Shown here: one piece after another, positions 1 to 64,000 of the stretch | How positions within the stretch are numbered: position 1 is the stretch's first letter | Layout of the letters: the number at the start of each line of letters is the position of its first letter | From: Rheinheimera sp. 1928-s | GTDB lineage: Bacteria; Pseudomonadota; Gammaproteobacteria; Enterobacterales; Alteromonadaceae | DNA: 64,000 nucleotides | Assembly: GCF_029269265.1 (NCBI RefSeq) | Contig: NZ_JARIXP010000004.1 | Span: forward strand, 434,001 to 498,000 | Direction of reading: 5' to 3' | The notes under the pieces: generated by a model | Seen by the model: only the letters and a program-made list of their open reading frames with translations | What the model was told of the DNA's origin: nothing | Database searches by the model: none | Program-made: the position numbers and the translations under genes

Positions 1-308
1 ATACCGTTCTGTGATTGTACCGCTAATACACGAATACGTTGTAATGAAGTTGTAATTTCATCCATCGCACCTTCAGCTACCTGAGCCACTGAAATGCCGT
101 CGTTTGCGTTACTGATAGCCTGGTTTAAACCATTGATCTGACTGGTTAAACGGTTGCTGATTTGTAAACCAGCAGCATCATCAGCAGCGCTGTTGATACG
201 AAAACCAGAAGATAAACGTTTAAAAGATGTATCTAATGCACTGCCAGAACTTAATAACTGACGTTGTGCGTTTAACGCGGATACGTTGGTGTTTACTGCT
301 AAAGCCAT
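1..308 (-). CDS. fliC: Flagellin, N-terminal part (cut by window start)
   Basis: This is the first 102 codons of a flagellin, the subunit of the flagellar filament. It starts at an ATG with a GGAGTGAC ribosome site just upstream, and the frame is open to the window edge. The visible part is the conserved D0/D1 N-terminal helix region, including [32 protein letters not shown] and the NDGIS..EGAMDEI segment, almost identical to the three complete flagellins downstream. A good sigma28 promoter lies about 100 bases upstream. It is the promoter-proximal member of a tandem flagellin family; which paralogue it is cannot be told from this fragment. Confidence 0.93.
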
Positions 309-411
309 AAGTCACTCCTTAAAGCTGCGACGGGTCTGCAAACCCTGGCACAACCTTCATTGTTAAGCGGAACCCCGCAATTCTCGCCAAACTGCAATTT
401 GGCTTAACTAG

Positions 412-438
412 CTATCGGCAAGCAACTTCAGGACTTTA
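412..438 (-). promoter_or_regulatory. Sigma28 (FliA) promoter of the edge flagellin
   Basis: On the minus strand TAAAGTCC is followed by 11 bases and GCCGATAG, close to the FliA consensus TAAAGTTT-N11-GCCGATAA. It is about 100 bases upstream of the flagellin ATG at 308. The transcribed leader can fold: GTTAAGC at 362-368 pairs with GCTTAAC at 402-408, with a competing inner stem (386-391 with 398-403). Confidence 0.8.
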
Positions 439-575
439 GTAAAAAAAGGCAATTATTTTCCAGCAAGCGGCAATTAATTTCACTTTTCGTTATTTTTCAA
501 AAAGTTATGGGTGAAATTATTTTTTAAAATAAATAGAAATTCGCAGTTTTATGCCCCTTTTTATAAATCACAGGC

Positions 576-608
576 AAAAAAAACGGACTCTTGTAGAGTC
601 CGTTTTTA
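576..608 (-). terminator. Rho-independent terminator after flagellin 637-1464
   Basis: A 9-bp perfect stem (583-591 with 595-603) with a 3-base loop is followed, on the minus strand, by a run of T. It lies about 30 bases past the stop of the flagellin at 637-1464. The rest of the 309-636 gap holds only the promoter and leader of the edge flagellin and AT-rich sequence. Confidence 0.85.
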
Positions 609-636
609 TTACCATGTCATCAAAGTCGGGTTTAGA

Positions 637-1464
637 TTAACCTAACAGTGACAAGGCCGCCTGTGGACGCTGATTCGCCTGAGACAGGATAGTGGTACTG
701 GCCTGTTGCAGGATCTGCGAACGAGTCAACTCTGCGGTTTCTTTAGCAAAATCAGTATCTCTGATCCGGCTACGCGCTGATGACACGTTTTCCACAATGT
801 TACTCAGGTTACGAATGGTAGATTGGAACCGGTTTTGTAAAGCACCCAGATCCGCTCTTGTGCTGTCGATAGTTTTGATTGCACTATCGATGCTGGCTAA
901 TGCAGCTGAAGCACCGCCTACACTGGATATCGATAAGTTATTGATACCCAAACCTGACGAACCAAAACCCCCACCAGTGCGTGATAAATTCACGCTGATA
1001 TTTTGTCCGGCATTGGCTCCCACCAGGAACTTGGCGGAGAACTTACCATCCAGCAGCTTAATGCCACCGAACTGAGTTGTTGTTGCAATACGGCTGATTT
1101 CCGTTTTCAGCGCTGATACTTCTTTTTGCAATGCAACCCGGTCTGCCGAACTATTGATACCATTTTGCGACTGTACTGCTAGTACCCGGATACGCTGCAG
1201 AGAGTTAGTAATCTCATCCATCGCGCCTTCGGCCGTTTGAGCCAGAGAAATGCCGTCGTTCGCATTGCTGATGGCCTGGTTCAAGCCGTTGATTTGGCTT
1301 GATAAACGGTTACTGATCTGTAAACCCGCCGCATCATCAGCTGCGCTGTTGATACGAAAACCTGATGATAAACGTTTAAACGCCGTATCCAATGAATTGC
1401 CAGATGTAATTAACTGACGTTGTGCATTGATCGCTGATACGTTGGTATTGACATATAATGACAT
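637..1464 (-). CDS. fliC: Flagellin
   Basis: Complete flagellin of 275 residues. The N-terminal D0/D1 region (about 1-140) and the C-terminal D1/D0 region (about 190-275, with [16 protein letters not shown] and the terminal ALSLLG) are present. The variable central domain is minimal, as in the short polar-filament flagellins of Alteromonadales. A GGAGGATGACACC ribosome site precedes the ATG. It is the most divergent of the three complete copies (MSLYVNTN start). Unlike its neighbours it has no recognisable sigma28 promoter in the 238-base gap upstream, and no terminator separates it from the preceding flagellin, so it may be co-transcribed with that gene. Confidence 0.95.
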
Positions 1465-1627
1465 GGTGTCATCCTCCGGTTAGTAAATAAGTAGCCATAA
1501 AGCCTTTCCTTTTTTCCTTTGGCAGGAGCTCCTCGCTATAGGTGCGTCAGAGCAGTGCCATAAAGTTGGTCGTACGGATCCGGCGCCCAATGCCTTCCAG
1601 ATCCAGTGCTGTTCGTGTTGTCCCCCT

Positions 1628-1658
1628 GGTAGTTGCTGCTTCTATCGCTTCAACTACC
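1628..1658. repeat. Hairpin in the flagellin-flagellin gap
   Basis: GGTAGTTG at 1628-1635 pairs perfectly with CAACTACC at 1651-1658 around a 15-base loop. It has no T-run on either strand, so it is not a typical intrinsic terminator. It may shape or stabilise the message between the two flagellin genes. Confidence 0.4.
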
Positions 1659-1702
1659 CTGGGTAAATTCAGTCGCTGAACTTAAACGTTCTGCTTTGTC
1701 CG

Positions 1703-2533
1703 TTACCCTTGTAACAATGACAATGCCGACTGAGGTCTCTGATTTGCCTGCGATAAGATAGTGGTGCTGGCCTGCTGCAATATCTGCGAGCGTGTCAGTT
1801 CAGCCGTTTCTTTCGCAAAATCTGTGTCTCTAATCCGGCTGCGAGCTGCCGAGATATTTTCCACAATGTTCGACAAGTTGCGGATCGTGGACTGAAAGCG
1901 GTTTTGAATCGCACCCAGGTCGGCTCGTTTGGAGTCGATGACGTTGATCGCACTGTCGATTTGTGCCAGAGCTCTGGAGGCGCCAGCTAAACTACTGATA
2001 CTTAAGCCCGCTATTCCTAGCCCAGATGCTCCGAAACCACCACCGGCTCTTGAGATATTCACACTGATGGTCTGGCCCGCATTGGCCCCCACCAGGAAAG
2101 TCGATGAATACATGCCGTCTAACAATTTCACACCACCAAACTGGGTGGTTGTGGCGATACGACTGATTTCAGTCTTTAACGCCGATACTTCTTTTTGCAG
2201 CGCTACGCGATCTGCCGAACTGTTAATGCCGTTCTGCGATTGCACAGCTAAGACCCTGATGCGCTGCAACGCATTGGTAATCTCATCCATGGCCCCTTCT
2301 GCCACCTGGGATAATGAAATGCCGTCATTGGCGTTTCGTATCGCCTGATCCAGGCCCTGTATCTGGGCGGTCAGGCGGTTACTGATCTGCAAACCAGCTG
2401 CGTCGTCTGCTGCGCTATTAATGCGAAAACCAGACGAAAGTCGTTGAAACGATGTATCAAGGGTTTTACCCGAGTTTATAAGTTGCCTCTGCGCATTCAG
2501 CGCCGAGACATTGGTATTTACAAATAACGCCAT
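1703..2533 (-). CDS. fliC: Flagellin
   Basis: Complete 276-residue flagellin with the usual N- and C-terminal D0/D1 helices and a short glycine-rich middle ([16 protein letters not shown]). By direct comparison it differs from the copy at 2782-3612 at about 14 positions, mostly conservative swaps, so the pair arose by recent duplication or is kept alike by gene conversion. It starts at an ATG behind a TCAGGAGAAATGAT ribosome site. A strong sigma28 promoter lies about 75 bases upstream. There is no terminator before the next flagellin. Confidence 0.95.
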
Positions 2534-2608
2534 ATCATTTCTCCTGAGCGTTTATTGAACAAAAAGTGGACACGTCATTTTATATTTAATCTAATCCACT
2601 CAATTACT

Positions 2609-2635
2609 GTATCGGCAAACAATATTGTTTCTTTA
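2609..2635 (-). promoter_or_regulatory. Sigma28 promoter of flagellin 1703-2533
   Basis: Minus-strand TAAAGAAA, 11 bases, GCCGATAC. Both boxes are near the FliA consensus with exact spacing. Confidence 0.8.
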
Positions 2636-2683
2636 GCTATTTTTTATAATTTATCAAACAAACATTCCACTATTAGATACAAA

Positions 2684-2715
2684 TAAAAAAGGCCATACGG
2701 TAAAGCCGTATGGCC
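2684..2715 (-). terminator. Rho-independent terminator after flagellin 2782-3612
   Basis: A 10-bp perfect stem (2691-2700 with 2706-2715) and 5-base loop are followed on the minus strand by six T. This separates the flagellin at 2782-3612 from the next one, which has its own promoter. Confidence 0.88.
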
Positions 2716-2781
2716 AAAGAGCATAAAGCTCAGGAGTCGTACTAAAGATCGATTCAATATGTAATATTTATTGTTGAGTAA

Positions 2782-3612
2782 TTAACCTTGTAACAAAGAC
2801 AGTGCAGACTGTGGTCTTTGATTCGCCTGGGACAGAATAGTAGTACTGGCCTGTTGCAAAATCTGCGCACGAGTTAAATCAGCTGTCTCTTTTGCGAAGT
2901 CGGTATCTTTGATCCGGCTTCGTGCTGCCGAAATATTTTCGACAATGTTCGATAAGTTACGAATAGTTGACTGGAAGCGGTTTTGAATCGCACCTAAGTC
3001 TGCCCGCTTGGAGTCAATGACGTTAATGGCACTGTCGATACTTGCCAGAGCTCTGGATGCACCAGCTAAACTACTGATACTTAAGCCTGCAATACCTAAA
3101 CCTGATGAACCAAAACCACCACCAGCTCTGGATATATTCACACTAATGGTCTGGCCCGCGTTAGCACCTACCAGGAAAGTGGAAGAGTACATACCATCCA
3201 GCAACTTCACACCACCAAACTGCGTTGTTGCGGCAATCCGGCTGATTTCTGCTTTTAACGCAGAGACTTCTTTTTGTAACGCAATACGGTCACTGGAACT
3301 GTTGATACCATTTTGTGACTGTACTGCAAGTACACGAATTCGTTGTAAGGCGTTGGTAATTTCATCCATCGCGCCTTCAGCAACCTGAGATAATGAAATA
3401 CCATCGTTCGCATTTCTTATTGCTTGATCCAAACCATTCACCTGGCTGGTCAAACGGTTACTGATTTGTAAGCCTGCAGCATCATCTGCAGCACTATTGA
3501 TACGGAAACCTGAAGATAAACGTTGAAACGCTGTATCTAATGATTTACCTGAATTGATTAGTTGCCTTTGGGCATTTAACGCCGAAACGTTAGTATTAAC
3601 AAATAAAGCCAT
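2782..3612 (-). CDS. fliC: Flagellin
   Basis: Complete 276-residue flagellin, about 95 percent identical to the copy at 1703-2533 (my residue-by-residue count of 14 differences). It has the full terminal D0/D1 segments and almost no variable domain. The ATG follows a CAGGAGATATATC ribosome site. It has its own sigma28 promoter about 170 bases upstream and its own terminator, so it is an independent transcription unit. In polar flagella of related genera one flagellin is usually needed for filament start and others for bulk; the sequence alone does not say which this is. Confidence 0.95.
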
Positions 3613-3779
3613 GATATATCTCCTGAGTTTTTTATATTTGCAGAGTAATTATTTTGTTGTTCCCTGCTTAATTACTGTATCGACGTCAGGAGGTTTTTCT
3701 TGAGGATTTTCTTTAATTTTATTGAATAAATTTAAAGACTTAGGATATTTTATTGCGGGTATTTTTGCAGCTAACTATA

Positions 3780-3806
3780 GTATCGGCAGGCAACTGCAGA
3801 ACTTTA
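3780..3806 (-). promoter_or_regulatory. Sigma28 promoter of flagellin 2782-3612
   Basis: Minus-strand TAAAGTTC, 11 bases, GCCGATAC: the best FliA match among the flagellin promoters. The 3613-3922 gap otherwise holds the long leader of this flagellin and nothing else recognisable. Confidence 0.85.
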
Positions 3807-3922
3807 ATTCAAATACTGGTTTTAAAGCCAAATAGGCGAAAAAGCTGGGGAAATAGAAGTTTGAGCACTTGTGGAATAGAGCAATGAGGCAGAGCTACAC
3901 CTGGCGGCTTGCTCTGCGCCCC

Positions 3923-5470
3923 TTAATGTTGAAGCTGATAGATGTAACTGTCGTAATCAAGCAGTAGTTGCTGAACTATAGCGGAGGAATCAGTGGCTTT
4001 TGCTGCAGCGTCCAGACAAGTCTGAGTGTAATCAGCTGCAAATTCTGCATCAGTCAGATAACGCTGAATAAACTCCAGCCGTTCCTGATCAGAAGAAAAC
4101 ACAAAGTCATCCCCTATATACTGATACACATCACCATAGGCTTCAGTCAATACCGGGATCCCCAGACTTAAAGCTTCAATGGCAGAAGTACCACCGCCCT
4201 GGCGTCTGGGGTTAAGCATAAAGTGGCAATTGGCGATGAGGTCTATGGCATTGCTGACTCTACCACTGAAATAACTGCAGGATTCTAGCTCAGCCGGAAA
4301 TCCTTCAATCGCATCAGGCCCGATAAAAACAAAAGCCGACTGCGGAAGCTGCCTTTTAATCATCAACAAAGTGTTGATAAAATCGGATCGCATTTCATGC
4401 TCAAGCCGGTAACCGACAACGACAAACTTCAGTATTTTATCTGCTACCTTGCTGCTTTTTACACAGTCAAACTTACGTAATCTGAACGGCAAACGACTGG
4501 TCAGCACCGGATGAGATAAAGACAGAGCTTCAAGCCGTAACTGATCTTTTTCTGTCAGTTCGCGATGCAACACTGGCATAGCATACAAAGGCGTGACTAG
4601 AGAAGTGACACAAGGTACATTCAGTACAGGCCGGCTTTGAGCAATAAACTCCAATACAGGATTTAAACCACCCACACCAATAATAAAGCGTGGATTGAGT
4701 TGGTTAATCACATTGACTAAATCAATCAGATGCTCTGTATCGTCCATTGGTGTTATTTGCATAAAATCAAAGTATTGATCCCAGCATTTAACCACTGCAC
4801 CACCCACATTAGGTTGCTGTTTGCCTGCGTCCAAATCAAACAAGGTATCGCCTTGAAAGTATTCGTTACGCACTGTGCCAAAAAATACCGGTGCTGGCAT
4901 CGGATACACATAATGCCCAGACTTGGCTACGCTGGTACAACAAATCACCACAGGGTGTTTACCCATAGCTTTTAAAGCGCTGGCGTAATTTAAAATGGTT
5001 AGAGTAGGCCCGTGCTGAACCGTGACAAACTGATTGGTCAGCAGTAACACAACGTCTTCGTTGCCGCTGCCTATCAAAGGGCTGACATGGCAAAACTCTG
5101 CACTTTGCTGGCAAAAATTATCAATCATCAATCGGTATAAAGGAGCGTAGTCATACGCAAAAGACTGGCCTACAAAATTAGCACGCATCAGTTGGCTATA
5201 CAGCATGTTCTGCTGCAAAAAAGGCAGAGTACTAAAAAGGCTCAGTAGTTTTTGCCCATCCACACTTTGATCCCCCAGCAACAATAACCGTACTTTACGC
5301 CATAAAGTGACAGGCACAGAATCAGGGCTGAAGTTCTTTAAAAGGTTGAGTTGGTTTTCTGGGTCAAGAGTAGAAAAGTTGACTGTGTCCCAGTGATGAA
5401 ATTCATTGACTGGCCAGTCACTGGGTTGTAAATACAGTTGATCAAAACGAGAAAGTTCTTGCAAAGACAT
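3923..5470 (-). CDS. Glycosyltransferase-like protein in flagellin cluster
   Basis: A 515-residue protein with no signal peptide or membrane span. The C-terminal third (about 340-515) looks like a GT-B glycosyltransferase donor domain. It has a VVGYRLEHEMR strand-turn region, an FIGPDA strand, and the segment NPRRQGGGTSAIEALSLGIPV, which resembles the acidic-residue-rich sugar-nucleotide site of family 4-type enzymes (E near 440). The N-terminal half is not recognised; it may be the acceptor domain. It lies between the flagellins and flgL on the same strand, ending 310 bases before a flagellin. I infer, but cannot show, a role in flagellin glycosylation. A general polysaccharide role is the alternative. 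Confidence 0.6.
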   Translation of the reverse strand: MSLQELSRFDQLYLQPSDWPVNEFHHWDTVNFSTLDPENQLNLLKNFSPDSVPVTLWRKVRLLLLGDQSVDGQKLLSLFSTLPFLQQNMLYSQLMRANFVGQSFAYDYAPLYRLMIDNFCQQSAEFCHVSPLIGSGNEDVVLLLTNQFVTVQHGPTLTILNYASALKAMGKHPVVICCTSVAKSGHYVYPMPAPVFFGTVRNEYFQGDTLFDLDAGKQQPNVGGAVVKCWDQYFDFMQITPMDDTEHLIDLVNVINQLNPRFIIGVGGLNPVLEFIAQSRPVLNVPCVTSLVTPLYAMPVLHRELTEKDQLRLEALSLSHPVLTSRLPFRLRKFDCVKSSKVADKILKFVVVGYRLEHEMRSDFINTLLMIKRQLPQSAFVFIGPDAIEGFPAELESCSYFSGRVSNAIDLIANCHFMLNPRRQGGGTSAIEALSLGIPVLTEAYGDVYQYIGDDFVFSSDQERLEFIQRYLTDAEFAADYTQTCLDAAAKATDSSAIVQQLLLDYDSYIYQLQH

Positions 5471-5510
5471 AACAGGCTTCCTGCCGGAGAATAAAGTTTA
5501 AGAAAAGTGC

Positions 5511-6737
5511 TTAGTTAATATAGTCAAATAAACTCAGGCCCGTCACTCTGCCAAAGGTAGCCTGTACCGCTTGCAATGCAGTTTCCTGTTTTACCAGTTC
5601 AGTAATACCCGTACTGTAATCCAGTTCCACTACGTCGGCTTTGTGAGATTTAGTGGCAATGAGTACATCTTCATTACTGCCAAAAATGCTGTCAATCACA
5701 TTTAAGCGACCACCAATAGAAGACACGGCAGAATCGACTTTTGTTGAAGCATTGTCAATTTCAACAGTGGCATCCAGAATACGCTCGTTCAGCACATCCC
5801 CGCTGTCGCCTGCTTCAATGCCATTAATTAAGTCGGTTAAAGAATTCAGAATATTGGTTTTTTCCGGCGGTTGTAGGCTGAAATCCACAGTGCCACCCGG
5901 TGCCGCACCAGTCACATCAACCGACAAACCATTGTAGTTAATTGGCTCTCCAGGCGTATACGTACCTGTGACTGCTGGTACTTGAGAGGCACCATTGCGC
6001 TGAATTTCATAATTGGATGGCGCAGAAAATACCACTGAGTAGTCATTGTTACCCGGTGTTAAACCGTCATAATTTTGCTTATAAAAATTATCAAACACAC
6101 TCTGGTTGGCCACTGTCACTTTAGCCGCAGTCACAGGAGCGCCAACTGTTGCATTGCTGGTCTGAAAACGCTTGTCCACACTGTCAAAAATACTGCGACC
6201 GCTGTCATTGGCGGCTATCGAAATGGACAAAGACAACTGAATAGATTTTTGACCTTCGTCACCATTAAACTCGTATTCTCCGGTGGCGCTGTTCAGGCTG
6301 TAAGGCTGGGTTTGATCCTGGAAGCCAGAAAACAAATAGCCACCCAGTTCATCCCGACGATTCATCAAATCAAATAATTCATCACGAATATTGCCTAACT
6401 GATCACCTATAGCTTTGCGATCGTTCTCATCGTAGGTACCATTGCCTAACGACAAGGTTAAAACCCGGGCTCTGTCCATCGCATCACGAACACTGCTAAG
6501 CACAGTTTCCTGGAGTTCAAGGCTGTTACGTGCTGCAGTGTTGTTATTCTGATACTGATTGGTTTGCTGAATATTGGCTTCCAGACCAATAGCACGGGCG
6601 GCGCCGGATGGATCATCAGCAGCAGTCAGAATTTTGGTCTGCTTGTTCAGCATTAAACTTGCAGTTTGTAATTTGTCCTGTGTACTTAAAATTGAATCCA
6701 GGCTCTGGCTGTATTTCATGTTAAACGTAGTACGCAT
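5511..6737 (-). CDS. flgL: Flagellar hook-filament junction protein FlgL
   Basis: FlgL (HAP3), 408 residues, joins the hook-associated protein FlgK to the first flagellin subunits. The N terminus resembles flagellin (MKYSQSLDSILSTQDKL..TAADDPSGAARAI) and the C terminus carries the matching helix (ELVKQETALQAVQATFGRVTGLSLFDYIN). The central part is an expanded variable domain. It starts 2 bases after the flgK stop (TAATAATG), so the two are translationally linked. The first in-frame ATG matches the family start. Confidence 0.95.
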   Translation of the reverse strand: MRTTFNMKYSQSLDSILSTQDKLQTASLMLNKQTKILTAADDPSGAARAIGLEANIQQTNQYQNNNTAARNSLELQETVLSSVRDAMDRARVLTLSLGNGTYDENDRKAIGDQLGNIRDELFDLMNRRDELGGYLFSGFQDQTQPYSLNSATGEYEFNGDEGQKSIQLSLSISIAANDSGRSIFDSVDKRFQTSNATVGAPVTAAKVTVANQSVFDNFYKQNYDGLTPGNNDYSVVFSAPSNYEIQRNGASQVPAVTGTYTPGEPINYNGLSVDVTGAAPGGTVDFSLQPPEKTNILNSLTDLINGIEAGDSGDVLNERILDATVEIDNASTKVDSAVSSIGGRLNVIDSIFGSNEDVLIATKSHKADVVELDYSTGITELVKQETALQAVQATFGRVTGLSLFDYIN

Positions 6738-6739
6738 TA

Positions 6740-8767
6740 TTACCTCGCCGCCTGCAACAGCGTGTCAAAAATTGTTTGTGACGTCGACAAAATTTTAGCC
6801 GCCGCTGCGTAAGTTTGCTGAAACCGCACTAAGTCCGCCGCTTCTTCATCCAAACTGACACCAGATAATGATTCATGCCATGCTGTCGTTTGTTCTAACA
6901 AGGATTTAGACGATGCAGCGGCAACACGAGCCTGACTGGTGTGAGTACCAACAGAGCCAACTAACTCCGAATAAGCCTGGTTAAAGGTTTGATACTTATC
7001 TGCATTGACTGTGGTGGCCGCGTTGATGCGAACCATATCGGAATTTTGCAGATCACCCAGTAACAAGCCGTTTCTGTTGTCTTCAAAACCGCCAGTGTTG
7101 TAAGCAACACTGAATGTATCGCCCACTTGCGGCACACCTTTAACAGAAAAATCAAAACCAGCATCAGCAAAGTTCACCGAACCGCCTAACAAGTTCTGAT
7201 AATCAGTGCCGGCGAAGGTAATAGTCTCACTGACAACAGGAGCACCTGAGTCTTCGATCAGAAACTGATTATTGCCCAAATAAGTAATAGAAATGGGGCC
7301 ATCGGTAAAGTTAGCAGGCTGCGATAATCTGTTGCCTGTCTGGCCTACGCTGGTGATAGATAGTTTATCTATTTCAGCATTGCCCAGATTGGTCAGTGTT
7401 TTTTCTCCCTTAAGTGGCGATGCAAAAGCCAGAGCCTCAGGGCGATTTGTTGCCAGACTAATATTCTGTGCCGCCATACTTAAAGGCTTTAAATCAAACT
7501 GGTCACCCGCAGCAAAAGCCGGAGCACCGTTGGTTAAGGTAATATTTAAACCAAAAAAATCGTTGGTATCGTCTGATGTGACAGTGACAGGAAAAGTCAC
7601 ACCGGTCCGGCTGATAGCAGTACCTGGTATCACATTGCCTGACGCGTCCATGGCTTCGACAGTAAACGCATCGGCAGCGGTGAAGGTGATACGAAGGTCA
7701 TTCGCCGGAATATTTTTGCCTTGCCCTGCAGCCACTGAGGCAGTAATTGCCCCACTACCAGTATTACCGGCATAAGGAAAAGCAGTAAAATTTGGCAAGG
7801 TAAATAAATCGCCACCCAAATTACCATCGGCATTCATGCCTAAACGGTTTTGGGTGTTAAAGGCGTCGGTAAAGGCTAATGCCAGTTGCCCCAACTCCCG
7901 CTGAGCTGGATCCAGCACTTTAGTCCGAAACTCAAGCGATGCGCCTATTTTGCCTCCTAAATCTGTTTCGGAGACATTAATGATCACATTCTGATTGGTA
8001 CCAGCTTTAAGCTGTAAAGTTTTTCTGTTTGGATCCGGGTTGCCCGCCACGCTGAACAAATTAAACTTGCCGTTTTCAAGTACAAGAGACTGGCCACTGC
8101 CCAGAAAAACCTGTTTATCACCGTTTTCAGCATCCAGCACATTAATATCAACCAGAACGGACAACTCTTTAATGGCCTGGTCTCTTTTATCGAGCAAGTC
8201 TAACGGCGGTGGCTTAGCCGGATTATTACCGTAAGCCAAAATCTCTTGATTTAAACGAGCAATCACCCCGATTTGCTCATTGGCATCCGCAGCATCTGTT
8301 TCCAGTTGCTGACTGAGGTACTTGTTCTGCGCTGTCATTTGGTTGGACAACGTATTGAATCTGTTTAATAAAGTTTGAGCATTCCCCATCACTAACTGGC
8401 GGGACGCTGCATTGGTCGGATCGTTAATGGCCGTTTGTAACTGACTAAAAAAAGATGACATACCTGTCGAGATACTGTTGGACTGATCGGACATCAAAGT
8501 GTCAACACGGCTCGCTTCGGATAAGTACTGGTTCGCATAACCAACAGAAGAGGTATCACGCCACATTTGCTTTTGGGCAAACTCATTGACCAGACGTTCT
8601 GTGGTGCCACGCCCCACTCCCAGCCCCAGTATGTTCGATTCAAACTCTGTGCGCTGCCTGCTGTAGCCTGGAGTGTTCAGATTGGCGATGTTATTACTTG
8701 TAGTCGAAAGCAAAGCAGTACTGGCCAGTATGGCTGAGGTTCCAATCCGAAGTAAGTTATCTGACAT
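6740..8767 (-). CDS. flgK: Flagellar hook-associated protein FlgK
   Basis: FlgK (HAP1), 675 residues, is the first junction protein on the hook tip. The N terminus has the axial-protein signature (LLSTTSNNIANLNTPGYSRQRTEFES) and the C terminus has the conserved SGVSLDEEAADLVRFQQTYAAAAKILST helix region. The 230-560 region is variable and rich in Gly, Thr and Asn. It is 74 bases downstream of flgJ, in a gap holding a hairpin but no clear sigma28 or sigma54 site, and is followed immediately by flgL. Confidence 0.96.
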   Translation of the reverse strand: MSDNLLRIGTSAILASTALLSTTSNNIANLNTPGYSRQRTEFESNILGLGVGRGTTERLVNEFAQKQMWRDTSSVGYANQYLSEASRVDTLMSDQSNSISTGMSSFFSQLQTAINDPTNAASRQLVMGNAQTLLNRFNTLSNQMTAQNKYLSQQLETDAADANEQIGVIARLNQEILAYGNNPAKPPPLDLLDKRDQAIKELSVLVDINVLDAENGDKQVFLGSGQSLVLENGKFNLFSVAGNPDPNRKTLQLKAGTNQNVIINVSETDLGGKIGASLEFRTKVLDPAQRELGQLALAFTDAFNTQNRLGMNADGNLGGDLFTLPNFTAFPYAGNTGSGAITASVAAGQGKNIPANDLRITFTAADAFTVEAMDASGNVIPGTAISRTGVTFPVTVTSDDTNDFFGLNITLTNGAPAFAAGDQFDLKPLSMAAQNISLATNRPEALAFASPLKGEKTLTNLGNAEIDKLSITSVGQTGNRLSQPANFTDGPISITYLGNNQFLIEDSGAPVVSETITFAGTDYQNLLGGSVNFADAGFDFSVKGVPQVGDTFSVAYNTGGFEDNRNGLLLGDLQNSDMVRINAATTVNADKYQTFNQAYSELVGSVGTHTSQARVAAASSKSLLEQTTAWHESLSGVSLDEEAADLVRFQQTYAAAAKILSTSQTIFDTLLQAAR

Positions 8768-8803
8768 CTGAGTCTCCGCTGATGCCTGTGCATCGTTGCT
8801 TTA

Positions 8804-8824
8804 TTAACCGGCATGGCTGGTTAA
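8804..8824. repeat. Short hairpin between flgJ and flgK
   Basis: TTAACCGGC (8804-8812) and GCTGGTTAA (8816-8824) pair with one G-T around a 3-base ATG loop. There is no T-run, so it is more likely a processing or attenuation structure than a terminator. Confidence 0.35.
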
Positions 8825-8841
8825 ACATCTGGTTTTATTCT

Positions 8842-9852
8842 CTACTCGTTGTTTGCAAGCAGGTTTCGTGCCTGTTTGAAAGTTTCGCTGTTAAATACCG
8901 ATAAAATTTTCTGAGCGTAATTTGGATCTGTGGCATAACCTGCCGCCTGCAGCTGCTGAAAATAGGCTTTGGGGTTATCCGCCATAGCCACAGCCTGCTG
9001 ATAACGAGGGTTGGATTTTATAAAGTCGACATAATCCCCCAAGCTTTGCTCTGGCGATTCATAAGCACGGAATTTGGCTTTTTCTTTTTGTGCCACGCCC
9101 TGACGGTACTCCAGGGTATCTACCACAGCGACGTCACCTTGCCAGCTGTTATGCGCTTTGATGCCAAAAAAGTTGAAACTGTTATTGCCTTCAGCCGTTT
9201 TAAAGGTACGTTGCCCCCAGCCGGTTTCTAAGGCGGCCTGAGCTAACAACGCCAATGGCTCTAAACCTAGCTTCTGTGCCGCTTGTTTAGCAGCTGGCAT
9301 TAGTTTCTTTATAAAGTCGCCAGGGCTTTCAAAAGTCCAGTCGTCATTGTCGGGTTCAGAAATCAGTGTTTCAGTGGCCACAGCTGAGGGTGCAACTGCT
9401 GCAGGTTGCGCTATATCAGCTGACTTTTTCACTTGAGCAACAACAGCTGCCGCATCCGTTTTTGCAGCTGCACTGCTCGTTAATTCACGCACAGGAGCGG
9501 CTTCAGTCGGTACCTTCAGCATAGAAGCTGGCGTGGTCTTGCCTTTTGTTGGCCGTAATTGCTGTACCAACAAATCGGCTAAACCTAAACTACCTTTTTC
9601 TGACAGATCAGTTGCCAATTGTTTGTCGTACATATCTTTATAAAACTTGGTAGCCTGACTGTTGAGCGCACCGTCATCTTCAAATACTTCATTGGCCTTA
9701 CGCATGCTGCTCAGCAGCATGCCCATGAAAATAGACTCGAATTGTTTAGCCGCTTGTTTCAGCGCTTTATCATCATCTCCACCGGAGTTGTGCTTCAGCT
9801 GCTGTAAGCTGGTTAAATCATGATAGTTAACTTTGTGCTCAACTTTACTCAT
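8842..9852 (-). CDS. flgJ: Bifunctional rod-cap protein and muramidase FlgJ
   Basis: FlgJ, 336 residues, caps the growing rod and opens the peptidoglycan for it. The N-terminal rod-binding domain (about 30-95) contains KQFESIFMGMLLSSMRKA. An Ala/Val/Pro-rich linker (100-180) follows. The C-terminal glucosaminidase-fold domain (about 185-330) has the catalytic ETGWG motif with Glu209 and conserved NNSFNFFGIKA. This is the full two-domain form found in beta- and gammaproteobacteria. It follows flgI with no gap (flgI stop at 9853). Confidence 0.96.
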   Translation of the reverse strand: MSKVEHKVNYHDLTSLQQLKHNSGGDDDKALKQAAKQFESIFMGMLLSSMRKANEVFEDDGALNSQATKFYKDMYDKQLATDLSEKGSLGLADLLVQQLRPTKGKTTPASMLKVPTEAAPVRELTSSAAAKTDAAAVVAQVKKSADIAQPAAVAPSAVATETLISEPDNDDWTFESPGDFIKKLMPAAKQAAQKLGLEPLALLAQAALETGWGQRTFKTAEGNNSFNFFGIKAHNSWQGDVAVVDTLEYRQGVAQKEKAKFRAYESPEQSLGDYVDFIKSNPRYQQAVAMADNPKAYFQQLQAAGYATDPNYAQKILSVFNSETFKQARNLLANNE

Positions 9853-10950
9853 TTAGATCACCACAAGCTCACCATGAATGGCGCCCGCTTCTTTTAAGGC
9901 TTCTAAAATGGCCATCAAGTCACCTGGCGCTGCGCCTACGGCGTTGATGGTGCTGACTAAATCATCCAGTGTCGTGCCGGGGTCGAATTTAAACATGCGC
10001 GATCGGTCCGGCCTTACATCAATAATAGTATTTTGTTCAACAGCCGTATCCCCGCCGGCTAAAGCGTTGGGTTGCACTACAACAGGATTCTCGGCAATGG
10101 TCACAGTTAAGCCACCATGAGTGACAGCTGCAGGAAAAAGCCGTACATCTTTACCTATGACTATAGTGCCGGTTCTGGAGTTAATAATGATTTTTGCTGA
10201 CTGGCTGGCTGGCTCCAGAGTTAAATTTTCCAGAGTCGATAAATAAGACACCCGCTGATCCATATCCCGTGGCGCTCTGACCTGTACTGAAGACGCATCA
10301 AGCGACAATGCAGTGCCTGGACCAATAAAGTTATTAATGGTTTCCGCCAGAGTTTTGGCAGTGGTAAAATCTGATCGGTTTAAATTAAAGGTAATAAAGT
10401 CACCATCAGCAAAAGGCGACGGTACTTCACGTTCTACCGTAGCACCATTGGGAATACGCCCTACAGTGGGGGTATTAACCATCACTCGTGAGCCATCCGC
10501 ACCTTCAGCCCCTAAACCACTGACAATCAATGAGCCCTGGGCTACCGCATAAACATTGCCATCCAGACCTTTAAGGAAAGTTTGCAATAAGGTACCGCCA
10601 CGTAAGCCTTTGGCACTGCCCATAGAAGATACTGTGATATCAATGGTCTGGCCCGGCTTACTGAACGCAGGTAACTCTGCATGTACTGCCACAGCGGCCA
10701 CATTTTTGATCTGAGACTTCATTCCAGCCGGCATATTGATGCCAAAGTTGCTTAGCATGGTTCTGAAACTTTGTTCAGTAAAAGGGCTTTGCTCGCCAGT
10801 ACCAGGCAAACCCACCACCAGACCATAACCCACCAATTGGTTACTGCGCACCCCTTGTACACTGGTTAAATCTTTAATGCGGGCTGCTGAAGCCGGGAAA
10901 GACAAAGCTCCGGACAACACGACCAACAAAAGGCTTTGGATTAGTTTCAT
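9853..10950 (-). CDS. flgI: Flagellar P-ring protein FlgI
   Basis: FlgI forms the periplasmic P ring, the bushing in the peptidoglycan layer. The start is chosen at [22 protein letters not shown], a clean Sec signal peptide behind AGGTGA; an adjacent ATG at 10953 and a longer frame to 10986 are less likely. Family motifs include [25 protein letters not shown] (about 24-48), RGGTLLQT, and the C-terminal [27 protein letters not shown] and HGELVVI. Length is normal. It follows flgH by about 13 bases. Confidence 0.96.
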
Positions 10951-10963
10951 CATTTCACCTGTA

Positions 10964-11644
10964 TTAAAACGGCCACAACACACCATTAAAGAACCGGGTT
11001 AACCAACCCGGGCCCTGGCCACCATGAGTTGCCCCTGTGCCACTGTATTCAATGCGGGCATTAGCAATTTTGGTGGACTGAACAGTATTCCGCGAATCTA
11101 TATCCTCAGCACGAATCACGCCTGTTAGACGAATAAACTCTTTACCCGTATTCAGTGTCAGCCACTTTTCACCACGGATCACCAGATTACCATTGGCCAT
11201 CACTCGCAATACGTTTACCGAAATATCACCAACCAGGCTATTGCTTTGGTCTGCTTTGGAGTCGCCTTTAAAGTCTGAGGCGGAATTAGCACCAAACTGC
11301 AGGGTATTGCCAAGTGCACTGACCTCACGGCCACCTAACCCAATCATAGGATCAAAACTGGCAGAGCTGTCTTTACCAAACTCTGTTTTAGCCGTTTTAG
11401 AAGCCTGAGTATTTTCTTTCAGTACGACAGTAATAATGTCACCAGGGCGACGGGCTTTATTGTCTGAGTACAAGCCATTAGACAACCCCTGCGCAAACAA
11501 TGAACCATTGTTTGACAGCGGAACCGCTTCTGGCTCTGGTGGCAGAGGCGCAAAATTCGGGTCATCCGGCATAGGTTCATTGAAGCTGCCAGCACAGCCG
11601 GCACAAAGTTGCAGTGTCAGTACTAACAAAATTAACTTGTTCAT
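10964..11644 (-). CDS. flgH: Flagellar L-ring lipoprotein FlgH
   Basis: FlgH, 226 residues, builds the outer-membrane L ring. The signal peptide ends in a lipobox LCAGC, with lipidated Cys17. Family segments are present: [44 protein letters not shown], and the C-terminal [13 protein letters not shown]. It sits in the flgF-flgL series between flgG and flgI. Confidence 0.96.
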
Positions 11645-11654
11645 CCACCTACTC

Positions 11655-12443
11655 CTACAGCTGCTGGATCATGGTACCCAGCATCTGATCAACAGTTGAA
11701 ATTACTTTGGAATTCATTTCATAAACCCGCTGACTTTCAATCAGGCTGACCAGCTCTTCCGTCACATTGACGTTTGAGGTTTCCAAAGCGCCCTGCACTA
11801 AAATACCGCGGCCTTCCAAACCAGGAATACCTTGCACCGGATCGCCGCTGGCAGCTGTTGCAGTAAATAAGTTTTGTCCAACAGGTTCTAAACCTGCCGG
11901 GTTAACAAAGTTGGTGACTGTTAACTGACCTAAAACAGCCTGATCAACCTGACCCGGTAAACGCACTGAGACTTCACCATCCTGAGAAATAGTGATGCTT
12001 TGTGCATCTTCAGGGATCACTATGTTTGGCTGAATTTGGTAACCCGCGCCTGAAGTGACTAAGTTGCCTTCACTGTCTGTCGTGAACTGACCATTTCGGC
12101 TATAAGAAATAGTGCCATCCGGCATCAGTACTTCAAAAAAACCATGGCCCTGGATCATCACATCCAGACTGCCTTCGGTAGTGATCATATTGCCTTGAGT
12201 AAAGCTTTTTTGAGTTGCCACTACTTTAGTACCAGCACCTAACATCAAGCCATTAGGCAACTCTGAGTTCTGTGAAGAGCGGCCGCCCGGCTGATTAATG
12301 TTCTGATACAACAAATCTTCAAATACAGCACGGCTCTTTTTAAAGCCAATAGTGCTGGCGTTGGCCAGGTTGTTTGAAATCACCGAAATGTCACGCTGCT
12401 TCGCGTCCAAACCGGTTTTACTGATCCATAAAGCTGGATGCAT
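11655..12443 (-). CDS. flgG: Flagellar distal rod protein FlgG
   Basis: FlgG, 262 residues, forms the distal rod. The N terminus MHPALWISKTGLDAKQRDISVISNNLANASTIGFKKSRAVFEDLLYQ has the axial-protein SNNLAN signature and the FlgG-specific QNINQPGG-type insertion that fixes the rod as straight. The C terminus ETSNVNVTEELVSLIESQRVYEMNSK is typical. Length matches the family. Confidence 0.97.
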   Translation of the reverse strand: MHPALWISKTGLDAKQRDISVISNNLANASTIGFKKSRAVFEDLLYQNINQPGGRSSQNSELPNGLMLGAGTKVVATQKSFTQGNMITTEGSLDVMIQGHGFFEVLMPDGTISYSRNGQFTTDSEGNLVTSGAGYQIQPNIVIPEDAQSITISQDGEVSVRLPGQVDQAVLGQLTVTNFVNPAGLEPVGQNLFTATAASGDPVQGIPGLEGRGILVQGALETSNVNVTEELVSLIESQRVYEMNSKVISTVDQMLGTMIQQL

Positions 12444-12464
12444 GCTAACCTCCCAGGCTTACGC

Positions 12465-13208
12465 CTACATAATTCTCATAATTTGGTTGTGTTGCCGATC
12501 AATATCTTCGGCTGTTTTCATCATTTTGACCTGTACTTCAAACTGACGTTGTAAACTGATCATCTGGGTCATTTCGCCAACTGCATTGACGTTACTGCCT
12601 TCCACTGCTCCGCTCATCACTCTGACCGTTGCATCTAATTCTGCGATTTCGCCATCTTTACGCCGGAACAAACCGTCTGTGCCTTTTTCAATATCCTGAA
12701 ATTCAGGTTTAACCAGCTTAAGTCGTGCCACTTCCTGCATCGCATTGGCTGGCGCGCCTTCTGGTCTGATACTGATGGTGCCGTCATCACCAATTTCCAT
12801 TTTGCTGATAGGCAGAGGGATCTGAATAGGACCATCTTCACCTATCACACTTAAGCCCGAAGCCGTTTGCAACATACCTGTCGGACTAAGCTGCATATTG
12901 CCTGTTCTGGTATAGGCCTCATTACCCTCGGCATCCTGAACAGACAACCACCCCTTGCCCTGCACTGCGATGTCCAGGTCACGCTCGGTGATAATAAAAG
13001 CGCCGTCGTCAAAATTTTGACCAGGTCGTTCTGTCAGCGAAAATACCCTGGTGGGTAAACCTTCACCAAAAGCCTGCATTGCCCTGGCCTGCTCCAAATC
13101 AGCTTTGAAGCCCGTCGTAGTGCTGTTTGCAAGGTTGTTCGCTTTAATACTGATGCCATTCATATTCTCTTTGGCACCGCTCATCGCGATATACAGTAAA
13201 TGGTCCAT
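12465..13208 (-). CDS. flgF: Flagellar proximal rod protein FlgF
   Basis: FlgF, 247 residues, a proximal rod component. MDHLLYIAMSGAKENMNGISIKANNLANSTTTGFK carries the rod signature, and the C terminus has EGSNVNAVGEMTQMISLQRQFE. It is the first gene of the flgFGHIJKL series. A sigma54-type promoter lies about 35 bases upstream, so a new transcript probably starts here rather than reading through from flgE, which ends in a terminator. Confidence 0.96.
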   Translation of the reverse strand: MDHLLYIAMSGAKENMNGISIKANNLANSTTTGFKADLEQARAMQAFGEGLPTRVFSLTERPGQNFDDGAFIITERDLDIAVQGKGWLSVQDAEGNEAYTRTGNMQLSPTGMLQTASGLSVIGEDGPIQIPLPISKMEIGDDGTISIRPEGAPANAMQEVARLKLVKPEFQDIEKGTDGLFRRKDGEIAELDATVRVMSGAVEGSNVNAVGEMTQMISLQRQFEVQVKMMKTAEDIDRQHNQIMRIM

Positions 13209-13241
13209 AGTCCGGCCTCCACTTGAGATAAGTTAAGTAAA

Positions 13242-13256
13242 GCAAGACTGATGCCA
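13242..13256 (-). promoter_or_regulatory. Sigma54 promoter of flgF operon
   Basis: Minus-strand TGGCAT-CAGTC-TTGC: GG and GC are 10 bases apart, as required for the -24/-12 elements. It lies 34 bases before the flgF ATG. Confidence 0.78.
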
Positions 13257-13368
13257 AGAAGAAAACACTCTGTGGCCTAGCAGAAGGGAATGAATCTATA
13301 TAATTGTATTTAATGGAAAAATTAAGATAGCCATCGTTTTTAATTTTGCACTATCAACACGGGGCTGG

Positions 13369-13773
13369 CTAGTTGGCTGGCGCAACAAACTTGAATCTGT
13401 TGGTAACGGAAAACGCCGTAGTGGTTGTCGTAAAGTTATAATTTGTGACTTCGATTTGTACACGAACCTTAGAAGTGACCAGCAAAGGCTGCTTAAAAAC
13501 ATGACTTTGGCGTTCGCCACAGTTGTAGGATCCGATAAATACCTCAGACGGACTGTACAATCGAAGTACACAATCAACAGATAAGGCCTTGATCGGGTTA
13601 AAGCCAATCATAACCAGCGTATCCAGTTGTTCTGGCTTCGCTATGTTCAGGGTACGGCTTTGAGAAGCGCCGGCTTTAAGCACAAAATCAGTGGTGATCA
13701 GCACGTCCTGTTCTGCGCCAGAACAGCAGAATGTCGCGAATATGCCGAACGTCAGAAGGGTTCTGAATTTCAT
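13369..13773 (-). CDS. Small secreted protein of unknown function inside flagellar cluster
   Basis: I do not recognise this protein of about 134 residues. The chosen start, MKFRTLLTFGIFATFCCSGA, is a Sec signal peptide preceded by GAGGTGATG; earlier in-frame starts at 13776 and 13794 are possible. The mature part is beta-strand rich, with two cysteines (in DCVLRL and YNCGER) that could form a disulphide, and a Thr-rich stretch (NFTTTTTAFS). It lies between the flgE terminator and the flgF promoter, a junction that is usually empty. No clear promoter was found in the 87 bases upstream. It may be an inserted cargo gene or an unrecognised flagellar accessory protein. Confidence 0.6.
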   Translation of the reverse strand: MKFRTLLTFGIFATFCCSGAEQDVLITTDFVLKAGASQSRTLNIAKPEQLDTLVMIGFNPIKALSVDCVLRLYSPSEVFIGSYNCGERQSHVFKQPLLVTSKVRVQIEVTNYNFTTTTTAFSVTNRFKFVAPAN

Positions 13774-13854
13774 CATCACCTCGGTAGTTGCCAACTATGC
13801 GCTACGAACAGAGATCTTCCTGAGTTTTCCAACAGAGCACATAAACCCCAGGAA

Positions 13855-13885
13855 CAAAAAAGCCCAAAGTGAAACACTTTGGGCT
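13855..13885 (-). terminator. Rho-independent terminator of the flgBCDE operon
   Basis: An 11-bp perfect stem (13861-13871 with 13875-13885), 3-base loop, and a minus-strand T-run. It begins 15 bases past the flgE stop and cleanly ends flgBCDE. Confidence 0.9.
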
Positions 13886-13900
13886 TTTCCAAATCGCTGA

Positions 13901-15202
13901 TTATCGGATCTGCAACACAGTATTTTGTAAGGTACTGTTAACTTCAAGCGCCCTTGAGTTGGCCTGGAAGTTACGCTGAGCGGCTATTAAATCCACCAGT
14001 TCGTTGGTCAGGTTCACATTCGAACTTTCCAAAGCTGAGGAATTAATAGCGCCAAAAGTACCAGAATTTGCCTCACCTGCTAAAGCTTCACCCGACATTA
14101 AGCTTTGACGCCATGAGGTGTTGCCAGCCTGGGTTAACCCTTGTGGGTTAGCAAACTTCACCATAGCTACCTGAGCTAAATAGGTTTGATCGCCGTTGGA
14201 GTAAGACGCCATCACTTTGCCTGTCGCATCAATATCTACGCTGGTTAAACGACCCACTGTAGTACCGTCACCATCCAGACTGCCCAGCTCAAATTTAGAG
14301 GAGTACTGAGTTGGATTTTTAGTGCCAGCCGGATCGGTAAAGTTGATTGAAACATCAGTGGTAAACTGAGCACCGTTGGCCAATAAACCATCTAAGGTCG
14401 CTTTAGGCATCACCAAAGATGGCATAGGCGTAGTGGTTGGATTACCGTTTAAATCAAAGTCCAGCACAGGTGTAGCCGCAGGCAAGGTAAAAGGAGTTCC
14501 AGTATTGTCATCTAATACCGCATAAACTTCCCAGTCATTGTCTGTAACCGGATCAGTACGACGGAAATACATAGATAAAATATGAGGTTCACCCAAACTG
14601 TCATACACAGTGGTCGAAGTCTGGTTGTTATAGGTTGCCGAGTTAGTGGCATCAAAGGCCGGAAGCGGCACTGCTTTAGGCTGCTGACGTGAATCCAGGT
14701 TCATGGTCAAAAATACGTTTTGTGTGGCACGTGGTGCACCAGCTGTATTTGGGATCTGAATAGGTGAAGTGGTACTTAAACTAACCGAGGTTGTTTCACC
14801 TGTGGCAGGGTTCACTGGGAAACCTTGTAAAAAGCCGCCGTTGTTATCAGAGATAAAGTTATTTTTATCCAGTTTAAAGGCACCGGCTCTGGTATAGGAA
14901 TAATCACGGTTACCAATTTCAGGAGCTATCGCAAAAAAGCCATCACCGGTAATAGCTAAATCCAGTGAGTTGTTGGTAAATTTTAACGAGCCCTGAGAAA
15001 ACTGCTGCGCCACTTTAGAAGTAGTGACACCATCACCTACTTTAGTTTTGTTTGAGCTGAATACCGAAGCTGCATACACATCCGCAAACTCAGCACGGGA
15101 TTCTTTAAAACCTGTGGTATTAACGTTCGCTATATTGTTCGCTGTGGTATCAATGTCTTTTTGAGCAGCAGCCAGGCCACTTAACGCTATATTAAAACTC
15201 AT
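13901..15202 (-). CDS. flgE: Flagellar hook protein FlgE
   Basis: FlgE, 433 residues, the hook subunit. The N terminus MSFNIALSGLAAAQKDIDTTANNIANVNTTGFKESRAEFADVY has the axial TANNIANVNT signature, and the C terminus has ESSNVNLTNELVDLIAAQRNFQANSRALE. The middle carries the FlgE D2 beta domain. It follows flgD by 20 bases and ends in a strong terminator. Confidence 0.97.
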   Translation of the reverse strand: MSFNIALSGLAAAQKDIDTTANNIANVNTTGFKESRAEFADVYAASVFSSNKTKVGDGVTTSKVAQQFSQGSLKFTNNSLDLAITGDGFFAIAPEIGNRDYSYTRAGAFKLDKNNFISDNNGGFLQGFPVNPATGETTSVSLSTTSPIQIPNTAGAPRATQNVFLTMNLDSRQQPKAVPLPAFDATNSATYNNQTSTTVYDSLGEPHILSMYFRRTDPVTDNDWEVYAVLDDNTGTPFTLPAATPVLDFDLNGNPTTTPMPSLVMPKATLDGLLANGAQFTTDVSINFTDPAGTKNPTQYSSKFELGSLDGDGTTVGRLTSVDIDATGKVMASYSNGDQTYLAQVAMVKFANPQGLTQAGNTSWRQSLMSGEALAGEANSGTFGAINSSALESSNVNLTNELVDLIAAQRNFQANSRALEVNSTLQNTVLQIR

Positions 15203-15222
15203 AGTTCACCTCAAATCTTTGA

Positions 15223-15966
15223 TTAGGTTGCAATTTCTTCAATATCAGATAATTTTTTCTGGCCTTGGCCATACACATTCAATAACAGGCCCTGAGTGGT
15301 GCCATTGCCTAAAGTAATACTGGTGACCGGAGCATACACAGAGGTGACTATGGCTTCATTTTTACCTGCAATAGAGCCCTCTACAGAGATGGTGTACACA
15401 CCTTTCGGCGCGAGTTCCATGACCGGGTTGCCATCTTTATCCACTTTAGGAGTACCATCTTCATTCTCGGCCTGAGTATCTGTGGTTCCATCCCAAGGAA
15501 GCTGTAAACGACCTGCTGCGGCATCCTCGATAGTCACTGAGCGGACGACAACACCATCTGCATTTTTAATCTGCACTTTGATGTTAGTTGCATCTTCAGG
15601 GAAATTTGCACTGGCAACCACGGCATTTTCACCATCAAAGACCATATCGTCTGACTTCACCAATACATATTGCCCAACCAGAGAAGATGCCTGTAGCGCC
15701 TGACTGGAATTCATAGTGGTAGCAAAATCTTTAAAGTTGGTATTCAGCTGTGAAATACCATCAGCCATAGTGAATTGCGTCATCTGGGCTATCATCTGAT
15801 CATTTTCAACAGGTTTGGTTGGATCCTGATAGGCCAACTGCTGTGTTAAAAGCGCAAAGAAGTCCGATTGGGTTAAAGCACCATTGCCTTCCGATTCCGG
15901 TGTTGTGGGCTTCTCCCCCCAATACATGCCATCTAAAGCACTTTTATCATTGGTTACATTACTCAT
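15223..15966 (-). CDS. flgD: Flagellar hook assembly (cap) protein FlgD
   Basis: FlgD, 247 residues, is the scaffold cap for hook growth. The N-terminal region has the conserved FFALLTQQLAYQDPTKPVENDQMIAQMTQFTM segment (about 36-70). The C-terminal part is a FlgD Ig-like plus Tudor-like domain, with the LPWDGTTD strand and an Asp/Gly-rich loop. It lies 10 bases downstream of flgC. Confidence 0.96.
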   Translation of the reverse strand: MSNVTNDKSALDGMYWGEKPTTPESEGNGALTQSDFFALLTQQLAYQDPTKPVENDQMIAQMTQFTMADGISQLNTNFKDFATTMNSSQALQASSLVGQYVLVKSDDMVFDGENAVVASANFPEDATNIKVQIKNADGVVVRSVTIEDAAAGRLQLPWDGTTDTQAENEDGTPKVDKDGNPVMELAPKGVYTISVEGSIAGKNEAIVTSVYAPVTSITLGNGTTQGLLLNVYGQGQKKLSDIEEIAT

Positions 15967-15976
15967 GCCTTACCCC

Positions 15977-16393
15977 TTAGCGTTGGCCCATCATCAGCGT
16001 CCGGCTCACCATTTGTTTGGCGGCATCAGCCACCTGTACATTGGTTTCATAGGAGCGTGATGCTGAAATCATATTGGCCATTTCTTCCATAATGTTGACG
16101 TTAGGCTTGTAGATGTAGCCTTTTTCGTCAGACAACGGATGATGAGGTGCATACTCTACATTCAGCGGCGCGTCGGACTCGACTATACCCAAAACCTGAA
16201 CTTTGGCGCTTTCCTGACCTTGTTGAGCCTGTTCCAGCGCTGTGGCAAAAACAGGGTGGCGGGCACGGTAGGTTTGATCAATGCTGCTGCTGATGCTATT
16301 GGCATTGGCCATATTGCTGGCGGTGGTATTTAACCGCACTTGCTGGGCAGACATTCCACTACCAGCAATATCAAAAACGTTATATAAACTCAT
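15977..16393 (-). CDS. flgC: Flagellar proximal rod protein FlgC
   Basis: FlgC, about 138 residues from the chosen ATG (MSLYNVFDIAGSGMSAQQVRLNTTASNMANANS). The longer frame from 16402 adds only MSI. It has the rod signature near the N terminus and the C-terminal MISASRSYETNVQVADAAKQMVSRTL. Its start overlaps by ATGA the end of a 17-codon open frame (16390-16443) whose peptide resembles the FlgC N terminus, so the true translation start sits behind what looks like a duplicated old start. Confidence 0.95.
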   Translation of the reverse strand: MSLYNVFDIAGSGMSAQQVRLNTTASNMANANSISSSIDQTYRARHPVFATALEQAQQGQESAKVQVLGIVESDAPLNVEYAPHHPLSDEKGYIYKPNVNIMEEMANMISASRSYETNVQVADAAKQMVSRTLMMGQR

Positions 16394-16443
16394 GATTGAC
16401 ATACTCCGGTACTGGCACTATCAAAAAGGTTAGAAAGGCTCAT
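16390..16443 (-). pseudogene. Vestigial duplicate of the flgC start (17-codon leader ORF)
   Basis: An ATG overlapping the flgB stop opens a 17-codon frame, MSLSNLFDSASTGVCQS, that ends overlapping the flgC ATG. It aligns with the FlgC N terminus MSLYNVFDIAGSGM at M, S, L, N, F, D, A and G. About 29 of the first 39 bases match those of flgC. This suggests a short tandem duplication at the flgB-flgC junction. It could be inert or could couple flgB and flgC translation. Confidence 0.6.
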
Positions 16444-16844
16444 TATTGTGATGCTCCGGTAATGGCTTTTTTCAGTCCACTGATACGACTATTCAGGAAG
16501 TTCAGTGTCGTCTGATATTCCATGTTGTTGCGGATAAAAGCATTTCGCTCTTCGTGAATGTCAACAGTGTTGCCATCCCCGGTATCAGGCTGATTAGGAA
16601 TACGGTACTGAGACTCGGCATGGCGGGCTGTGGAGATTTCAAAGTGCCTTGGATCTGTGCGGCCAAGCGAACCAGACTGGCGTGACTGAGCACCGGCCAA
16701 AGCGGTTTGAAAATCCATGTCTTTTGCCTTGTAACCCGGAGTATCGGCATTTGCGATATTTTCGGCCAAGACTTGAGAACGTTTGTCGCGGATCAGTAGT
16801 GCTTCTGGGTGAAGCCCAAATGCGTTATCGAAGCTGATTGCCAT
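16443..16844 (-). CDS. flgB: Flagellar proximal rod protein FlgB
   Basis: FlgB, about 133 residues, a proximal rod protein. The start MAISFDNAFGLHPEALLIRDKRSQ is preferred because AGGA lies 8 bases before it and it matches the family; upstream in-frame ATGs at 16853 and 16874 lack a ribosome site. It has VLAENIANADTPGYKAKDMDF and the C-terminal ERNAFIRNNMEYQTTLNFLNSRISGLKKAI. It is the first gene of flgBCDE, with a sigma54-type site upstream. Confidence 0.96.
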   Translation of the reverse strand: MAISFDNAFGLHPEALLIRDKRSQVLAENIANADTPGYKAKDMDFQTALAGAQSRQSGSLGRTDPRHFEISTARHAESQYRIPNQPDTGDGNTVDIHEERNAFIRNNMEYQTTLNFLNSRISGLKKAITGASQ

Positions 16845-16881
16845 TATTGCCATCCTGTTTTTCAGAGATGGCAAATACTAA

Positions 16882-16896
16882 GCAAAACTCAGGCCA
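16882..16896 (-). promoter_or_regulatory. Sigma54 promoter of flgBCDE
   Basis: Minus-strand TGGCCT-GAGTT-TTGC with GG-N10-GC spacing, lying between cheR and flgB, 38 bases before the flgB start. Confidence 0.7.
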
Positions 16897-16905
16897 GATT
16901 TTTTG

Positions 16906-17745
16906 TCAGACTTTTTTGCGGTACACAATGCCTGGATTACAACGCACCATATCAAAGTCGTTGTTCAGGCTGGAGAGGGATTCAGAAGCACCAAGAAACA
17001 AGTAACCACGCGGGTTTAACGCCTGTGAGAACTGTTTAATAATTTTCATTTTTACTTCAGGGGAAAAATAGATCAGTACATTACGACAGAAAATAATGTC
17101 GAACTTACCCAGCAGCGTATAACTGTCCAGTAAGTTTAAATGACGGAATGAAACGTTTTTACGTACGGCATCTTTTAGCCGCATCATGCCGTTGCCAGAA
17201 TCGTCAAAAAATTTACTCCTGCGCTCCGGCGACAAACCGCGGGACAACGCCAGACCGTCATATTCAGCGCGCTGGCAATGCTCCAGCATCGCATTAGAAA
17301 TGTCAGTCCCTAAAATATGCAAGCCCAAAGGAAAGGCTGAAGGCCGGCCCTGTATGAACTCCATGCCAGTCATTGCGATGGAATAAGGTTCCTGACCAGA
17401 GGAACTGGCCGCTGACCAAATTTTGACGGTTTTATGATCTTTTTCAAATTCAGGCAGGATTTGCTTTTTCAGCAGCTCATAAGGATAACTGTCACGAAAC
17501 CACAAGGTTTCGTTGGTGGTCATAGCGTCAATCACAGCGGAACGCAATTGCCGCTCAAAAGGGCTTAGCGTTTTATTCAACAGTTCAGACAGCGACGACA
17601 AACCAAAACGCTGCATCAAAGGCGCAAGACGACTTTTGACCAGATATTGTTTGTTATCACCCAACACAATACCGCACTGTTGTTCGAGGAAATCCCGAAA
17701 CAGACGATACTCACTTTCCTGCAGCTCTTTGTTTGCCACTAACAT
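16906..17745 (-). CDS. cheR: Chemotaxis protein methyltransferase CheR
   Basis: CheR, 279 residues, methylates glutamates of chemoreceptors using S-adenosylmethionine. An N-terminal helical domain (about 1-85) is followed by the methyltransferase domain with WSAASSSGQEPYSIAM (SAM site), LGTDISNAML, and FDIIFCRNVLIYFSPEVK. It lies 7 bases after cheV, so the two form an operon. Confidence 0.96.
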   Translation of the reverse strand: MLVANKELQESEYRLFRDFLEQQCGIVLGDNKQYLVKSRLAPLMQRFGLSSLSELLNKTLSPFERQLRSAVIDAMTTNETLWFRDSYPYELLKKQILPEFEKDHKTVKIWSAASSSGQEPYSIAMTGMEFIQGRPSAFPLGLHILGTDISNAMLEHCQRAEYDGLALSRGLSPERRSKFFDDSGNGMMRLKDAVRKNVSFRHLNLLDSYTLLGKFDIIFCRNVLIYFSPEVKMKIIKQFSQALNPRGYLFLGASESLSSLNNDFDMVRCNPGIVYRKKV

Positions 17746-17752
17746 AAAACCT

Positions 17753-18682
17753 CTAATCAGTATGCAACCATTTCCGCACGGATTCGGCTAATTCATCCGG
17801 GTTAAATTTCGCAATAAAATCATCTGCGCCCACTTTTTGTACCATTTGCTGATTAAAAACACCGCTGAGCGATGTATGTAAAATCACATGCAAGGGTTTC
17901 AGCCTCGGATCCAGGCGAATTTCTGCAGTCAGGGTATAGCCGTCCATTTCTGGCATTTCTATATCAGAAATCAACAGCCCCACTTTATCAGTGACCGAAT
18001 TTTGACAGGCCGCTGCGGTCTCTTGTAGATAAGTTAAAGCTTCACGGCCATTATTGACCAGGTGCATCTGCACCCCTAAACCTTCTAAAGCGCGTTTCAC
18101 CTGATTCCGTGCTACAGCGGAGTCATCGGCAATCAGAATGAGTCTGTCCCCCAAATCTTCACTAATAGTCGAAGTGACGACATTGCTGCTGATCATTGTG
18201 GGTGACGGTGAAATTTCTTCGAGAATTTTCTCAACATCAATAATTTCAACCAGCTCTTTATCAATTTCAGTGATTGCGGTCAGGTAGCTCTGTTTACCAC
18301 CAGTACCTTTTGGCGGTGGCATAATGGCAGACCAATTGATATTGATGATTCGTTCAACAGACTGGACTAAGAACCCCTGCACAGAACGATTGTATTCAGC
18401 GATGATAATAAAACAGTCTTTGGTATTTTCTATAGCACGGCCACCAGTGGCCAAACTCAAGTCAATTACAGAAATCGTCTGACCGCGGATATGGGCAATA
18501 CCTCTGACGTATTTATTACGTTTTGGAATAGCGGTTAAAGGAGGACACTGCAGTACTTCACGTACTTTAAACACATTAATACCAAAACGCTGGCGACCAC
18601 TGAGGCGAAATAACAAAAGTTCCAGTCTGTTCTGACCCACCAATTGAGTGCGCTGATTGACTGAATCCAGAATACCCGCCAT
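17753..18682 (-). CDS. cheV: Chemotaxis coupling protein CheV
   Basis: CheV, 309 residues, couples receptors to CheA and adapts the signal. The N-terminal CheW-like domain spans about 10-165 (RFGINVFKVREVLQCP; GIAHIRGQTISVIDL). The C-terminal receiver domain (about 182-305) has the acidic pair in LIADDSAVAR, the phosphoacceptor Asp in LLISDIEMPEMDGYTL, and the Lys in FIAKFNPDEL, so all key residues are intact. It is divergent from flgA, as in Vibrio and Shewanella. Confidence 0.96.
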   Translation of the reverse strand: MAGILDSVNQRTQLVGQNRLELLLFRLSGRQRFGINVFKVREVLQCPPLTAIPKRNKYVRGIAHIRGQTISVIDLSLATGGRAIENTKDCFIIIAEYNRSVQGFLVQSVERIININWSAIMPPPKGTGGKQSYLTAITEIDKELVEIIDVEKILEEISPSPTMISSNVVTSTISEDLGDRLILIADDSAVARNQVKRALEGLGVQMHLVNNGREALTYLQETAAACQNSVTDKVGLLISDIEMPEMDGYTLTAEIRLDPRLKPLHVILHTSLSGVFNQQMVQKVGADDFIAKFNPDELAESVRKWLHTD

Positions 18683-18726
18683 AGAAGACTCCCCTGCCTG
18701 AAAGAATTAGTGCCCCCTAAGAAATC

Positions 18727-18741
18727 GGGAACGATTCTTGC
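18727..18741 (+). promoter_or_regulatory. Possible sigma54 promoter of flgA
   Basis: GGGAAC-GATTC-TTGC keeps the invariant GG-N10-GC but departs from consensus elsewhere. It is about 89 bases before flgA. The same gap also holds an inverted repeat, ACATAC/GTATGT at 18778-18793, and an isolated GCCGATAA (18805-18812) without a matching -35. Confidence 0.4.
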
Positions 18742-18829
18742 TTAGGTCACGCTAGGATGAAAAATGACTGAAAATTGACATACTTATGTATGTTATAACC
18801 CTTTGCCGATAAAGCATAGCTGAAACCAT

Positions 18830-19531
18830 ATGAAAATGTACGATAATTTTTTGAAATACCCCCTGCTTTGCGCTTTGTCCGCAGCAGTGTTTTGTGCAGC
18901 ATTTTCGCTACAGGCGGCAAGTTTCAGCCCGCAACAATTAACAGCGGCAGCAAAGGAATGGCTGGAGCAGCAGAAAGAAATTCCACAAGGTGCGCAAAGT
19001 CAGATCTCAACTCTGGACTCACGTCTGGGGCATAAAACCTGTGATCAGCCTTTGCAGTTTAGTTTTGCAGGTCCGGTCGGCAATCAGGCGACTGTACAAA
19101 TTCGCTGTCAAAGCCCGCAAACATGGCAATTATTTGTCGCAGTTCGTTTTAGCCAGCAAACAGAAGCTGTGCTGAGTTTGCGAAATATAGCTTTAGGTTC
19201 TTTAATCACTGCCGATATGTTAACGCTTGGACAAGCAGATCTGAGGTTGACCCGGGGTTCTTTAATTAAAAACCCGGCTTCAGTACTGGGAGCCAGAGTG
19301 AAAAGAAGCCTGTCAGCAGGACAAGTTGTGACATTGCAGGATCTTTGTCTTGTATGTAAAGGCGATATAGTTACAATTAGTGGATTGAATAACGGTCTTG
19401 AAGTCAGGGCTGTAGGAATAGCTCAGATGGATGGCATTCTTGGTGACCAGATCCAGGTAACCAACAGACAGTCCAACAGAACCATAGTCGCAGAAGTAGT
19501 TGCAGTGAAAAAAGTTGCAATAAAATTTTAA
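18830..19531 (+). CDS. flgA: P-ring assembly chaperone FlgA
   Basis: FlgA, 233 residues, a periplasmic chaperone needed to polymerise FlgI into the P ring. The N-terminal signal peptide is KYPLLCALSAAVFCAAFSLQA. The C-terminal SAF-type half contains LRNIALGSLITADMLTLGQADLR and the conserved LGARVKRSLSAGQVVTLQDLC, then a beta-rich end. The ATG at 18836 is an alternative start. It is divergent from cheV and followed by flgM. Confidence 0.93.
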   Translation: MKMYDNFLKYPLLCALSAAVFCAAFSLQAASFSPQQLTAAAKEWLEQQKEIPQGAQSQISTLDSRLGHKTCDQPLQFSFAGPVGNQATVQIRCQSPQTWQLFVAVRFSQQTEAVLSLRNIALGSLITADMLTLGQADLRLTRGSLIKNPASVLGARVKRSLSAGQVVTLQDLCLVCKGDIVTISGLNNGLEVRAVGIAQMDGILGDQIQVTNRQSNRTIVAEVVAVKKVAIKF

Positions 19532-19539
19532 ATTCTGAC

Positions 19540-19566
19540 TAAAGTTTTGTCGACCGCTGCCGTTAT
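19540..19566 (+). promoter_or_regulatory. Sigma28 promoter of flgMN
   Basis: TAAAGTTT, 11 bases, GCCGTTAT: a perfect -35 box and a near-consensus -10, 42 bases before the flgM ATG and just after the flgA stop. This fits FlgM being boosted by its own target, FliA. Confidence 0.82.
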
Positions 19567-19607
19567 ACAAAGTAAGGGATCCGAAACCGGATAGAGAGGA
19601 TAGAAAA

Positions 19608-19949
19608 ATGGCGATCAATGTAAACACAGGCCTGCCAGTCACTCAACAAGTGAAAGCAGATAAAGCCGAACAACAAAACGTTCAAAAACAGCAGGTTGTG
19701 CAACAACAGGCCGTTCAGCAGCAAGCCACTACAGGCACAGCTGCACAAAAACAGGATTCAGTGTCGCTGACGTCTCAGGCGCAGCAATTCAGTAAAGCTC
19801 AGGAGAAGGCCAAAGCCAGCTCAGGTATTGATCAAGAGAAAGTTGATAAGATCAAACAAGAGATTTCTGAAGGCAAATACAAAGTGAATGTAGAACAACT
19901 GGCGCGTCGTATTGTCCAGTTTGAAGGCGAGTTTTTCAATAAAAAATGA
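19608..19949 (+). CDS. flgM: Anti-sigma28 factor FlgM
   Basis: FlgM, 113 residues, binds FliA and blocks late flagellar genes until it is exported through the finished hook. The N-terminal two thirds are disordered and Gln/Ala-rich; the C-terminal helix region (about 70-113, KVDKIKQEISEGKYKVNVEQLARRIVQFE) is the FliA-binding part. A GAGAGGA ribosome site precedes the ATG. It overlaps flgN by 4 bases. Confidence 0.94.
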   Translation: MAINVNTGLPVTQQVKADKAEQQNVQKQQVVQQQAVQQQATTGTAAQKQDSVSLTSQAQQFSKAQEKAKASSGIDQEKVDKIKQEISEGKYKVNVEQLARRIVQFEGEFFNKK

Positions 19950-20380
19950 GTACCGCCAACTCCTCTATTCTCACCCTGCTAAATGAGCAAGAGCAGCACC
20001 TGGATGTGCTGTTTTTGTTGCTTCAGAGGGAACTGGACGCCATCCGGACCCGCGATGTTGAAGCACTCAAAAGTAATACCGAAGAAAAAATCCAACTCCT
20101 TGAACTGGTTCAGACTGCGGATCAACAACTAGCTGTATTACCCGAACTGGCTGAAGCAAAAGAACAAAGTTGGTTTCAGGAGCATTTACAGCGTCTTGAA
20201 GAAAAGCTGGCTCAGTGTAAATTCCAAAATCAGGTGAACAGCCAAAGCGTGGAACAAAGCCAGTTAGTGATTGAACGTTTTAAAACCGAGTTGTTACAAA
20301 GCCGTGGCCGTGCAGGGTTAACCTACACCAATAAAGGCAAAGCGGCTCAGGTAGATAAAGGGCCAGGCATTAAAGCCTAG
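19946..20380 (+). CDS. flgN: Flagellar export chaperone FlgN
   Basis: FlgN, 144 residues, a cytoplasmic chaperone for FlgK and FlgL. It is predicted to be mostly helical, with LNEQEQHLDVLFLLLQRELDAIRTRDVEAL at the N terminus and a charged C-terminal helix. Its ATGA overlap with flgM and shared sigma28 promoter make it part of a flgMN unit that ends in a terminator. Confidence 0.92.
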   Translation: MSTANSSILTLLNEQEQHLDVLFLLLQRELDAIRTRDVEALKSNTEEKIQLLELVQTADQQLAVLPELAEAKEQSWFQEHLQRLEEKLAQCKFQNQVNSQSVEQSQLVIERFKTELLQSRGRAGLTYTNKGKAAQVDKGPGIKA

Positions 20381-20397
20381 ACGCTCCGTTACCCGAC

Positions 20398-20427
20398 AAA
20401 AAAAACCGTCATCTGACGGTTTTTTTG
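20398..20427. terminator. Bidirectional terminator between flgN and flgP
   Basis: A 10-bp stem (20401-20410 with 20415-20424) with a 4-base loop, an A-run before it and a T-run after it. It serves the convergent flgN (+) and flgP (-). Confidence 0.9.
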
Positions 20428-20448
20428 ATCTGAAGGCTGCACCCGCTA

Positions 20449-20907
20449 TTAATAGTACTTCACATTCTTTATGCGGCGAGCAGGTTGGCTGTTTAAATAC
20501 AGGTCATACACCTGTTTAAAATCCAGTTCCAGCTCTGTGGCGTATACATCGCCCACCGGATAAGTTTTCACTACCCGGGCACCACGAATAATGCCACTGA
20601 CAGAGGAGCTCAACTGGTCGTTGCCTACCATCATTTGCTGCATATTGGCGCGGGCGTCAATTCTTTGGCCATAAACCTGCTCTGCCAGCTCACGATAAGC
20701 CTCCAGCTTAGAGGCTTTCATCGCCATCAACATTCGTTCCTGCTCAGTGGCTCCAGGTTGTTGACTTAATGGCGCATAACCCACAGCTTTCAGTACCGGA
20801 AAACGTTCTGGTTCAACAGTTTCCCATTCTACATGCCGATCCGCTACCAAACTGCAGCCCGGTAATAAGGTCAGTAACAATGCGCTGATTGTCAGTTTGT
20901 TCATCAT
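20449..20907 (-). CDS. flgP: Flagellar outer-membrane lipoprotein FlgP (LPP20 family)
   Basis: FlgP, about 152 residues. The start at 20907 (MMNKLTISALLLTLLPGC) is preferred over 20964 because AGAGG lies 6 bases ahead and it gives a proper lipoprotein signal with lipidated Cys18. The LPP20-type core runs from AVGYAPLSQQPGATEQERMLMAMKASKLEAYRELAEQVYGQ to VYATELELDFKQVYDLY. In Vibrio and Campylobacter FlgP forms the basal disk under the outer membrane around the polar flagellum. It is divergent from flgT. Confidence 0.88.
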   Translation of the reverse strand: MMNKLTISALLLTLLPGCSLVADRHVEWETVEPERFPVLKAVGYAPLSQQPGATEQERMLMAMKASKLEAYRELAEQVYGQRIDARANMQQMMVGNDQLSSSVSGIIRGARVVKTYPVGDVYATELELDFKQVYDLYLNSQPARRIKNVKYY

Positions 20908-20953
20908 GGTGTGCCTCTGCCCACTTTCGCTTAATTTCATCAAGATAAAGAAT

Positions 20954-20968
20954 GCACAATCCATGCCT
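20954..20968 (-). promoter_or_regulatory. Sigma54-like promoter of flgP
   Basis: Minus-strand AGGCAT-GGATT-GTGC keeps GG-N10-GC, 47 bases before the flgP start. Confidence 0.5.
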
Positions 20969-21007
20969 TTTCTATAAATGAAGTTTTATTGGTAGAAACA
21001 CGAATTC

Positions 21008-21022
21008 AGGCATAGCTTTTGC
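21008..21022 (+). promoter_or_regulatory. Sigma54 promoter of flgT
   Basis: AGGCAT-AGCTT-TTGC with GG-N10-GC, 37 bases before the flgT ATG and back to back with the flgP promoter. Confidence 0.65.
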
Positions 21023-21058
21023 TTCGTACTCACTTAATTACTTTATTGAGGATTTGTC

Positions 21059-22216
21059 ATGCGTCTATCTGCGCTCAGCTTATCAATGCTGGCATTGCCA
21101 CTGGTTTGTGGCAATGCCATGGCTGATTGGTACGAGGCAACAGGTCAGGCCGTGTTGCGCTCTGGTGATACTAAAGCAGCAAGAACAGCTGCCACCGAAG
21201 ATGCGGTGCGTAAAGCCCTGCTTTATTCAGGGGCCTCTATCCGCACAGTGCAACAAGTGACTGACGGCTTATTGACTCAGGAGTCTATGGTTTTACAAAC
21301 TCAGGGCGAAGTCCAGCATGTACAAATAGTCTCAGAGACTGAAGAATACGGCTATATCAATGTCACTATCCGTGCTGATATTTATCCGGATCAAAATCAG
21401 TGTGCCAATCTGCAACTGAAAAAAGAGCTACTGATCAGCCCATTTATCATTGAGAACCGTGAACAGGCTATTGCAGGGCAATTGTACGAGCTGGATCAAG
21501 CCAGTACCAGTTTGTTTATTCAGAAACTGGAAGAGTCCTCCGGTTCAAGCCTGATTAAACTGCTGCCTCAATCTATCAGGCAAAAAGAACTGAGTTATGC
21601 CGACCGCAGCGCCTTACAACGTAATTATGGCGGCCGCTATTTGCTCAAAGCCAGTTTGGGAGATGTCTCTTTAGGAGAGCGTGTTGGCAGCAACTGGACT
21701 TTTTGGTCCGACCCGGACCGTGAACGTTTTTATCAGCTGCAGCTGGAGTTATCTGATATTCAGGAACAAAAAGTATTGCTGAACCAGAAATATCAAACCT
21801 CTGCCGTATGGGGTTTTCGTGACACTACAGTGATCAGTCCAAAAACCCAGCGTTTCTGGCAAACAGACTACGGCAGGTCCATCGAGCGGGTATTAAACGC
21901 AGCAGCTCAGGATGTAGAAGAAGCGTTACGCTGTGAAACCATACTGGCTGATATCACTCTGGTGGATCAGCACAAAGTGCTGTTGAACCTTGGCAGCAAA
22001 CAAGGGTTAAAACTTGGCGACGAACTTACTATTCTGCATCGTCGCCAGCACAAAGACAGTTTAGGTCAATTGCAGGATCAACTGACTATCAGTGAACTGA
22101 AAGTGAAAGTGACTGAACTGACCCATCAGAACGCCTGGGCACAGAGTGTGAATATGGACTTATTAGCTAATGTTCAGGTTGGCGATGCAGCAACTTTGGT
22201 CCAAGAGCAAAGGTAG
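21059..22216 (+). CDS. flgT: Flagellar H-ring protein FlgT
   Basis: FlgT, 385 residues, builds the H ring around the LP ring of polar sheathed-type motors and helps recruit the stator rings. A Sec signal peptide (about 1-22, ending GNAMA) is followed by an N-terminal domain (ATGQAVLRSGDTKAARTAATEDAVRKALLYSGA), a middle domain (about 130-270), and a C-terminal beta domain (LLNLGSKQGLKLGDELTIL). The start is immediately preceded by GAGGATTTGTC. Confidence 0.92.
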   Translation: MRLSALSLSMLALPLVCGNAMADWYEATGQAVLRSGDTKAARTAATEDAVRKALLYSGASIRTVQQVTDGLLTQESMVLQTQGEVQHVQIVSETEEYGYINVTIRADIYPDQNQCANLQLKKELLISPFIIENREQAIAGQLYELDQASTSLFIQKLEESSGSSLIKLLPQSIRQKELSYADRSALQRNYGGRYLLKASLGDVSLGERVGSNWTFWSDPDRERFYQLQLELSDIQEQKVLLNQKYQTSAVWGFRDTTVISPKTQRFWQTDYGRSIERVLNAAAQDVEEALRCETILADITLVDQHKVLLNLGSKQGLKLGDELTILHRRQHKDSLGQLQDQLTISELKVKVTELTHQNAWAQSVNMDLLANVQVGDAATLVQEQR

Positions 22217-22354
22217 GTCAGCGCTTCTGGATCAGAGCGCCCTGCTTTTGTCATAACGAAGTTCAGCAAGATGACAGATTTGTTCAATAAAGAACCTGTT
22301 GAATTGACTGGAGTTCACAGCGCTCAATGGATGTGGTAGCTTAGCCCTCCTGTT

Positions 22355-22429
22355 CGCTCCATAGTTAAATGGATATAACGGCCCCCTCCTAAGGGGCAGT
22401 TACAGGTTCGATTCCTGTTGGGGCGGCCA
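22355..22429 (+). tRNA. tRNA-Arg (anticodon CCU)
   Basis: A 75-base tRNA including an encoded CCA. The acceptor stem is CGCTCCA paired with TGGGGCG. The D arm is GTTAAATGGATATAAC. The anticodon stem GCCCC/GGGGC encloses loop CTCCTAA with anticodon CCT at 22388-22390. The T arm is ACAGGTTCGATTCCTGT and the discriminator base is G. It reads AGG codons. It lies alone between flgT and the flgO genes. Confidence 0.95.
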
Positions 22430-22488
22430 TCTTTTCCAAGTGCTGTTTTGCGGCACAACCTTACTGACTCTCTTTACAAGTATCAGGC

Positions 22489-23400
22489 TTACAGCTGTTG
22501 TAACACCAAAGCCGGAATTAACGTACTTGCTGAGCTGATGACGACATTATTCCTGGTAGAAACCACTCTGCTGGTGATTTGCAAACCACGACGTGTCGGA
22601 GTCATAGTACCTGTCAGGACATAATCAATGCCCTGAGGATTTCTGAGTTTTGATGTAGTGCGGGATAAAGATAAATCGCCTGTTGGACCTACAGTAATAT
22701 TTTTCGTCAGTTTGTATTCAATCACTGCAGCACCATAACCAGGCAATACGGTACTCAACTCTTCAGCAAGCTGGTTACCTATTGTGCTGGTGTGTTCAAG
22801 CTGCGAATCAAACAAAACAAAACTCGCTACCCCTACTTTGGCGCCCTGCAATTGCTGATTTCCGGCCAGTTTAAAGGCCAGTTGCGCCACATAGTCACTC
22901 AATGATTTACGGCTTTGAATGAACTGGGGAGCCGAGTTATACAACTGAGGATCTGCAGCAGCCACAGCTAATTCAGAAGGTAAAGTTCTGCGGCTAAATT
23001 GTTTTACCCTCAAACCCGGAATAGGCTGACCATTGTTCACTGCAGCACTGTCTAATTGAGACTGCTGTGTCATACCCATGGCAGGCTCAGCCTCCTGAAA
23101 AGGTTGAGTCAGGCCAAACCATTCAGTGTCTCTGTTCTGTGTCGTTGCACTTTGTGTGTGGGAGCTTTCGGATGAAGAATCAGAGTCACATTTACAAAGT
23201 TCAGTGGATGAGCTGACCACTACGGAGCTTTCAGTGAAACCTTCGTCAGCCATCTGGTGGCTATCAGCTGTAGCAGACGAACTGGGGGTAACTTCTGTAC
23301 TGCCAGTGCTTGAAGCAGCGCAACCGGATAAACACAGCACAGCTGCTATTAACAGTGCTTTGGCTGATTCAGAGGCCATAGTTGAATTCAATGAGTTCAT
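22489..23400 (-). CDS. flgO: FlgO-family flagellar outer-membrane lipoprotein, long form
   Basis: About 303 residues. The ATG at 23400 (weak GGAT site) is preferred to a TTG at 23418. The lipobox CLSGC gives lipidated Cys27. A long low-complexity Ser/Thr/Glu linker (about 28-110, with CKCDSDSSSESS) precedes a C-terminal FlgO domain (about 150-303: SDYVAQLAFKLAG, VGVASFVLFD, GDLSLSR, YVLTGTM, ISSASTLIPALV). FlgO in Vibrio is an outer-membrane protein needed for full motility. It is the last of three adjacent FlgO-type genes and starts 22 bases after the second. Confidence 0.85.
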   Translation of the reverse strand: MNSLNSTMASESAKALLIAAVLCLSGCAASSTGSTEVTPSSSATADSHQMADEGFTESSVVVSSSTELCKCDSDSSSESSHTQSATTQNRDTEWFGLTQPFQEAEPAMGMTQQSQLDSAAVNNGQPIPGLRVKQFSRRTLPSELAVAAADPQLYNSAPQFIQSRKSLSDYVAQLAFKLAGNQQLQGAKVGVASFVLFDSQLEHTSTIGNQLAEELSTVLPGYGAAVIEYKLTKNITVGPTGDLSLSRTTSKLRNPQGIDYVLTGTMTPTRRGLQITSRVVSTRNNVVISSASTLIPALVLQQL

Positions 23401-23422
23401 AAAGTTATCCAGTTTCAACCTG

Positions 23423-24169
23423 TTAAGGTGTCCCAGCTGCTTTTAACTGCAACAAAGGTGCACTATGTGTTGCCTTTAACGCCTGCACCACATTTTGTGG
23501 AATAAAGGCCTGGGCCGATGCCAGCACTTTTTTATCGTTTACATTGACCATTCTGGCATTAACAATAACGCCACCATGATGGCGAACTAAGGTTCCGCCC
23601 AACACAACACTAATGGGGTACTGCTGAGTCAGCTCAAGGAAATCGCGGCTAAAGGTAAAATCACCAGTGGGAGTCACTCGAATATAATCTGTGGTTTTAA
23701 AATCTGTTACCGCTATACCAAACTGTGTAGCTTCATGCATAAAAGCCTCTGAGAGTTGATTCCCCAACAAATCACCTTGCTGGTAATCCCCGTCCAGATA
23801 AACAAAACTAGTCACCCCTACACTAAAAGTTGTACTTAACACTTCCAGATTGGCCGCTAAATCATGCATCAGACTTTGCACATAGTGATTGACCGTAATG
23901 GCAGGTTCAGGCTTGTAGCTATGTAACTTCATTCCTGCCATCCGGGCGTTTTGTACTGTGGCGCTATCGTATTGATTAACATAAAGCTCGTCCGAACTCG
24001 CTACAGGTTGATCCTTTTTATAGGTCACACGGCCTTGTTGCAGCTCAACCTTGTTGGCTGGCAAAGCAGGCCTGCCTTCAGAGTCAGTATCAATCAAAGG
24101 CGTACAACCGGAAACAGAGGCAACAGCAATGATGCTGCACAAAACAAAAAGCTGGTTATAGGTAGTCAT
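23423..24169 (-). CDS. FlgO-family lipoprotein, second paralogue
   Basis: 248 residues with lipobox SVSGC, lipidated Cys22. The FlgO domain spans about 95-245: NHYVQSLMHDLAANLE, VGVTSFVYLDGDYQQGDLLGNQLSEAF, RVTPTGDFTFSRDFLEL, VVLGGTLVRHHGGVIVNARMVNVNDKKVLASAQAFIPQNVV. Alignment by eye with the neighbours shows the same order of strands and helices. It starts 3 bases after the stop of the first FlgO gene, with GGAG 9 bases before the ATG, so it is co-transcribed. Confidence 0.85.
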   Translation of the reverse strand: MTTYNQLFVLCSIIAVASVSGCTPLIDTDSEGRPALPANKVELQQGRVTYKKDQPVASSDELYVNQYDSATVQNARMAGMKLHSYKPEPAITVNHYVQSLMHDLAANLEVLSTTFSVGVTSFVYLDGDYQQGDLLGNQLSEAFMHEATQFGIAVTDFKTTDYIRVTPTGDFTFSRDFLELTQQYPISVVLGGTLVRHHGGVIVNARMVNVNDKKVLASAQAFIPQNVVQALKATHSAPLLQLKAAGTP

Positions 24170-24172
24170 CGA

Positions 24173-24769
24173 TTAAGACTCCGAATTGCGATACAACTTA
24201 TTATGGCGCAACTGCAACTGTTCGTTTGGCCATAACACATCTACAGGAATAACACTGGAAGCCGCAGCTAACACTTGCTGGCTTTTCAGGTCGATTAATT
24301 TGGCATTGACCGTGATATAGACTTCGCCTTCGGTCAGGGTTCCGGTGATCACATAACGCGCCTGTTGATTTTGTGCCAACAGACTTAAATCGCGTCCTAA
24401 CGAATTTTCATAGCCTGTATGCACTAACACCGCATCATTTAAACGTATTTCACTCACCTGATACCCCAGTTGAGTAGCGACAGTTTGCATACTTTCCTGC
24501 AACTGCAGGGAGGCATTGTAGCTGGAATTGCGGCTGGTATCAGGAGCCATCAATTGCACGTCAGCAAAAGTAGTGACGGCTATAGCGCCGGATTCCAGAG
24601 GCTGTAATTTGTGAAACAGCTGATCAGCCAGCCGCTCGGTATAAAACAATAAGGGAGGATGCTGCGCCGCTTTTGAGAGTTCCACAGGATCGGCAAGATC
24701 TTGCCCTTGCGGCAAAGAACTGCAGCTGCATAACAGCAGTACTGTAATGACTGACCCGAATATTCGCAC
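24173..24769 (-). CDS. FlgO-family lipoprotein, first paralogue (short)
   Basis: 198 residues from a GTG start with GGGGG five bases ahead. The signal peptide ends LLCSC, lipidated Cys16. Almost the whole mature protein is the FlgO domain: YTERLADQLFHKLQPLESGAIAVTTFADV, LQESMQTVATQLGYQVSEIRLNDAVLV, ARYVITGTLTEGEVYITVNAKLIDLKSQQVLAAASSVIPVDVLW. It is the promoter-proximal gene of the trio, behind a strong sigma54 site. Confidence 0.85.
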   Translation of the reverse strand: MRIFGSVITVLLLCSCSSLPQGQDLADPVELSKAAQHPPLLFYTERLADQLFHKLQPLESGAIAVTTFADVQLMAPDTSRNSSYNASLQLQESMQTVATQLGYQVSEIRLNDAVLVHTGYENSLGRDLSLLAQNQQARYVITGTLTEGEVYITVNAKLIDLKSQQVLAAASSVIPVDVLWPNEQLQLRHNKLYRNSES

Positions 24770-24817
24770 TGTAGCCCCCGGTGTTGGTGTTGCTTGCTGA
24801 TCACTGTCAGATACACA

Positions 24818-24832
24818 GCAAAATTAATGCCA
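24818..24832 (-). promoter_or_regulatory. Sigma54 promoter of the flgO trio
   Basis: Minus-strand TGGCAT-TAATT-TTGC is a near-consensus -24/-12 element 49 bases before the GTG start of the first flgO-type gene. It ties the trio to the flagellar regulon. Confidence 0.8.
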
Positions 24833-24897
24833 TGAAGTTTTTGACGGTTTTTGCAATCCCGTAATTCGCCAGACTCGGTACCGTGGAGCATATGGAC

Positions 24898-24918
24898 GGG
24901 AGGGGACAAGCCCCTCCC
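24898..24918. repeat. REP-like palindrome after thyA
   Basis: GGGAGGGG (24898-24905) and CCCCTCCC (24911-24918) form a perfect 8-bp arm around ACAAG, just past the thyA stop. There is no T-run, so it resembles an extragenic palindrome more than a terminator. Confidence 0.5.
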
Positions 24919-24926
24919 CTACAGGT

Positions 24927-25760
24927 TTATATCGCTATGGGGGCTTTGATCGCAGGATGCGCCAAATAATTGACCAGCTCAAAGTCGTCGATACTAAAAC
25001 CAAAGATATCTTTGATAGCCGGATTTAATTTCATTTGAGGTAAAGGATGCGGTGTGCGGCTTAGCTGCTCGTTCACCTGCTCCATGTGATTGCTGTACAA
25101 ATGGGCGTCGCCAAAGGTATGCACAAAATCGCCTGGAGTTAAATCACAAACCTGAGCCACCATCATGGTCAACAATGCATAACTTGCGATATTAAAAGGC
25201 ACACCAAGGAAAATGTCGGCGCTGCGCTGGTATAACTGACAAGACAATTTGCCATCATGCACATAAAACTGAAATAAAGTATGGCAAGGCGGTAAAGCCT
25301 GTTTGCCCATAGCCGCATTGTCTTTAGGGCTGAATTTGGTATCTGGTAATACAGCAGGATTCCAACCGCTGACGATTAAACGCCGTGAATCCGGATTGGT
25401 TTTAATGTCATGGATAAGTTGACTGATTTGGTCGATAGTGCGGCCATCCGGCGTTTGCCAACTGCGCCACTGCGCACCATAAACCGGGCCTAAATCGCCC
25501 TGCTCTGTTGCCCATTCATCCCAAATACTGACCTTGTTGTCCTTCAGATACTGGATGTTGGTGTCGCCTTTGAGGAACCACAACAGCTCATGAATAATAG
25601 AGCGCAGGTGACATTTTTTGGTGGTCACTAAAGGAAAGCCCGCACTTAAATCAAAGCGCATCTGATAACCAAACACACTGATAGTGCCTGTGCCTGTGCG
25701 GTCTGATTTTTTATGACCATGTTCCAGCACATGGCGCATTAAGTCTAAATACTGCTTCAT
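24927..25760 (-). CDS. thyA: Thymidylate synthase
   Basis: ThyA, 277 residues, makes dTMP from dUMP using methylenetetrahydrofolate. The catalytic cysteine is Cys159 in [13 protein letters not shown]. Also present are [18 protein letters not shown] near the N terminus, the [20 protein letters not shown] dUMP-site segment, and HLYSNHMEQ. It is about 13 residues longer than the E. coli enzyme, from a short insertion. It overlaps lgt by 4 bases (ATGA), the common lgt-thyA arrangement. Confidence 0.98.
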
Positions 25761-26605
25761 GCCTTGCTCTCTTTCTTCACTGCTTTTTTTGCACTGCTTT
25801 TACTTTCAGCTTCAGAGCCTGTTTCACGAGAGTAACCCCAGACAATCAAGCCAAGGCCAGCTGCTATCATTGGAATACAGAGCCATTGGCCCATCGACAT
25901 ACCCATCGACAATAAACCTAAATGCGCGTCCGGTTCACGGAAGAACTCAATAATAAAACGAGCCGAACCGTAACCCAGCAGGAATAAACCTGCGACATTA
26001 CCTGCGGGCGGATTTTTGCGTTTGTACCATTGCAGCAAAATAAACAGGATGATGCCTTCACCCACCATTTCATACAGCTGGGACGGATGACGTGGCAACA
26101 TACCGGAGTTTGGAAATAACACAGCCCAAGGCACGTCAGTAGTACGGCCCCATAATTCGCCGTTGATAAAGTTTCCTAAACGGCCAAAGGCCAAACCTAA
26201 AGGCAGCAGCGGCACCACAAAATCGCCAAGCTCAAGATACTTTTTGTTGTTGCGCCAGGCGAACCATGCCATAGCAGCCATCACACCTAACACACCACCA
26301 TGAAAGGACATGCCGCCTTCCCAGGTGCGGAATAAATACAGCGGATCAGCGATAAAGTTACTGAAACTGTAAAACAACACATAACCAACACGGCCACCAA
26401 CAATCACGCCTAAAAAGCCAAAAAACAGCAAGTCACTGACCTGATCGCGGGTCCAGCCAGACCCTGCTTTATCCGCTTGTCTGTTCGCCAGCCAGTTCGC
26501 CAATAGAAAAGCAATCACATACATCAGGCCATACCAACGCACAGCTACAGGCCCAATGCTAAAGATCACCGGGTCAATTTGCGGGAATAAAAAATAAGAG
26601 TCCAC
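25757..26605 (-). CDS. lgt: Prolipoprotein diacylglyceryl transferase
   Basis: Lgt, about 282 residues, attaches diacylglycerol to lipobox cysteines at the inner membrane. The start is a GTG at 26605 with AGGA nine bases ahead, giving the family start [18 protein letters not shown]; a frame from 26677 adds an unconserved extension. The signature [14 protein letters not shown] and about seven hydrophobic spans are present. The C terminus is a Lys/Ser-rich tail. Confidence 0.97.
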
Positions 26606-26701
26606 TATGAAAAGTCCTGTTCTAATCAATAAGTCAGCGTGGCGCAGTAACGCAAACACACATTCTGATAAGGTCAAACATTGTAACAGCCCTTGGTCCG
26701 G

Positions 26702-28969
26702 TTAAGCACGCAATTGGTTCAACAGCTGTTTTTGATCGAGGAAACGTTGTACGTGCAGACGAACTTGTTTTGGCGACTGACAGGCCAGAATTTCCGGCAG
26801 TAGCAATTGCAGCTCTGACATATTCACCCTGCGTAATAACCATTTTATTTTGGCAAGATTACTGCTGTTCATACTGAATTTGTCATAGCCCATAGCCGCT
26901 AAAATCAGCACACCGGCAGGTTCGCCTGCCAGCTCACCACAAATACTCATAGGCAACTGCAACCCCTGAGCCTGCAACGACATCTGGTGCAAAGCGCGTA
27001 ATACCGCCGGATGCATCGCATCATACAAACCAGCCACTCGCGGGTTGTTGCGATCAACTGCCAATAAATACTGAGTTAAATCGTTGGTACCTACAGAGCA
27101 GAAATCAATTTTACGCGCCAGTTCAGGCAACTGATACATAATGGACGGCACTTCAATCATCACGCCCACTTTGGCTTTAGGCAGTTGCACCTCAGTGCCA
27201 GCTAATTCATCTGTCAGTTCAAAAGTGGCTTGTTTGATTAAGCGCAGCGATTCATCCACTTCTGCTAAATCCGAAATCATTGGCAGCAAAATATGCAAAT
27301 TGCCCTGGCCTATATTGGCCTTCAGCATGGCGCGGATTTGCACCAGAAAAATTTCAGGGTGATCCAGAGTTAAACGAATACCACGCCAGCCTAAAAAAGG
27401 GTTTTCTTCGATAATACTGAAATAAGGCAGCGCTTTATCACCGCCCACATCCAGAGTACGCATCACTACTGCTTTGGTTGGATGTGAGGCTAATACTTTT
27501 TTATACAGCTCTATCTGCTCCGCTTCGGTTGGAAAGCGGTTGCGCATAATAAAAGGGAATTCAGTACGGTATAAACCTATACCATCTGTGTAGGATGGCT
27601 GAGTACTTTCCAGTTCAATCGCAAGACCTGCATTCACCATCAAGCTAAAAGGCGCACCACAGGCACTCTGGGCGTTTAAATGCATCTCTGATTGATAACG
27701 GGCACTCAACTGAGCATCTTCACTGATCAAGGCCTGATATTCAGCCACTATAGCTTCAGCGGGAGCCACTAAAATCTGACCACGGTAGCCATCCACAATC
27801 AGACGTTTACTTTGCCAGTGGAACAACGGCAGCTCGTCTAGCCCCATCACAGCCGGAATACCTAAAGCACGCGCCATAATAGCGGCGTGTGAGTTGACTG
27901 AGCCTTTCAGAGAAACAATAGCCACCAGCTGAGCGCGTGGAATTTCAGCCAACATAGTGGCAGTGACGTTATCGGCCACCAGCACCACTTTCTCCGGCAA
28001 CTTATGATGGCGCTGCTCTGTATCGAGCAAATGATTCAGTACCCTTTGGCCTAGATCACGGATATCAGTGCCGCGCTCTCGCAAATAAGGGTCGTCCATA
28101 TCGTCAAACTGGCGGGCAAACTTTTCAACCACACGTTTCAATGCACTTTTAGCACACCAGCCTTCGTGAATTTGTTTTTCAATTTCATTGCCAAGGCTGG
28201 CGGCGTCTAATAACTGATGGTACACATCAAAAATAGCCAAAGCGTCTGGCGGCAAATGCCCTGCCATACGTTCAGCTAAACGATTAAATTCGGCTTTGGT
28301 AATTTTGACGGCTTTGTAAAAGCGTGACAGTTCCTTTTCCGGATCGTCGACTTTCTTCAGCGATATCGCATCAAAGTCGCTGGACGGCTCCAATACAAAA
28401 CCTTCACCTATGGCGATACCAGGAGCACCGGGCAAGCCCTGCAGCTGGCCTGTACTGTTATGTTGTTTTGAATTCTGGCTGGCGGCCTGACGCATTTCTG
28501 CATTCACCAGCACAGAGGCCAACTGTACTCCTAAAGTCACTAAAAAGGATTCTTCGTCTTCACTGAAGACCCGTGATTCCCCCTGCTGTATGGTCAATAC
28601 ACCCAGCACTTTACGGTGATGAATAATAGGGCAACCTAAAAAGGCCGAAAAACGGTCTTCACTGACTTCAGGGGTGACTTTAAAACGGGGGTGTAAATGA
28701 GCTTGGGCTAAATTGATTGGCTCTTCACGCTGACCCACCCAACCAATTAAGCCTTCAGAAAAACCAATAGAAATTTGGCCAACGGCTTCAGGATTTAAGC
28801 CATCAGTGGCCATCAACATAAAATGTTGCTGCTCATAGTCGGCTAAATAAACAGAGCAACACTCTGTTTTAAGAGCATTTTTTACGTTCGAGACTAAGCC
28901 AGCCAATGCGTTATTCAGTACCGGCTCTTGCGCCACATCCTGCACTATGCGCCTTAACTGGCTCAGCAT
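26702..28969 (-). CDS. ptsP: Nitrogen-PTS phosphotransferase Enzyme I-Ntr
   Basis: PtsP, 755 residues, starts the nitrogen-related PTS phosphorelay by taking phosphate from PEP. A GAF domain (about 15-160) is followed by the PEP-utilising N-terminal domain, the swivelling His domain with active-site His361 in GSVNSHAAIMAR, and the PEP-binding barrel with MRTLDVGGDKALPYF, GTNDLTQYLLAVDR and the catalytic Cys in SICGELAG. It starts 2 bases after rppH, an order common in gammaproteobacteria. Confidence 0.97.
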   Translation of the reverse strand: MLSQLRRIVQDVAQEPVLNNALAGLVSNVKNALKTECCSVYLADYEQQHFMLMATDGLNPEAVGQISIGFSEGLIGWVGQREEPINLAQAHLHPRFKVTPEVSEDRFSAFLGCPIIHHRKVLGVLTIQQGESRVFSEDEESFLVTLGVQLASVLVNAEMRQAASQNSKQHNSTGQLQGLPGAPGIAIGEGFVLEPSSDFDAISLKKVDDPEKELSRFYKAVKITKAEFNRLAERMAGHLPPDALAIFDVYHQLLDAASLGNEIEKQIHEGWCAKSALKRVVEKFARQFDDMDDPYLRERGTDIRDLGQRVLNHLLDTEQRHHKLPEKVVLVADNVTATMLAEIPRAQLVAIVSLKGSVNSHAAIMARALGIPAVMGLDELPLFHWQSKRLIVDGYRGQILVAPAEAIVAEYQALISEDAQLSARYQSEMHLNAQSACGAPFSLMVNAGLAIELESTQPSYTDGIGLYRTEFPFIMRNRFPTEAEQIELYKKVLASHPTKAVVMRTLDVGGDKALPYFSIIEENPFLGWRGIRLTLDHPEIFLVQIRAMLKANIGQGNLHILLPMISDLAEVDESLRLIKQATFELTDELAGTEVQLPKAKVGVMIEVPSIMYQLPELARKIDFCSVGTNDLTQYLLAVDRNNPRVAGLYDAMHPAVLRALHQMSLQAQGLQLPMSICGELAGEPAGVLILAAMGYDKFSMNSSNLAKIKWLLRRVNMSELQLLLPEILACQSPKQVRLHVQRFLDQKQLLNQLRA

Positions 28970-28971
28970 TC

Positions 28972-29490
28972 CTAACCCCTTCTGATTAACTTCTCATTTT
29001 TTCCATCTCTACGAAGATACGGCAATGCAATAGGGGCAAACTCTTTCATCACCTTACGGTACACTTCCCGCTTAAAGGCGACGACCTGACGCACCGGATA
29101 CCAATAACTGACCCAACGCCAGTCATCGAACTCCGGATGCGAAGTTTTTAACAGATTTACGTCTTCATCCTTACAGGTCAGGCGCAACAAAAACCATTTT
29201 TGCTTTTGCCCTATACACACCGGATTACTGTCCCGCCGAATTAAACGCTTAGGTAATTTGTACCTTAGCCAGTGTTTGGTTACAGCAATAATTTCTACAT
29301 CTTCAGGCTGTAAACCAACTTCTTCGTTTAACTCGCGGTACATGGCCTGCTCCGGGGTTTCCCCGTCATCAATGCCGCCCTGTGGGTACTGCCAGGAATG
29401 TTGACCGTATCTCCTTGCCCAAAACACCTGTCCCTGGTGGTTGTATATTACAATGCCGACGTTGGCTCTAAAGCCTTCAGCGTCGATCAC
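28972..29490 (-). CDS. rppH: RNA pyrophosphohydrolase RppH
   Basis: RppH, 172 residues, removes pyrophosphate from the 5-prime end of mRNA to trigger decay. The Nudix box lies at about 38-60 ([22 protein letters not shown]). The start is a GTG ([15 protein letters not shown]) with GAGG five bases ahead. The family segments WQYPQGG and [17 protein letters not shown] are present. Confidence 0.97.
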
Positions 29491-29574
29491 AAAAACCTCT
29501 AGCTTGGTTACAGCTGTTGTTTCATCGATTCTTTCATAAAGTCACGACTTCGGCAAATTGTATTTTCTACAGAG

Positions 29575-29780
29575 TTATCCACAATTTAACTGATTAATTA
29601 GCACCCACTGTGAACTTCTACACAGGCTCTGTTCATAAAGCTGTGCATAAGGGTGTTTTTGTTCTTGAATAACTTTGAATCGCTGGAATAACACTCAACC
29701 AATAAATAGAAAATAATCATAAAAAACATTGGGTTATAGTGAAAAGATTACCATTTAAGCAGTGTTACAACTGTGCATAA
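29575..29780. other. DnaA-box-like sites between rppH and mutH
   Basis: A perfect DnaA box, TTATCCACA, at 29575-29583, and two single-mismatch boxes TGTGCATAA at 29642-29650 and 29772-29780, lie in the 381-base gap between rppH and mutH. The gap is AT-rich. Nothing else was seen in it; no origin genes are near, so a DnaA titration or regulatory site is more likely than an origin. Confidence 0.35.
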
Positions 29781-29871
29781 CTTGCTTTGTTTGCTTTTTG
29801 AACAGCAAAATATGCCAAAAAATGTTAATGTTTTGAAAGACCTGAATCACTGCTGCTTTTATGACGCTTTT

Positions 29872-30540
29872 ATGAGCCAGCCTCCCAAAAATACAGAAGA
29901 ATTACTCGAACGTTGTTATCTGATTGCAGGCCTGACTTTAGGCCAGTTGGCAGAGCACTACCAACTTCAGCTGCCTGCCAATCTGCAACGGGAAAAAGGC
30001 AGTGTAGGCCAATTGCTGGAACTGGTATTAGGCGCCAGCAGTGGTAGCAAAGCTGAACCTGATTTTCCTCATTTAGGTGTGGAACTAAAGACCTTACCTG
30101 TGGACCGCTTTGGTAAACCTCTGGAAAGTACTTATGTTTGTGTGGCGCCTTTAACTGATGTGACGGGTTTGCACTGGCAGCAGTCCTGGGTTTGTCGCAA
30201 ACTCAGCAAGGTGTTGTTTGTGCCCATACTGGCTGAACGTGCTATTCCTTTGGCTGAACGTCAGATAGGCACAGCTTTTTTATGGAGCCCGGATGCAGAG
30301 CAGCAAGCCCTGTTGCAACAAGACTGGGAAGAGTTAATGGAGCTGATTGTGTTAGGTGGCATCGATCAGATTAAAGGTGCTCATGGCAAAGTACTGCAGT
30401 TAAGGCCCAAAGCAGCCAACAGCAAAGCCTTAACTTCTGCTATTGGTGCTGATGGCCAACCTATTCAAACCCTGCCCAGAGGCTTTTATCTGAAGGCCAG
30501 CTTTACGGCTTCGTTGCTGGCCCGCCAGTTTGGTGCTTAA
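29872..30540 (+). CDS. mutH: DNA mismatch repair endonuclease MutH
   Basis: MutH, about 222 residues from the chosen ATG ([20 protein letters not shown]), nicks the unmethylated strand at hemimethylated GATC. The catalytic set Asp64, Glu71 and Lys73 is in [12 protein letters not shown], matching D70/E77/K79 of E. coli. Longer starts at 29773 or 29812 exist but add unconserved residues. Its presence implies a Dam-dependent repair system. It ends overlapping, convergently, the next gene by 4 bases. Confidence 0.95.
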
Positions 30541-31379
30541 CTCTGGTATTTACTCAACAGTTGTTGATAATCCCCACTGTCTTTTAATTGTTGCAGCGCC
30601 TGATTAAAGGAACTGACCTGCTCTGGTTTTACTGTGGATTTACTGAACATCACATAAATAGGACTTTCAGGCAGTTTCACCGGGTGAGGCTGAACTTGTT
30701 GCTCTAATCCTTTACGGCGGATAATAGCGGCACCAACAAAACTATCCTCAAGCACAGCATCCACCTGATCATCCAACAGCACAGCGATGTTTTGTTCACT
30801 CATCGAAGACTCCACAAACTGTGGACGCATTTGCTCGTCGCTATACAAAGCACTGATTTGTTCACCGTAATAGTAATCGCTGATCAAGCCTACCTTGTGC
30901 TTCGCCGCCACCATTTGAGCCACCGACTCAAAGTTGTAATTGTCGGCATCGTCTTTGCGAACAAACAACTGAAATTGTTCAGCACGGTAGGGTTCAGAAA
31001 ATAACGCAAATTCCTCACGTGCCGGCGTTTTGGATGCGCCTAGCAACACATCCAGTTGCCCTTGTCGCAGTTGGCCTAATAAATCCTGCCAGGTGCCATG
31101 TTGCATCACTAAAGTACAATTCATCCGCCCTGCAACGGCTTGTACTATTTCAATGTCCAGTCCACTGGCTTGTTGTTCCAATCCGACATACTGGTAGGGT
31201 TCCCAGGATTCAAAACCCAGTTTCAGCTGGCAAGGTGCGGTTTTGGGTTCAGAGGGAGTTTCTGCCACTTTAGTGACAGCATCAGCGGGAGTAACAGCAG
31301 AGGTTTGAGTTTCAGCAGGTTTACAACCAAACAACAGCAGACAAACTACAGCGCTGCATAGAAAGTGTTGAACGTTCAT
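30537..31379 (-). CDS. Substrate-binding lipoprotein, family 3 type
   Basis: 280 residues. The signal peptide ends LLFGC, lipidated Cys19, then a Ser/Thr/Pro linker. The SBP_bac_3 fold starts at [17 protein letters not shown] and includes [37 protein letters not shown] and the C-terminal QQLLSKYQS. No permease or ATPase is adjacent, so it is an orphan binding protein; it may work with a distant transporter or as a sensor. Confidence 0.8.
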
Positions 31380-31474
31380 AAGCGGCCTCTTTATTTTTTA
31401 GTGTCTATCCGCTTTGAGCTTAGTGCATCCGGGTAATTTTTCCTCTTACATCAGATACTTTTTGTAACTATAAG

Positions 31475-31500
31475 TAAAAAAAGCCACCCGTAGGTGGCTC
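31475..31500 (-). terminator. Rho-independent terminator of dbpA
   Basis: AGCCACC (31482-31488) pairs with GGTGGCT (31493-31499) around CGTA, with a minus-strand T-run. It lies about 30 bases past the dbpA stop. Confidence 0.85.
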
Positions 31501-31530
31501 AGATTTATTCATACAAAAGGCTGGCTAGTG

Positions 31531-32907
31531 TCAGACAAAACGACAGCGGAATTGACGGCCTTTGATTTTACCTTCGCTTAAACGCTTTAATGCGGCACTC
31601 GCCACGTCGTTGCGTACCGCTACAAAACTAACCATAGCCAGCACATTGATTTTACCTAGTTGGTCAAAGGACAAACCCAGTTCACCTGTTAAAGCGCCGA
31701 CTATATCGCCTGGGCGAACTTTGTCTTTTTTACCGCCATCGATCATCACAGTACGCATAGGCGCGCGCGCTGGTACAGCGTCTTTAGCTGGATAAGCCGT
31801 TAACTCTGCCCACTGCGCTGTTAAACCCAGTTGATCTTCCAATGCGGCCAAACGGCCCATTTGTGAAGGAGTCACCAGCGTTAAAGCCAGACCCTCAGCA
31901 CCAGCACGGCCAGTACGCCCTACCCTGTGTACATGCACTTCAGGGTCGTTGGATAAATCGTAGTTAATGACCAAAGGCAAAGCACTGATATCCAGACCCC
32001 GGGCTGCCACATCGGTCGCGACCATAATCAGACAACTTTGATTGGTAAACTGCATCAGCACACGCTCACGGTCACGCTGCTCTAAGTCACCATGCAATGA
32101 CATGACGCTGTAACCGGCATCTGCGAGTTCATCACAAATATCCTGAGTGTCTTTGCGCATATTGGAGAAAATCAGCGTAGGCTTGGCGCCATGCCAGGAC
32201 AATAGTTGCTTTAAGGCCGCAATTTTGTCGTTGGCTTCTACTTCAATAAACTTCTGCTCTATTTCAGTTTGTTCAGTATCTTCAACAAAAACCTGCACAG
32301 CATCTGCTTTTAAGTGACGTTTTAAATCGTTCACTTTGTCCGGGTAAGTGGCTGAAAACAGTAAGGTTTGGCGATCCGCAGGCAGAGCTTTCAGAATAAC
32401 GCCAATATCATCAGCAAAGCCCATATCCAGCATACGGTCAGCTTCATCCAGCACCAGGGTTTCTACATCGGATAGGTTCAGCAGGTTACGGTCGATCATC
32501 TCGAGGATCCGACCCGGTGTGCCAACGATAATATGAGCGCCATGTTCTAAAGAGCCAATTTGTGGACCCACAGAAACGCCACCCACCAGCGTCAACACTT
32601 TAATATTGTGCTGACTGCGGGCTAAACGACGGATTTCCTGCGCGACTTGCTCAGCCAGTTCGCGGGTAGGACAAAGCACCAGCGATTGAATACGGAAACG
32701 TTTGACCGCAAGTTTATGCAACAAGGTCAGGGCAAAAGCCACTGTCTTGCCACTGCCGGTGCGGGCTTTGGCCAGAATGTCTTTGCCTTCCAACAGCGCA
32801 GGCAACGCCTGTTGCTGAATAGGAGTCATCTGACTGTAGCCAAGACTCTCAAGGCTTTGTAATAAATGTTCTGCTAACGGCAGACTGGTAAAAGTGGCGT
32901 TGCTCAA
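31531..32907 (-). CDS. dbpA: ATP-dependent RNA helicase DbpA
   Basis: DbpA, 458 residues, a DEAD-box helicase acting on 23S rRNA during 50S assembly. In order it has the Q motif, AKARTGSGKT (Walker A), PTRELA, GTPGR, DEAD in VLDEADRMLD, SAT, and HRVGRTGRAG. The C-terminal RNA-binding domain (about 385-458, KVRPGDIVGALTGELGLSFDQLGKINV) is the DbpA-specific one. Confidence 0.96.
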   Translation of the reverse strand: MSNATFTSLPLAEHLLQSLESLGYSQMTPIQQQALPALLEGKDILAKARTGSGKTVAFALTLLHKLAVKRFRIQSLVLCPTRELAEQVAQEIRRLARSQHNIKVLTLVGGVSVGPQIGSLEHGAHIIVGTPGRILEMIDRNLLNLSDVETLVLDEADRMLDMGFADDIGVILKALPADRQTLLFSATYPDKVNDLKRHLKADAVQVFVEDTEQTEIEQKFIEVEANDKIAALKQLLSWHGAKPTLIFSNMRKDTQDICDELADAGYSVMSLHGDLEQRDRERVLMQFTNQSCLIMVATDVAARGLDISALPLVINYDLSNDPEVHVHRVGRTGRAGAEGLALTLVTPSQMGRLAALEDQLGLTAQWAELTAYPAKDAVPARAPMRTVMIDGGKKDKVRPGDIVGALTGELGLSFDQLGKINVLAMVSFVAVRNDVASAALKRLSEGKIKGRQFRCRFV

Positions 32908-33002
32908 AAAATGGGTACTCTCTATTTATACAGAAATTGGCACAGGAAAAAGGGCGCGCACTATAACAGAAGCACCCACGCCGAGCGAGTATAAATTTTA
33001 AG

Positions 33003-33133
33003 CAACTTACCCTTCGTACTTGAAGCCGCAGCTTTGTTGACTGCGCTACTCGCCCCAGTCACATAGGACTACTATGCTCCTGGGGACTCCCACACTTGTC
33101 GTCGCGCTGCAACATCAATTACTTTGGGTAAGT
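33003..33133. repeat. Small hairpin-rich intergenic repeat element
   Basis: A non-coding stretch of about 130 bases with short inverted ends (ACTTACCC at its left, GGGTAAGT at its right). The central palindrome is CCCCAG (33053-33058) with CTGGGG (33080-33085), and CATAG (33062-33066) with CTATG (33072-33076). It fills the gap between dbpA and the thioesterase. A partial relative of its end occurs at 43451-43467. It looks like a dispersed non-autonomous repeat. Confidence 0.55.
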
Positions 33134-33144
33134 GCACTTGCTGT

Positions 33145-33948
33145 TCAGGCAAAGACTGTCACTGTCTGGCGGCTGATGGCTGCTAACTGGCCGTCCGGTT
33201 GCCATAACTTGGCTTCAATATGATGATAACCATCAGCGCCATGTTCAATGCTAGCCAGATAAGACCACCAGTCAGTCGTCAGAGCTTGCGTTTCAGCGCC
33301 CTGATGCGGCTGAATAAACTCAATAGTCCAGGTTAACGAACTGGCAGGAGCCGGCTGGTTTAGTAAAGTTAAACTGACTGGCGGCCAGGCATCGACCAAG
33401 GCCAATAACTCCAGCACACCGACAGTTGTACTTTCACCTTCAGCAAAACGGATAAGCCCACCTAACTCTGTGCCTGTGCCCCCTGAAAATGGCATAGCAC
33501 CGCGAGTGATATGGTAATCAAAATGCCGGGTAAATTCCGGCGCAGGCCCTTGTTTTGGCAATACCATAACCTGAGTACCAGAGTCTGGCGCTGCTTCTGC
33601 ATTAATCTGATAAGCCGATGGACGTTCAGCACCAAAGCTCGCCAGCAATACTAATGCTACCTGTCCTTGCTGGGTAATCTCGACCATCGCCTGAATGACT
33701 GACTTACCCTGACGTAAAATACGCCGCGATACAGTGGCAGGCCCTGCATTTAAAGGTGCGACAAAAGACACAGACACTGAGCGCAGCGGGATTTGTGCCG
33801 GCAGCTCTGTGATTAAATGCGCCATAGCTAAAGCCGACGCCATACCACCAAACACCGCCCTGCCCTGGCCCCATTGCTCCGGCACTTCAATTTGCAGCTC
33901 ATCCGGCTGTCCGGATTTAAACTGCTGCATTACATCGGCAAATAACAT
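33145..33948 (-). CDS. Acyl-CoA thioesterase, TesB-like double hot-dog
   Basis: 267 residues, no signal peptide. The N-terminal hot-dog half has WGQGRAVFGGMASALAMAHLI and SVSVSFVAPLNAGP; the C-terminal half carries a second similar fold (EFTRHFDYHITRGAMPFSGGTGTELGGLIRFAEG; SLTWTIEFIQPH). This pattern fits the 4HBT_3 / TesB-like thioesterases that hydrolyse acyl-CoA. It lies next to a fatty-acid desaturase on the same strand, which supports a lipid role. Confidence 0.82.
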   Translation of the reverse strand: MLFADVMQQFKSGQPDELQIEVPEQWGQGRAVFGGMASALAMAHLITELPAQIPLRSVSVSFVAPLNAGPATVSRRILRQGKSVIQAMVEITQQGQVALVLLASFGAERPSAYQINAEAAPDSGTQVMVLPKQGPAPEFTRHFDYHITRGAMPFSGGTGTELGGLIRFAEGESTTVGVLELLALVDAWPPVSLTLLNQPAPASSLTWTIEFIQPHQGAETQALTTDWWSYLASIEHGADGYHHIEAKLWQPDGQLAAISRQTVTVFA

Positions 33949-33987
33949 AGTTCTGTCCTTTTGTTACTCTGGTGGCGCAGCCACGCT

Positions 33988-35067
33988 TTATACAGTAGTG
34001 GCTTTACCACCAGGAAAAGAATATCTGATAATCCGGGCCACTACCGTAGCGTACTGGCGTAAAAAACTGCCGCTGTTATAAGCAATGCCATATTTTTTCG
34101 CAATAGCCTCTACCTGGGGAGCTACGTTCAAATAATGCAAAGCTGGCATATCCGGAAATAAATGATGTTCAATCTGGCAACTTAAATGACCAGTTAAAAT
34201 ATGAAACCAACGAGGTCCGGTAAAGTTGGACGAACCCAGCATTTGCCGATAATACCAGTGCCCACGGCTTTCACCTTCGCATTGCTCTTGGCTAAAAGTA
34301 TGAACATCTGCAGTAAAATGACCACAAAAAATCACAGTGGAGGTCCATAAATTACGGATAATATTCGCCAACAAATTGCCCGCTAACACCCATAACCACA
34401 TAGGCCCGGCAATTAAAGGGAAAAATACATAATCTTTAAGCAGTTGACGTGCGCCTTTGCCAAAAAAGGCTTTTTTCAAATCGCTGTGACTGACACTATT
34501 AATCCGATCAGGCTTCTTTTTACCAAAAAATACCCGCTCACCCGCCAACTCGTGGTAAGACACGCCCCATTGGAACAAGGTGCTCAATACCAAATAAGTG
34601 ACGAACTGCCATAAGTTACGCAGCCGCCAGCGAAAGTCATTACTCAGGCGCAATAAGCCATAGCCAAAGTCGCGGTCTTTACCGATGATATTAGTGTAGG
34701 TGTGATGCTCAAAGTTATGAGTGCGTTTCCAGGAACCTGCATCACAGGCGATATCCCACTCAAAACGTTGAGAATGCAGCACAGGGTCATTCATCCAGTC
34801 GTATTGTCCATGCAAGACGTTATGACCTATTTCCATATTGTCGAGAATTTTTGCCAGCGCCAAAAGCGCAACACCTAAAACCCACAACCATGGCGTGATA
34901 AAACCCAGCACCATCAGGATGCGGCCAGAGACGGCGCTTAATCTTTGCGTCAGCAACATACGGCGGATGTAACGCGCTTCTTTATCACCCAACTGACTCA
35001 TCACACCGGCTTTGACCTGATCCAGCTCAGCAGCCAGTTCCGACAATTGTTGTTCTGTAAGTTTCAT
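33988..35067 (-). CDS. Membrane fatty acid desaturase
   Basis: About 359 residues from the ATG at 35067, which has AGGA five bases ahead. It is an integral membrane di-iron enzyme that inserts a double bond into acyl chains. All three histidine boxes are visible: GHNVLHGQ, HNFEHHTYTN and QIEHHLFPDMP. Hydrophobic hairpins lie at about 40-75 and 175-240. It starts 7 bases after a ferredoxin-NADP reductase-type gene that probably supplies electrons, so the two form an operon for aerobic lipid unsaturation. Confidence 0.92.
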   Translation of the reverse strand: MKLTEQQLSELAAELDQVKAGVMSQLGDKEARYIRRMLLTQRLSAVSGRILMVLGFITPWLWVLGVALLALAKILDNMEIGHNVLHGQYDWMNDPVLHSQRFEWDIACDAGSWKRTHNFEHHTYTNIIGKDRDFGYGLLRLSNDFRWRLRNLWQFVTYLVLSTLFQWGVSYHELAGERVFFGKKKPDRINSVSHSDLKKAFFGKGARQLLKDYVFFPLIAGPMWLWVLAGNLLANIIRNLWTSTVIFCGHFTADVHTFSQEQCEGESRGHWYYRQMLGSSNFTGPRWFHILTGHLSCQIEHHLFPDMPALHYLNVAPQVEAIAKKYGIAYNSGSFLRQYATVVARIIRYSFPGGKATTV

Positions 35068-35074
35068 CATGATC

Positions 35075-36193
35075 CTATAACTCAATTTGCAGATTGCTGT
35101 GCGCCGCGCTGATACACAACTGAATTTGTTCAGGGCCATCACCTGAGATTTGTCCAGTGCGTAAATTCAGTACCTGGCCTGATTTTTTCTGACACACACA
35201 CTGATAACACACGCCTATCCGGCAACCAAAGCGTGGGTTGAGTCCTTGATGCTCTGCGGCCTGTAATAACGACACTCCTGCAGCGGCTTCCACTGTTGTT
35301 AACTTACCCTGCTGCATAAACAAGGCTTGTTTTACTGGTCCTTCTGCTGCAGTCACGGCCAATCCAAACAGCTCCGTATAAATAGCAGTTGATGGCGCGC
35401 CTTGTTGTATCAACTCGTCCTTGTACTGACGGCTCATCGCCGCCGGGCCACATACATAGTAAAAAGCCTTCGTCAGCGAAAAGCCTGCTTTAGCTTTTAA
35501 TTGCTGCACTAAGTTCAACCGGCCGCAAGTTGCAGTTTCAATCAGTTGCAGTTCAAATAAAGGCTGTTTTGCCGCCAGTAGCTTCAGTTCCGCCAAAAAG
35601 GCGGCTTGCGCTGCATTTTTAACGCAATAAAACAACACAACAGGCGAAGTCCAGCAGCGTAAACTGCTTAACATGGACCAGAGTGGAGTAATGCCAGAAC
35701 CTGCAGCCACCATCACTATGCTCTGTTCAAGCGCAGCATCCACTTTAGGTTCCAGTACAAAATCGCCCATCGCGTCACTGATACTCAAATGGGTGAATTC
35801 AGAAATGCCAGCAGCCAAAGCTTTAGTAAACTCGCCTTGAGATTGAATACGACAACTGATGCGGATTTGTTTTTGCCGCGCAAATACAGCAGAAGAGGAA
35901 CTGATACTAAAACTGCGGCTGATATAACGGCCTTGATGCATCATGGTTACCAGAAGATGCTGACCTGGGGTAAAACCTGCCCAGGACGATGCAGGCTCTA
36001 ACCAGACACTTAACATCTGATCGGTTTCCCAGCAAAAATCAACAATGCGGGCACTGTGATAATCCGGATGCAGCTGGGGCTTATTCCAGCGCAGCAGCGG
36101 ATGCAGGTAGTAACCCAGCTTAGGCTGATTCGCCAGCATTAAACTAAATTGGCGATAGAGGCTCTGGCCCCATAAAGAGATCGTTTTGTTCAC
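35075..36193 (-). CDS. Ferredoxin reductase fused to a 2Fe-2S domain (desaturase electron donor)
   Basis: About 372 residues from a GTG at 36193 with AGGA five bases ahead; the longer frame to 36331 adds a hydrophobic, unconserved stretch. The FAD-binding domain (about 45-150) has RSFSIS, and the NAD(P) domain has VAAGSGITPLWSML and YYVCGPAAM. The C-terminal plant-type ferredoxin domain (about 285-372) has the cluster cysteines in RFGCRIGVCYQCVC plus a distal Cys in QLCISAAH. It resembles the reductases paired with membrane desaturases. Confidence 0.92.
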   Translation of the reverse strand: MNKTISLWGQSLYRQFSLMLANQPKLGYYLHPLLRWNKPQLHPDYHSARIVDFCWETDQMLSVWLEPASSWAGFTPGQHLLVTMMHQGRYISRSFSISSSSAVFARQKQIRISCRIQSQGEFTKALAAGISEFTHLSISDAMGDFVLEPKVDAALEQSIVMVAAGSGITPLWSMLSSLRCWTSPVVLFYCVKNAAQAAFLAELKLLAAKQPLFELQLIETATCGRLNLVQQLKAKAGFSLTKAFYYVCGPAAMSRQYKDELIQQGAPSTAIYTELFGLAVTAAEGPVKQALFMQQGKLTTVEAAAGVSLLQAAEHQGLNPRFGCRIGVCYQCVCQKKSGQVLNLRTGQISGDGPEQIQLCISAAHSNLQIEL

Positions 36194-36470
36194 ACTGGTC
36201 CTTCCACTCAATTTCAGCGCACAGTTGTACACTAAAAATAAGTTGAACTCCACTTCCAAGATCTGAAAATATATTATAAATACATCAAGGCACTGAATTA
36301 AAACAAATTTATAAATTAAAGAAATGAACAAAAAAACATATTTGAGTGAACATCTGTAATCTTTACTGATTTAAAAATGAAAATGGAGGGAAACTTGAAC
36401 ACAAGCCGCCTGTCTTCAGACAAAACGGCTGTTCCAGCAATGCCAGAGTGGAGTATGAAAACTCAGACTT

Positions 36471-37064
36471 TTAGTGCGGCCAGTTACTACCAGCATCGCA
36501 GTTTTCAACCCAAAGCACATTGTTACGAGAGTCGTTATTGATATAGACCTGATTCACAGCAGACTTCGGATAAATCAGCCCGTCCCCACAATCTGCACTT
36601 TGGCCTGGCCCTACCACAATTTTACTGCCGATTTTTAAGGTACAACTGCTCATTTGGTTGAGTACACTCCAGCTAGGGCAAATGGCATTGGCTTCTCTGT
36701 ATTGATCCGTTGGGCCTTGTGGCAAACTAAAAGACCACCAGCGGCCATATAATGTATAGCTTTTCGCCTGATCCCAAACCCGATACACAGTTACAGGAGC
36801 TGTAGCTACAAACACCTGGCCCATACAAAGCTGGCCTTTGTCCGGCTGCCCTAAAGCGGATTGCAAAAGCTCCGGATCTGAGGTTACCTCTAAGCCAACA
36901 GCAGGTGCCTGAATACTTCCTACACAGTCAGTTGTCTGATCTGTAGTGTGAGCTGTGGTCACTGTTTGTGTTGGTTCTGGCGGCGTAGAGGAAGGTAAAG
37001 TGCTGCAACCTGCCAGCAATGAGGCAGCCAGCAGTATCCATAACTGGGGTGAATAAAAATGCAT
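36471..37064 (-). CDS. Lipoprotein of unknown function
   Basis: About 197 residues. The start at 37064 is chosen because AAGGAG lies 8 bases ahead and it gives MHFYSPQLWILLAASLLAGC, a lipoprotein signal with Cys20. The mature protein begins with a Thr/Pro linker, then holds several cysteines (DCVG, LCMGQ, ICPSW, SCTLK, DCGDG, NCDAG) suggesting disulphides. I do not recognise the family. The 277-base gap before the upstream reductase start has a weak AGCCG/CGGCT palindrome near 36402-36431 and nothing else clear. Confidence 0.65.
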   Translation of the reverse strand: MHFYSPQLWILLAASLLAGCSTLPSSTPPEPTQTVTTAHTTDQTTDCVGSIQAPAVGLEVTSDPELLQSALGQPDKGQLCMGQVFVATAPVTVYRVWDQAKSYTLYGRWWSFSLPQGPTDQYREANAICPSWSVLNQMSSCTLKIGSKIVVGPGQSADCGDGLIYPKSAVNQVYINNDSRNNVLWVENCDAGSNWPH

Positions 37065-37200
37065 GGGGCAAACTCCTTGTTTTTGTGAATTCTGAGTAGC
37101 ACGCCTGATTAGCCGTACACCAATCAGGCACAAGGAGCTTAGCCCAAAAAATGCGATTATCACCAGAACTATTTTGGGGACAGGTAAATAATCTAAAAAT

Positions 37201-37659
37201 TTACAGCGTTTTTTCCATAAAAACGCTCAGAGGATCGAACTGATAAGAGGCAAAAGGCGCTCTGTACTGGTAGCCCAGCTTTTCATACAAGCCCAAAGCT
37301 TCGGGCTGGGAAATACCGGTTTCAAGTCGAGCCAACGGGATCTTTTGCTCAACAAGATAAGTTTCCAGCGCCTGCATCAGTTGTTTTGATACACCACGGC
37401 CTCTGAAAGCGTTCAGCACATACACCCGCTTAATTTCGCCATAAAGGCCATCATCCGACATTATTTTAACAGCGCCACAGCCTGCTAATTCACCATCCAG
37501 ATAAGCCCCTAAAAACAATACATTAGGCAAAGCCAGCGCATCCAGGCTTTCCATATGATTACTTTCAGCAGGGTATAAAGAGGCCATATAAGCGTCAGAT
37601 AAAGCCAATAAATGTGCAGCTGGGGCAGAGAAGGGATCAAGAGGTTTAATAAGCATCAT
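37201..37659 (-). CDS. GNAT-family N-acetyltransferase
   Basis: About 152 residues. The GNAT fold is shown by VLFLGAYLDGELAGCGAVKIM, the acetyl-CoA loop in VYVLNAFRGRGVSKQLMQALE (R/Q-x-x-G-x-G type) and LGLYEKLGYQYRAPF. The substrate is unknown. The ATG at 37659 is one of two adjacent ATGs; a TTG at 37662 is also in frame. Confidence 0.88.
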   Translation of the reverse strand: MMLIKPLDPFSAPAAHLLALSDAYMASLYPAESNHMESLDALALPNVLFLGAYLDGELAGCGAVKIMSDDGLYGEIKRVYVLNAFRGRGVSKQLMQALETYLVEQKIPLARLETGISQPEALGLYEKLGYQYRAPFASYQFDPLSVFMEKTL

Positions 37660-37684
37660 CAAATTCTATTGAAGGTACAAATAA

Positions 37685-37712
37685 GGGGACCAGAGTCAGC
37701 AACTCTGATCCC
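37685..37712. repeat. Inverted repeat downstream of tpx
   Basis: GGGACCAGAGT (37686-37696) and ACTCTGATCCC (37702-37712) pair with one mismatch around a 5-base loop. It resembles the palindrome at 50928-50954. It could also act as the end of the tpx message. Confidence 0.5.
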
Positions 37713-37718
37713 ATCACT

Positions 37719-38216
37719 TTAACTTAATACAGCCAAAGCACCGTCATACGAAGGTTCATCAGCAGTTTCAGCTACTTGCTCTGTGTACAACACAGTGCCA
37801 TCAGTGCCGATAACCACGACAGCACGGGACAGTAAACCGGTCAGAGGGCCAGTAGAAAATTCCACACCATAATCTTTGCCAAATGAACTGCGGAAACTTG
37901 AACCGTTTTTCACCTGTTCTAAACCTTCAGCACCACAAAAACGCGCCTGAGCAAAAGGTAAATCGGCAGAAACACAGACAACTGCAGTGTTGCTTAAACC
38001 GGATAAGGCTTTATTAAAAGTGCGGACAGAGGTCGCACAAGTTGGGGTATCCACACTTGGGAAAATGTTCAGTACCACACGCTGACCAGCAAAATCTGCC
38101 AGTTTCAAATCGGCTAAACCCGCACCAGTTAAAGTGAAATCAGGGGCTTTGCTACCCACTGCCGGCAAATCGCCTATAGTCTGAATTGGATTACCTTTTA
38201 ACGTTACTGTGGCCAT
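37719..38216 (-). CDS. tpx: Thiol peroxidase Tpx
   Basis: Tpx, 165 residues, a periplasm-facing or cytosolic peroxiredoxin that reduces peroxides. The peroxidatic cysteine is in the PSVDTPTCATSVRTFN motif and the resolving cysteine in ARFCGAEGL. The start at 38216 has AAGGAG seven bases ahead; the frame to 38264 is not conserved. Confidence 0.96.
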   Translation of the reverse strand: MATVTLKGNPIQTIGDLPAVGSKAPDFTLTGAGLADLKLADFAGQRVVLNIFPSVDTPTCATSVRTFNKALSGLSNTAVVCVSADLPFAQARFCGAEGLEQVKNGSSFRSSFGKDYGVEFSTGPLTGLLSRAVVVIGTDGTVLYTEQVAETADEPSYDGALAVLS

Positions 38217-38241
38217 AAATCGGCTCCTTGAGGTTAATAAT

Positions 38242-38880
38242 TTAAGGGGTATAGGATGCACCAAAACCTTTTTTCGGTTTCTTTGGTTTCTCCTGAGCGG
38301 TAATAGCCAGTTGATAATTCATCATCTGACCATCTTTAATTTGTACTTGCTGAGTCACCCAATCGGCATTTTGCCATGGATGCCAGAGTTTTACCTGATA
38401 ATCGCCATCTGGTACGCCGGTAAAGTTCGCCAATCCTTTGCCATCTGTTACCTGTAAAAACGGACTGTCGCCGACATAAATATAAGCCTGCATATAGTCA
38501 TGAATATTACAGCCCAAAGCAATAATTCCCGCCTGATCAAATACCACAGGGGCTTCTGGTTTGTTGGCATAGAGTTTTAACTCAAACACCTTGGCTGGTG
38601 AAAACGAATACACATGATGGCGGGTTTTATCCAAATTAGGGAAATCCACAGAGGTGCCTGTCTGATAAGCCGAAACAAAAGGGATAAAAGTCAGGTCTTG
38701 TTGCTTCACTTCAGCTTTTTTTTGCGCAAACTGAAGGTTAGCCGGATCCAGCAGCTCAACGACCGCATCTTCCAGCGGTTGACCTTGCTGATCGGTCACA
38801 GTAATTTGAACTGCGGCCACAGCTCCCAGGCTATAACACAACAATAGACAAGCAGAAAAAAAACGGGCTAAAGTAGTCAT
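38242..38880 (-). CDS. Secreted cupredoxin-like (methylamine-utilisation-type) protein
   Basis: 212 residues with a Sec signal peptide (about 1-22, ending VAA). An N-terminal carboxypeptidase-regulatory-like beta segment (VTDQQGQPLEDAVVEL) precedes a plastocyanin-like core. Possible type 1 copper ligands are His88 or His89, Cys124, His127 and Met130 (GCNIHDYM). The C-terminal region (VTDGKGLANFTGVPDGDYQVKLWHPWQ) is beta-rich, and the tail is Lys/Pro-rich. It is divergent from a predicted beta-barrel gene. Electron transfer or copper sensing are both possible. Confidence 0.7.
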   Translation of the reverse strand: MTTLARFFSACLLLCYSLGAVAAVQITVTDQQGQPLEDAVVELLDPANLQFAQKKAEVKQQDLTFIPFVSAYQTGTSVDFPNLDKTRHHVYSFSPAKVFELKLYANKPEAPVVFDQAGIIALGCNIHDYMQAYIYVGDSPFLQVTDGKGLANFTGVPDGDYQVKLWHPWQNADWVTQQVQIKDGQMMNYQLAITAQEKPKKPKKGFGASYTP

Positions 38881-39052
38881 TCACTAATTCTCCGGGGGCC
38901 AGAGCAGACAAAAGTCTGGTTAAACTAAAACAGTTTTGGCTTCTTGTCATCCTATGACAGCGAAAGCGGCTGAAACTTTGTCGCCTCGGCTATTTTTATC
39001 CCTTGCTGCGAACTGCTATTCTCAAGGCTGAATACCAAATAAGGAACACAGG

Positions 39053-40300
39053 ATGTCCACTGCTCGTTTTGCTCACTTGTGTATCTCTCTGATCCCTGCA
39101 TTATTTTTGTGTGCTGCAGCAACGGCTTCTGAACAGCTGAGCCTGCAGGGCCGTGGCGAATTTTACCTGAATAAACAAAATGATACAGCCCATTATTTAG
39201 AGCCATGGTGGCAGCAAGGCACAGGCCAGTTTGGCAATCATACCGAAGCAGGTGTTGGCCCCCAGTATCTGGTGGCCCATCTTGAAACCAATTCCGACTT
39301 CTCTGCCACAGTGCATGCCCAGTGGCACAGAGCCCCCGAAGCGGGCTTTGGCCTCACCGAGGCCTGGATCAACTGGAGCCCTTTACCTGTTTCCGGCTAC
39401 AGAGTGCGCGCCAGAGCCGGGATTTTTTATCCGGCTATGTCGTTGGAAAACACCGACTTAGCCTGGACTTCGCCTTATACAAATTCGTTTTCTGCCATTA
39501 ACAGCTGGATAGCGGAAGAAATTAAAACCAGAGCTGTTGAACTATCTGTCAGCAGGCCTGGGCGTTTTTTTAAATCAGACCACAGTATTCAGTGGGTAGG
39601 CGCTTTGTTTCAGGGCAATGATCCGGCGGGTTCCATTTTGACCTGGCGCGGTTTTGCCTTGCATAATTTGCAAACCAGCATTGGTGAGCGGGTCCACTTT
39701 GCCAATTACCCCAGCATAGCTGCGGGTGGCGAAATTGAATTGCAACCAGCATGGGTTGAACCGAACCGCGAACTGGATCATAAAACCGGCTATTACACAG
39801 GGCTACACTGGCTGCATAAAGATCAAACCGAAATACGGTTGTATTGGTACGACAACAGAGGCGAACCTACGACCTTTAAAGATGGGCAATATGCCTGGGA
39901 TACCCGTTTCCTCAGCCTGGCTTTTCAACATCAACTGACAGAAGAGTGGCGCTTGCTGGCGCAAGTTCTGAATGGCGACACAGCTATGGGTGAGCAGGCT
40001 GTCGTTGCGGATTACCAAAGCAGTTACCTGATGCTGAATTATCAGTGGGAGCAACACAGCATCAGCGCCCGCTACGATCACTTTGAAGTCACAGATAAAG
40101 ATCTAAGCTTGACCGATGACAATAACGGCAAAGGCCACAGCTGGACTTTTAACTGGACTTATCAGCTGACAGCGCATGTAAATCTGGCGCTGGAACACAG
40201 CAGTTTACAGAGTTTTCAACCGAACAGAACCCAATGGGTTGGCTGGCAGGCGCATGCAAAACAGCGCTCCAGCAGCCTGATTTTGGGCTATCGCTGGTAA
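39053..40300 (+). CDS. Predicted outer-membrane beta-barrel protein
   Basis: 415 residues with a signal peptide (ending ATA-SEQ, about 25) and a mature sequence of alternating aromatic strands ending in LGYRW, an outer-membrane barrel signature. Segments such as LTEAWINWSPLPVSGYRVRARAGIFYPAM resemble porin-like strands. I do not recognise a substrate. It is divergent from the cupredoxin-like gene. A gene of similar type occurs at 53364-54563 next to a GGDEF-EAL gene. Confidence 0.7.
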   Translation: MSTARFAHLCISLIPALFLCAAATASEQLSLQGRGEFYLNKQNDTAHYLEPWWQQGTGQFGNHTEAGVGPQYLVAHLETNSDFSATVHAQWHRAPEAGFGLTEAWINWSPLPVSGYRVRARAGIFYPAMSLENTDLAWTSPYTNSFSAINSWIAEEIKTRAVELSVSRPGRFFKSDHSIQWVGALFQGNDPAGSILTWRGFALHNLQTSIGERVHFANYPSIAAGGEIELQPAWVEPNRELDHKTGYYTGLHWLHKDQTEIRLYWYDNRGEPTTFKDGQYAWDTRFLSLAFQHQLTEEWRLLAQVLNGDTAMGEQAVVADYQSSYLMLNYQWEQHSISARYDHFEVTDKDLSLTDDNNGKGHSWTFNWTYQLTAHVNLALEHSSLQSFQPNRTQWVGWQAHAKQRSSSLILGYRW

Positions 40301-40325
40301 GCCAAAGCTTAAAACAACGCTATGA

Positions 40326-40949
40326 CTAACCCAATAACATCCACAGCGCCACTGCAAACATTAAACTGGCAGCAATACGGTTAAGCCACTGCACTTTATT
40401 TTGTTGCTGGAAAAATGCGCCCAGAGCTTTGCCGCCACTTGCGTACAGCAGCATAGACAGAAACTCCATTAAAATAATAAGAAAAACCAACACCAGCAAC
40501 TGTGGCCAGAACGCCAATTGGCTATCGATAAAAGGCGGCAACAAGGCCATATGAAAAGCCCAGCCTTTAGGGTTAGACACAGCGGTAACAAAACCCTGAC
40601 TAAATAAAGTGCGTCGTGGTAATAATTCCCGACGAACACCAGCCTGTGGAATAGCTAACTTGCCTTTGGCCCACCACATTTGCCAGCCGATATAAGCCAA
40701 AAATAAAGCACCAGCAATTTTAAACCACTGAAAAACAGTCGGAAATTGCAACATCATAGCGGCAACGCCACAAACAGCTAAAATGGCAACCAAAGCCACA
40801 CCTAACATTTCGCCCCACATCATCCATAAAGTGCGGCGCACGCCCTGCGTCATTCCAAGCGTCATAGCCAAAGTCATACACATACCTGGTGTGACAGAAA
40901 CAAATAAAAAAGTCGGAATAAAAGCGCCCATCAAAGCCAGATTAACCAT
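40326..40949 (-). CDS. LysE/RhtB-family amino acid exporter
   Basis: 207 residues, about six membrane spans. The family N terminus FIPTFLFVSVTPGMCMTLAMTLGMTQGVRRTLWMMWGE is present, as is AVSNPKGWAFHMALLPPFID. It is predicted to export small amino acids or derivatives; the substrate is not clear. Confidence 0.92.
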   Translation of the reverse strand: MVNLALMGAFIPTFLFVSVTPGMCMTLAMTLGMTQGVRRTLWMMWGEMLGVALVAILAVCGVAAMMLQFPTVFQWFKIAGALFLAYIGWQMWWAKGKLAIPQAGVRRELLPRRTLFSQGFVTAVSNPKGWAFHMALLPPFIDSQLAFWPQLLVLVFLIILMEFLSMLLYASGGKALGAFFQQQNKVQWLNRIAASLMFAVALWMLLG

Positions 40950-41022
40950 AACTACCTCATCAGCTGAAGATGGCTATTCTGGCGCTGAACACTGATACCA
41001 GCAAGTAGCGCCGACTGGCTTT

Positions 41023-41856
41023 TTACTGCTCTGGTCGCTCGCGCAGGAAAACTGCAAAACGAGGTGTGCCTTTGTGCGTCAAACCATGGTACTGAAAGGT
41101 CACCAGACGCCCAATTTGGGGCGGATTTTTTCGCTCTTCCACACTAAAACCTGAACCTAACTTAAAGCGCCGTCCATCCGGTAATTCCACCAATAAAGCA
41201 CCCAGCATGCCACTGAACTGACCTTTGCCCGGCAAATGCGCTACTACTCTGGCTTCTGCATCTTCCGCCAGTTTTAATTTCTGCAAATGACTGACCCGCC
41301 CGCTTTGATAAAGCGCATCAGCGCGATGCAACATCAATCCTTCGCCGCCTGCGGCTACCACCTGCTGCAACCACTCATTCAGTTCAGCCTTGGTTTGCAA
41401 TTGTTTCTGCTCCAGCAACTGCACAAAAGCATTCTCTGGTAGTTGCTGCCGTAAAAACTGCAAACGCTCTGTAAAAGTGCCCTGCTGTGTTGGCGCGTCA
41501 AACACCATCAGTCGGATGTATTGCCAGTCTGTGTTATCAGAGCCTTGCTGCAACGCTTGCATCACCAGTTGGAACTTACCCCTGCCCGCCCATAACTCCG
41601 CATCCAACGCAAAATCAGGCAATTGTTTCAATAAATGATCCGGCAACTTTATCCATTGCCCGCTGCGACTACGCAGTTGTTTGCCGTCCCAAAAGGCTCT
41701 GACACCATCAAGTTTTTCGCTGATCCAAAAAGCAGATACGGCTTGGTGCTGCTGATAAGACTGAGCCAGTTGTAACTGGGGTAAGCTGCTTAAAGCAAAA
41801 GCCGGTGCTGATGAGAGCATGGCCGTACAACACAGCGATAAATACAAAATTCGCAT
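41023..41856 (-). CDS. Periplasmic ATP-dependent DNA ligase (LigE type)
   Basis: About 277 residues from the ATG at 41856, which has GAGG eight bases ahead. It has a Sec signal peptide (MRILYLSLCCTAMLSSAPAFA). The adenylation domain has motif I Lys48 in SEKLDGVRAFWDG, DAELWAGRGKFQ (motif III region), and GGEGLMLHR (motif IV). An OB domain follows (KLKLAEDAEARV; LGALLVELPDG). Known secreted ligases of this kind work outside the cytoplasm, perhaps on imported or biofilm DNA. Confidence 0.92.
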   Translation of the reverse strand: MRILYLSLCCTAMLSSAPAFALSSLPQLQLAQSYQQHQAVSAFWISEKLDGVRAFWDGKQLRSRSGQWIKLPDHLLKQLPDFALDAELWAGRGKFQLVMQALQQGSDNTDWQYIRLMVFDAPTQQGTFTERLQFLRQQLPENAFVQLLEQKQLQTKAELNEWLQQVVAAGGEGLMLHRADALYQSGRVSHLQKLKLAEDAEARVVAHLPGKGQFSGMLGALLVELPDGRRFKLGSGFSVEERKNPPQIGRLVTFQYHGLTHKGTPRFAVFLRERPEQ

Positions 41857-42114
41857 TTGTCTATCCTCTTTGTTGTGTTCCTCTTTTAATTGTAGCCCTG
41901 CTTTATTTGAAAATAAAATGTTAACGAAAATGCACTTCTTTAGTGCTATCTTGTGCACTAAGGGAACATCAAGCTGTTGTTTTTTATGATAAACCCGGTC
42001 TGGAAATAATAAATTCACTAATAAAATCAAGTGATTGACATCTGGTTGTCATGCATAGGTATAGATACTGCTTCTGTTCTATGGCTCGTTTGTCTATTTG
42101 TTTTGGAGTCTGTT

Positions 42115-43386
42115 ATGGTTCAGCTTTATTTACGCCAACACCCGCAACGCGATTTGCTGGAACAAGAATTACAGCAACGCTTTTTTCCGGCACTGGACTC
42201 TCCCTGTCAGCTTTGTCAGTTTGTGCTGACGCTGTCGAGCACCTCACGCAGTGCTGAATATCAGGCTATGCAACAACTGGCTCAGCAACATGGCAAAGAT
42301 CTGCAGCCTCATGAACAGGACTGCAACCTGCAGCTTGGCAGCAGTTGGCTGCGTTGGGAGCGGCACAACGAATTTTCCACTTACACTTTTATCCGGCCCG
42401 GTGCTGCATCCAGCCTGTTCTGTGATCCAGAGGATTTAGTGCCTGATCCACACTGGTTTGCCAGCTTACCAGGCCAGTTATTCCGGGTGGTGCAGCTGAG
42501 CATAGTGCAACCCGCTCAGTTGGTAGCAAAAGACCCGGCAGAGCTTTTTGTCAGTGAACACCTGATCAGCAGCATGGTGTTTAACGGCAAAGCGCGGATC
42601 TGGACGGATTTTCGTAAACACAATGAAGGTGCTGGCCGTATGCTGGTGCTGGACCAAGGGTTAAGCCGCAGCGCCTTGGGCGCTTTGGTTCAGCAGCTGT
42701 TTGATTTGGGCAACTACCGTAAGCTGGCCCTGCTGGCCTGGCCTTATTGCAAACTGGCTTTGCATCAGTTGCCACAACAGGAGCAGCAACTGGCGGTCAT
42801 CACCTCACGTATTGAGCAAAAGCAAGGTAATGATGAGCAACTGCTGGACGAACTGATCCAGCTGGCTGCTCAGACGGAACACCAGATCTCGGAAAACAGC
42901 AGTAGATTGCAGGCCAGTCATGCCTACTACCAACTGACGTTGGACAGATTAAAAAGTCTGGAAGAAGAACCAGTAGAAGGGCTGATGTCGTTACAGCATT
43001 TTACCGAACGGCGGTTAACTCCGGCCTGGCGTACCGCTCAATCTGTATTAAAGCGTCAGCAACAACTGGCAGAACGTTTGGGCCGTTCCACCGAGTTGCT
43101 GCGCACTCAAATCAATTTAAAGCTGGCATGGCAAAATCAGACCTTGTTGTCCTCTATGGATAAAAGAGCTCATTTGCAGCTGAAATTACAAAGTGCGGTC
43201 GAGCGTTTGTCCGTGGTAGCCATCAGCTACTATTCGCTGCAACTGTTAACCAAAGCTCAGGAGGCTATAGTGCACTGGGTGCCGCAGTGGCCAGCCAAAA
43301 CTATTGAATCCATCAGTATTCCAGTGGTGGTCTCTATGGTGCTTTGGTATTTCTGGCATTTGCGGAAAAAATTGGCACACCATTAA
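42115..43386 (+). CDS. DUF3422 membrane protein
   Basis: About 423 residues from the ATG at 42115 (GGAG six bases ahead); a frame from 42031 adds 28 hydrophobic residues. The N-terminal domain (about 20-235) has HNEFSTYTFIRPGA and FRKHNEGAGRMLVLDQGLS, typical of DUF3422. The middle is predicted coiled coil (about 230-360), and one or two C-terminal spans end in a basic tail. Function is not known. Confidence 0.82.
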   Translation: MVQLYLRQHPQRDLLEQELQQRFFPALDSPCQLCQFVLTLSSTSRSAEYQAMQQLAQQHGKDLQPHEQDCNLQLGSSWLRWERHNEFSTYTFIRPGAASSLFCDPEDLVPDPHWFASLPGQLFRVVQLSIVQPAQLVAKDPAELFVSEHLISSMVFNGKARIWTDFRKHNEGAGRMLVLDQGLSRSALGALVQQLFDLGNYRKLALLAWPYCKLALHQLPQQEQQLAVITSRIEQKQGNDEQLLDELIQLAAQTEHQISENSSRLQASHAYYQLTLDRLKSLEEEPVEGLMSLQHFTERRLTPAWRTAQSVLKRQQQLAERLGRSTELLRTQINLKLAWQNQTLLSSMDKRAHLQLKLQSAVERLSVVAISYYSLQLLTKAQEAIVHWVPQWPAKTIESISIPVVVSMVLWYFWHLRKKLAHH

Positions 43387-43450
43387 AGCGATAAAAAGAC
43401 AAATCACTTTGCTGTGAAATCTTCTATAGTTTGAAGCAGATATATACCCA

Positions 43451-43467
43451 AGTGACCTCAAGATGCA
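43451..43467. repeat. Partial copy of the intergenic repeat end
   Basis: A TACCCAAGTGACCTCAAG-type segment resembles the end of the repeat at 33003-33133 read on the other strand. It runs into the ATG of the TorT-like gene. Confidence 0.35.
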
Positions 43468-44542
43468 GAATTCGGCGGTAGATAAATGGAGATTTCATGG
43501 CCAAAGCCTGTTGCCGATCTGCCTCTGGAGCAGTTTAGCATTCAGCTTTTCGTTAGCGGCGGAGCAAAACTGGTTTCCGGTTGAAGTACAAGCCGACGGC
43601 AAAACTCTGGAGTACCAACCATTAGAAAAAATCAGTAAAGCATGGCGGCTCTGTGCTTTATTGCCTCATGGCAAAGATCATTACTGGTGGGGCGTGTCCT
43701 GGGGCTTAGCGGAAGAAGCTAAACGTCAGGGAGTACAACTCGGAATTTATGAAGCCGGAGGTTATGAGAATCTGCCACGCCAACGTCAGCAATTGCTGGA
43801 TTGCGTCAGTAATAAAGCCGATGCGCTGATTATTGGTGCTATTTCAAGCGAAGGGTTAAACGATTTAATAGCGCAGTTAAAAGATGCGGGTATTCCTGTT
43901 ATTGATTTAATTAACGGCATTAATAGTGACGCCATAACAGCCCGATCCTCTGTGTCTTTTGCTGATATGGCGACCAAAAGCATGTTGTATTTGCTGCAAC
44001 ACAGCCAACAAAGCTCTATTGATTTGGCATGGTTTCCCGGACCAGTTGTGGCTGCTTGGGTGCAGGATGCCGAGCGGGGGTTAAAGCAAACATTGCAAGG
44101 CTCAGAGGTGAAACTTTTACATGGTGGTTATGGTGCAACCGACAATTTTTCACAAGCCACTTTAGTGCGGCAGTTATTCAGTCGGGAACAACCTGACTAT
44201 GTGCTGGCAAACGCTGTCGCAGCTAGTGTTGCTCAGAACTTTCTCTCGGCGGAAAACCTGACAAAGGTTGCGGTCATGGCCTATTACGCTAACCCTGATG
44301 TCGTCAGGCTGATCCAGCAAGGCCAACTACTGGCAGCAGCAACAGATTCACCTGTGATCCAGGCCCGTATTAGTATTGATTTGGCCTTACGTGTTCTGGA
44401 AAAACAAGCTTACGCCAGACAAGTCAGCCCGCAAATACGAATTTTGGATCCAAAAAGCATCCAAGAGTTGCCATTACAGCAGATCATAGCGCCAAAACAA
44501 CAATGGATGATCCGTCAGCCTTTATCAGCCCCAACGCCTTAG
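43463..44542 (+). CDS. torT: TorT-like periplasmic binding protein
   Basis: 359 residues with a signal peptide (cleavage about 35, SLA-AEQ). It has a periplasmic-binding-protein type I fold: LCALLPHGKDHYWWGVSWGLAEEAKRQGVQLGIYEAGGYENLPRQRQQLLDC, ADALIIGAISSEGL and VIDLING. This resembles TorT, the TMAO-binding partner of the TorS sensor kinase. No torS, torR or torCAD genes are in this window, so it is an orphan here. The start codon lies in a possible repeat fragment and has no good ribosome site. Confidence 0.72.
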   Translation: MQNSAVDKWRFHGQSLLPICLWSSLAFSFSLAAEQNWFPVEVQADGKTLEYQPLEKISKAWRLCALLPHGKDHYWWGVSWGLAEEAKRQGVQLGIYEAGGYENLPRQRQQLLDCVSNKADALIIGAISSEGLNDLIAQLKDAGIPVIDLINGINSDAITARSSVSFADMATKSMLYLLQHSQQSSIDLAWFPGPVVAAWVQDAERGLKQTLQGSEVKLLHGGYGATDNFSQATLVRQLFSREQPDYVLANAVAASVAQNFLSAENLTKVAVMAYYANPDVVRLIQQGQLLAAATDSPVIQARISIDLALRVLEKQAYARQVSPQIRILDPKSIQELPLQQIIAPKQQWMIRQPLSAPTP

Positions 44543-44553
44543 TCTTTTCAGCA

Positions 44554-45207
44554 TCAAAGTTTGGGCCCAAAACATAAATCTCCGGCATCACCCAAACCCG
44601 GCACTATATAAGCCTGCTCGTTCAGGTGCTGATCCAAAGCACCTAACCACAAATAACTGTTTTCAGGTAAATGTTGGCGCAAGGCTGCAACGCCTTCAGG
44701 TGCAGCGATTGCAGCGGCTACGTGCACAGAACGAGGAGTCGCCTGGCTGGCGATCAGTTGCCAGACTTTAAGCAAAGAACCGCCTGTAGCCAGCATAGGG
44801 TCTATCAAAATTAAATCACGGCCTGTTAAATCAGGCAAAGCAGCATAATTCATACGGATTTCAAGCTGTTCAGCCGATTCACCTTCAACACGATAAGCGC
44901 CAATAAAGCCACTGTCAGCGTCGTCAAAGGCATTGGCAAAACCCTGATAAAATGCCAGACCAGCTCTTAACACAGTCACTAACACAGGGGGTTGCTGTGG
45001 CACTGGGATCTCGGTTTTCCCCAGTACGGTGTGCACTTCAACCTTCTGTACCGGCAGAGTTTTTGCCAGTTCTGCTGCCAATAAAAAACCTAAACGCTCT
45101 AAGTTAAACTTAAAGCGCAGCCGGTCTTTTTGAATACCAGGATCACGCAGTTGTAACAAGATAGGGTGCACTAAACCCGGAGATAAATTCAGCTGAAATA
45201 GGTTCAT
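44554..45207 (-). CDS. upp: Uracil phosphoribosyltransferase
   Basis: 217 residues. It makes UMP from uracil and PRPP. The PRPP loop is ILIDPMLATGGSLL and the uracil-site end is VPGLGDAGDLCFGPKL. It is convergent with the TorT-like gene (11-base gap) and divergent from the MtfA-type gene. It is a slightly diverged member of the family. Confidence 0.88.
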   Translation of the reverse strand: MNLFQLNLSPGLVHPILLQLRDPGIQKDRLRFKFNLERLGFLLAAELAKTLPVQKVEVHTVLGKTEIPVPQQPPVLVTVLRAGLAFYQGFANAFDDADSGFIGAYRVEGESAEQLEIRMNYAALPDLTGRDLILIDPMLATGGSLLKVWQLIASQATPRSVHVAAAIAAPEGVAALRQHLPENSYLWLGALDQHLNEQAYIVPGLGDAGDLCFGPKL

Positions 45208-45347
45208 AAAAAAACTCAGTCACTTGGTATGACTCGAAGGGTATAGTTTTTTTCCGTCAGGACGCAACCTGTTCTGAACAGATGACCTTGATTTTATCCA
45301 CGGCGGCGCCATAACAGCATTATCAGGGCTTATCTGGAGCACGTATT

Positions 45348-46193
45348 GTGCCTTTATTGTTGTTAACTTTGCTGACCTTAGTGGTGTTGGCCGCGGTGTT
45401 TGTACCTCCTGCCTGGCGGCACTATCGCCGGAAAAAAATTCAGCAGCAGCCTTTTCCTGCAGCCTGGCGCCAGATCCTTAAGCAGCGTATGCCCTACTTC
45501 CGCGCTTTACCTGCCGATTTACAACTGCAACTGAAAAAGCTTATTCAGGTTTTTGTTGCCGAAAAACAATTTGTCGGCTGTGCAGGTTTAACCGTCACTG
45601 ACGAAATGAAAGTCACTATAGCGGCTCAGGCTTGTTTGTTGCTGCTGAATAAACCTGCTCATTATTATCCAAAATTGCAGCAAATCCTGATTTACCCGGC
45701 CGCTTTTGTGGTGCCTGCCCAGCAGTCAGATGCTGCAGGGGTGGTGAGTGAAAGTGCACAGGTACGTTTGGGTGAATCCTGGCACACCGGCCAGATTGTG
45801 TTGTCATGGGTCGATACTTTGCACTCTGCCGCCATCTGCAACGATGGACATAATCTGGTGATCCATGAATTTGCTCATCAGCTCGATCAACTCAAAGGCC
45901 AGGCCACAGGAGCACCTTTGCTCAGAAGCAGAGAAGCTTATCAAGAATGGTCACAGGTGTTATCCCGGGAGTTTGAGCAGCTGCAGCGCCAGTTGGCTCA
46001 TGGTTTACCTACCTTGTTTGACTCTTATGCTGCCACTAATCCAGCCGAATTTTTTGCGGTCATTTCTGAAGTGTTTTTTGAACAACCTGATTTATTCGCC
46101 GCTCAGCATCCGGCTTTGTATCAGCAATTAAAATCTTTTTATGCACTGGATCCATTGAACTGGGTGCACACTCACCCGGTAAATCAGCATTAA
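45348..46193 (+). CDS. mtfA: MtfA-like zinc peptidase (M90 family)
   Basis: 281 residues from a GTG start with GGAG eight bases ahead. The N-terminal hydrophobic segment (about 1-20) may anchor it in the membrane. The zinc motif is H173-E174-F-A-H177 in NLVIHEFAHQLD. Further conserved segments are AAQACLLLLN and SYAATNPAEFFAVISEVFFEQP, with the likely third zinc ligand Glu. MtfA modulates Mlc and hence glucose-PTS in E. coli; here the membrane anchor makes that role uncertain. Confidence 0.9.
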   Translation: MPLLLLTLLTLVVLAAVFVPPAWRHYRRKKIQQQPFPAAWRQILKQRMPYFRALPADLQLQLKKLIQVFVAEKQFVGCAGLTVTDEMKVTIAAQACLLLLNKPAHYYPKLQQILIYPAAFVVPAQQSDAAGVVSESAQVRLGESWHTGQIVLSWVDTLHSAAICNDGHNLVIHEFAHQLDQLKGQATGAPLLRSREAYQEWSQVLSREFEQLQRQLAHGLPTLFDSYAATNPAEFFAVISEVFFEQPDLFAAQHPALYQQLKSFYALDPLNWVHTHPVNQH

Positions 46194-46273
46194 CCACAGA
46201 AAAAAGTCGACCCTAGAAGGGCATTGCGCAATAATAACCGCCATTTTTTTAGCAAGCAGCGGATACACAGACA

Positions 46274-46756
46274 ATGCAAATCACCAAAGATACAGTGGTT
46301 CAGTTTCATTACACCTTATCAGACGACACTGGCGTATTAGAAAACTCCAGAAGTCAGGACCCGGTTTTATACCTGCAAGGTCATGGCAACCTGATTGAAG
46401 GTTTAGAAAAATCAATGGAAGGCCATCAGGCCGGTGATAAATTTACCGTCACTTTAGCCCCAGCCGATGCTTATGGCGAGATCGCTGCCGACTCTATTCA
46501 AAGCGTTCAGGTGAAACACCTGATGGGCGCAAAAAAATGGAAACCGGGCATGGTGGCCGTGGTCAATACAGAACAGGGTCAACGTCAGGTCACTGTAGTC
46601 AAAGTGGGCATGTTTAAAGCTGAAGTGGATACCAACCACCCATTAGCGGGCAAAACTTTAAGTTTTGATATTGATGTGATTGATGTGCGTGCCGCATCTG
46701 CAGAAGAAATCGAACATGGTCATGCCCATGGCGTAGGTGGTCATCACCACCACTAA
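46274..46756 (+). CDS. slyD: FKBP-type peptidyl-prolyl isomerase SlyD
   Basis: 160 residues. The FKBP core (about 1-70 and 125-145) surrounds an insert-in-flap chaperone domain. The His-rich C terminus (HGHAHGVGGHHHH) binds nickel and other metals in SlyD. The start is an ATG preceded by a GCGGATA-type site. A terminator follows. Confidence 0.94.
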   Translation: MQITKDTVVQFHYTLSDDTGVLENSRSQDPVLYLQGHGNLIEGLEKSMEGHQAGDKFTVTLAPADAYGEIAADSIQSVQVKHLMGAKKWKPGMVAVVNTEQGQRQVTVVKVGMFKAEVDTNHPLAGKTLSFDIDVIDVRAASAEEIEHGHAHGVGGHHHH

Positions 46757-46762
46757 GTCGCA

Positions 46763-46791
46763 GTCAGGCTTTTATTTCAGCCGGACTTTTT
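46763..46791 (+). terminator. Rho-independent terminator after slyD
   Basis: GTCAGGCT (46763-46770) pairs with AGCCGGAC (46779-46786) with one mismatch, followed by five T. A second perfect inverted repeat, GTTCAGCA/TGCTGAAC at 46793-46821, follows directly. Confidence 0.7.
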
Positions 46792-46892
46792 GGTTCAGCA
46801 GCTCTGTTGCAGTTGCTGAACTGAATTAACCCTTGTCCTTGGCCTGCGCTTTCGTTAGATTAATAGGATGTTAAAGAAAAGCCTGAGGCGTT

Positions 46893-47741
46893 ATGCTGAT
46901 GCGATATGTTTTAGCTCTTGTGGTACTGCTGTTGAGCAACTACAGTCTGGGCGAAGCATCAAAACCAATGCTGAACTGGGCAATCAATACAGGTCCTCCT
47001 TTTCATATAGTCGGCGGCACCTTTAACCAGCAAGGCCTGTGCGACCAGTTACTCTCCAGTATTCAAACTCATCTGCCCAACATCAGCCATCAAAATTTAT
47101 TGATGCCGCAAACCCGTATCCATCAAGCATTAAATAACAGAGAAACCTTATGTTTCCCTTGCATGATCCACAGAGCCCAGCCGACTAAAACAGCGGTGTT
47201 CAGTACCCCCACTCATTGGTACAGACCTCAGGGCGTGATTACCCGTCAGGCGCTGGCCGATCATTTAACTGAACAATTTGGCACGCCCCTGGTATTGACC
47301 AGACTGCTCCAAGCTAAAATCTTTAAACTTGGACTGGCCGCAGGTCGCAGATATGGGGATATAGAACCTTTACTGGAGCCTCATCGTAAAAGTGAGTTAA
47401 TACGCTCTGGGGATGATGGTCCTGTCGCCTTACTGAAAATGATCCAAAGTGGCCGTATTGATTACACTCTGGACTACGACATTATTCTGACATACCTGAA
47501 CAAAACAGCGCCGGAGCAGGCCAAAGGTCTGGTGTATGTGCCCATTGCCGAGTTATCCGCGCCTATTGCCGGAGCCGTGGGTTGCAGCAATAGCGACTGG
47601 GGCAAACAACAAATTGAACTCATTAACACTGTGATACCCAAAGTTCAGGCCGATCCGGCTTTTCAGCACAGCCTTGAATTGTGGTTTGATGGTAAGGTTT
47701 TGTCAGCACCGTCGGAGTCAAAAATCAAGCAAGAGCAGTAA
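46893..47741 (+). CDS. TIGR02285-like periplasmic binding protein
   Basis: 282 residues with a signal peptide (about 1-22). The mature part has NWAINTGPPFHIVGG, a CDQL..CFPCMI cysteine pattern, and SGRIDYTLDYDIILTYL, which resembles the TIGR02285 family of family-3-like solute-binding folds. No transporter genes are adjacent. It lies 92 bases before the enlarged PBP gene. Confidence 0.72.
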   Translation: MLMRYVLALVVLLLSNYSLGEASKPMLNWAINTGPPFHIVGGTFNQQGLCDQLLSSIQTHLPNISHQNLLMPQTRIHQALNNRETLCFPCMIHRAQPTKTAVFSTPTHWYRPQGVITRQALADHLTEQFGTPLVLTRLLQAKIFKLGLAAGRRYGDIEPLLEPHRKSELIRSGDDGPVALLKMIQSGRIDYTLDYDIILTYLNKTAPEQAKGLVYVPIAELSAPIAGAVGCSNSDWGKQQIELINTVIPKVQADPAFQHSLELWFDGKVLSAPSESKIKQEQ

Positions 47742-47833
47742 TTGGAGATAAATCAGTATGTTTGATCGACAAACTTCAGCAAAATTCAGCTGCAAAGCCT
47801 GCTTATACCAGTTAAAATCGAACGAAATGGCAG

Positions 47834-50800
47834 ATGCCTGAACTCATGGATAAGAACTTGTCATCCCCACCAGATTTTAATCAAATGCAATTTGATAACT
47901 ACCGCGACGAAAGACCGTCAGAGCAAGCTGCACCTGTGGTTCAGCAACGGCGGCGTCGCAGCCTGCTCCCCTGGTTATTTATTTTATTGCTGCTTTCTGG
48001 CGCCGCGCTGGTCCTCTACGAGCTGTCGACAGCCCATTATCAATCCACAGAAATCAGTGCTTATGCGAAAAAGCTGACCTATAAGCTGCAATCAGGCCCA
48101 ACAGAACAAGTGTCTTACCCTATAGCCGGGCCTTTTGACCAACGTTTAGGCTATTCCAAATTACCCAAATTTATTCCAGCTTTAACCCAGCGTAATTTTG
48201 TGGTTGAGCAACAAGCTGCGTTTTCGCCTGAAATGCTGTTTTACACTCAGTTAGGTTTTTTTCCGCCTTACCGCGAAAAAGCTCAGGGCGGACTATTAAT
48301 TGGCGACTGCCGTAACGAAGAGTTGTTTTCTTTTTCTCATCCACAACGAGTGTATAAACACCCGGCTGAGGTTCCTGCAGTAGTGCGTGACAGTCTGCTG
48401 TTTATAGAAAACCGTAAGTTATTAACCTCTCCTGCCCGCGCTAACCCTGCTGTCGACTGGCCACGTTTTATGATGGCTGCTGTGTCTCAGGTGACTAAAG
48501 TGTTAAATTTAGAAGGGCAATCAGCGGGCGGCAGTACGCTTGCGACCCAGATTGAAAAGTACCGTCATTCGCCACAAGGTTTAACCCAGGGCTTTACAGA
48601 CAAATTTTTGCAGATGGTGTCAGGCTCAGTGCGGGCTTATCGTTATGGTGCCGACACCTCATTAACCCGGCATGAAGTGGTATTGGATTATTTAAACTCT
48701 GTACCTCTGTCCTCAGCTCCGGGTTTTGGTGAAGTGCATGGTGTGGGTGATGCGTTATGGGCCTGGTTTGGCACCGACTTTAGCCGTTTTAATCAGGTAT
48801 TAAATGCTGAAGCTACAGAACAAAATAAAAGCTTAAGAGGCTTGGCTTTACGCCAGGTATTGGCGCTGATGATAGCCCAGCGTCGCCCCTCTTATTATTT
48901 ATTGCAAGGCCATGATGATTTAGAGCAACTGACCAACAGCCATTTACGAGTACTGGCCAATGCGAAAGTGATAGATAAAGATCTGGCCGATTCAGCCATG
49001 TCACAGCGTTTATTGTTTAAAGGTGGTAAAGCGCCGGGCATTAAACAAGATGCGCAAACCCTCAAAGGCATTAACGTAGCTCGTGGTCGTTTAGGTACTC
49101 TGCTGAATCAACAGCTTTATGATTTAGACCGGCTGGATTTAACGGCCAAAGTGTCTTTGCATCACGAATTGCAACAAAAAGTCAGCCATTACCTCAATAG
49201 TCTGGCCTCCCCTGTGGTCGCGGAAAAAGTCGGCTTGTTGGGTGAAAAACTGTTAAGTGCCAGCAATACCGACAAAGTCACTTACAGTTTTACCTTGTTT
49301 GAAAAAACGCCGGGCGGTAACAGAGTGCGGGTTCAAACCGACAATACCGACCAGCCTTTTGATTTAAACGAAGGCAGCAAACTGGAACTGGGTTCTACCG
49401 CTAAGTTACGGGTTCTGACCACTTATCTGGAAATAGTAGCCGAGCTGCATGACTCTTTTATTGATGAACTGCCGGAAAACCTGTTAAACCTTGAAATAGC
49501 GCCAAACGATCATTTAACCCGCTGGGCTGCCACTTATATGGCGCATACGGCCGATCGTGATTTATCAAAAATGCTGGATGCTGCTTTACAACGCACTTAT
49601 TCAGCCTCTCCTGTCGAACGCTTTTTTACCGGCGGTGGTTTGCAGGTATTTAACAACTTCCAGAAAAAAGAAGACAGCAGAGTTCCTACTGTACTGGAGT
49701 CGTTAAAAGAATCCATCAACCTGCCTTTTGTCCGTATTATGCGCGACATCGTATCCTACAGCAGCAGTTACCAGACGGCAGGCAGTACCTCGTTGTTACT
49801 GAAAAACGACAAAGACCCCCGTCGTGAAGAGTATTTACGCCGTTTTGCCGATAAAGAAGGCAGCTCTTTCCTGCAAAGGTTCTGGCGTAAGTACCAGAAA
49901 AAAACCGAAGAAGACCGTTTAAACACCTTTTTTGAAGGTTTAAAACAAACGCCGGATCGTTTAGCTGCAGTGCACCGTTATTTGTTGCCTGAGTCTGACT
50001 TTGCCAAATTCAGCGCCTTCTTGCAGCAACGTTTGCCGGAAGAAAATTTGACGGTCAAAGACATTGATGAGCTGTATAACAAATACGGCCCTGGTAAATT
50101 CAGTCTGATGGATCAAGGCTATATAGCCCGGGTTCACCCGCTGGAATTATGGTTACTGAGTTTTATGCAACAAAACCCGCAGGCGACGTTAACAGAAGCT
50201 GTGAATGCTTCAGCAGAGCAACGTCAGCAGGTGTACCGCTGGTTGTTCAGAACCTCTAACCGCAGCGCAAGGGATACCCGTATCCGCATTATGCTGGAAG
50301 TAGAAGCTTTTCTGGATATCCACCAGCGCTGGAAAAAACTGGGTTATGCCTTTGATCACCTGGTGCCGTCACTGGGCACGGCTTTAGGCAGCTCTGGTGA
50401 CAGGCCCGCGTCTTTGGCAGAACTGATAGGTATTATTCAGAATGACGGTATGTTACTGCCGACAGTCAGGGTAGATCAGCTGCATTTTGCCGCCAATACA
50501 CCTTATGAAGTGAAGTTGAAGTATCAGCCAAATGAAGCACAGCGAGTGATGAAACCAGAAGTAGCCAGAGCCCTGCGTTTTGCCTTGTCGCAAGTGGCAG
50601 ATGGCGGTACTGCCCGTCGTTTACAGGGGTCATTCACTAAAGCTGATGGTTCGCCTTTAGTCATAGGTGGAAAAACAGGTACGGGTGATAACAAAATGGC
50701 AACCCAGGTGATCCGTGGTCGCACAGTGCAATCGACCACCATCAACCGCACTGCAACTTTTGTGTTTTACCTGGGAGAGAATCACTTCGGTACTCTGACC

Positions 50801-50923
50801 GCTTTTGTACCGGGTAAAGGCGCTGAAGATTTCAGCTTCACTTCTGCCCTGCCGCTGCAAGTTCTTAAAGGCATGGCGCCTATACTAAGTCCTTACATCC
50901 AGCAAGGTCAGCTTTGCCGTTAA
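47834..50923 (+). CDS. Class A penicillin-binding protein, enlarged (transglycosylase-transpeptidase)
   Basis: 1029 residues. A basic N terminus (RRRRR) precedes one membrane span (about 43-65). The GT51 glycosyltransferase domain has Glu192 in FIENRKL (variant of EDRRF) and GGSTLATQIEK. The transpeptidase domain has all three motifs: S521-T-A-K524, S627-I-N629 and K947-T-G949 (GGKTGTGDN). The SxN to KTG distance of about 320 residues is far above the usual spacing of roughly 200, because of an inserted, charged, helical segment (about 650-830). It is not a typical PBP1a, 1b or 1c. The ATG of residue 5 is an alternative start. Confidence 0.85.
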   Translation: MPELMDKNLSSPPDFNQMQFDNYRDERPSEQAAPVVQQRRRRSLLPWLFILLLLSGAALVLYELSTAHYQSTEISAYAKKLTYKLQSGPTEQVSYPIAGPFDQRLGYSKLPKFIPALTQRNFVVEQQAAFSPEMLFYTQLGFFPPYREKAQGGLLIGDCRNEELFSFSHPQRVYKHPAEVPAVVRDSLLFIENRKLLTSPARANPAVDWPRFMMAAVSQVTKVLNLEGQSAGGSTLATQIEKYRHSPQGLTQGFTDKFLQMVSGSVRAYRYGADTSLTRHEVVLDYLNSVPLSSAPGFGEVHGVGDALWAWFGTDFSRFNQVLNAEATEQNKSLRGLALRQVLALMIAQRRPSYYLLQGHDDLEQLTNSHLRVLANAKVIDKDLADSAMSQRLLFKGGKAPGIKQDAQTLKGINVARGRLGTLLNQQLYDLDRLDLTAKVSLHHELQQKVSHYLNSLASPVVAEKVGLLGEKLLSASNTDKVTYSFTLFEKTPGGNRVRVQTDNTDQPFDLNEGSKLELGSTAKLRVLTTYLEIVAELHDSFIDELPENLLNLEIAPNDHLTRWAATYMAHTADRDLSKMLDAALQRTYSASPVERFFTGGGLQVFNNFQKKEDSRVPTVLESLKESINLPFVRIMRDIVSYSSSYQTAGSTSLLLKNDKDPRREEYLRRFADKEGSSFLQRFWRKYQKKTEEDRLNTFFEGLKQTPDRLAAVHRYLLPESDFAKFSAFLQQRLPEENLTVKDIDELYNKYGPGKFSLMDQGYIARVHPLELWLLSFMQQNPQATLTEAVNASAEQRQQVYRWLFRTSNRSARDTRIRIMLEVEAFLDIHQRWKKLGYAFDHLVPSLGTALGSSGDRPASLAELIGIIQNDGMLLPTVRVDQLHFAANTPYEVKLKYQPNEAQRVMKPEVARALRFALSQVADGGTARRLQGSFTKADGSPLVIGGKTGTGDNKMATQVIRGRTVQSTTINRTATFVFYLGENHFGTLTAFVPGKGAEDFSFTSALPLQVLKGMAPILSPYIQQGQLCR

Positions 50924-50927
50924 ACCA

Positions 50928-50954
50928 AGGGTCAGACTCAAAGACTCTGACCCT
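50928..50954. repeat. Inverted repeat at the PBP / GGDEF-EAL junction
   Basis: AGGGTCAGA (50928-50936) and TCTGACCCT (50946-50954) are a perfect palindrome around a 9-base loop. It lies between two convergent genes and includes the stop codon of the minus-strand gene. It resembles the repeat at 37685-37712. Confidence 0.55.
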
Positions 50955-53358
50955 GCCAAATGCCTTTAGGGAAATGTTCTTCTAGAAAACCTGCCAGCTC
51001 GGGTTGTGGTATGGGCCTGGCAATCAAATAGCCCTGCGCTATATCACAGCCCTGCTGACGCAATAGCTCCAGTTGCTCACGTGTCTCCACCCCTTCAGCC
51101 ACAACCTGAAGTTGCAGCTTTTGCACCATCGCAATAGTAGAAGCAATGATTTGAAAATCAGCGGCATTTTCCAGCATTCCTGACAAAAAGCTCTTATCAA
51201 TTTTGATGCAGTCCATCGGCATTTTTTTCAGATAACTTAAGGACGAATAGCCAGTACCAAAATCGTCGATAGCAAAATGAATACCCATGGCTTTAATTTG
51301 CGACATGATGTTCAGCATAGTGTCTATGCTCTGCACCAAAGTACGCTCTGTCAGTTCCAGTTCAAAATAAGAGCCTTGCAGCTCGTATTTATCCAGCAGT
51401 CGTTTCAGTGTTGGGATCAATTGTGGGTCAACAAACTGTTCAGCCGACAAGTTAATGGCAATACGGAAATGATGCCAGCCACTGTGCAATAAATTCAGGC
51501 ATTGCTGCATACATTGTTCGATGATCCAATAGCCCAGCGGCACTATTTGTCTGGATTGCTCCAGCACCGGGATAAACTCATCCGGCGGCACCATACCTCT
51601 GCTGGGATGACGCCAGCGGATCAGGGCTTCAAAACCATACAAAGCCCCAGTGGCTATCGTCATTTGGGGCTGAAAACTGAGACTGAACTGGTTCAGTAAC
51701 AACGCCTCTTTTAAATCCTGTTCCAGCAATACGCGCTGCTGCACCCGCTGATACATATCCAGGTTATAAGCCTGAGCGCCATTGCCACCATTCACTTTGA
51801 CTTCATGCATAGCTAAATCGGCCTGACGAATTAAATCATCAGCATCTGTCGGCGTAGCCATACTTATGGTTAAACCTATGCTGGCCGTCATGACAAAGTT
51901 TTGCTGATCAATGGTCAAAGGCTGCTGAATACGCTGCAATACCTGACTTGCTAAACGAAAAGGCGCATCCACATCTGCCTGTTGCGGCAACACAAAAACA
52001 AACTCATCGCCACCAAAACGACATAGCAAATCGTTGACACCACAACAATCTTCTAACCGCAGCGCAACCAGTTTCAGTAACTTATCTCCCTGCGCATGGC
52101 CCAGGCTGTCGTTGATGCGTTTGAAGTCATCCAAATCAACAAAAAGCACAGCCAGAAATTTGTTCTCCGTGCTTTGGCTGCTCAGCATACGCTCCAGTTG
52201 ATACTGCAACATATTCCGGTTCGGCAACGTAGTCAGTAAGTCGTACATCGCCACTTTTTCCAGCTCATTGGTATGCTGCTCTACTTTATGGTTCAGTTGC
52301 TCCAGTTCAATACTTAACTCATCAGCAGCCTGACGTAATAAATCCACTTCATCCGGCCAGATGCTGGCATCAAACTGGCTTTGCTGACGAAAACCTGCAT
52401 ATTGTTTTTGTGATAGTAAAGGTAAAGCCTGACTGAGCTTTTTTAACCTCAGACTGATGCGGCGCATGATCAGATACACCAGCAGCACCATACCGCCAAA
52501 TAAAAACACTGAGGTAATGAGCAATTGACGACGATAGCCATTATTAGTAGCGACAAAATCACTGATATTGTCCACCACAGTCAGGTACACGCCCTGGCTT
52601 TGCATTTCAAAAGCGGAGATCAGGTACTGCTGGCCATTGTGATGCAATTCCAGCCCTTCACTTAAAGCCAAATCCGCTTCAAGATCTGAGACTTTTTGCA
52701 ACAGTGCTGTGACTAACCGCGGGTTAGAGCTGGACACCAGTTCGCGGTTGATTTTCCCTGTTGCTGATTTACTGGCCCGGATCAAGGCCACATCAGAATT
52801 TAAGCTTTGATGCAACGCCGATAAAATATCAACCAGCGTTGTGGTCACTGTCATCACGGCCACTTCACCTGAGGCGTTCAGCACAGGCAAACTCAGCTGT
52901 TTGACACAATACTGTACACATAAATTAATAGTCGACGGACTTTGTTGTTTCAGTACCTTTTGCACTAAAGTGGGAGAAAAATAAGAGGTTTGCTGACCAC
53001 TATTAAACAGCAGTTGCATATCGCTGTTGTGCAACCAAATTTGCTCAATATTCAGATGCAGTTGCATATTGGCGCTTTGTTCAGCCAGATGCTGAATAAA
53101 AATTGAAAAATCAGGGTGCTGGCTTAACTGCACCAGATCAGAAAAGCTTTCCAACCAGACCCGCAGCTGTTGCTCAATAATGGTATTTTGTTGCAGATAC
53201 TGCTGTCTTGCCGATTCACGTTTGACCTGCTGCTGCTGATCAAACTCCTCGCTCATTCGCATCAAACCCAAACTGGTTTGCAGCACCGTCATACAAAGCA
53301 AAGCGCTGATGGTCGCCAGCAGAATTTTCCAGGGTAAACTAAATACAAAAGGCCGCAT
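50938..53358 (-). CDS. GGDEF-EAL cyclic-di-GMP protein with periplasmic sensor domain
   Basis: About 806 residues from the ATG at 53358; a GTG at 53394 is an alternative. Two membrane spans (about 5-28 and 275-300) flank a periplasmic sensor domain of about 245 residues. A short HAMP-like or coiled region follows. The GGDEF domain has an intact GGDEF in CRFGGDEFVFVLP; the I-site Arg is replaced by Gly. The EAL domain has FEALIRWRHP and DDFGTGYSSLSYLKKMPMDCIKIDKSFLSG, which keeps the metal-binding residues. It is the last gene of a three-gene unit. Confidence 0.92.
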   Translation of the reverse strand: MRPFVFSLPWKILLATISALLCMTVLQTSLGLMRMSEEFDQQQQVKRESARQQYLQQNTIIEQQLRVWLESFSDLVQLSQHPDFSIFIQHLAEQSANMQLHLNIEQIWLHNSDMQLLFNSGQQTSYFSPTLVQKVLKQQSPSTINLCVQYCVKQLSLPVLNASGEVAVMTVTTTLVDILSALHQSLNSDVALIRASKSATGKINRELVSSSNPRLVTALLQKVSDLEADLALSEGLELHHNGQQYLISAFEMQSQGVYLTVVDNISDFVATNNGYRRQLLITSVFLFGGMVLLVYLIMRRISLRLKKLSQALPLLSQKQYAGFRQQSQFDASIWPDEVDLLRQAADELSIELEQLNHKVEQHTNELEKVAMYDLLTTLPNRNMLQYQLERMLSSQSTENKFLAVLFVDLDDFKRINDSLGHAQGDKLLKLVALRLEDCCGVNDLLCRFGGDEFVFVLPQQADVDAPFRLASQVLQRIQQPLTIDQQNFVMTASIGLTISMATPTDADDLIRQADLAMHEVKVNGGNGAQAYNLDMYQRVQQRVLLEQDLKEALLLNQFSLSFQPQMTIATGALYGFEALIRWRHPSRGMVPPDEFIPVLEQSRQIVPLGYWIIEQCMQQCLNLLHSGWHHFRIAINLSAEQFVDPQLIPTLKRLLDKYELQGSYFELELTERTLVQSIDTMLNIMSQIKAMGIHFAIDDFGTGYSSLSYLKKMPMDCIKIDKSFLSGMLENAADFQIIASTIAMVQKLQLQVVAEGVETREQLELLRQQGCDIAQGYLIARPIPQPELAGFLEEHFPKGIWQGQSL

Positions 53359-53363
53359 GCTAT

Positions 53364-54563
53364 TTAAAACCAATACATCAGTTGCATAGCCCACATTTGC
53401 CAGTATTCAGATTTATTATGCTGCAAGTCCGGCATCACAGGGTAAGCTAAACGTGCCGTGCCCTTCACCCAGTGGTGCTCCATAGTTAAACGCAGATTGT
53501 CTTTAATATCATAAGTTAAACCTAAAGTGACATCATCCTGATAACCAAAATAGGCAGGCACCATACCGCCTGTACTTTGTGAAAACTTAACCCCACTGCG
53601 ATCATCTTTGTCCAAATCAAAGATATCCACACTCAACAGTGCCCAGGTACGTGGCATCAGGTTATAGCGCCCCTGCAGATACCAGCCCTGACTAAAACTG
53701 TTGCGTTTAAAACCAGGTACATAAAAATCACTGATATCCAGCCGCTCCTGCACCCATTCACTGCTCAACTCCCAGTATTCAGCCGCATAACGACCATTTA
53801 ACATCACCCGTTGTACTGTCATGGCACCATCGCTGTATAAATCCAGTTCGGCTTTTTTGTAGCTGAAGTCTGAGTCGAGCAAAGATAGCCCCAATTGCCA
53901 GGCGGATTGATCCGGTCGCCAGAACACACTAGCCTGATGCACATAGTCTTGTTCAGCATTCCCTTGGGCTTGCGTACTTAACAGGATCTGACCTTGCTCT
54001 TTACTTAAGTTGGTTGCGCCCCAACTCCAGTTCAGTTCAATTTCACCTATGCTGGTGTCGTGGGTACTTTTTAATGCCAGACCATCACTGCCCACAGCAA
54101 TATCGCGAAAAGAATCAAAATAGACAGATTGTGGCAATACTATGGCATTGCGGGTAAAAGGCACATCGCGGGTGGCAGAATAAAGCCAATGTTGGTTTTT
54201 AAAGCGACCAATAAACAAATTCAGTCGCCAGTCAAAATCGCTGTATAAAGTCCAATCTAAAAATAAGTAGTCCAGCCGGGTTCCTTTGGTGTAGCGGCGG
54301 CCACCATCCAGATACACCGCCTGTCCAGCCAGACGCAGCTTCTCCGACACCCCCCAGGACATATTGACTCCGACATCAGTCAACTCTGCGGAAATACTGT
54401 CATCCAGATTAACAAAGTTAGTCTCAGGCGCCTGAATGAGGCCCTGTGAAATAAAACCATGCCATTGCAGTTCATCAGCCTGCAACTGCCATGAGCAGCT
54501 CAGCAGTAGTAAAAGACACAGCTTACTGCGTAACATGAATGACTTTAAGCGTGGATAGTTCAT
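53364..54563 (-). CDS. Predicted outer-membrane beta-barrel protein
   Basis: About 399 residues from the ATG at 54563; ATGs at 54575 and 54536 are possible. The signal peptide has a core LCLLLLLSCSW and ends LQA-DEL. The mature protein is aromatic-rich with alternating strands and ends in QLMYWF, as outer-membrane barrels do. It includes GRFKNQHWLYSATRDVPFTRNAIVLPQSVYFDSFR, a pattern seen in porin-like proteins next to GGDEF/EAL genes. Its start overlaps the end of the PstS-like gene and its stop lies 5 bases before the GGDEF-EAL start. Substrate unknown. Confidence 0.75.
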   Translation of the reverse strand: MNYPRLKSFMLRSKLCLLLLLSCSWQLQADELQWHGFISQGLIQAPETNFVNLDDSISAELTDVGVNMSWGVSEKLRLAGQAVYLDGGRRYTKGTRLDYLFLDWTLYSDFDWRLNLFIGRFKNQHWLYSATRDVPFTRNAIVLPQSVYFDSFRDIAVGSDGLALKSTHDTSIGEIELNWSWGATNLSKEQGQILLSTQAQGNAEQDYVHQASVFWRPDQSAWQLGLSLLDSDFSYKKAELDLYSDGAMTVQRVMLNGRYAAEYWELSSEWVQERLDISDFYVPGFKRNSFSQGWYLQGRYNLMPRTWALLSVDIFDLDKDDRSGVKFSQSTGGMVPAYFGYQDDVTLGLTYDIKDNLRLTMEHHWVKGTARLAYPVMPDLQHNKSEYWQMWAMQLMYWF

Positions 54564-54936
54564 CTGAATTCTCAATATAACCTATAGCCCCTTCGGTATT
54601 TGCTACCATTTCGCGCATTTGTTGCTCTGAAGTCAGCACCACAGGCGCTGCACCTAAACCCGAATAGGTAATTTTCTGCCAAATCCTGTCCAACTGATAA
54701 GGAAACATCTGCAGTTTCTCTTTGGCAAAACTCTGATGTATCGGATTTTTTGCCGACAACACAAAGACCCGGATCGCTTTGCCATCGGGCCAGTTTTGTT
54801 GCCGCATAGAATAGATGGCACGCAACTGAGTGACTGTCAGTTGGTCCATAGGCACGGCAGGATGCGTTACGACTTCAGTAGCTAAAGCAGAACATGCCCA
54901 AAGCACAAAGCCAGCAACGGCGAACTTGATATTCAC
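54523..54936 (-). CDS. Small PstS-like periplasmic binding protein
   Basis: About 137 residues from the GTG at 54936 (VNIKFAVAGFVLWACSALA signal peptide). The mature part has DQLTVTQLRAIYSMRQQNWPDGKAIRVFVL, IHQSFAKEKLQMFPYQLDRIWQKITYSG and NTEGAIGYIENS, matching the phosphate-type substrate-binding fold but only about half the length of PstS. It is the first gene of the unit with the beta-barrel and the GGDEF-EAL protein, suggesting ligand sensing rather than transport. A longer frame begins at 54990. Confidence 0.8.
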   Translation of the reverse strand: MNIKFAVAGFVLWACSALATEVVTHPAVPMDQLTVTQLRAIYSMRQQNWPDGKAIRVFVLSAKNPIHQSFAKEKLQMFPYQLDRIWQKITYSGLGAAPVVLTSEQQMREMVANTEGAIGYIENSDELSTLKVIHVTQ

Positions 54937-55205
54937 GTCTTTGTGATTCCTCACGATATACCCGGATAGGTGCACTATCTTTGGATACACGTATTAAATG
55001 GCGGCAAGGGAGTTTGTGAAAAGTGTCGCCATGAAGCCTGGATTGTCCGCGCTCAGTATAGTAGCAGTAGCTGAAATTGTATTGTAGTGAAGAAAAAAAA
55101 GTAGTGTTTTCAGTGAAATGAGAATAACTCATGCTCTCTATATTTCAACAAATGGTGAACAGTAAACGACGAGACAAGAGTTGATAACACTGAATAAACA
55201 GAAAT

Positions 55206-55230
55206 TAAAAAAGGGCCCGCTGAGGGCCCT
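55206..55230 (-). terminator. Rho-independent terminator after the 55344-56108 gene
   Basis: AGGGCCC (55212-55218) pairs with GGGCCCT (55224-55230) around GCTGA, with a minus-strand T-run. It lies about 113 bases past the stop. The 54937-55343 gap holds this terminator and the upstream region of the three-gene unit; no clear promoter was identified. Confidence 0.82.
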
Positions 55231-55343
55231 GAAATCACCAGGAACAGTGATGCATGCAACAAGTTTAAGCCCGTTCAGCATGCCGTGTGCGCTTTACAAA
55301 GATGTGACAGCTGAGCGAAGCTTTGATGAAAACAAAAGATAAA

Positions 55344-56108
55344 TCATGGTTTTACCATGGCCTGTTGAATTTGGTATTTAGCCAACAACAGTTGCCACTC
55401 CTGATCGGCAGGCATTTGTCGGATCACTTGCTGTAAAAACTGATGCAGCTGCGGATCGGTTTTACTTAGCATAAAGCTACGTTGGATCACGTCATGGGGT
55501 GTTTTGGCGACATAAAAATGCCTTGCCTGTTCGCCGTGACTGAATTTATAAGACAAAGTGGAAGAGCTGATAATGGTAAAGTCGCCACGCCCTAACCTGA
55601 GCATATCCAGCACATAATCCTCCTGTAAGGTATCTACCCTCTCCAGAATGCCTGAGGCAACAATCTCATCTATACCTTTGTATTTATAGCCTTGTGAGCC
55701 AATAAAGGTTTTACCTGTTAAATCAGCTAAGTCCTGATCCCGCACTGGTTTTCTGGCATCAGATACATACATATCCTTGTCATATAAAAAAGGGGCGGTA
55801 AACAGCATTTGATCTGCCAGAGACTTAAACCAGGCAGGCTGAACCCCAACCACTACATCAACAAAAGGATCTGCCAATAAGGCATCCAGTCGCTTTCTTG
55901 GCATTAACTCGGTTTTAAACTGGTATTTGTCTGTTTTGTGGTTTAAGTACGAGGCCAAATCAAAATACAAACCCCGTTGCTCCCCCCAATCAATCACATA
56001 AGGGGCTTTTAAATGATAAGTCAGCAACAACACCTGTTGTTTTGGCGCTGCATAAGCATTCGCTGTAAAACTAAAACTCAGTAACAAAATACAAAATCTA
56101 AACCACAT
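55344..56108 (-). CDS. Orphan amino-acid-type substrate-binding protein
   Basis: About 254 residues. The signal peptide is about residues 1-20 (ending AYA-APK). The family 3 solute-binding fold includes YHLKAPYVID, RGLYFDLASYLN, MPRKRLDALLADPFVDVVVG and LLAKYQIQQ. There is no adjacent permease. It starts at an ATG at 56108; a GTG at 56114 is also possible. Confidence 0.78.
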   Translation of the reverse strand: MWFRFCILLLSFSFTANAYAAPKQQVLLLTYHLKAPYVIDWGEQRGLYFDLASYLNHKTDKYQFKTELMPRKRLDALLADPFVDVVVGVQPAWFKSLADQMLFTAPFLYDKDMYVSDARKPVRDQDLADLTGKTFIGSQGYKYKGIDEIVASGILERVDTLQEDYVLDMLRLGRGDFTIISSSTLSYKFSHGEQARHFYVAKTPHDVIQRSFMLSKTDPQLHQFLQQVIRQMPADQEWQLLLAKYQIQQAMVKP

Positions 56109-56285
56109 AACCACAGATCCAAAACATTACTGGTTTGAGAGTAGATAAGTTTTACGTACAGAGCCAGTTTCAGCAGACAGGCAGTGCTCAATTTTTTCGC
56201 ACTATTACAAGCGAAAGCAACAGAAACGAAACAGAACCACAGCTTTGCTCCAAACTGTGGTTGTGCAGCAGCGGTGAGATAAAAA

Positions 56286-57041
56286 CTATTTAGTGGTTAG
56301 CAACTGGACTAAAGCAGCTCCGACAGCGGTGGCAGATTGTGGATTCTGTCCCGTAACCAGACGCTGATCCACCACCACTTTACTTTGCCAATTGGCTGCT
56401 GCACTGTAGCTGGAACCGCGCTTGATCAGTTCATCCTGCAAAGAGAATGGCACCACCTGGGTCAGTTTTACCTGCTCTTCTTCACTGTTGCTAAAACCTG
56501 TCACTTCCTTCCCTGAAATCAGATAGCTGCCATCGGCCAGTTTGATATTCAATAAAGCAGCAGGACCATGACAAACTGCCGCCACTATGCCATCGTTCTG
56601 ATAGAGATCTGCAGCAAATTGTTGTAACGTTTTATCTTGTGGGAAATCCCACATGGTGCCGTGGCCACCGGCAAAAAGCACAGCACGGTAATCTGCAGCT
56701 TTTAAATCCGCTAACTTCAATGTCTGCTGTAATTTATTGCTGTGTATGTTGTCAGCCATAAACCACTGATTAACTTTATCTGCCTCAGCCAGGCTGCGTT
56801 CGTCCACTGGCGCTTTGCCGCCGGCAATGCTGGCAATATCGACTTCAATACCGGCATTGACCAGTTCTTGATAGGGATGTGTGACTTCACCTAACCAATA
56901 GCCGGTTTTTTCACTGGTATTGCCCATTTGGCTGTGGCTGGTCACGACAATCAATACTTTGTCGGCTGCCATAGCTAAAGCACTGCTTAGCGTCAGGGCT
57001 GCTGCCAGCCCCAGTTGTACAACGCGTTTTGATAATTGCAT
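56286..57041 (-). CDS. Secreted DJ-1/PfpI-family protein
   Basis: 251 residues. The signal peptide is MQLSKRVVQLGLAAALTLSSALAMA. The class I glutamine-amidotransferase-like fold has the nucleophile elbow Cys157 in AVCHGPAAL, and GYWLGEVTHPYQELVNAGIEVDIAS and FAGGHGTMWDFP, like the Hsp31/glyoxalase-type subgroup. Export is unusual, since most relatives are cytoplasmic. It is divergent from a LysR regulator 94 bases away. Confidence 0.9.
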   Translation of the reverse strand: MQLSKRVVQLGLAAALTLSSALAMAADKVLIVVTSHSQMGNTSEKTGYWLGEVTHPYQELVNAGIEVDIASIAGGKAPVDERSLAEADKVNQWFMADNIHSNKLQQTLKLADLKAADYRAVLFAGGHGTMWDFPQDKTLQQFAADLYQNDGIVAAVCHGPAALLNIKLADGSYLISGKEVTGFSNSEEEQVKLTQVVPFSLQDELIKRGSSYSAAANWQSKVVVDQRLVTGQNPQSATAVGAALVQLLTTK

Positions 57042-57135
57042 CTGTCACCTCTGTGTTGTGGATTTGATGGTGCTTAGTCTGCAGTAAGGCTAAACTTCAA
57101 AGAAGTGAATTGATTTAATATCAGCTATCCAAATT

Positions 57136-58050
57136 ATGAATATCAAAAATAAAGATCTGAATTTATTGCTGCTGTTTAAAGTGTTGTACGAAGAGTTGAA
57201 TGTCAGCACTGCAGCAACCCGTCTGAATCTGAGCCAGCCTGCACTCAGTCATAAACTGAATAAGCTACGCCATGAGTTTGCCGATCCACTTTTTGTCCGC
57301 GCTGCCAGGGGGTTAACTGCAACACCCAAAGCGATCAGTATCTCCACCGAAATATTGCAGCTGGTGTCTTCACTTGAAGGTTTTTATCAGCATCAAAGTG
57401 ACGTAGATTTTTTAAATCAGGCCGACCGACTGGTGATCTACAGCACTGATTACATAGAAAGTGTATTACTGCCGGACTTGCTGCCACTGTTATCCGAACA
57501 GGCACCACAAGTTCAGCTGGTGATGCGCCATACTCAGGGGGTTTTGCCTAAGCAGCAGTTGGAACGTGGCGATTGTGATCTGGCCATTGCTGGCTTTTAC
57601 CGTGATTTACCAGAGAGTTTTTATCAGCAACAATTGCAGAGCGAAGACTTTGTGGTACTGATGCGTCGTCAACATCCATTGGCCGAGCAGGAGCTAAATC
57701 TCGACCACTATTGCCAAGCCAGGCATATAGTAACCACACTGACGGGCGATCTGGATGGCCTGGTTGATCAGGAATTAGCCAAAGCTGGATTAAAGCGTCA
57801 GGTCAGTACCGGAGTTTCAGGTTTTTTATCACCAGCCCATATAGTTCACAAAAATGATGTGCTGCTGACCTGCCTGCAATCAGTGGCGAATATCGCGGTG
57901 CAGGCGAACTCAAATTTGCTGTTCAAAACCTGTCCTGTGTCATTACCACAAGTGCAAATCAGCCAGGTCTGGCACTCCAGAACTCAGGACGACCCGTTAC
58001 GACGCTGGTTACGCCAGCATATTCATCGGCTGTTACATAATCCAGCCTGA
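57136..58050 (+). CDS. LysR-family transcriptional regulator
   Basis: 304 residues. The N-terminal winged helix (about 5-65) has LLLLFKVLYEELNVSTAATRLNLSQPALSHKLNKLRHEFADPLFVRAARG. The C-terminal part is a substrate-binding-type effector domain. LysR regulators usually control the divergent neighbour, here the secreted DJ-1-type gene; this is inference. The effector is unknown. Confidence 0.94.
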   Translation: MNIKNKDLNLLLLFKVLYEELNVSTAATRLNLSQPALSHKLNKLRHEFADPLFVRAARGLTATPKAISISTEILQLVSSLEGFYQHQSDVDFLNQADRLVIYSTDYIESVLLPDLLPLLSEQAPQVQLVMRHTQGVLPKQQLERGDCDLAIAGFYRDLPESFYQQQLQSEDFVVLMRRQHPLAEQELNLDHYCQARHIVTTLTGDLDGLVDQELAKAGLKRQVSTGVSGFLSPAHIVHKNDVLLTCLQSVANIAVQANSNLLFKTCPVSLPQVQISQVWHSRTQDDPLRRWLRQHIHRLLHNPA

Positions 58051-58106
58051 TGCATCAAGCTAAATTGATTAAACAATAAGAATGATTCCGCATACAGAAC
58101 ACAATT

Positions 58107-58125
58107 GACAATAATTACCATTCAT
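58107..58125 (+). promoter_or_regulatory. Possible Fur box upstream of TonB-dependent receptor
   Basis: GACAATAATTACCATTCAT matches the 19-base Fur consensus at about 12 positions by eye. It lies about 120 bases before the receptor start. Confidence 0.45.
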
Positions 58126-58245
58126 AGTTAAATTAGCGCCCACTGATACAGCCAGTCAGGTAAGCGGCGTAGAACTCGTTATCAACTCCGCCTGTTTTCA
58201 ACACCTTGATGGTTTGAGCGTTGAATTTATTACAAGGAATCCAGG

Positions 58246-60330
58246 ATGTCTGCGATGTTGTTCACAACCCATTTCCGCCCGTCTCGTTTAGCTCTGGCTG
58301 TTGCTATTGCAGCCACTGGTTATGCCTGTAGCAGTAGCGCCGAAGAAAACCCAGTTGCAAAAAAATCAGTGATGCCAGCCATGGAAGTGGTGAAAGTGGT
58401 AGGTCAGAAAGAAGACCATCGTTTTAACGCTACAGGTTCAGTCAATCTGGTAGAACTGGAAGAAATTCAGCGGGTGCAACCTCTGTCAACTGAAGATGTA
58501 TTGCGCCGCATCCCTGGCATTAATATCAAAAGTGAAGAAGAAACTTCTGTCATTGCTAACTTTGGCATTCGAGGTTTATCTGCAGGCGAGTCCAAATCTT
58601 TACTGCTCGAAGATGGTGTGCCTGTGGCTCCTGGTTTATTTATCGGTAACGACCGCTACTTTAACCCCCGTATTCAGCGGGTAGAACGGGTTGAAGTACT
58701 CAAAGGTTCATCCTCTTTACGTTATGGCCCTTCCACTATAGGCGGTGTGGTCAATTACCAGACCAAAACTCCGGATGATGGTGTCGAGCTGTCCGCCCGT
58801 GCCGGTTCTTTTAATATGAAAGAAGTGGGTATTGAAGCGGGTAATAAAAACGCTGCTGGTGATGCCTTTGCCGGTATTGTCGCTACCCATGCAACCAGCG
58901 ATGGCTTTATGGATAAAGGCTACACCATGAATGATGTGATGGCCAAAGCTGGTGTTGAGTTTGCCAATAACCAGAAATTAGGTGTCAAGCTGTCCTGGTA
59001 CGAAAATGACGTCAATATGTCGTACCGCGGTTTATTGTTAAATGACTACAAAGCTGGCGCTGACTACAACCCGGCTCCGGATGATGATTTTCTGGCTGAC
59101 CGCGTGGCTTTTGATATCAACCACGAATGGCAACTGAACGACACTGCAACTTTAAACACATTGGTGTACTGGAGCGATGTCACCCGTGATTACTGGCGTT
59201 ATGCTGTGGATACCAATGCGTCAGTTGCTGCAGGTCGTTGGGTCTATACGGATAGCCTGACAGGCAATAACAGATCCTTTGAGCGCACAGGTGCAGAAAG
59301 CCGTTTAACGCTTGAGCAGCCGTTGTTTGGCCTTGAAGCCAGCACAGAGTTTGGTTTGCGTTTCATGCATGAAAAATCCAACGATTTACGTATCACCACC
59401 ACCCGCGCCGCAGATCGCACCGGTACTATTGCCGGTCATCTGCAGGACAGCGCTGACAGCGTCGCTGGTTATATCCAAAGCCGTATAGTACTGAGCGACA
59501 AACTGGCATTAACTCCAGGCTTGCGTGTTGAATCTTATCAGCAAGAACGCTTAAATCTGCAAACGAATGCGCTTGCTAAAACCTCGAATACTGAATATTT
59601 ACCTGGTGTGGGTTTAACGTATGAGTTAACAGATGCAGCGCAGTTGTATGCAGGGGTCTACCGTGCTTTCTCTCCTGCATCCAATGCAGTAGCGCTGGAT
59701 GGTCTGTCCGACGCTGCCTTGGATGGCGAACGCTCAGTCAATTATGAAGTGGGTGTGCGTGGTGTAGCGGGCTCCACCAGTTACGAAGTGGCAGCTTTTA
59801 TGATGGATTTTAGCAATCAGGTAGTGACTGGTAACAGCAATGCAGGCATAGCGACCTCTAATGCCGGCGAGACCAGTCATTATGGCATGGAGTTTAGTGT
59901 CAGCCAGCCGCTGATGGCAGGTCTGAACCTGGATGCCAACGCGACCTGGGTACCGGAATCTGAGTTTGAAACCGGTGATTTTAAAGGCAATCGTATCTCT
60001 TATGCCCCTAAAATACTGGCCAATCTGGGCCTGAACTATCAGTTAGAACAATTGAACCTGTCTCTGAACCTGCATCATCGCGGTGAGCAATTTGGTAACG
60101 AAGCCAATACAGTCGAGCTGCCAACCGCAGCACCAAGTTCTATTTGGGGTGGTTTGTTACCAGCTTATACAGTGGTTGATTTACTGAGTCAGTATCAAAT
60201 CAGTGATAACCTGAGTGTATCGGGTTCGGTCAAAAACCTGACAGATAAACGCTATATCAGCGGTCTGCGTCAGGGTATATACGTCGGTCCTGAGCGTTCT
60301 TTTGAACTGGGCGTCCGTTACCGCTTCTGA
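58246..60330 (+). CDS. TonB-dependent outer-membrane receptor (FecA-like)
   Basis: 694 residues. A signal peptide (about 1-32) precedes a TonB-box-like MEVVKVVG. The plug domain (about 65-170) has STEDVLRRIPGINI, FGIRGLS and RVEVLKGSSSLRYGPSTIGGVVNYQT; the 22-strand barrel ends in SFELGVRYRF. It is likely to import ferric siderophores or ferric citrate; the substrate cannot be read. A possible Fur box upstream supports iron control. Confidence 0.9.
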   Translation: MSAMLFTTHFRPSRLALAVAIAATGYACSSSAEENPVAKKSVMPAMEVVKVVGQKEDHRFNATGSVNLVELEEIQRVQPLSTEDVLRRIPGINIKSEEETSVIANFGIRGLSAGESKSLLLEDGVPVAPGLFIGNDRYFNPRIQRVERVEVLKGSSSLRYGPSTIGGVVNYQTKTPDDGVELSARAGSFNMKEVGIEAGNKNAAGDAFAGIVATHATSDGFMDKGYTMNDVMAKAGVEFANNQKLGVKLSWYENDVNMSYRGLLLNDYKAGADYNPAPDDDFLADRVAFDINHEWQLNDTATLNTLVYWSDVTRDYWRYAVDTNASVAAGRWVYTDSLTGNNRSFERTGAESRLTLEQPLFGLEASTEFGLRFMHEKSNDLRITTTRAADRTGTIAGHLQDSADSVAGYIQSRIVLSDKLALTPGLRVESYQQERLNLQTNALAKTSNTEYLPGVGLTYELTDAAQLYAGVYRAFSPASNAVALDGLSDAALDGERSVNYEVGVRGVAGSTSYEVAAFMMDFSNQVVTGNSNAGIATSNAGETSHYGMEFSVSQPLMAGLNLDANATWVPESEFETGDFKGNRISYAPKILANLGLNYQLEQLNLSLNLHHRGEQFGNEANTVELPTAAPSSIWGGLLPAYTVVDLLSQYQISDNLSVSGSVKNLTDKRYISGLRQGIYVGPERSFELGVRYRF

Positions 60331-60359
60331 TCATTTTTAGCAACCTGCCTGACAATCAC

Positions 60360-60398
60360 GAGGCCACAGCATGACTTATCACAGCATGCTGTGGCCTC
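60360..60398. repeat. Long perfect inverted repeat after the receptor gene
   Basis: A perfect 14-bp arm, GAGGCCACAGCATG (60360-60373) with CATGCTGTGGCCTC (60385-60398), around an 11-base loop. It lies 30 bases past the stop. There is no T-run, so it is a strong mRNA 3-prime hairpin or an extragenic palindrome. Confidence 0.65.
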
Positions 60399-60517
60399 AA
60401 CACCTGCTCTCACAATTAACAAGCCAGGAATATTACTGAATAAAATCCTGCGCTTAATTGATCTTCTGCAATCAGCTGCCAGTATTAAAACACCTACCCT
60501 GTTGCCATAAGTTCTTT

Positions 60518-61237
60518 ATGCCAAAAACTCTGCTGCTGATCGCTATGCTCTGTTGTGCTCCCGCCCATTGCACAGTGCTTTGGCAAGACTTCAGGCTGAG
60601 TTATTTAACAGGTAACAATTACCGCTTAGGTGACAATAAACGCGCTATCTATACCTTTGAACATGCAGCGGCCACCAGTTGGGGCGACAGCTTCTTTTTT
60701 CTCGACCACATCAGGCCAGATACCGGTGATTTAACCAATTATGCCGAATGGGCACCCCGCTGGAGTTTTAGCAAATTGGGACTGGCTGAAGGCAAATGGG
60801 GCCTGATCAGCGAGGTTAGCTTGGCGACTACAGTCGAAATGTCCAGTCAGGCCACTCATCTGCTATATGGCGTTGGCGTTAATCTGGACATCCCCCACTT
60901 CCGCTATGTTCAGGTCAATCTGTACCGCCGTAATAATGATAACCGTAGTGACAACTGGCAAACGACTATTACCTGGGGCCTGCCTTTTGCAGTGGGTGAT
61001 CAGGATTTTCTCTATGATGGTTTCCTTGACTGGGCCAGCGCAACAGAGGATCACAATGCCACTCTGAATATGACCTCGCAATTCAAGTGGCTGCTAAGTA
61101 AACCTTTGAATATCGAAGATAAAATATATCTTGGTTTTGAATATGTGTTGTGGCTGAACAAATTTGGCATCAAAGACCAGCCCAACTTACGCAGCAACGA
61201 ATACAACCTGAACCTGCTGCTGAAGTGGCATTTTTAA
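60518..61237 (+). CDS. Tsx-like outer-membrane nucleoside channel
   Basis: About 239 residues from the ATG at 60518; a frame from 60458 adds an unconserved stretch. A signal peptide (about 1-18, PAHC) is followed by WQDFRLSYLTGNNYRLGDN, SWGDSFFFLDHI and a barrel ending in LLLKWHF. This pattern is close to the Tsx family of 12-strand nucleoside channels. It may be co-regulated with the receptor upstream. Confidence 0.8.
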   Translation: MPKTLLLIAMLCCAPAHCTVLWQDFRLSYLTGNNYRLGDNKRAIYTFEHAAATSWGDSFFFLDHIRPDTGDLTNYAEWAPRWSFSKLGLAEGKWGLISEVSLATTVEMSSQATHLLYGVGVNLDIPHFRYVQVNLYRRNNDNRSDNWQTTITWGLPFAVGDQDFLYDGFLDWASATEDHNATLNMTSQFKWLLSKPLNIEDKIYLGFEYVLWLNKFGIKDQPNLRSNEYNLNLLLKWHF

Positions 61238-61269
61238 TCCTGCACTTTATAGAATAAATGAGCAGGCAT

Positions 61270-61300
61270 AAAAAAAGCAGCCGGTTTATGGCTGCTTTTT
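61270..61300. terminator. Bidirectional terminator
   Basis: AAGCAGCC (61275-61282) pairs with GGCTGCTT (61290-61297), flanked by A-run and T-run. It separates the convergent Tsx-like and OmpA-family genes. Confidence 0.88.
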
Positions 61301-61317
61301 ACAAAACCTATCTGGCT

Positions 61318-62439
61318 TTATTCAACAATAATTTCAAACAAACCACGCATATTAGCTTTCGCTGCATCTGAGCGTAAAACTGATGGGTTTGCTTCATACT
61401 CCGCAGGATTTCTTTGACCAAAACCTATGGTTTTAAAGCGATTGGCGTCCACACCTTCAGCTATCAAAAAAGCTTTAATCGACTGGGCACGACGTTCACT
61501 TAATGCCTGATTATATTCAGCGCTGCCGCTGGCTGAGGTATAACCTGCAATACGCACACGCGCCTGAGGATTGGCTTTTAACGTTTGAACATGCTGGCGT
61601 AAAATGACTTTGGTTTCGTCATTTAACTCAGCCGTGTCAAAATTAAAATGTACATCTTCCAGCACCAGCACTTCGGGCTCTTTCACCACAGTTTGTGCCA
61701 CTACAGCTGCTTGTGCTTTTTGCACAGGAGCCGGGGCTGCTTGCGGTTCTGCTTTAGTGGTTGAGCCAAAACGGTAGACTAAACCCAGAGAATACAAATC
61801 CAGATCGCCTTTGTTACCCACTAAATCGTCCATGCGATAACGTTCGGCTTCCAGTCGCAGTGTCAAAGCGGCGGATAAGTCATATTGCAAACCCAGACCA
61901 AACTTATGTTTGGTGTAGCTGTCATCCTGGTTATAAGCTGCAGTGTTAATTAAACCATTGCTGCTGTAGCGGGTTTTTGAGTCGTTTTGAGTCACGCCAA
62001 TACGGGCTATTGCCGAAAAACGTTCTGTCAAAGGCAGAGTGCCGACCAGATCCAGATTCCAGCCCTTTAGCCCTGTTTCACCTCTGAAATCAGTCACTGG
62101 CAAGGTATTCGCCAGAAAACTAAAATCATTCAGATCAAAATAACCGCCCTCAACTGCCAGATAAGTGCCAAATTGATAACCTACATAGGCTTTGTAGCCT
62201 TGATTGCTACTGTCTTCGTCAATCGAACTAACGACGAAGCCATTGTCTTCCAGGCTGGTCTGAAGCCTTTCTGCATCAATATTGGCTTTAGACTGACCTA
62301 TGTTCGCCCCTATGTACCAACCATTTTTGTCATAGCTGGACTGATCCTGAGCCTGAACATTGGTCGATATCATCAAGGGCAAGCTGCTGGCGAAAACCAA
62401 CAGCACTTTCGCACTATTTAACTCTGTTAAGTTTTTCAT
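61318..62439 (-). CDS. OmpA-family outer-membrane protein
   Basis: 373 residues. Signal peptide ending VQA-QDQ (about 30). An N-terminal OmpA-like 8-strand barrel (about 35-225, GWYIGANIGQSKANID, LYSLGLVYRFG) is followed by an Ala/Pro linker and a C-terminal peptidoglycan-binding OmpA domain (about 258-373: VHFNFDTAELND, VRIAGYTSASGSAEYNQALSERRAQSI, RFKTIGFGQRNPAEYE). It anchors the outer membrane to the cell wall. AAGGA precedes the ATG. Confidence 0.93.
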   Translation of the reverse strand: MKNLTELNSAKVLLVFASSLPLMISTNVQAQDQSSYDKNGWYIGANIGQSKANIDAERLQTSLEDNGFVVSSIDEDSSNQGYKAYVGYQFGTYLAVEGGYFDLNDFSFLANTLPVTDFRGETGLKGWNLDLVGTLPLTERFSAIARIGVTQNDSKTRYSSNGLINTAAYNQDDSYTKHKFGLGLQYDLSAALTLRLEAERYRMDDLVGNKGDLDLYSLGLVYRFGSTTKAEPQAAPAPVQKAQAAVVAQTVVKEPEVLVLEDVHFNFDTAELNDETKVILRQHVQTLKANPQARVRIAGYTSASGSAEYNQALSERRAQSIKAFLIAEGVDANRFKTIGFGQRNPAEYEANPSVLRSDAAKANMRGLFEIIVE

Positions 62440-62470
62440 TTCTTATTCCTTATCTCCGACTGACAAGCCT

Positions 62471-64000
62471 CTATTGAGGCTTAGTCACAGCATTGGCATC
62501 TAAAGTGACTTGCTCAGTCACGGAGAACAAACGACCTGTGATGGCAGTGCCTGTACCCAGATTGATTTGTGGCCAGGCAAATACGTTACCGGCAAAGCTG
62601 GTATTGCTGCCGAATACTGTGGCTCCGCCGGTCCGCCAGAATACATTCTTAGCCTGAGCACCACCGGTCAGTACAATATTTCCACCCGGAGCTCCGGTCG
62701 TGAAGGTGCCTGCAATCACAAAGATAAAGACTGAATCTGGATCACCCTGTGCATCCAGCGTCAGGTTGCCCTGCTGGATAATGACATTACCTGCATTGCG
62801 ATAAACACCCCGAGTCATCACCCGACCACCCAGTTCCGCAGGCAAGGCCTGAGTTGCGGCAGCAGGATTAGGATCAGCAGCTAAAAATGTTGCAGCTACC
62901 CCTAAATCAGTACGAACCTGGTTAATAAAGGCCACCATAGATGCATAAGGCACAGGCACTACATAAGGTGGGGTGACATCATCAGGCGCATAAGACACAC
63001 CATTGGTCAGTTGAGTAAACTGCCCTGCGACCGGGCCTGGAGTAAAACCAGCGTAAGCTGTGCGGGCTAAATCAAGGATGGCCATATCACCATCAGCGAC
63101 AGCAGAGCCTGCAGTTGTAGTGATAGCCTGACTGGCTATCATGACAAAACGTTCCAGTTCACCCATAGCCGGCGCCTGAGGATTATTTGCTAAAGCCGCT
63201 GTGACTGTCAGCACTGCACTATCCTGAGCTGAACCTAAAGTAGCGGTAACAGTACTGCTGCCTGCTGCCATAGCTGTCGCCAGACCACTGTTTGGCTGAC
63301 CACTGGCATTCATTACAGCAACACCGGTATTGCTCGAAGTCCATACCACAGTGCTAGTGATATTGACCCTGCTGCCGTCGGTGTAAACGCCTGTGGCAAT
63401 GAACTGCTCAGTTTCATTTACTACAGCTGATGCATTCTCTGGCGTCACTTCAATAGCCGTCAGAGTTGCAGCTGTTACCGTCAGAGTGGTGCTGCCGTCT
63501 ACCCCGGCAAAACTGGCACGGATTAACGAAGTACCAGCCGACAAACCGGTAGCAAGGCCGCTATTTGCAGTCAGACTGGCGTTCATGCTGGCCACAGCAA
63601 TAGTGCCTGATGTCCAGTGCGCAACAGCAGTCAGATCCGCAGTACTGCCGTCACTGTAAGTTCCGGTTGCATTAAACTGGCGGCTTAAACCATCCACCAC
63701 ACTTGGGTTTAACGGGGTAACACTGATACTGCTTAAGCTTGCATTGGTAACTGTCAGAGTTGCTGCACCAGAGATGCTGCCCAGCGTCGCGCTGATTTGT
63801 ACTACACCTGCTGCCTGACCTGTGGCCAAACCACTTGCTGAGTTACCATTGGCATTCATAGTGGCAGTTTGCGTATTGGCCGAAGCCCAGACCACAGACT
63901 GGCTGATATTCAGTGTTGAACCATCAGAATAAATACCTGTGGCCACAAACTGGCGATTAAGACCCACTGCAACAGATGAGTTCAAAGGAGTCACACTAAT
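62471..64000 (-). CDS. BIG2-repeat protein with C-terminal ice-binding-like domain (N terminus beyond window)
   Basis: At least 509 residues; the frame stays open to the window end, so the N terminus is missing. The visible part has three Ig-like (BIG2) repeats of about 88-90 residues, each with a VTP-N start, an FxATGxYxDGS strand, a V-W/HW-S segment and a TLTVT end. Next is a domain of about 225 residues (ANNPQAPAMGELERFVMIASQAIT to LDANAVTKPQ) that matches the DUF3494 ice-binding-like beta-solenoid, with VFIFVIAGTFTTGAPGGNIVLTGGAQAKNVFW. Likely a surface adhesin or ice-binding protein. Confidence 0.85.
   Translation of the reverse strand: MSVTPLNSSVAVGLNRQFVATGIYSDGSTLNISQSVVWASANTQTATMNANGNSASGLATGQAAGVVQISATLGSISGAATLTVTNASLSSISVTPLNPSVVDGLSRQFNATGTYSDGSTADLTAVAHWTSGTIAVASMNASLTANSGLATGLSAGTSLIRASFAGVDGSTTLTVTAATLTAIEVTPENASAVVNETEQFIATGVYTDGSRVNITSTVVWTSSNTGVAVMNASGQPNSGLATAMAAGSSTVTATLGSAQDSAVLTVTAALANNPQAPAMGELERFVMIASQAITTTAGSAVADGDMAILDLARTAYAGFTPGPVAGQFTQLTNGVSYAPDDVTPPYVVPVPYASMVAFINQVRTDLGVAATFLAADPNPAAATQALPAELGGRVMTRGVYRNAGNVIIQQGNLTLDAQGDPDSVFIFVIAGTFTTGAPGGNIVLTGGAQAKNVFWRTGGATVFGSNTSFAGNVFAWPQINLGTGTAITGRLFSVTEQVTLDANAVTKPQ

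Follow-up and report, generated by a model that had tools for sequence, protein, structure and literature searches.

The outer-membrane discs of polar flagellar motors differ between species in width and in ring number. Such species differences have been described for the discs, as has an Arcobacter motor with 5–6 concentric outer-membrane rings, which are suspected to contain FlgO (PMC5758724). In a review, FlgO is assigned to the outer portion of the H-ring (PMC7990780). For Vibrio-type species, a BLAST survey that names one candidate per species gives one FlgO candidate each (PMC6375700), and the flgO promoter of V. fischeri is reported to be FlrA-dependent (PMC3948606). Duplication of flgO as such is already known from Arcobacter, where flgO′ was described as a potential paralog of flgO that likely belongs to the same operon (PMC9321776). 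In the excerpts available from open-licence papers, no set of gammaproteobacterial FlgO paralogs was found, and no structural paper on FlgO was found among such papers.

The locus described here is part of a 64-kb stretch of genomic DNA from Rheinheimera sp. 1928-s—the whole of which is called the window in the following. It holds three FlgO genes, flgO-A, flgO-B, and flgO-C, on the minus strand between the thymidylate synthase gene thyA (25760–24927, recognised by eye) and flgT (Table 1). A preliminary description of this DNA had claimed three adjacent lipoprotein genes spaced 3 and 22 bases apart, each encoding its own lipobox followed by a short, a medium, or a long Ser-rich linker, and these claims are borne out. 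The three ORFs are found at that place and on that strand; the lipoboxes read LCSC in A, VSGC in B, and LSGC in C; and the mature protein has approximately 24 residues in A, 73 in B, and 140 in C ahead of the first domain helix or its equivalent, with 19 Ser among the first 66 mature residues of FlgO-C. The gap between flgO-A and flgO-B is 3 bases, and that between flgO-B and flgO-C is 22 when counted to the ATG of FlgO-C at 23400, which is preceded by GGAT. An alternative TTG start at 23418, six codons upstream of this ATG, would give a protein of 309 aa and a gap of 4 bases. One correction applies to the start codon of FlgO-A, which is GTG. With no Asp at the +2 position in any of the three, FlgO-A, -B, and -C are predicted outer-membrane lipoproteins. 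Directly downstream of thyA, between this gene and the sigma54-type site of Table 1, lies a GC-rich palindrome (24898–24918) without a T run.

Table 1 Features of the FlgO locus and its surroundings. Positions are those of the window, except for the fourth lipoprotein ORF, which is given by locus in three other genomes of the genus.
Feature	Position	Strand	Remarks
Sigma54-type (-24/-12) promoter-like site, TGGCATTAATTTTGCT	24817..24832	(-)	10/11 consensus positions; 47 nt upstream of flgO-A
FlgO-A, short-linker FlgO-family lipoprotein	24173..24769	(-)	198 aa, GTG start; Pfam FlgO 102.2 bits
FlgO-B, medium-linker FlgO-family lipoprotein	23423..24169	(-)	248 aa; Pfam FlgO 146.3 bits
FlgO-C, long Ser-rich-linker FlgO-family lipoprotein	22489..23400	(-)	303 aa from ATG; Pfam FlgO 116.3 bits
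Cys-Lys-Cys in FlgO-C linker	23188..23196	(-)	mature residues 43-45
FlgT H-ring protein	21059..22216	(+)	divergent from flgP, no flgO between
FlgP (LPP20 family) H-ring lipoprotein	20449..20964	(-)	separate unit from trio
Fourth lipoprotein ORF	L085:6454-6888; L077:5499-5933; L086:2176-2628	(+); (-); (-)	between flgO-B and flgO-C

All three proteins, and not only one of them, match the FlgO family in a profile search, with scores above the curated cut-off of Pfam PF17680 (22.6 bits). Since all three pass, the possibility that there is only one true FlgO among them is rejected. Across the genome, a profile search at E ≤ 0.001 returns these three FlgO genes and no other; in NCBIfam, FlgO-A, -B, and -C have no match near its cut-offs. 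Furthermore, phmmer aligns each protein to the solved FlgO chain 9yfg_Hb, with E values of 2.3e-8 (A), 1.5e-28 (B), and 3.6e-12 (C). The solved entries matched in this way contain on average 58 FlgO chains per entry—and, in those that include the other ring proteins, 58 FlgP and 26 FlgT chains. These assemblies contain one FlgO type; hence, a single type can be enough.

The trees resolve A, B, and C as distinct ortholog groups, which extend across several genera of the family and are older than the genus. For this comparison, 168 rows were collected and 31 identical rows removed. In a tree of 47 rows—chosen from 137, with L109, L110, L115, and the first gene of both L098 and L102 left out—each group is set apart by a branch, A with a support of 100/98, B with 99/93, and C with 94/92, and B joins the canonical single FlgO copies at 92/86, whereby the support for C and for B with the canonical copies falls under the starred level. 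A larger tree of 134 rows, from which the three rows of L122 were excluded for their long branches, agrees for A, B, and most of C and brings B and the canonical copies together in a group of 50 rows (SH-aLRT 92). For four trios (L098, L102, L109, and L110), the third kind of gene lies outside group C and forms a small separate clade in this larger tree (SH-aLRT 91), which suggests that C may differ in gene identity between trios. In both trees, the separation of A, B, and C predates the genera sampled, and a recent local triplication is thereby rejected. B is the likely FlgO ortholog by these comparisons, and A and C are divergent. Within the domain, B keeps the canonical pattern GDF.fSRD; C keeps GD and SR, not F and D, and A is without GD. 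Values of dN/dS between the copies of the window and their close relatives range from 0 to 0.09 for A, from 0.04 to 0.10 for B, and from 0.06 to 0.16 for C (far pairs being saturated) and show purifying selection on all three. That the three are interchangeable FlgO subunits, serving redundancy or dosage, might be suggested by the adjacency of the genes, their common domain, and the one promoter-like site in the genus. It is nevertheless improbable, since the ortholog groups predate the genus and bear their own motifs and linkers, since each copy is under purifying selection, and since the alignments give B of the window an identity of 25% with A and 30% with C.

The trio is not confined to this genome: a survey of copy numbers among relatives shows it to be an old set, found throughout the genus and common in the family. 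A search with FlgO-B brought up nine relatives, seven of them Rheinheimera and two metagenome assemblies. Three FlgO genes are present in 22/22 genomes of the genus, one having a frameshift-split A and one its C on another contig, and the trio is contiguous in 21 of these 22 loci, while the remaining locus reaches the end of its contig after B. The split flgO-A, in L074, could reflect either an error of sequencing or a gene lost recently. Among 147 genomes drawn from the family, there are at least three FlgO matches in 86, two in 20, one in 27, and none in 14. The class of at least three is to be read as an upper bound, as the count takes in weak hits: a spot check of 10 family genomes met eight matches of 22–29 bits within open frames of 175–779 aa, some of which are other proteins. 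Across the order, a FlgO match occurs in 172 of 295 genomes; counted by eye, those outside the family have one match in 128 genomes, two in 10, and at least three in 11, the last being five genomes in each of two families (f9 and f16) and one weak case in a third (f4). A single FlgO match is the rule elsewhere in the order, and at least three matches are the commonest state in the family. FlgP does not follow this pattern. Matches to LPP20 number one in 18 of the 22 genus genomes, three in three, and none in one, with the cut-off attained in 12 of the 22; a parallel triplication, by which extra FlgP copies would pair with the extra FlgO copies, was considered and rejected on this count.

The place of the trio departs from that of the usual flgO as well. 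In the sampled loci of other families, a single flgO mostly lies between flgT and flgP and is divergent from flgT, which is a trait of the usual locus and not of the protein family. Family f9 (L116–L120) shows a different arrangement of duplicated FlgO, with one divergent copy before flgP and another after it. In the window, the trio is found outside this canonical place, on the far side of flgT from flgP and past a tRNA gene. Of the 22 genus loci, 13 contain both flgT and flgP, and in these the two genes are divergent neighbours without any flgO in between. Flagellin, CheR, and a CheW-plus-receiver protein are encoded nearby, together with further flagellar genes recognised by eye, and MotY_N has two matches in the genome. 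Going by these matches, the genome has the H/T-ring motor proteins FlgO, FlgP, FlgT, and MotY. Elsewhere in the window (637–3612), three adjacent ORFs of 275–276 aa occupy the minus strand, and the one tested is a flagellin. The tRNA gene between flgO-C and flgT, tRNA-Arg(CCT) at 22355–22429, looks like an insertion hotspot (L138–L142): the distance from flgO-C to this tRNA ranges from 6.6 to ~72 kb in the four relatives examined, with a phage-type integrase beside the tRNA in one relative and a DegT-type aminotransferase or methyltransferase gene nearby in two.

Of 15 further family loci that carry two or three FlgO genes, 14 showed neither flgT nor flgP in the fetched stretch. This fits the idea that A and C have left the flagellum for another envelope function and stand beside B by history only. 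In the genus, however, the trio has its sigma54-type site, lies beside flagellar genes, and is present where the canonical flgO is absent, all of which makes such a departure highly improbable.

Placing the trio under one sigma54 promoter, as the preliminary description did, is justified in part. A candidate site is present upstream of flgO-A, yet a consensus scan of the window that allows up to 2 mismatches gives 52 matches against 60.6 expected, hence no excess over shuffled DNA; four sites score 10/11. Hence, as the number of matches is no better than chance, the site proves nothing by consensus alone. Its conservation is more telling: upstream of flgO-A, the best site scores 10–11/11 in 22/22 loci of the genus, which only 0–4 of 100 shuffles of the respective upstream region attain. 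Although the window by itself would allow for a chance sigma54 site, this conservation makes one unlikely, and within the genus a putative -24/-12 element of sigma54 type is conserved upstream of the trio. The distance from the start of the site to the FlgO domain is 189 nt in 12 of these loci, 184–185 in three, and 238–254 in seven. The arrangement is not general outside the genus, where at least 10/11 is found in 4 of 23 family loci and the remainder scores 8–9, which shuffles easily reach. In the interval between flgP and flgT, the best sigma54-type matches score 8–10/11 in 13 loci, a range obtained without shuffle control.

AlphaFold models of A and C, built from alignments with relatives, are of middling confidence, with a mean pLDDT of 71.1 for A and 68.7 for C and a pTM of 0.66 and 0.49, respectively. 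Most of the domain exceeds a pLDDT of 80 in both models and has a weak middle stretch, and the linkers are mostly below 65. The predicted folds resemble those of PelC, CsgG, LpoB, TolB, and FlgT. PelC and CsgG serve other pathways, and LpoB is the activator of PBP1b. For C, the best match is the C-terminal domain of LpoB (Foldseek E 9.6e-7; Z 12.2, rmsd 2.8, 122 residues), followed by TolB (Z 9.6) and PelC (Z 8.0), with FlgT ranking between the latter two; in Foldseek, A matches PelC and LpoB. Entry 9yfg and related FlgO entries are absent among the listed matches of the fold search. The same Pfam FlgO domain occurs in all three, and the predicted folds of A and C resemble those of ring-forming outer-membrane lipoproteins, among others, which agrees with the preliminary description.

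This ranking brings in the main rival to a disc built from all three proteins. Only B would be a ring subunit, and A and C would be accessory lipoproteins of flagellum assembly, of which C would act in the manner of LpoB. Anchored in the outer membrane, it would extend by a long disordered stretch and pass a small globular domain through the peptidoglycan to a partner—for which a peptidoglycan synthase, the P-ring, or a stator is proposed—and so open or brace the wall where the flagellum sits. LpoB ranks above TolB and PelC as structural match, the model of C has the same architecture of ~140 mostly low-confidence residues followed by a domain, and the spacer varies in length while the domain is kept. 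The fold is, however, common to many proteins, and a canonical FlgO domain may match LpoB as well. The sequence of C scores 116 bits for Pfam FlgO and has no LpoB model listed at E ≤ 10; moreover, A is almost without a linker and matches PelC rings about equally to LpoB. We regard a wall link or assembly aid of this kind as unlikely.

FlgO-C is the only one of the three with a conserved CxC. When identical domains are removed and one C on another contig is excluded, all distinct C copies of the genus (20/20) have exactly two cysteines besides the lipid Cys, arranged as CxC; of the 21 copies each of A and B, 16 and 19, respectively, are free of extra cysteines. In nine C copies, the CxC begins at mature residue 5, at 43–46 in five (that of the window included), and at 167–209 in six. 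These six long forms hold an extra helical, coiled-coil-like module, which a profile search detects in 6 of the 22 genus genomes. Outside the genus, the module matches strongly (54–63 bits) in three genomes of another genus (g14) in the family draw, where it is again part of the third FlgO gene of a trio, and weakly (20–32 bits) in 13 further family genomes. The distribution suggests either an old part of C that was lost in the subclade of the window or a module that was gained twice. In three genomes of the genus, a separate lipoprotein ORF of ~145–150 aa within the trio resembles this module (hhalign probability 71%, E 3.8e-5, coiled-coil-like sequence), the kinship being moderate. Pfam has no above-cut-off match for the helical module of C or for the fourth lipoprotein ORF, and a sequence search of the PDB with the module profile gives nothing better than E 0.32. 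The window itself holds neither of the two, which together are the least expected result of this analysis. Two cysteines in the N-terminal part, separated by nine residues, occur in the first FlgO of the differently ordered trios L098 and L102 and in the lone copy of L115; this pair is a possible independent counterpart of the CxC.

The reading we favour, and hold to be moderately likely, is that the outer H-ring disc has A, B, and C as three non-redundant subunits, whose joint production is under sigma54 flagellar control, with B as FlgO proper. The three genes would be co-transcribed from the sigma54-type promoter, and their products would be delivered to the outer membrane along the usual lipoprotein pathway and form, together with FlgP and FlgT, the outer part of the H-ring disc at the polar motor. 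B would perform the role of the single FlgO in other bacteria. A, having almost no linker, would be held near the membrane, and the long flexible linker of C could let its domain sit deeper in the periplasm; C would thus have a variable-length spacer, with a possible cross-link through its CxC. A and C might thus occupy different places in the disc—either positions within a mixed ring or extra concentric or stacked rings—and a mixed or layered assembly of the three is plausible. The trio would take the place of the single copy that better-known relatives have, and the disc around the motor would probably be more complex as a result. This reading is slightly weakened because most family loci outside the genus lack a comparable sigma54-type site and because C is not one clean group; the 27 of 147 family genomes with a single FlgO match, the solved assemblies with one FlgO type, and the 14 family loci without flgT or flgP in the fetched stretch also count against it.

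A more specific form of this disc reading is tentative and rather doubtful: the disc would have three tiers or three rings, with A, B, and C as its dedicated subunits and C acting as a length-tunable, disulphide- or metal-linked tether. The tether would vary in length in that the CxC starts near the lipid anchor, in the middle range, or far from it, partly through the helical module. If true, the depth or width of the disc would be encoded by this gene set.

Whichever form applies, the family offers a natural experiment, as genomes with one, two, or at least three FlgO matches exist side by side, which allows the number of paralogs to be set against the number of rings and the torque. The trio also calls for caution against assuming one FlgO per motor when H-rings are annotated or modelled.

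Of the systems to which the trio can be compared, LpoB shares the predicted fold of C and its architecture of lipoprotein, linker, and domain, but is a non-flagellar protein, and C has no such Pfam match. The ring lipoproteins PelC and CsgG share the fold of the A and C models, whereas no such Pfam match is found for the trio. The genes flgO and flgO′ of Arcobacter, a precedent for the trio, are likewise FlgO paralogs in a likely operon; these, however, are two copies in another phylum, are likened here by description and not by sequence, and no FlgP or FlgT was found there (PMC9321776). With the FlgO of Vibrio, the trio has in common the PF17680 domain, the lipobox, the flagellar context, and the companions FlgP, FlgT, and MotY; B also groups with the canonical single copies, at a support under the starred level. 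Vibrio, however, has a single flgO, which lies next to flgT as part of an flgOP unit (PMC3948606), whereas three paralogs in a separate unit are found here. What is new is, hence, the set of three paralogs, the lack of a canonical copy, and the variable length of the proposed C tether.
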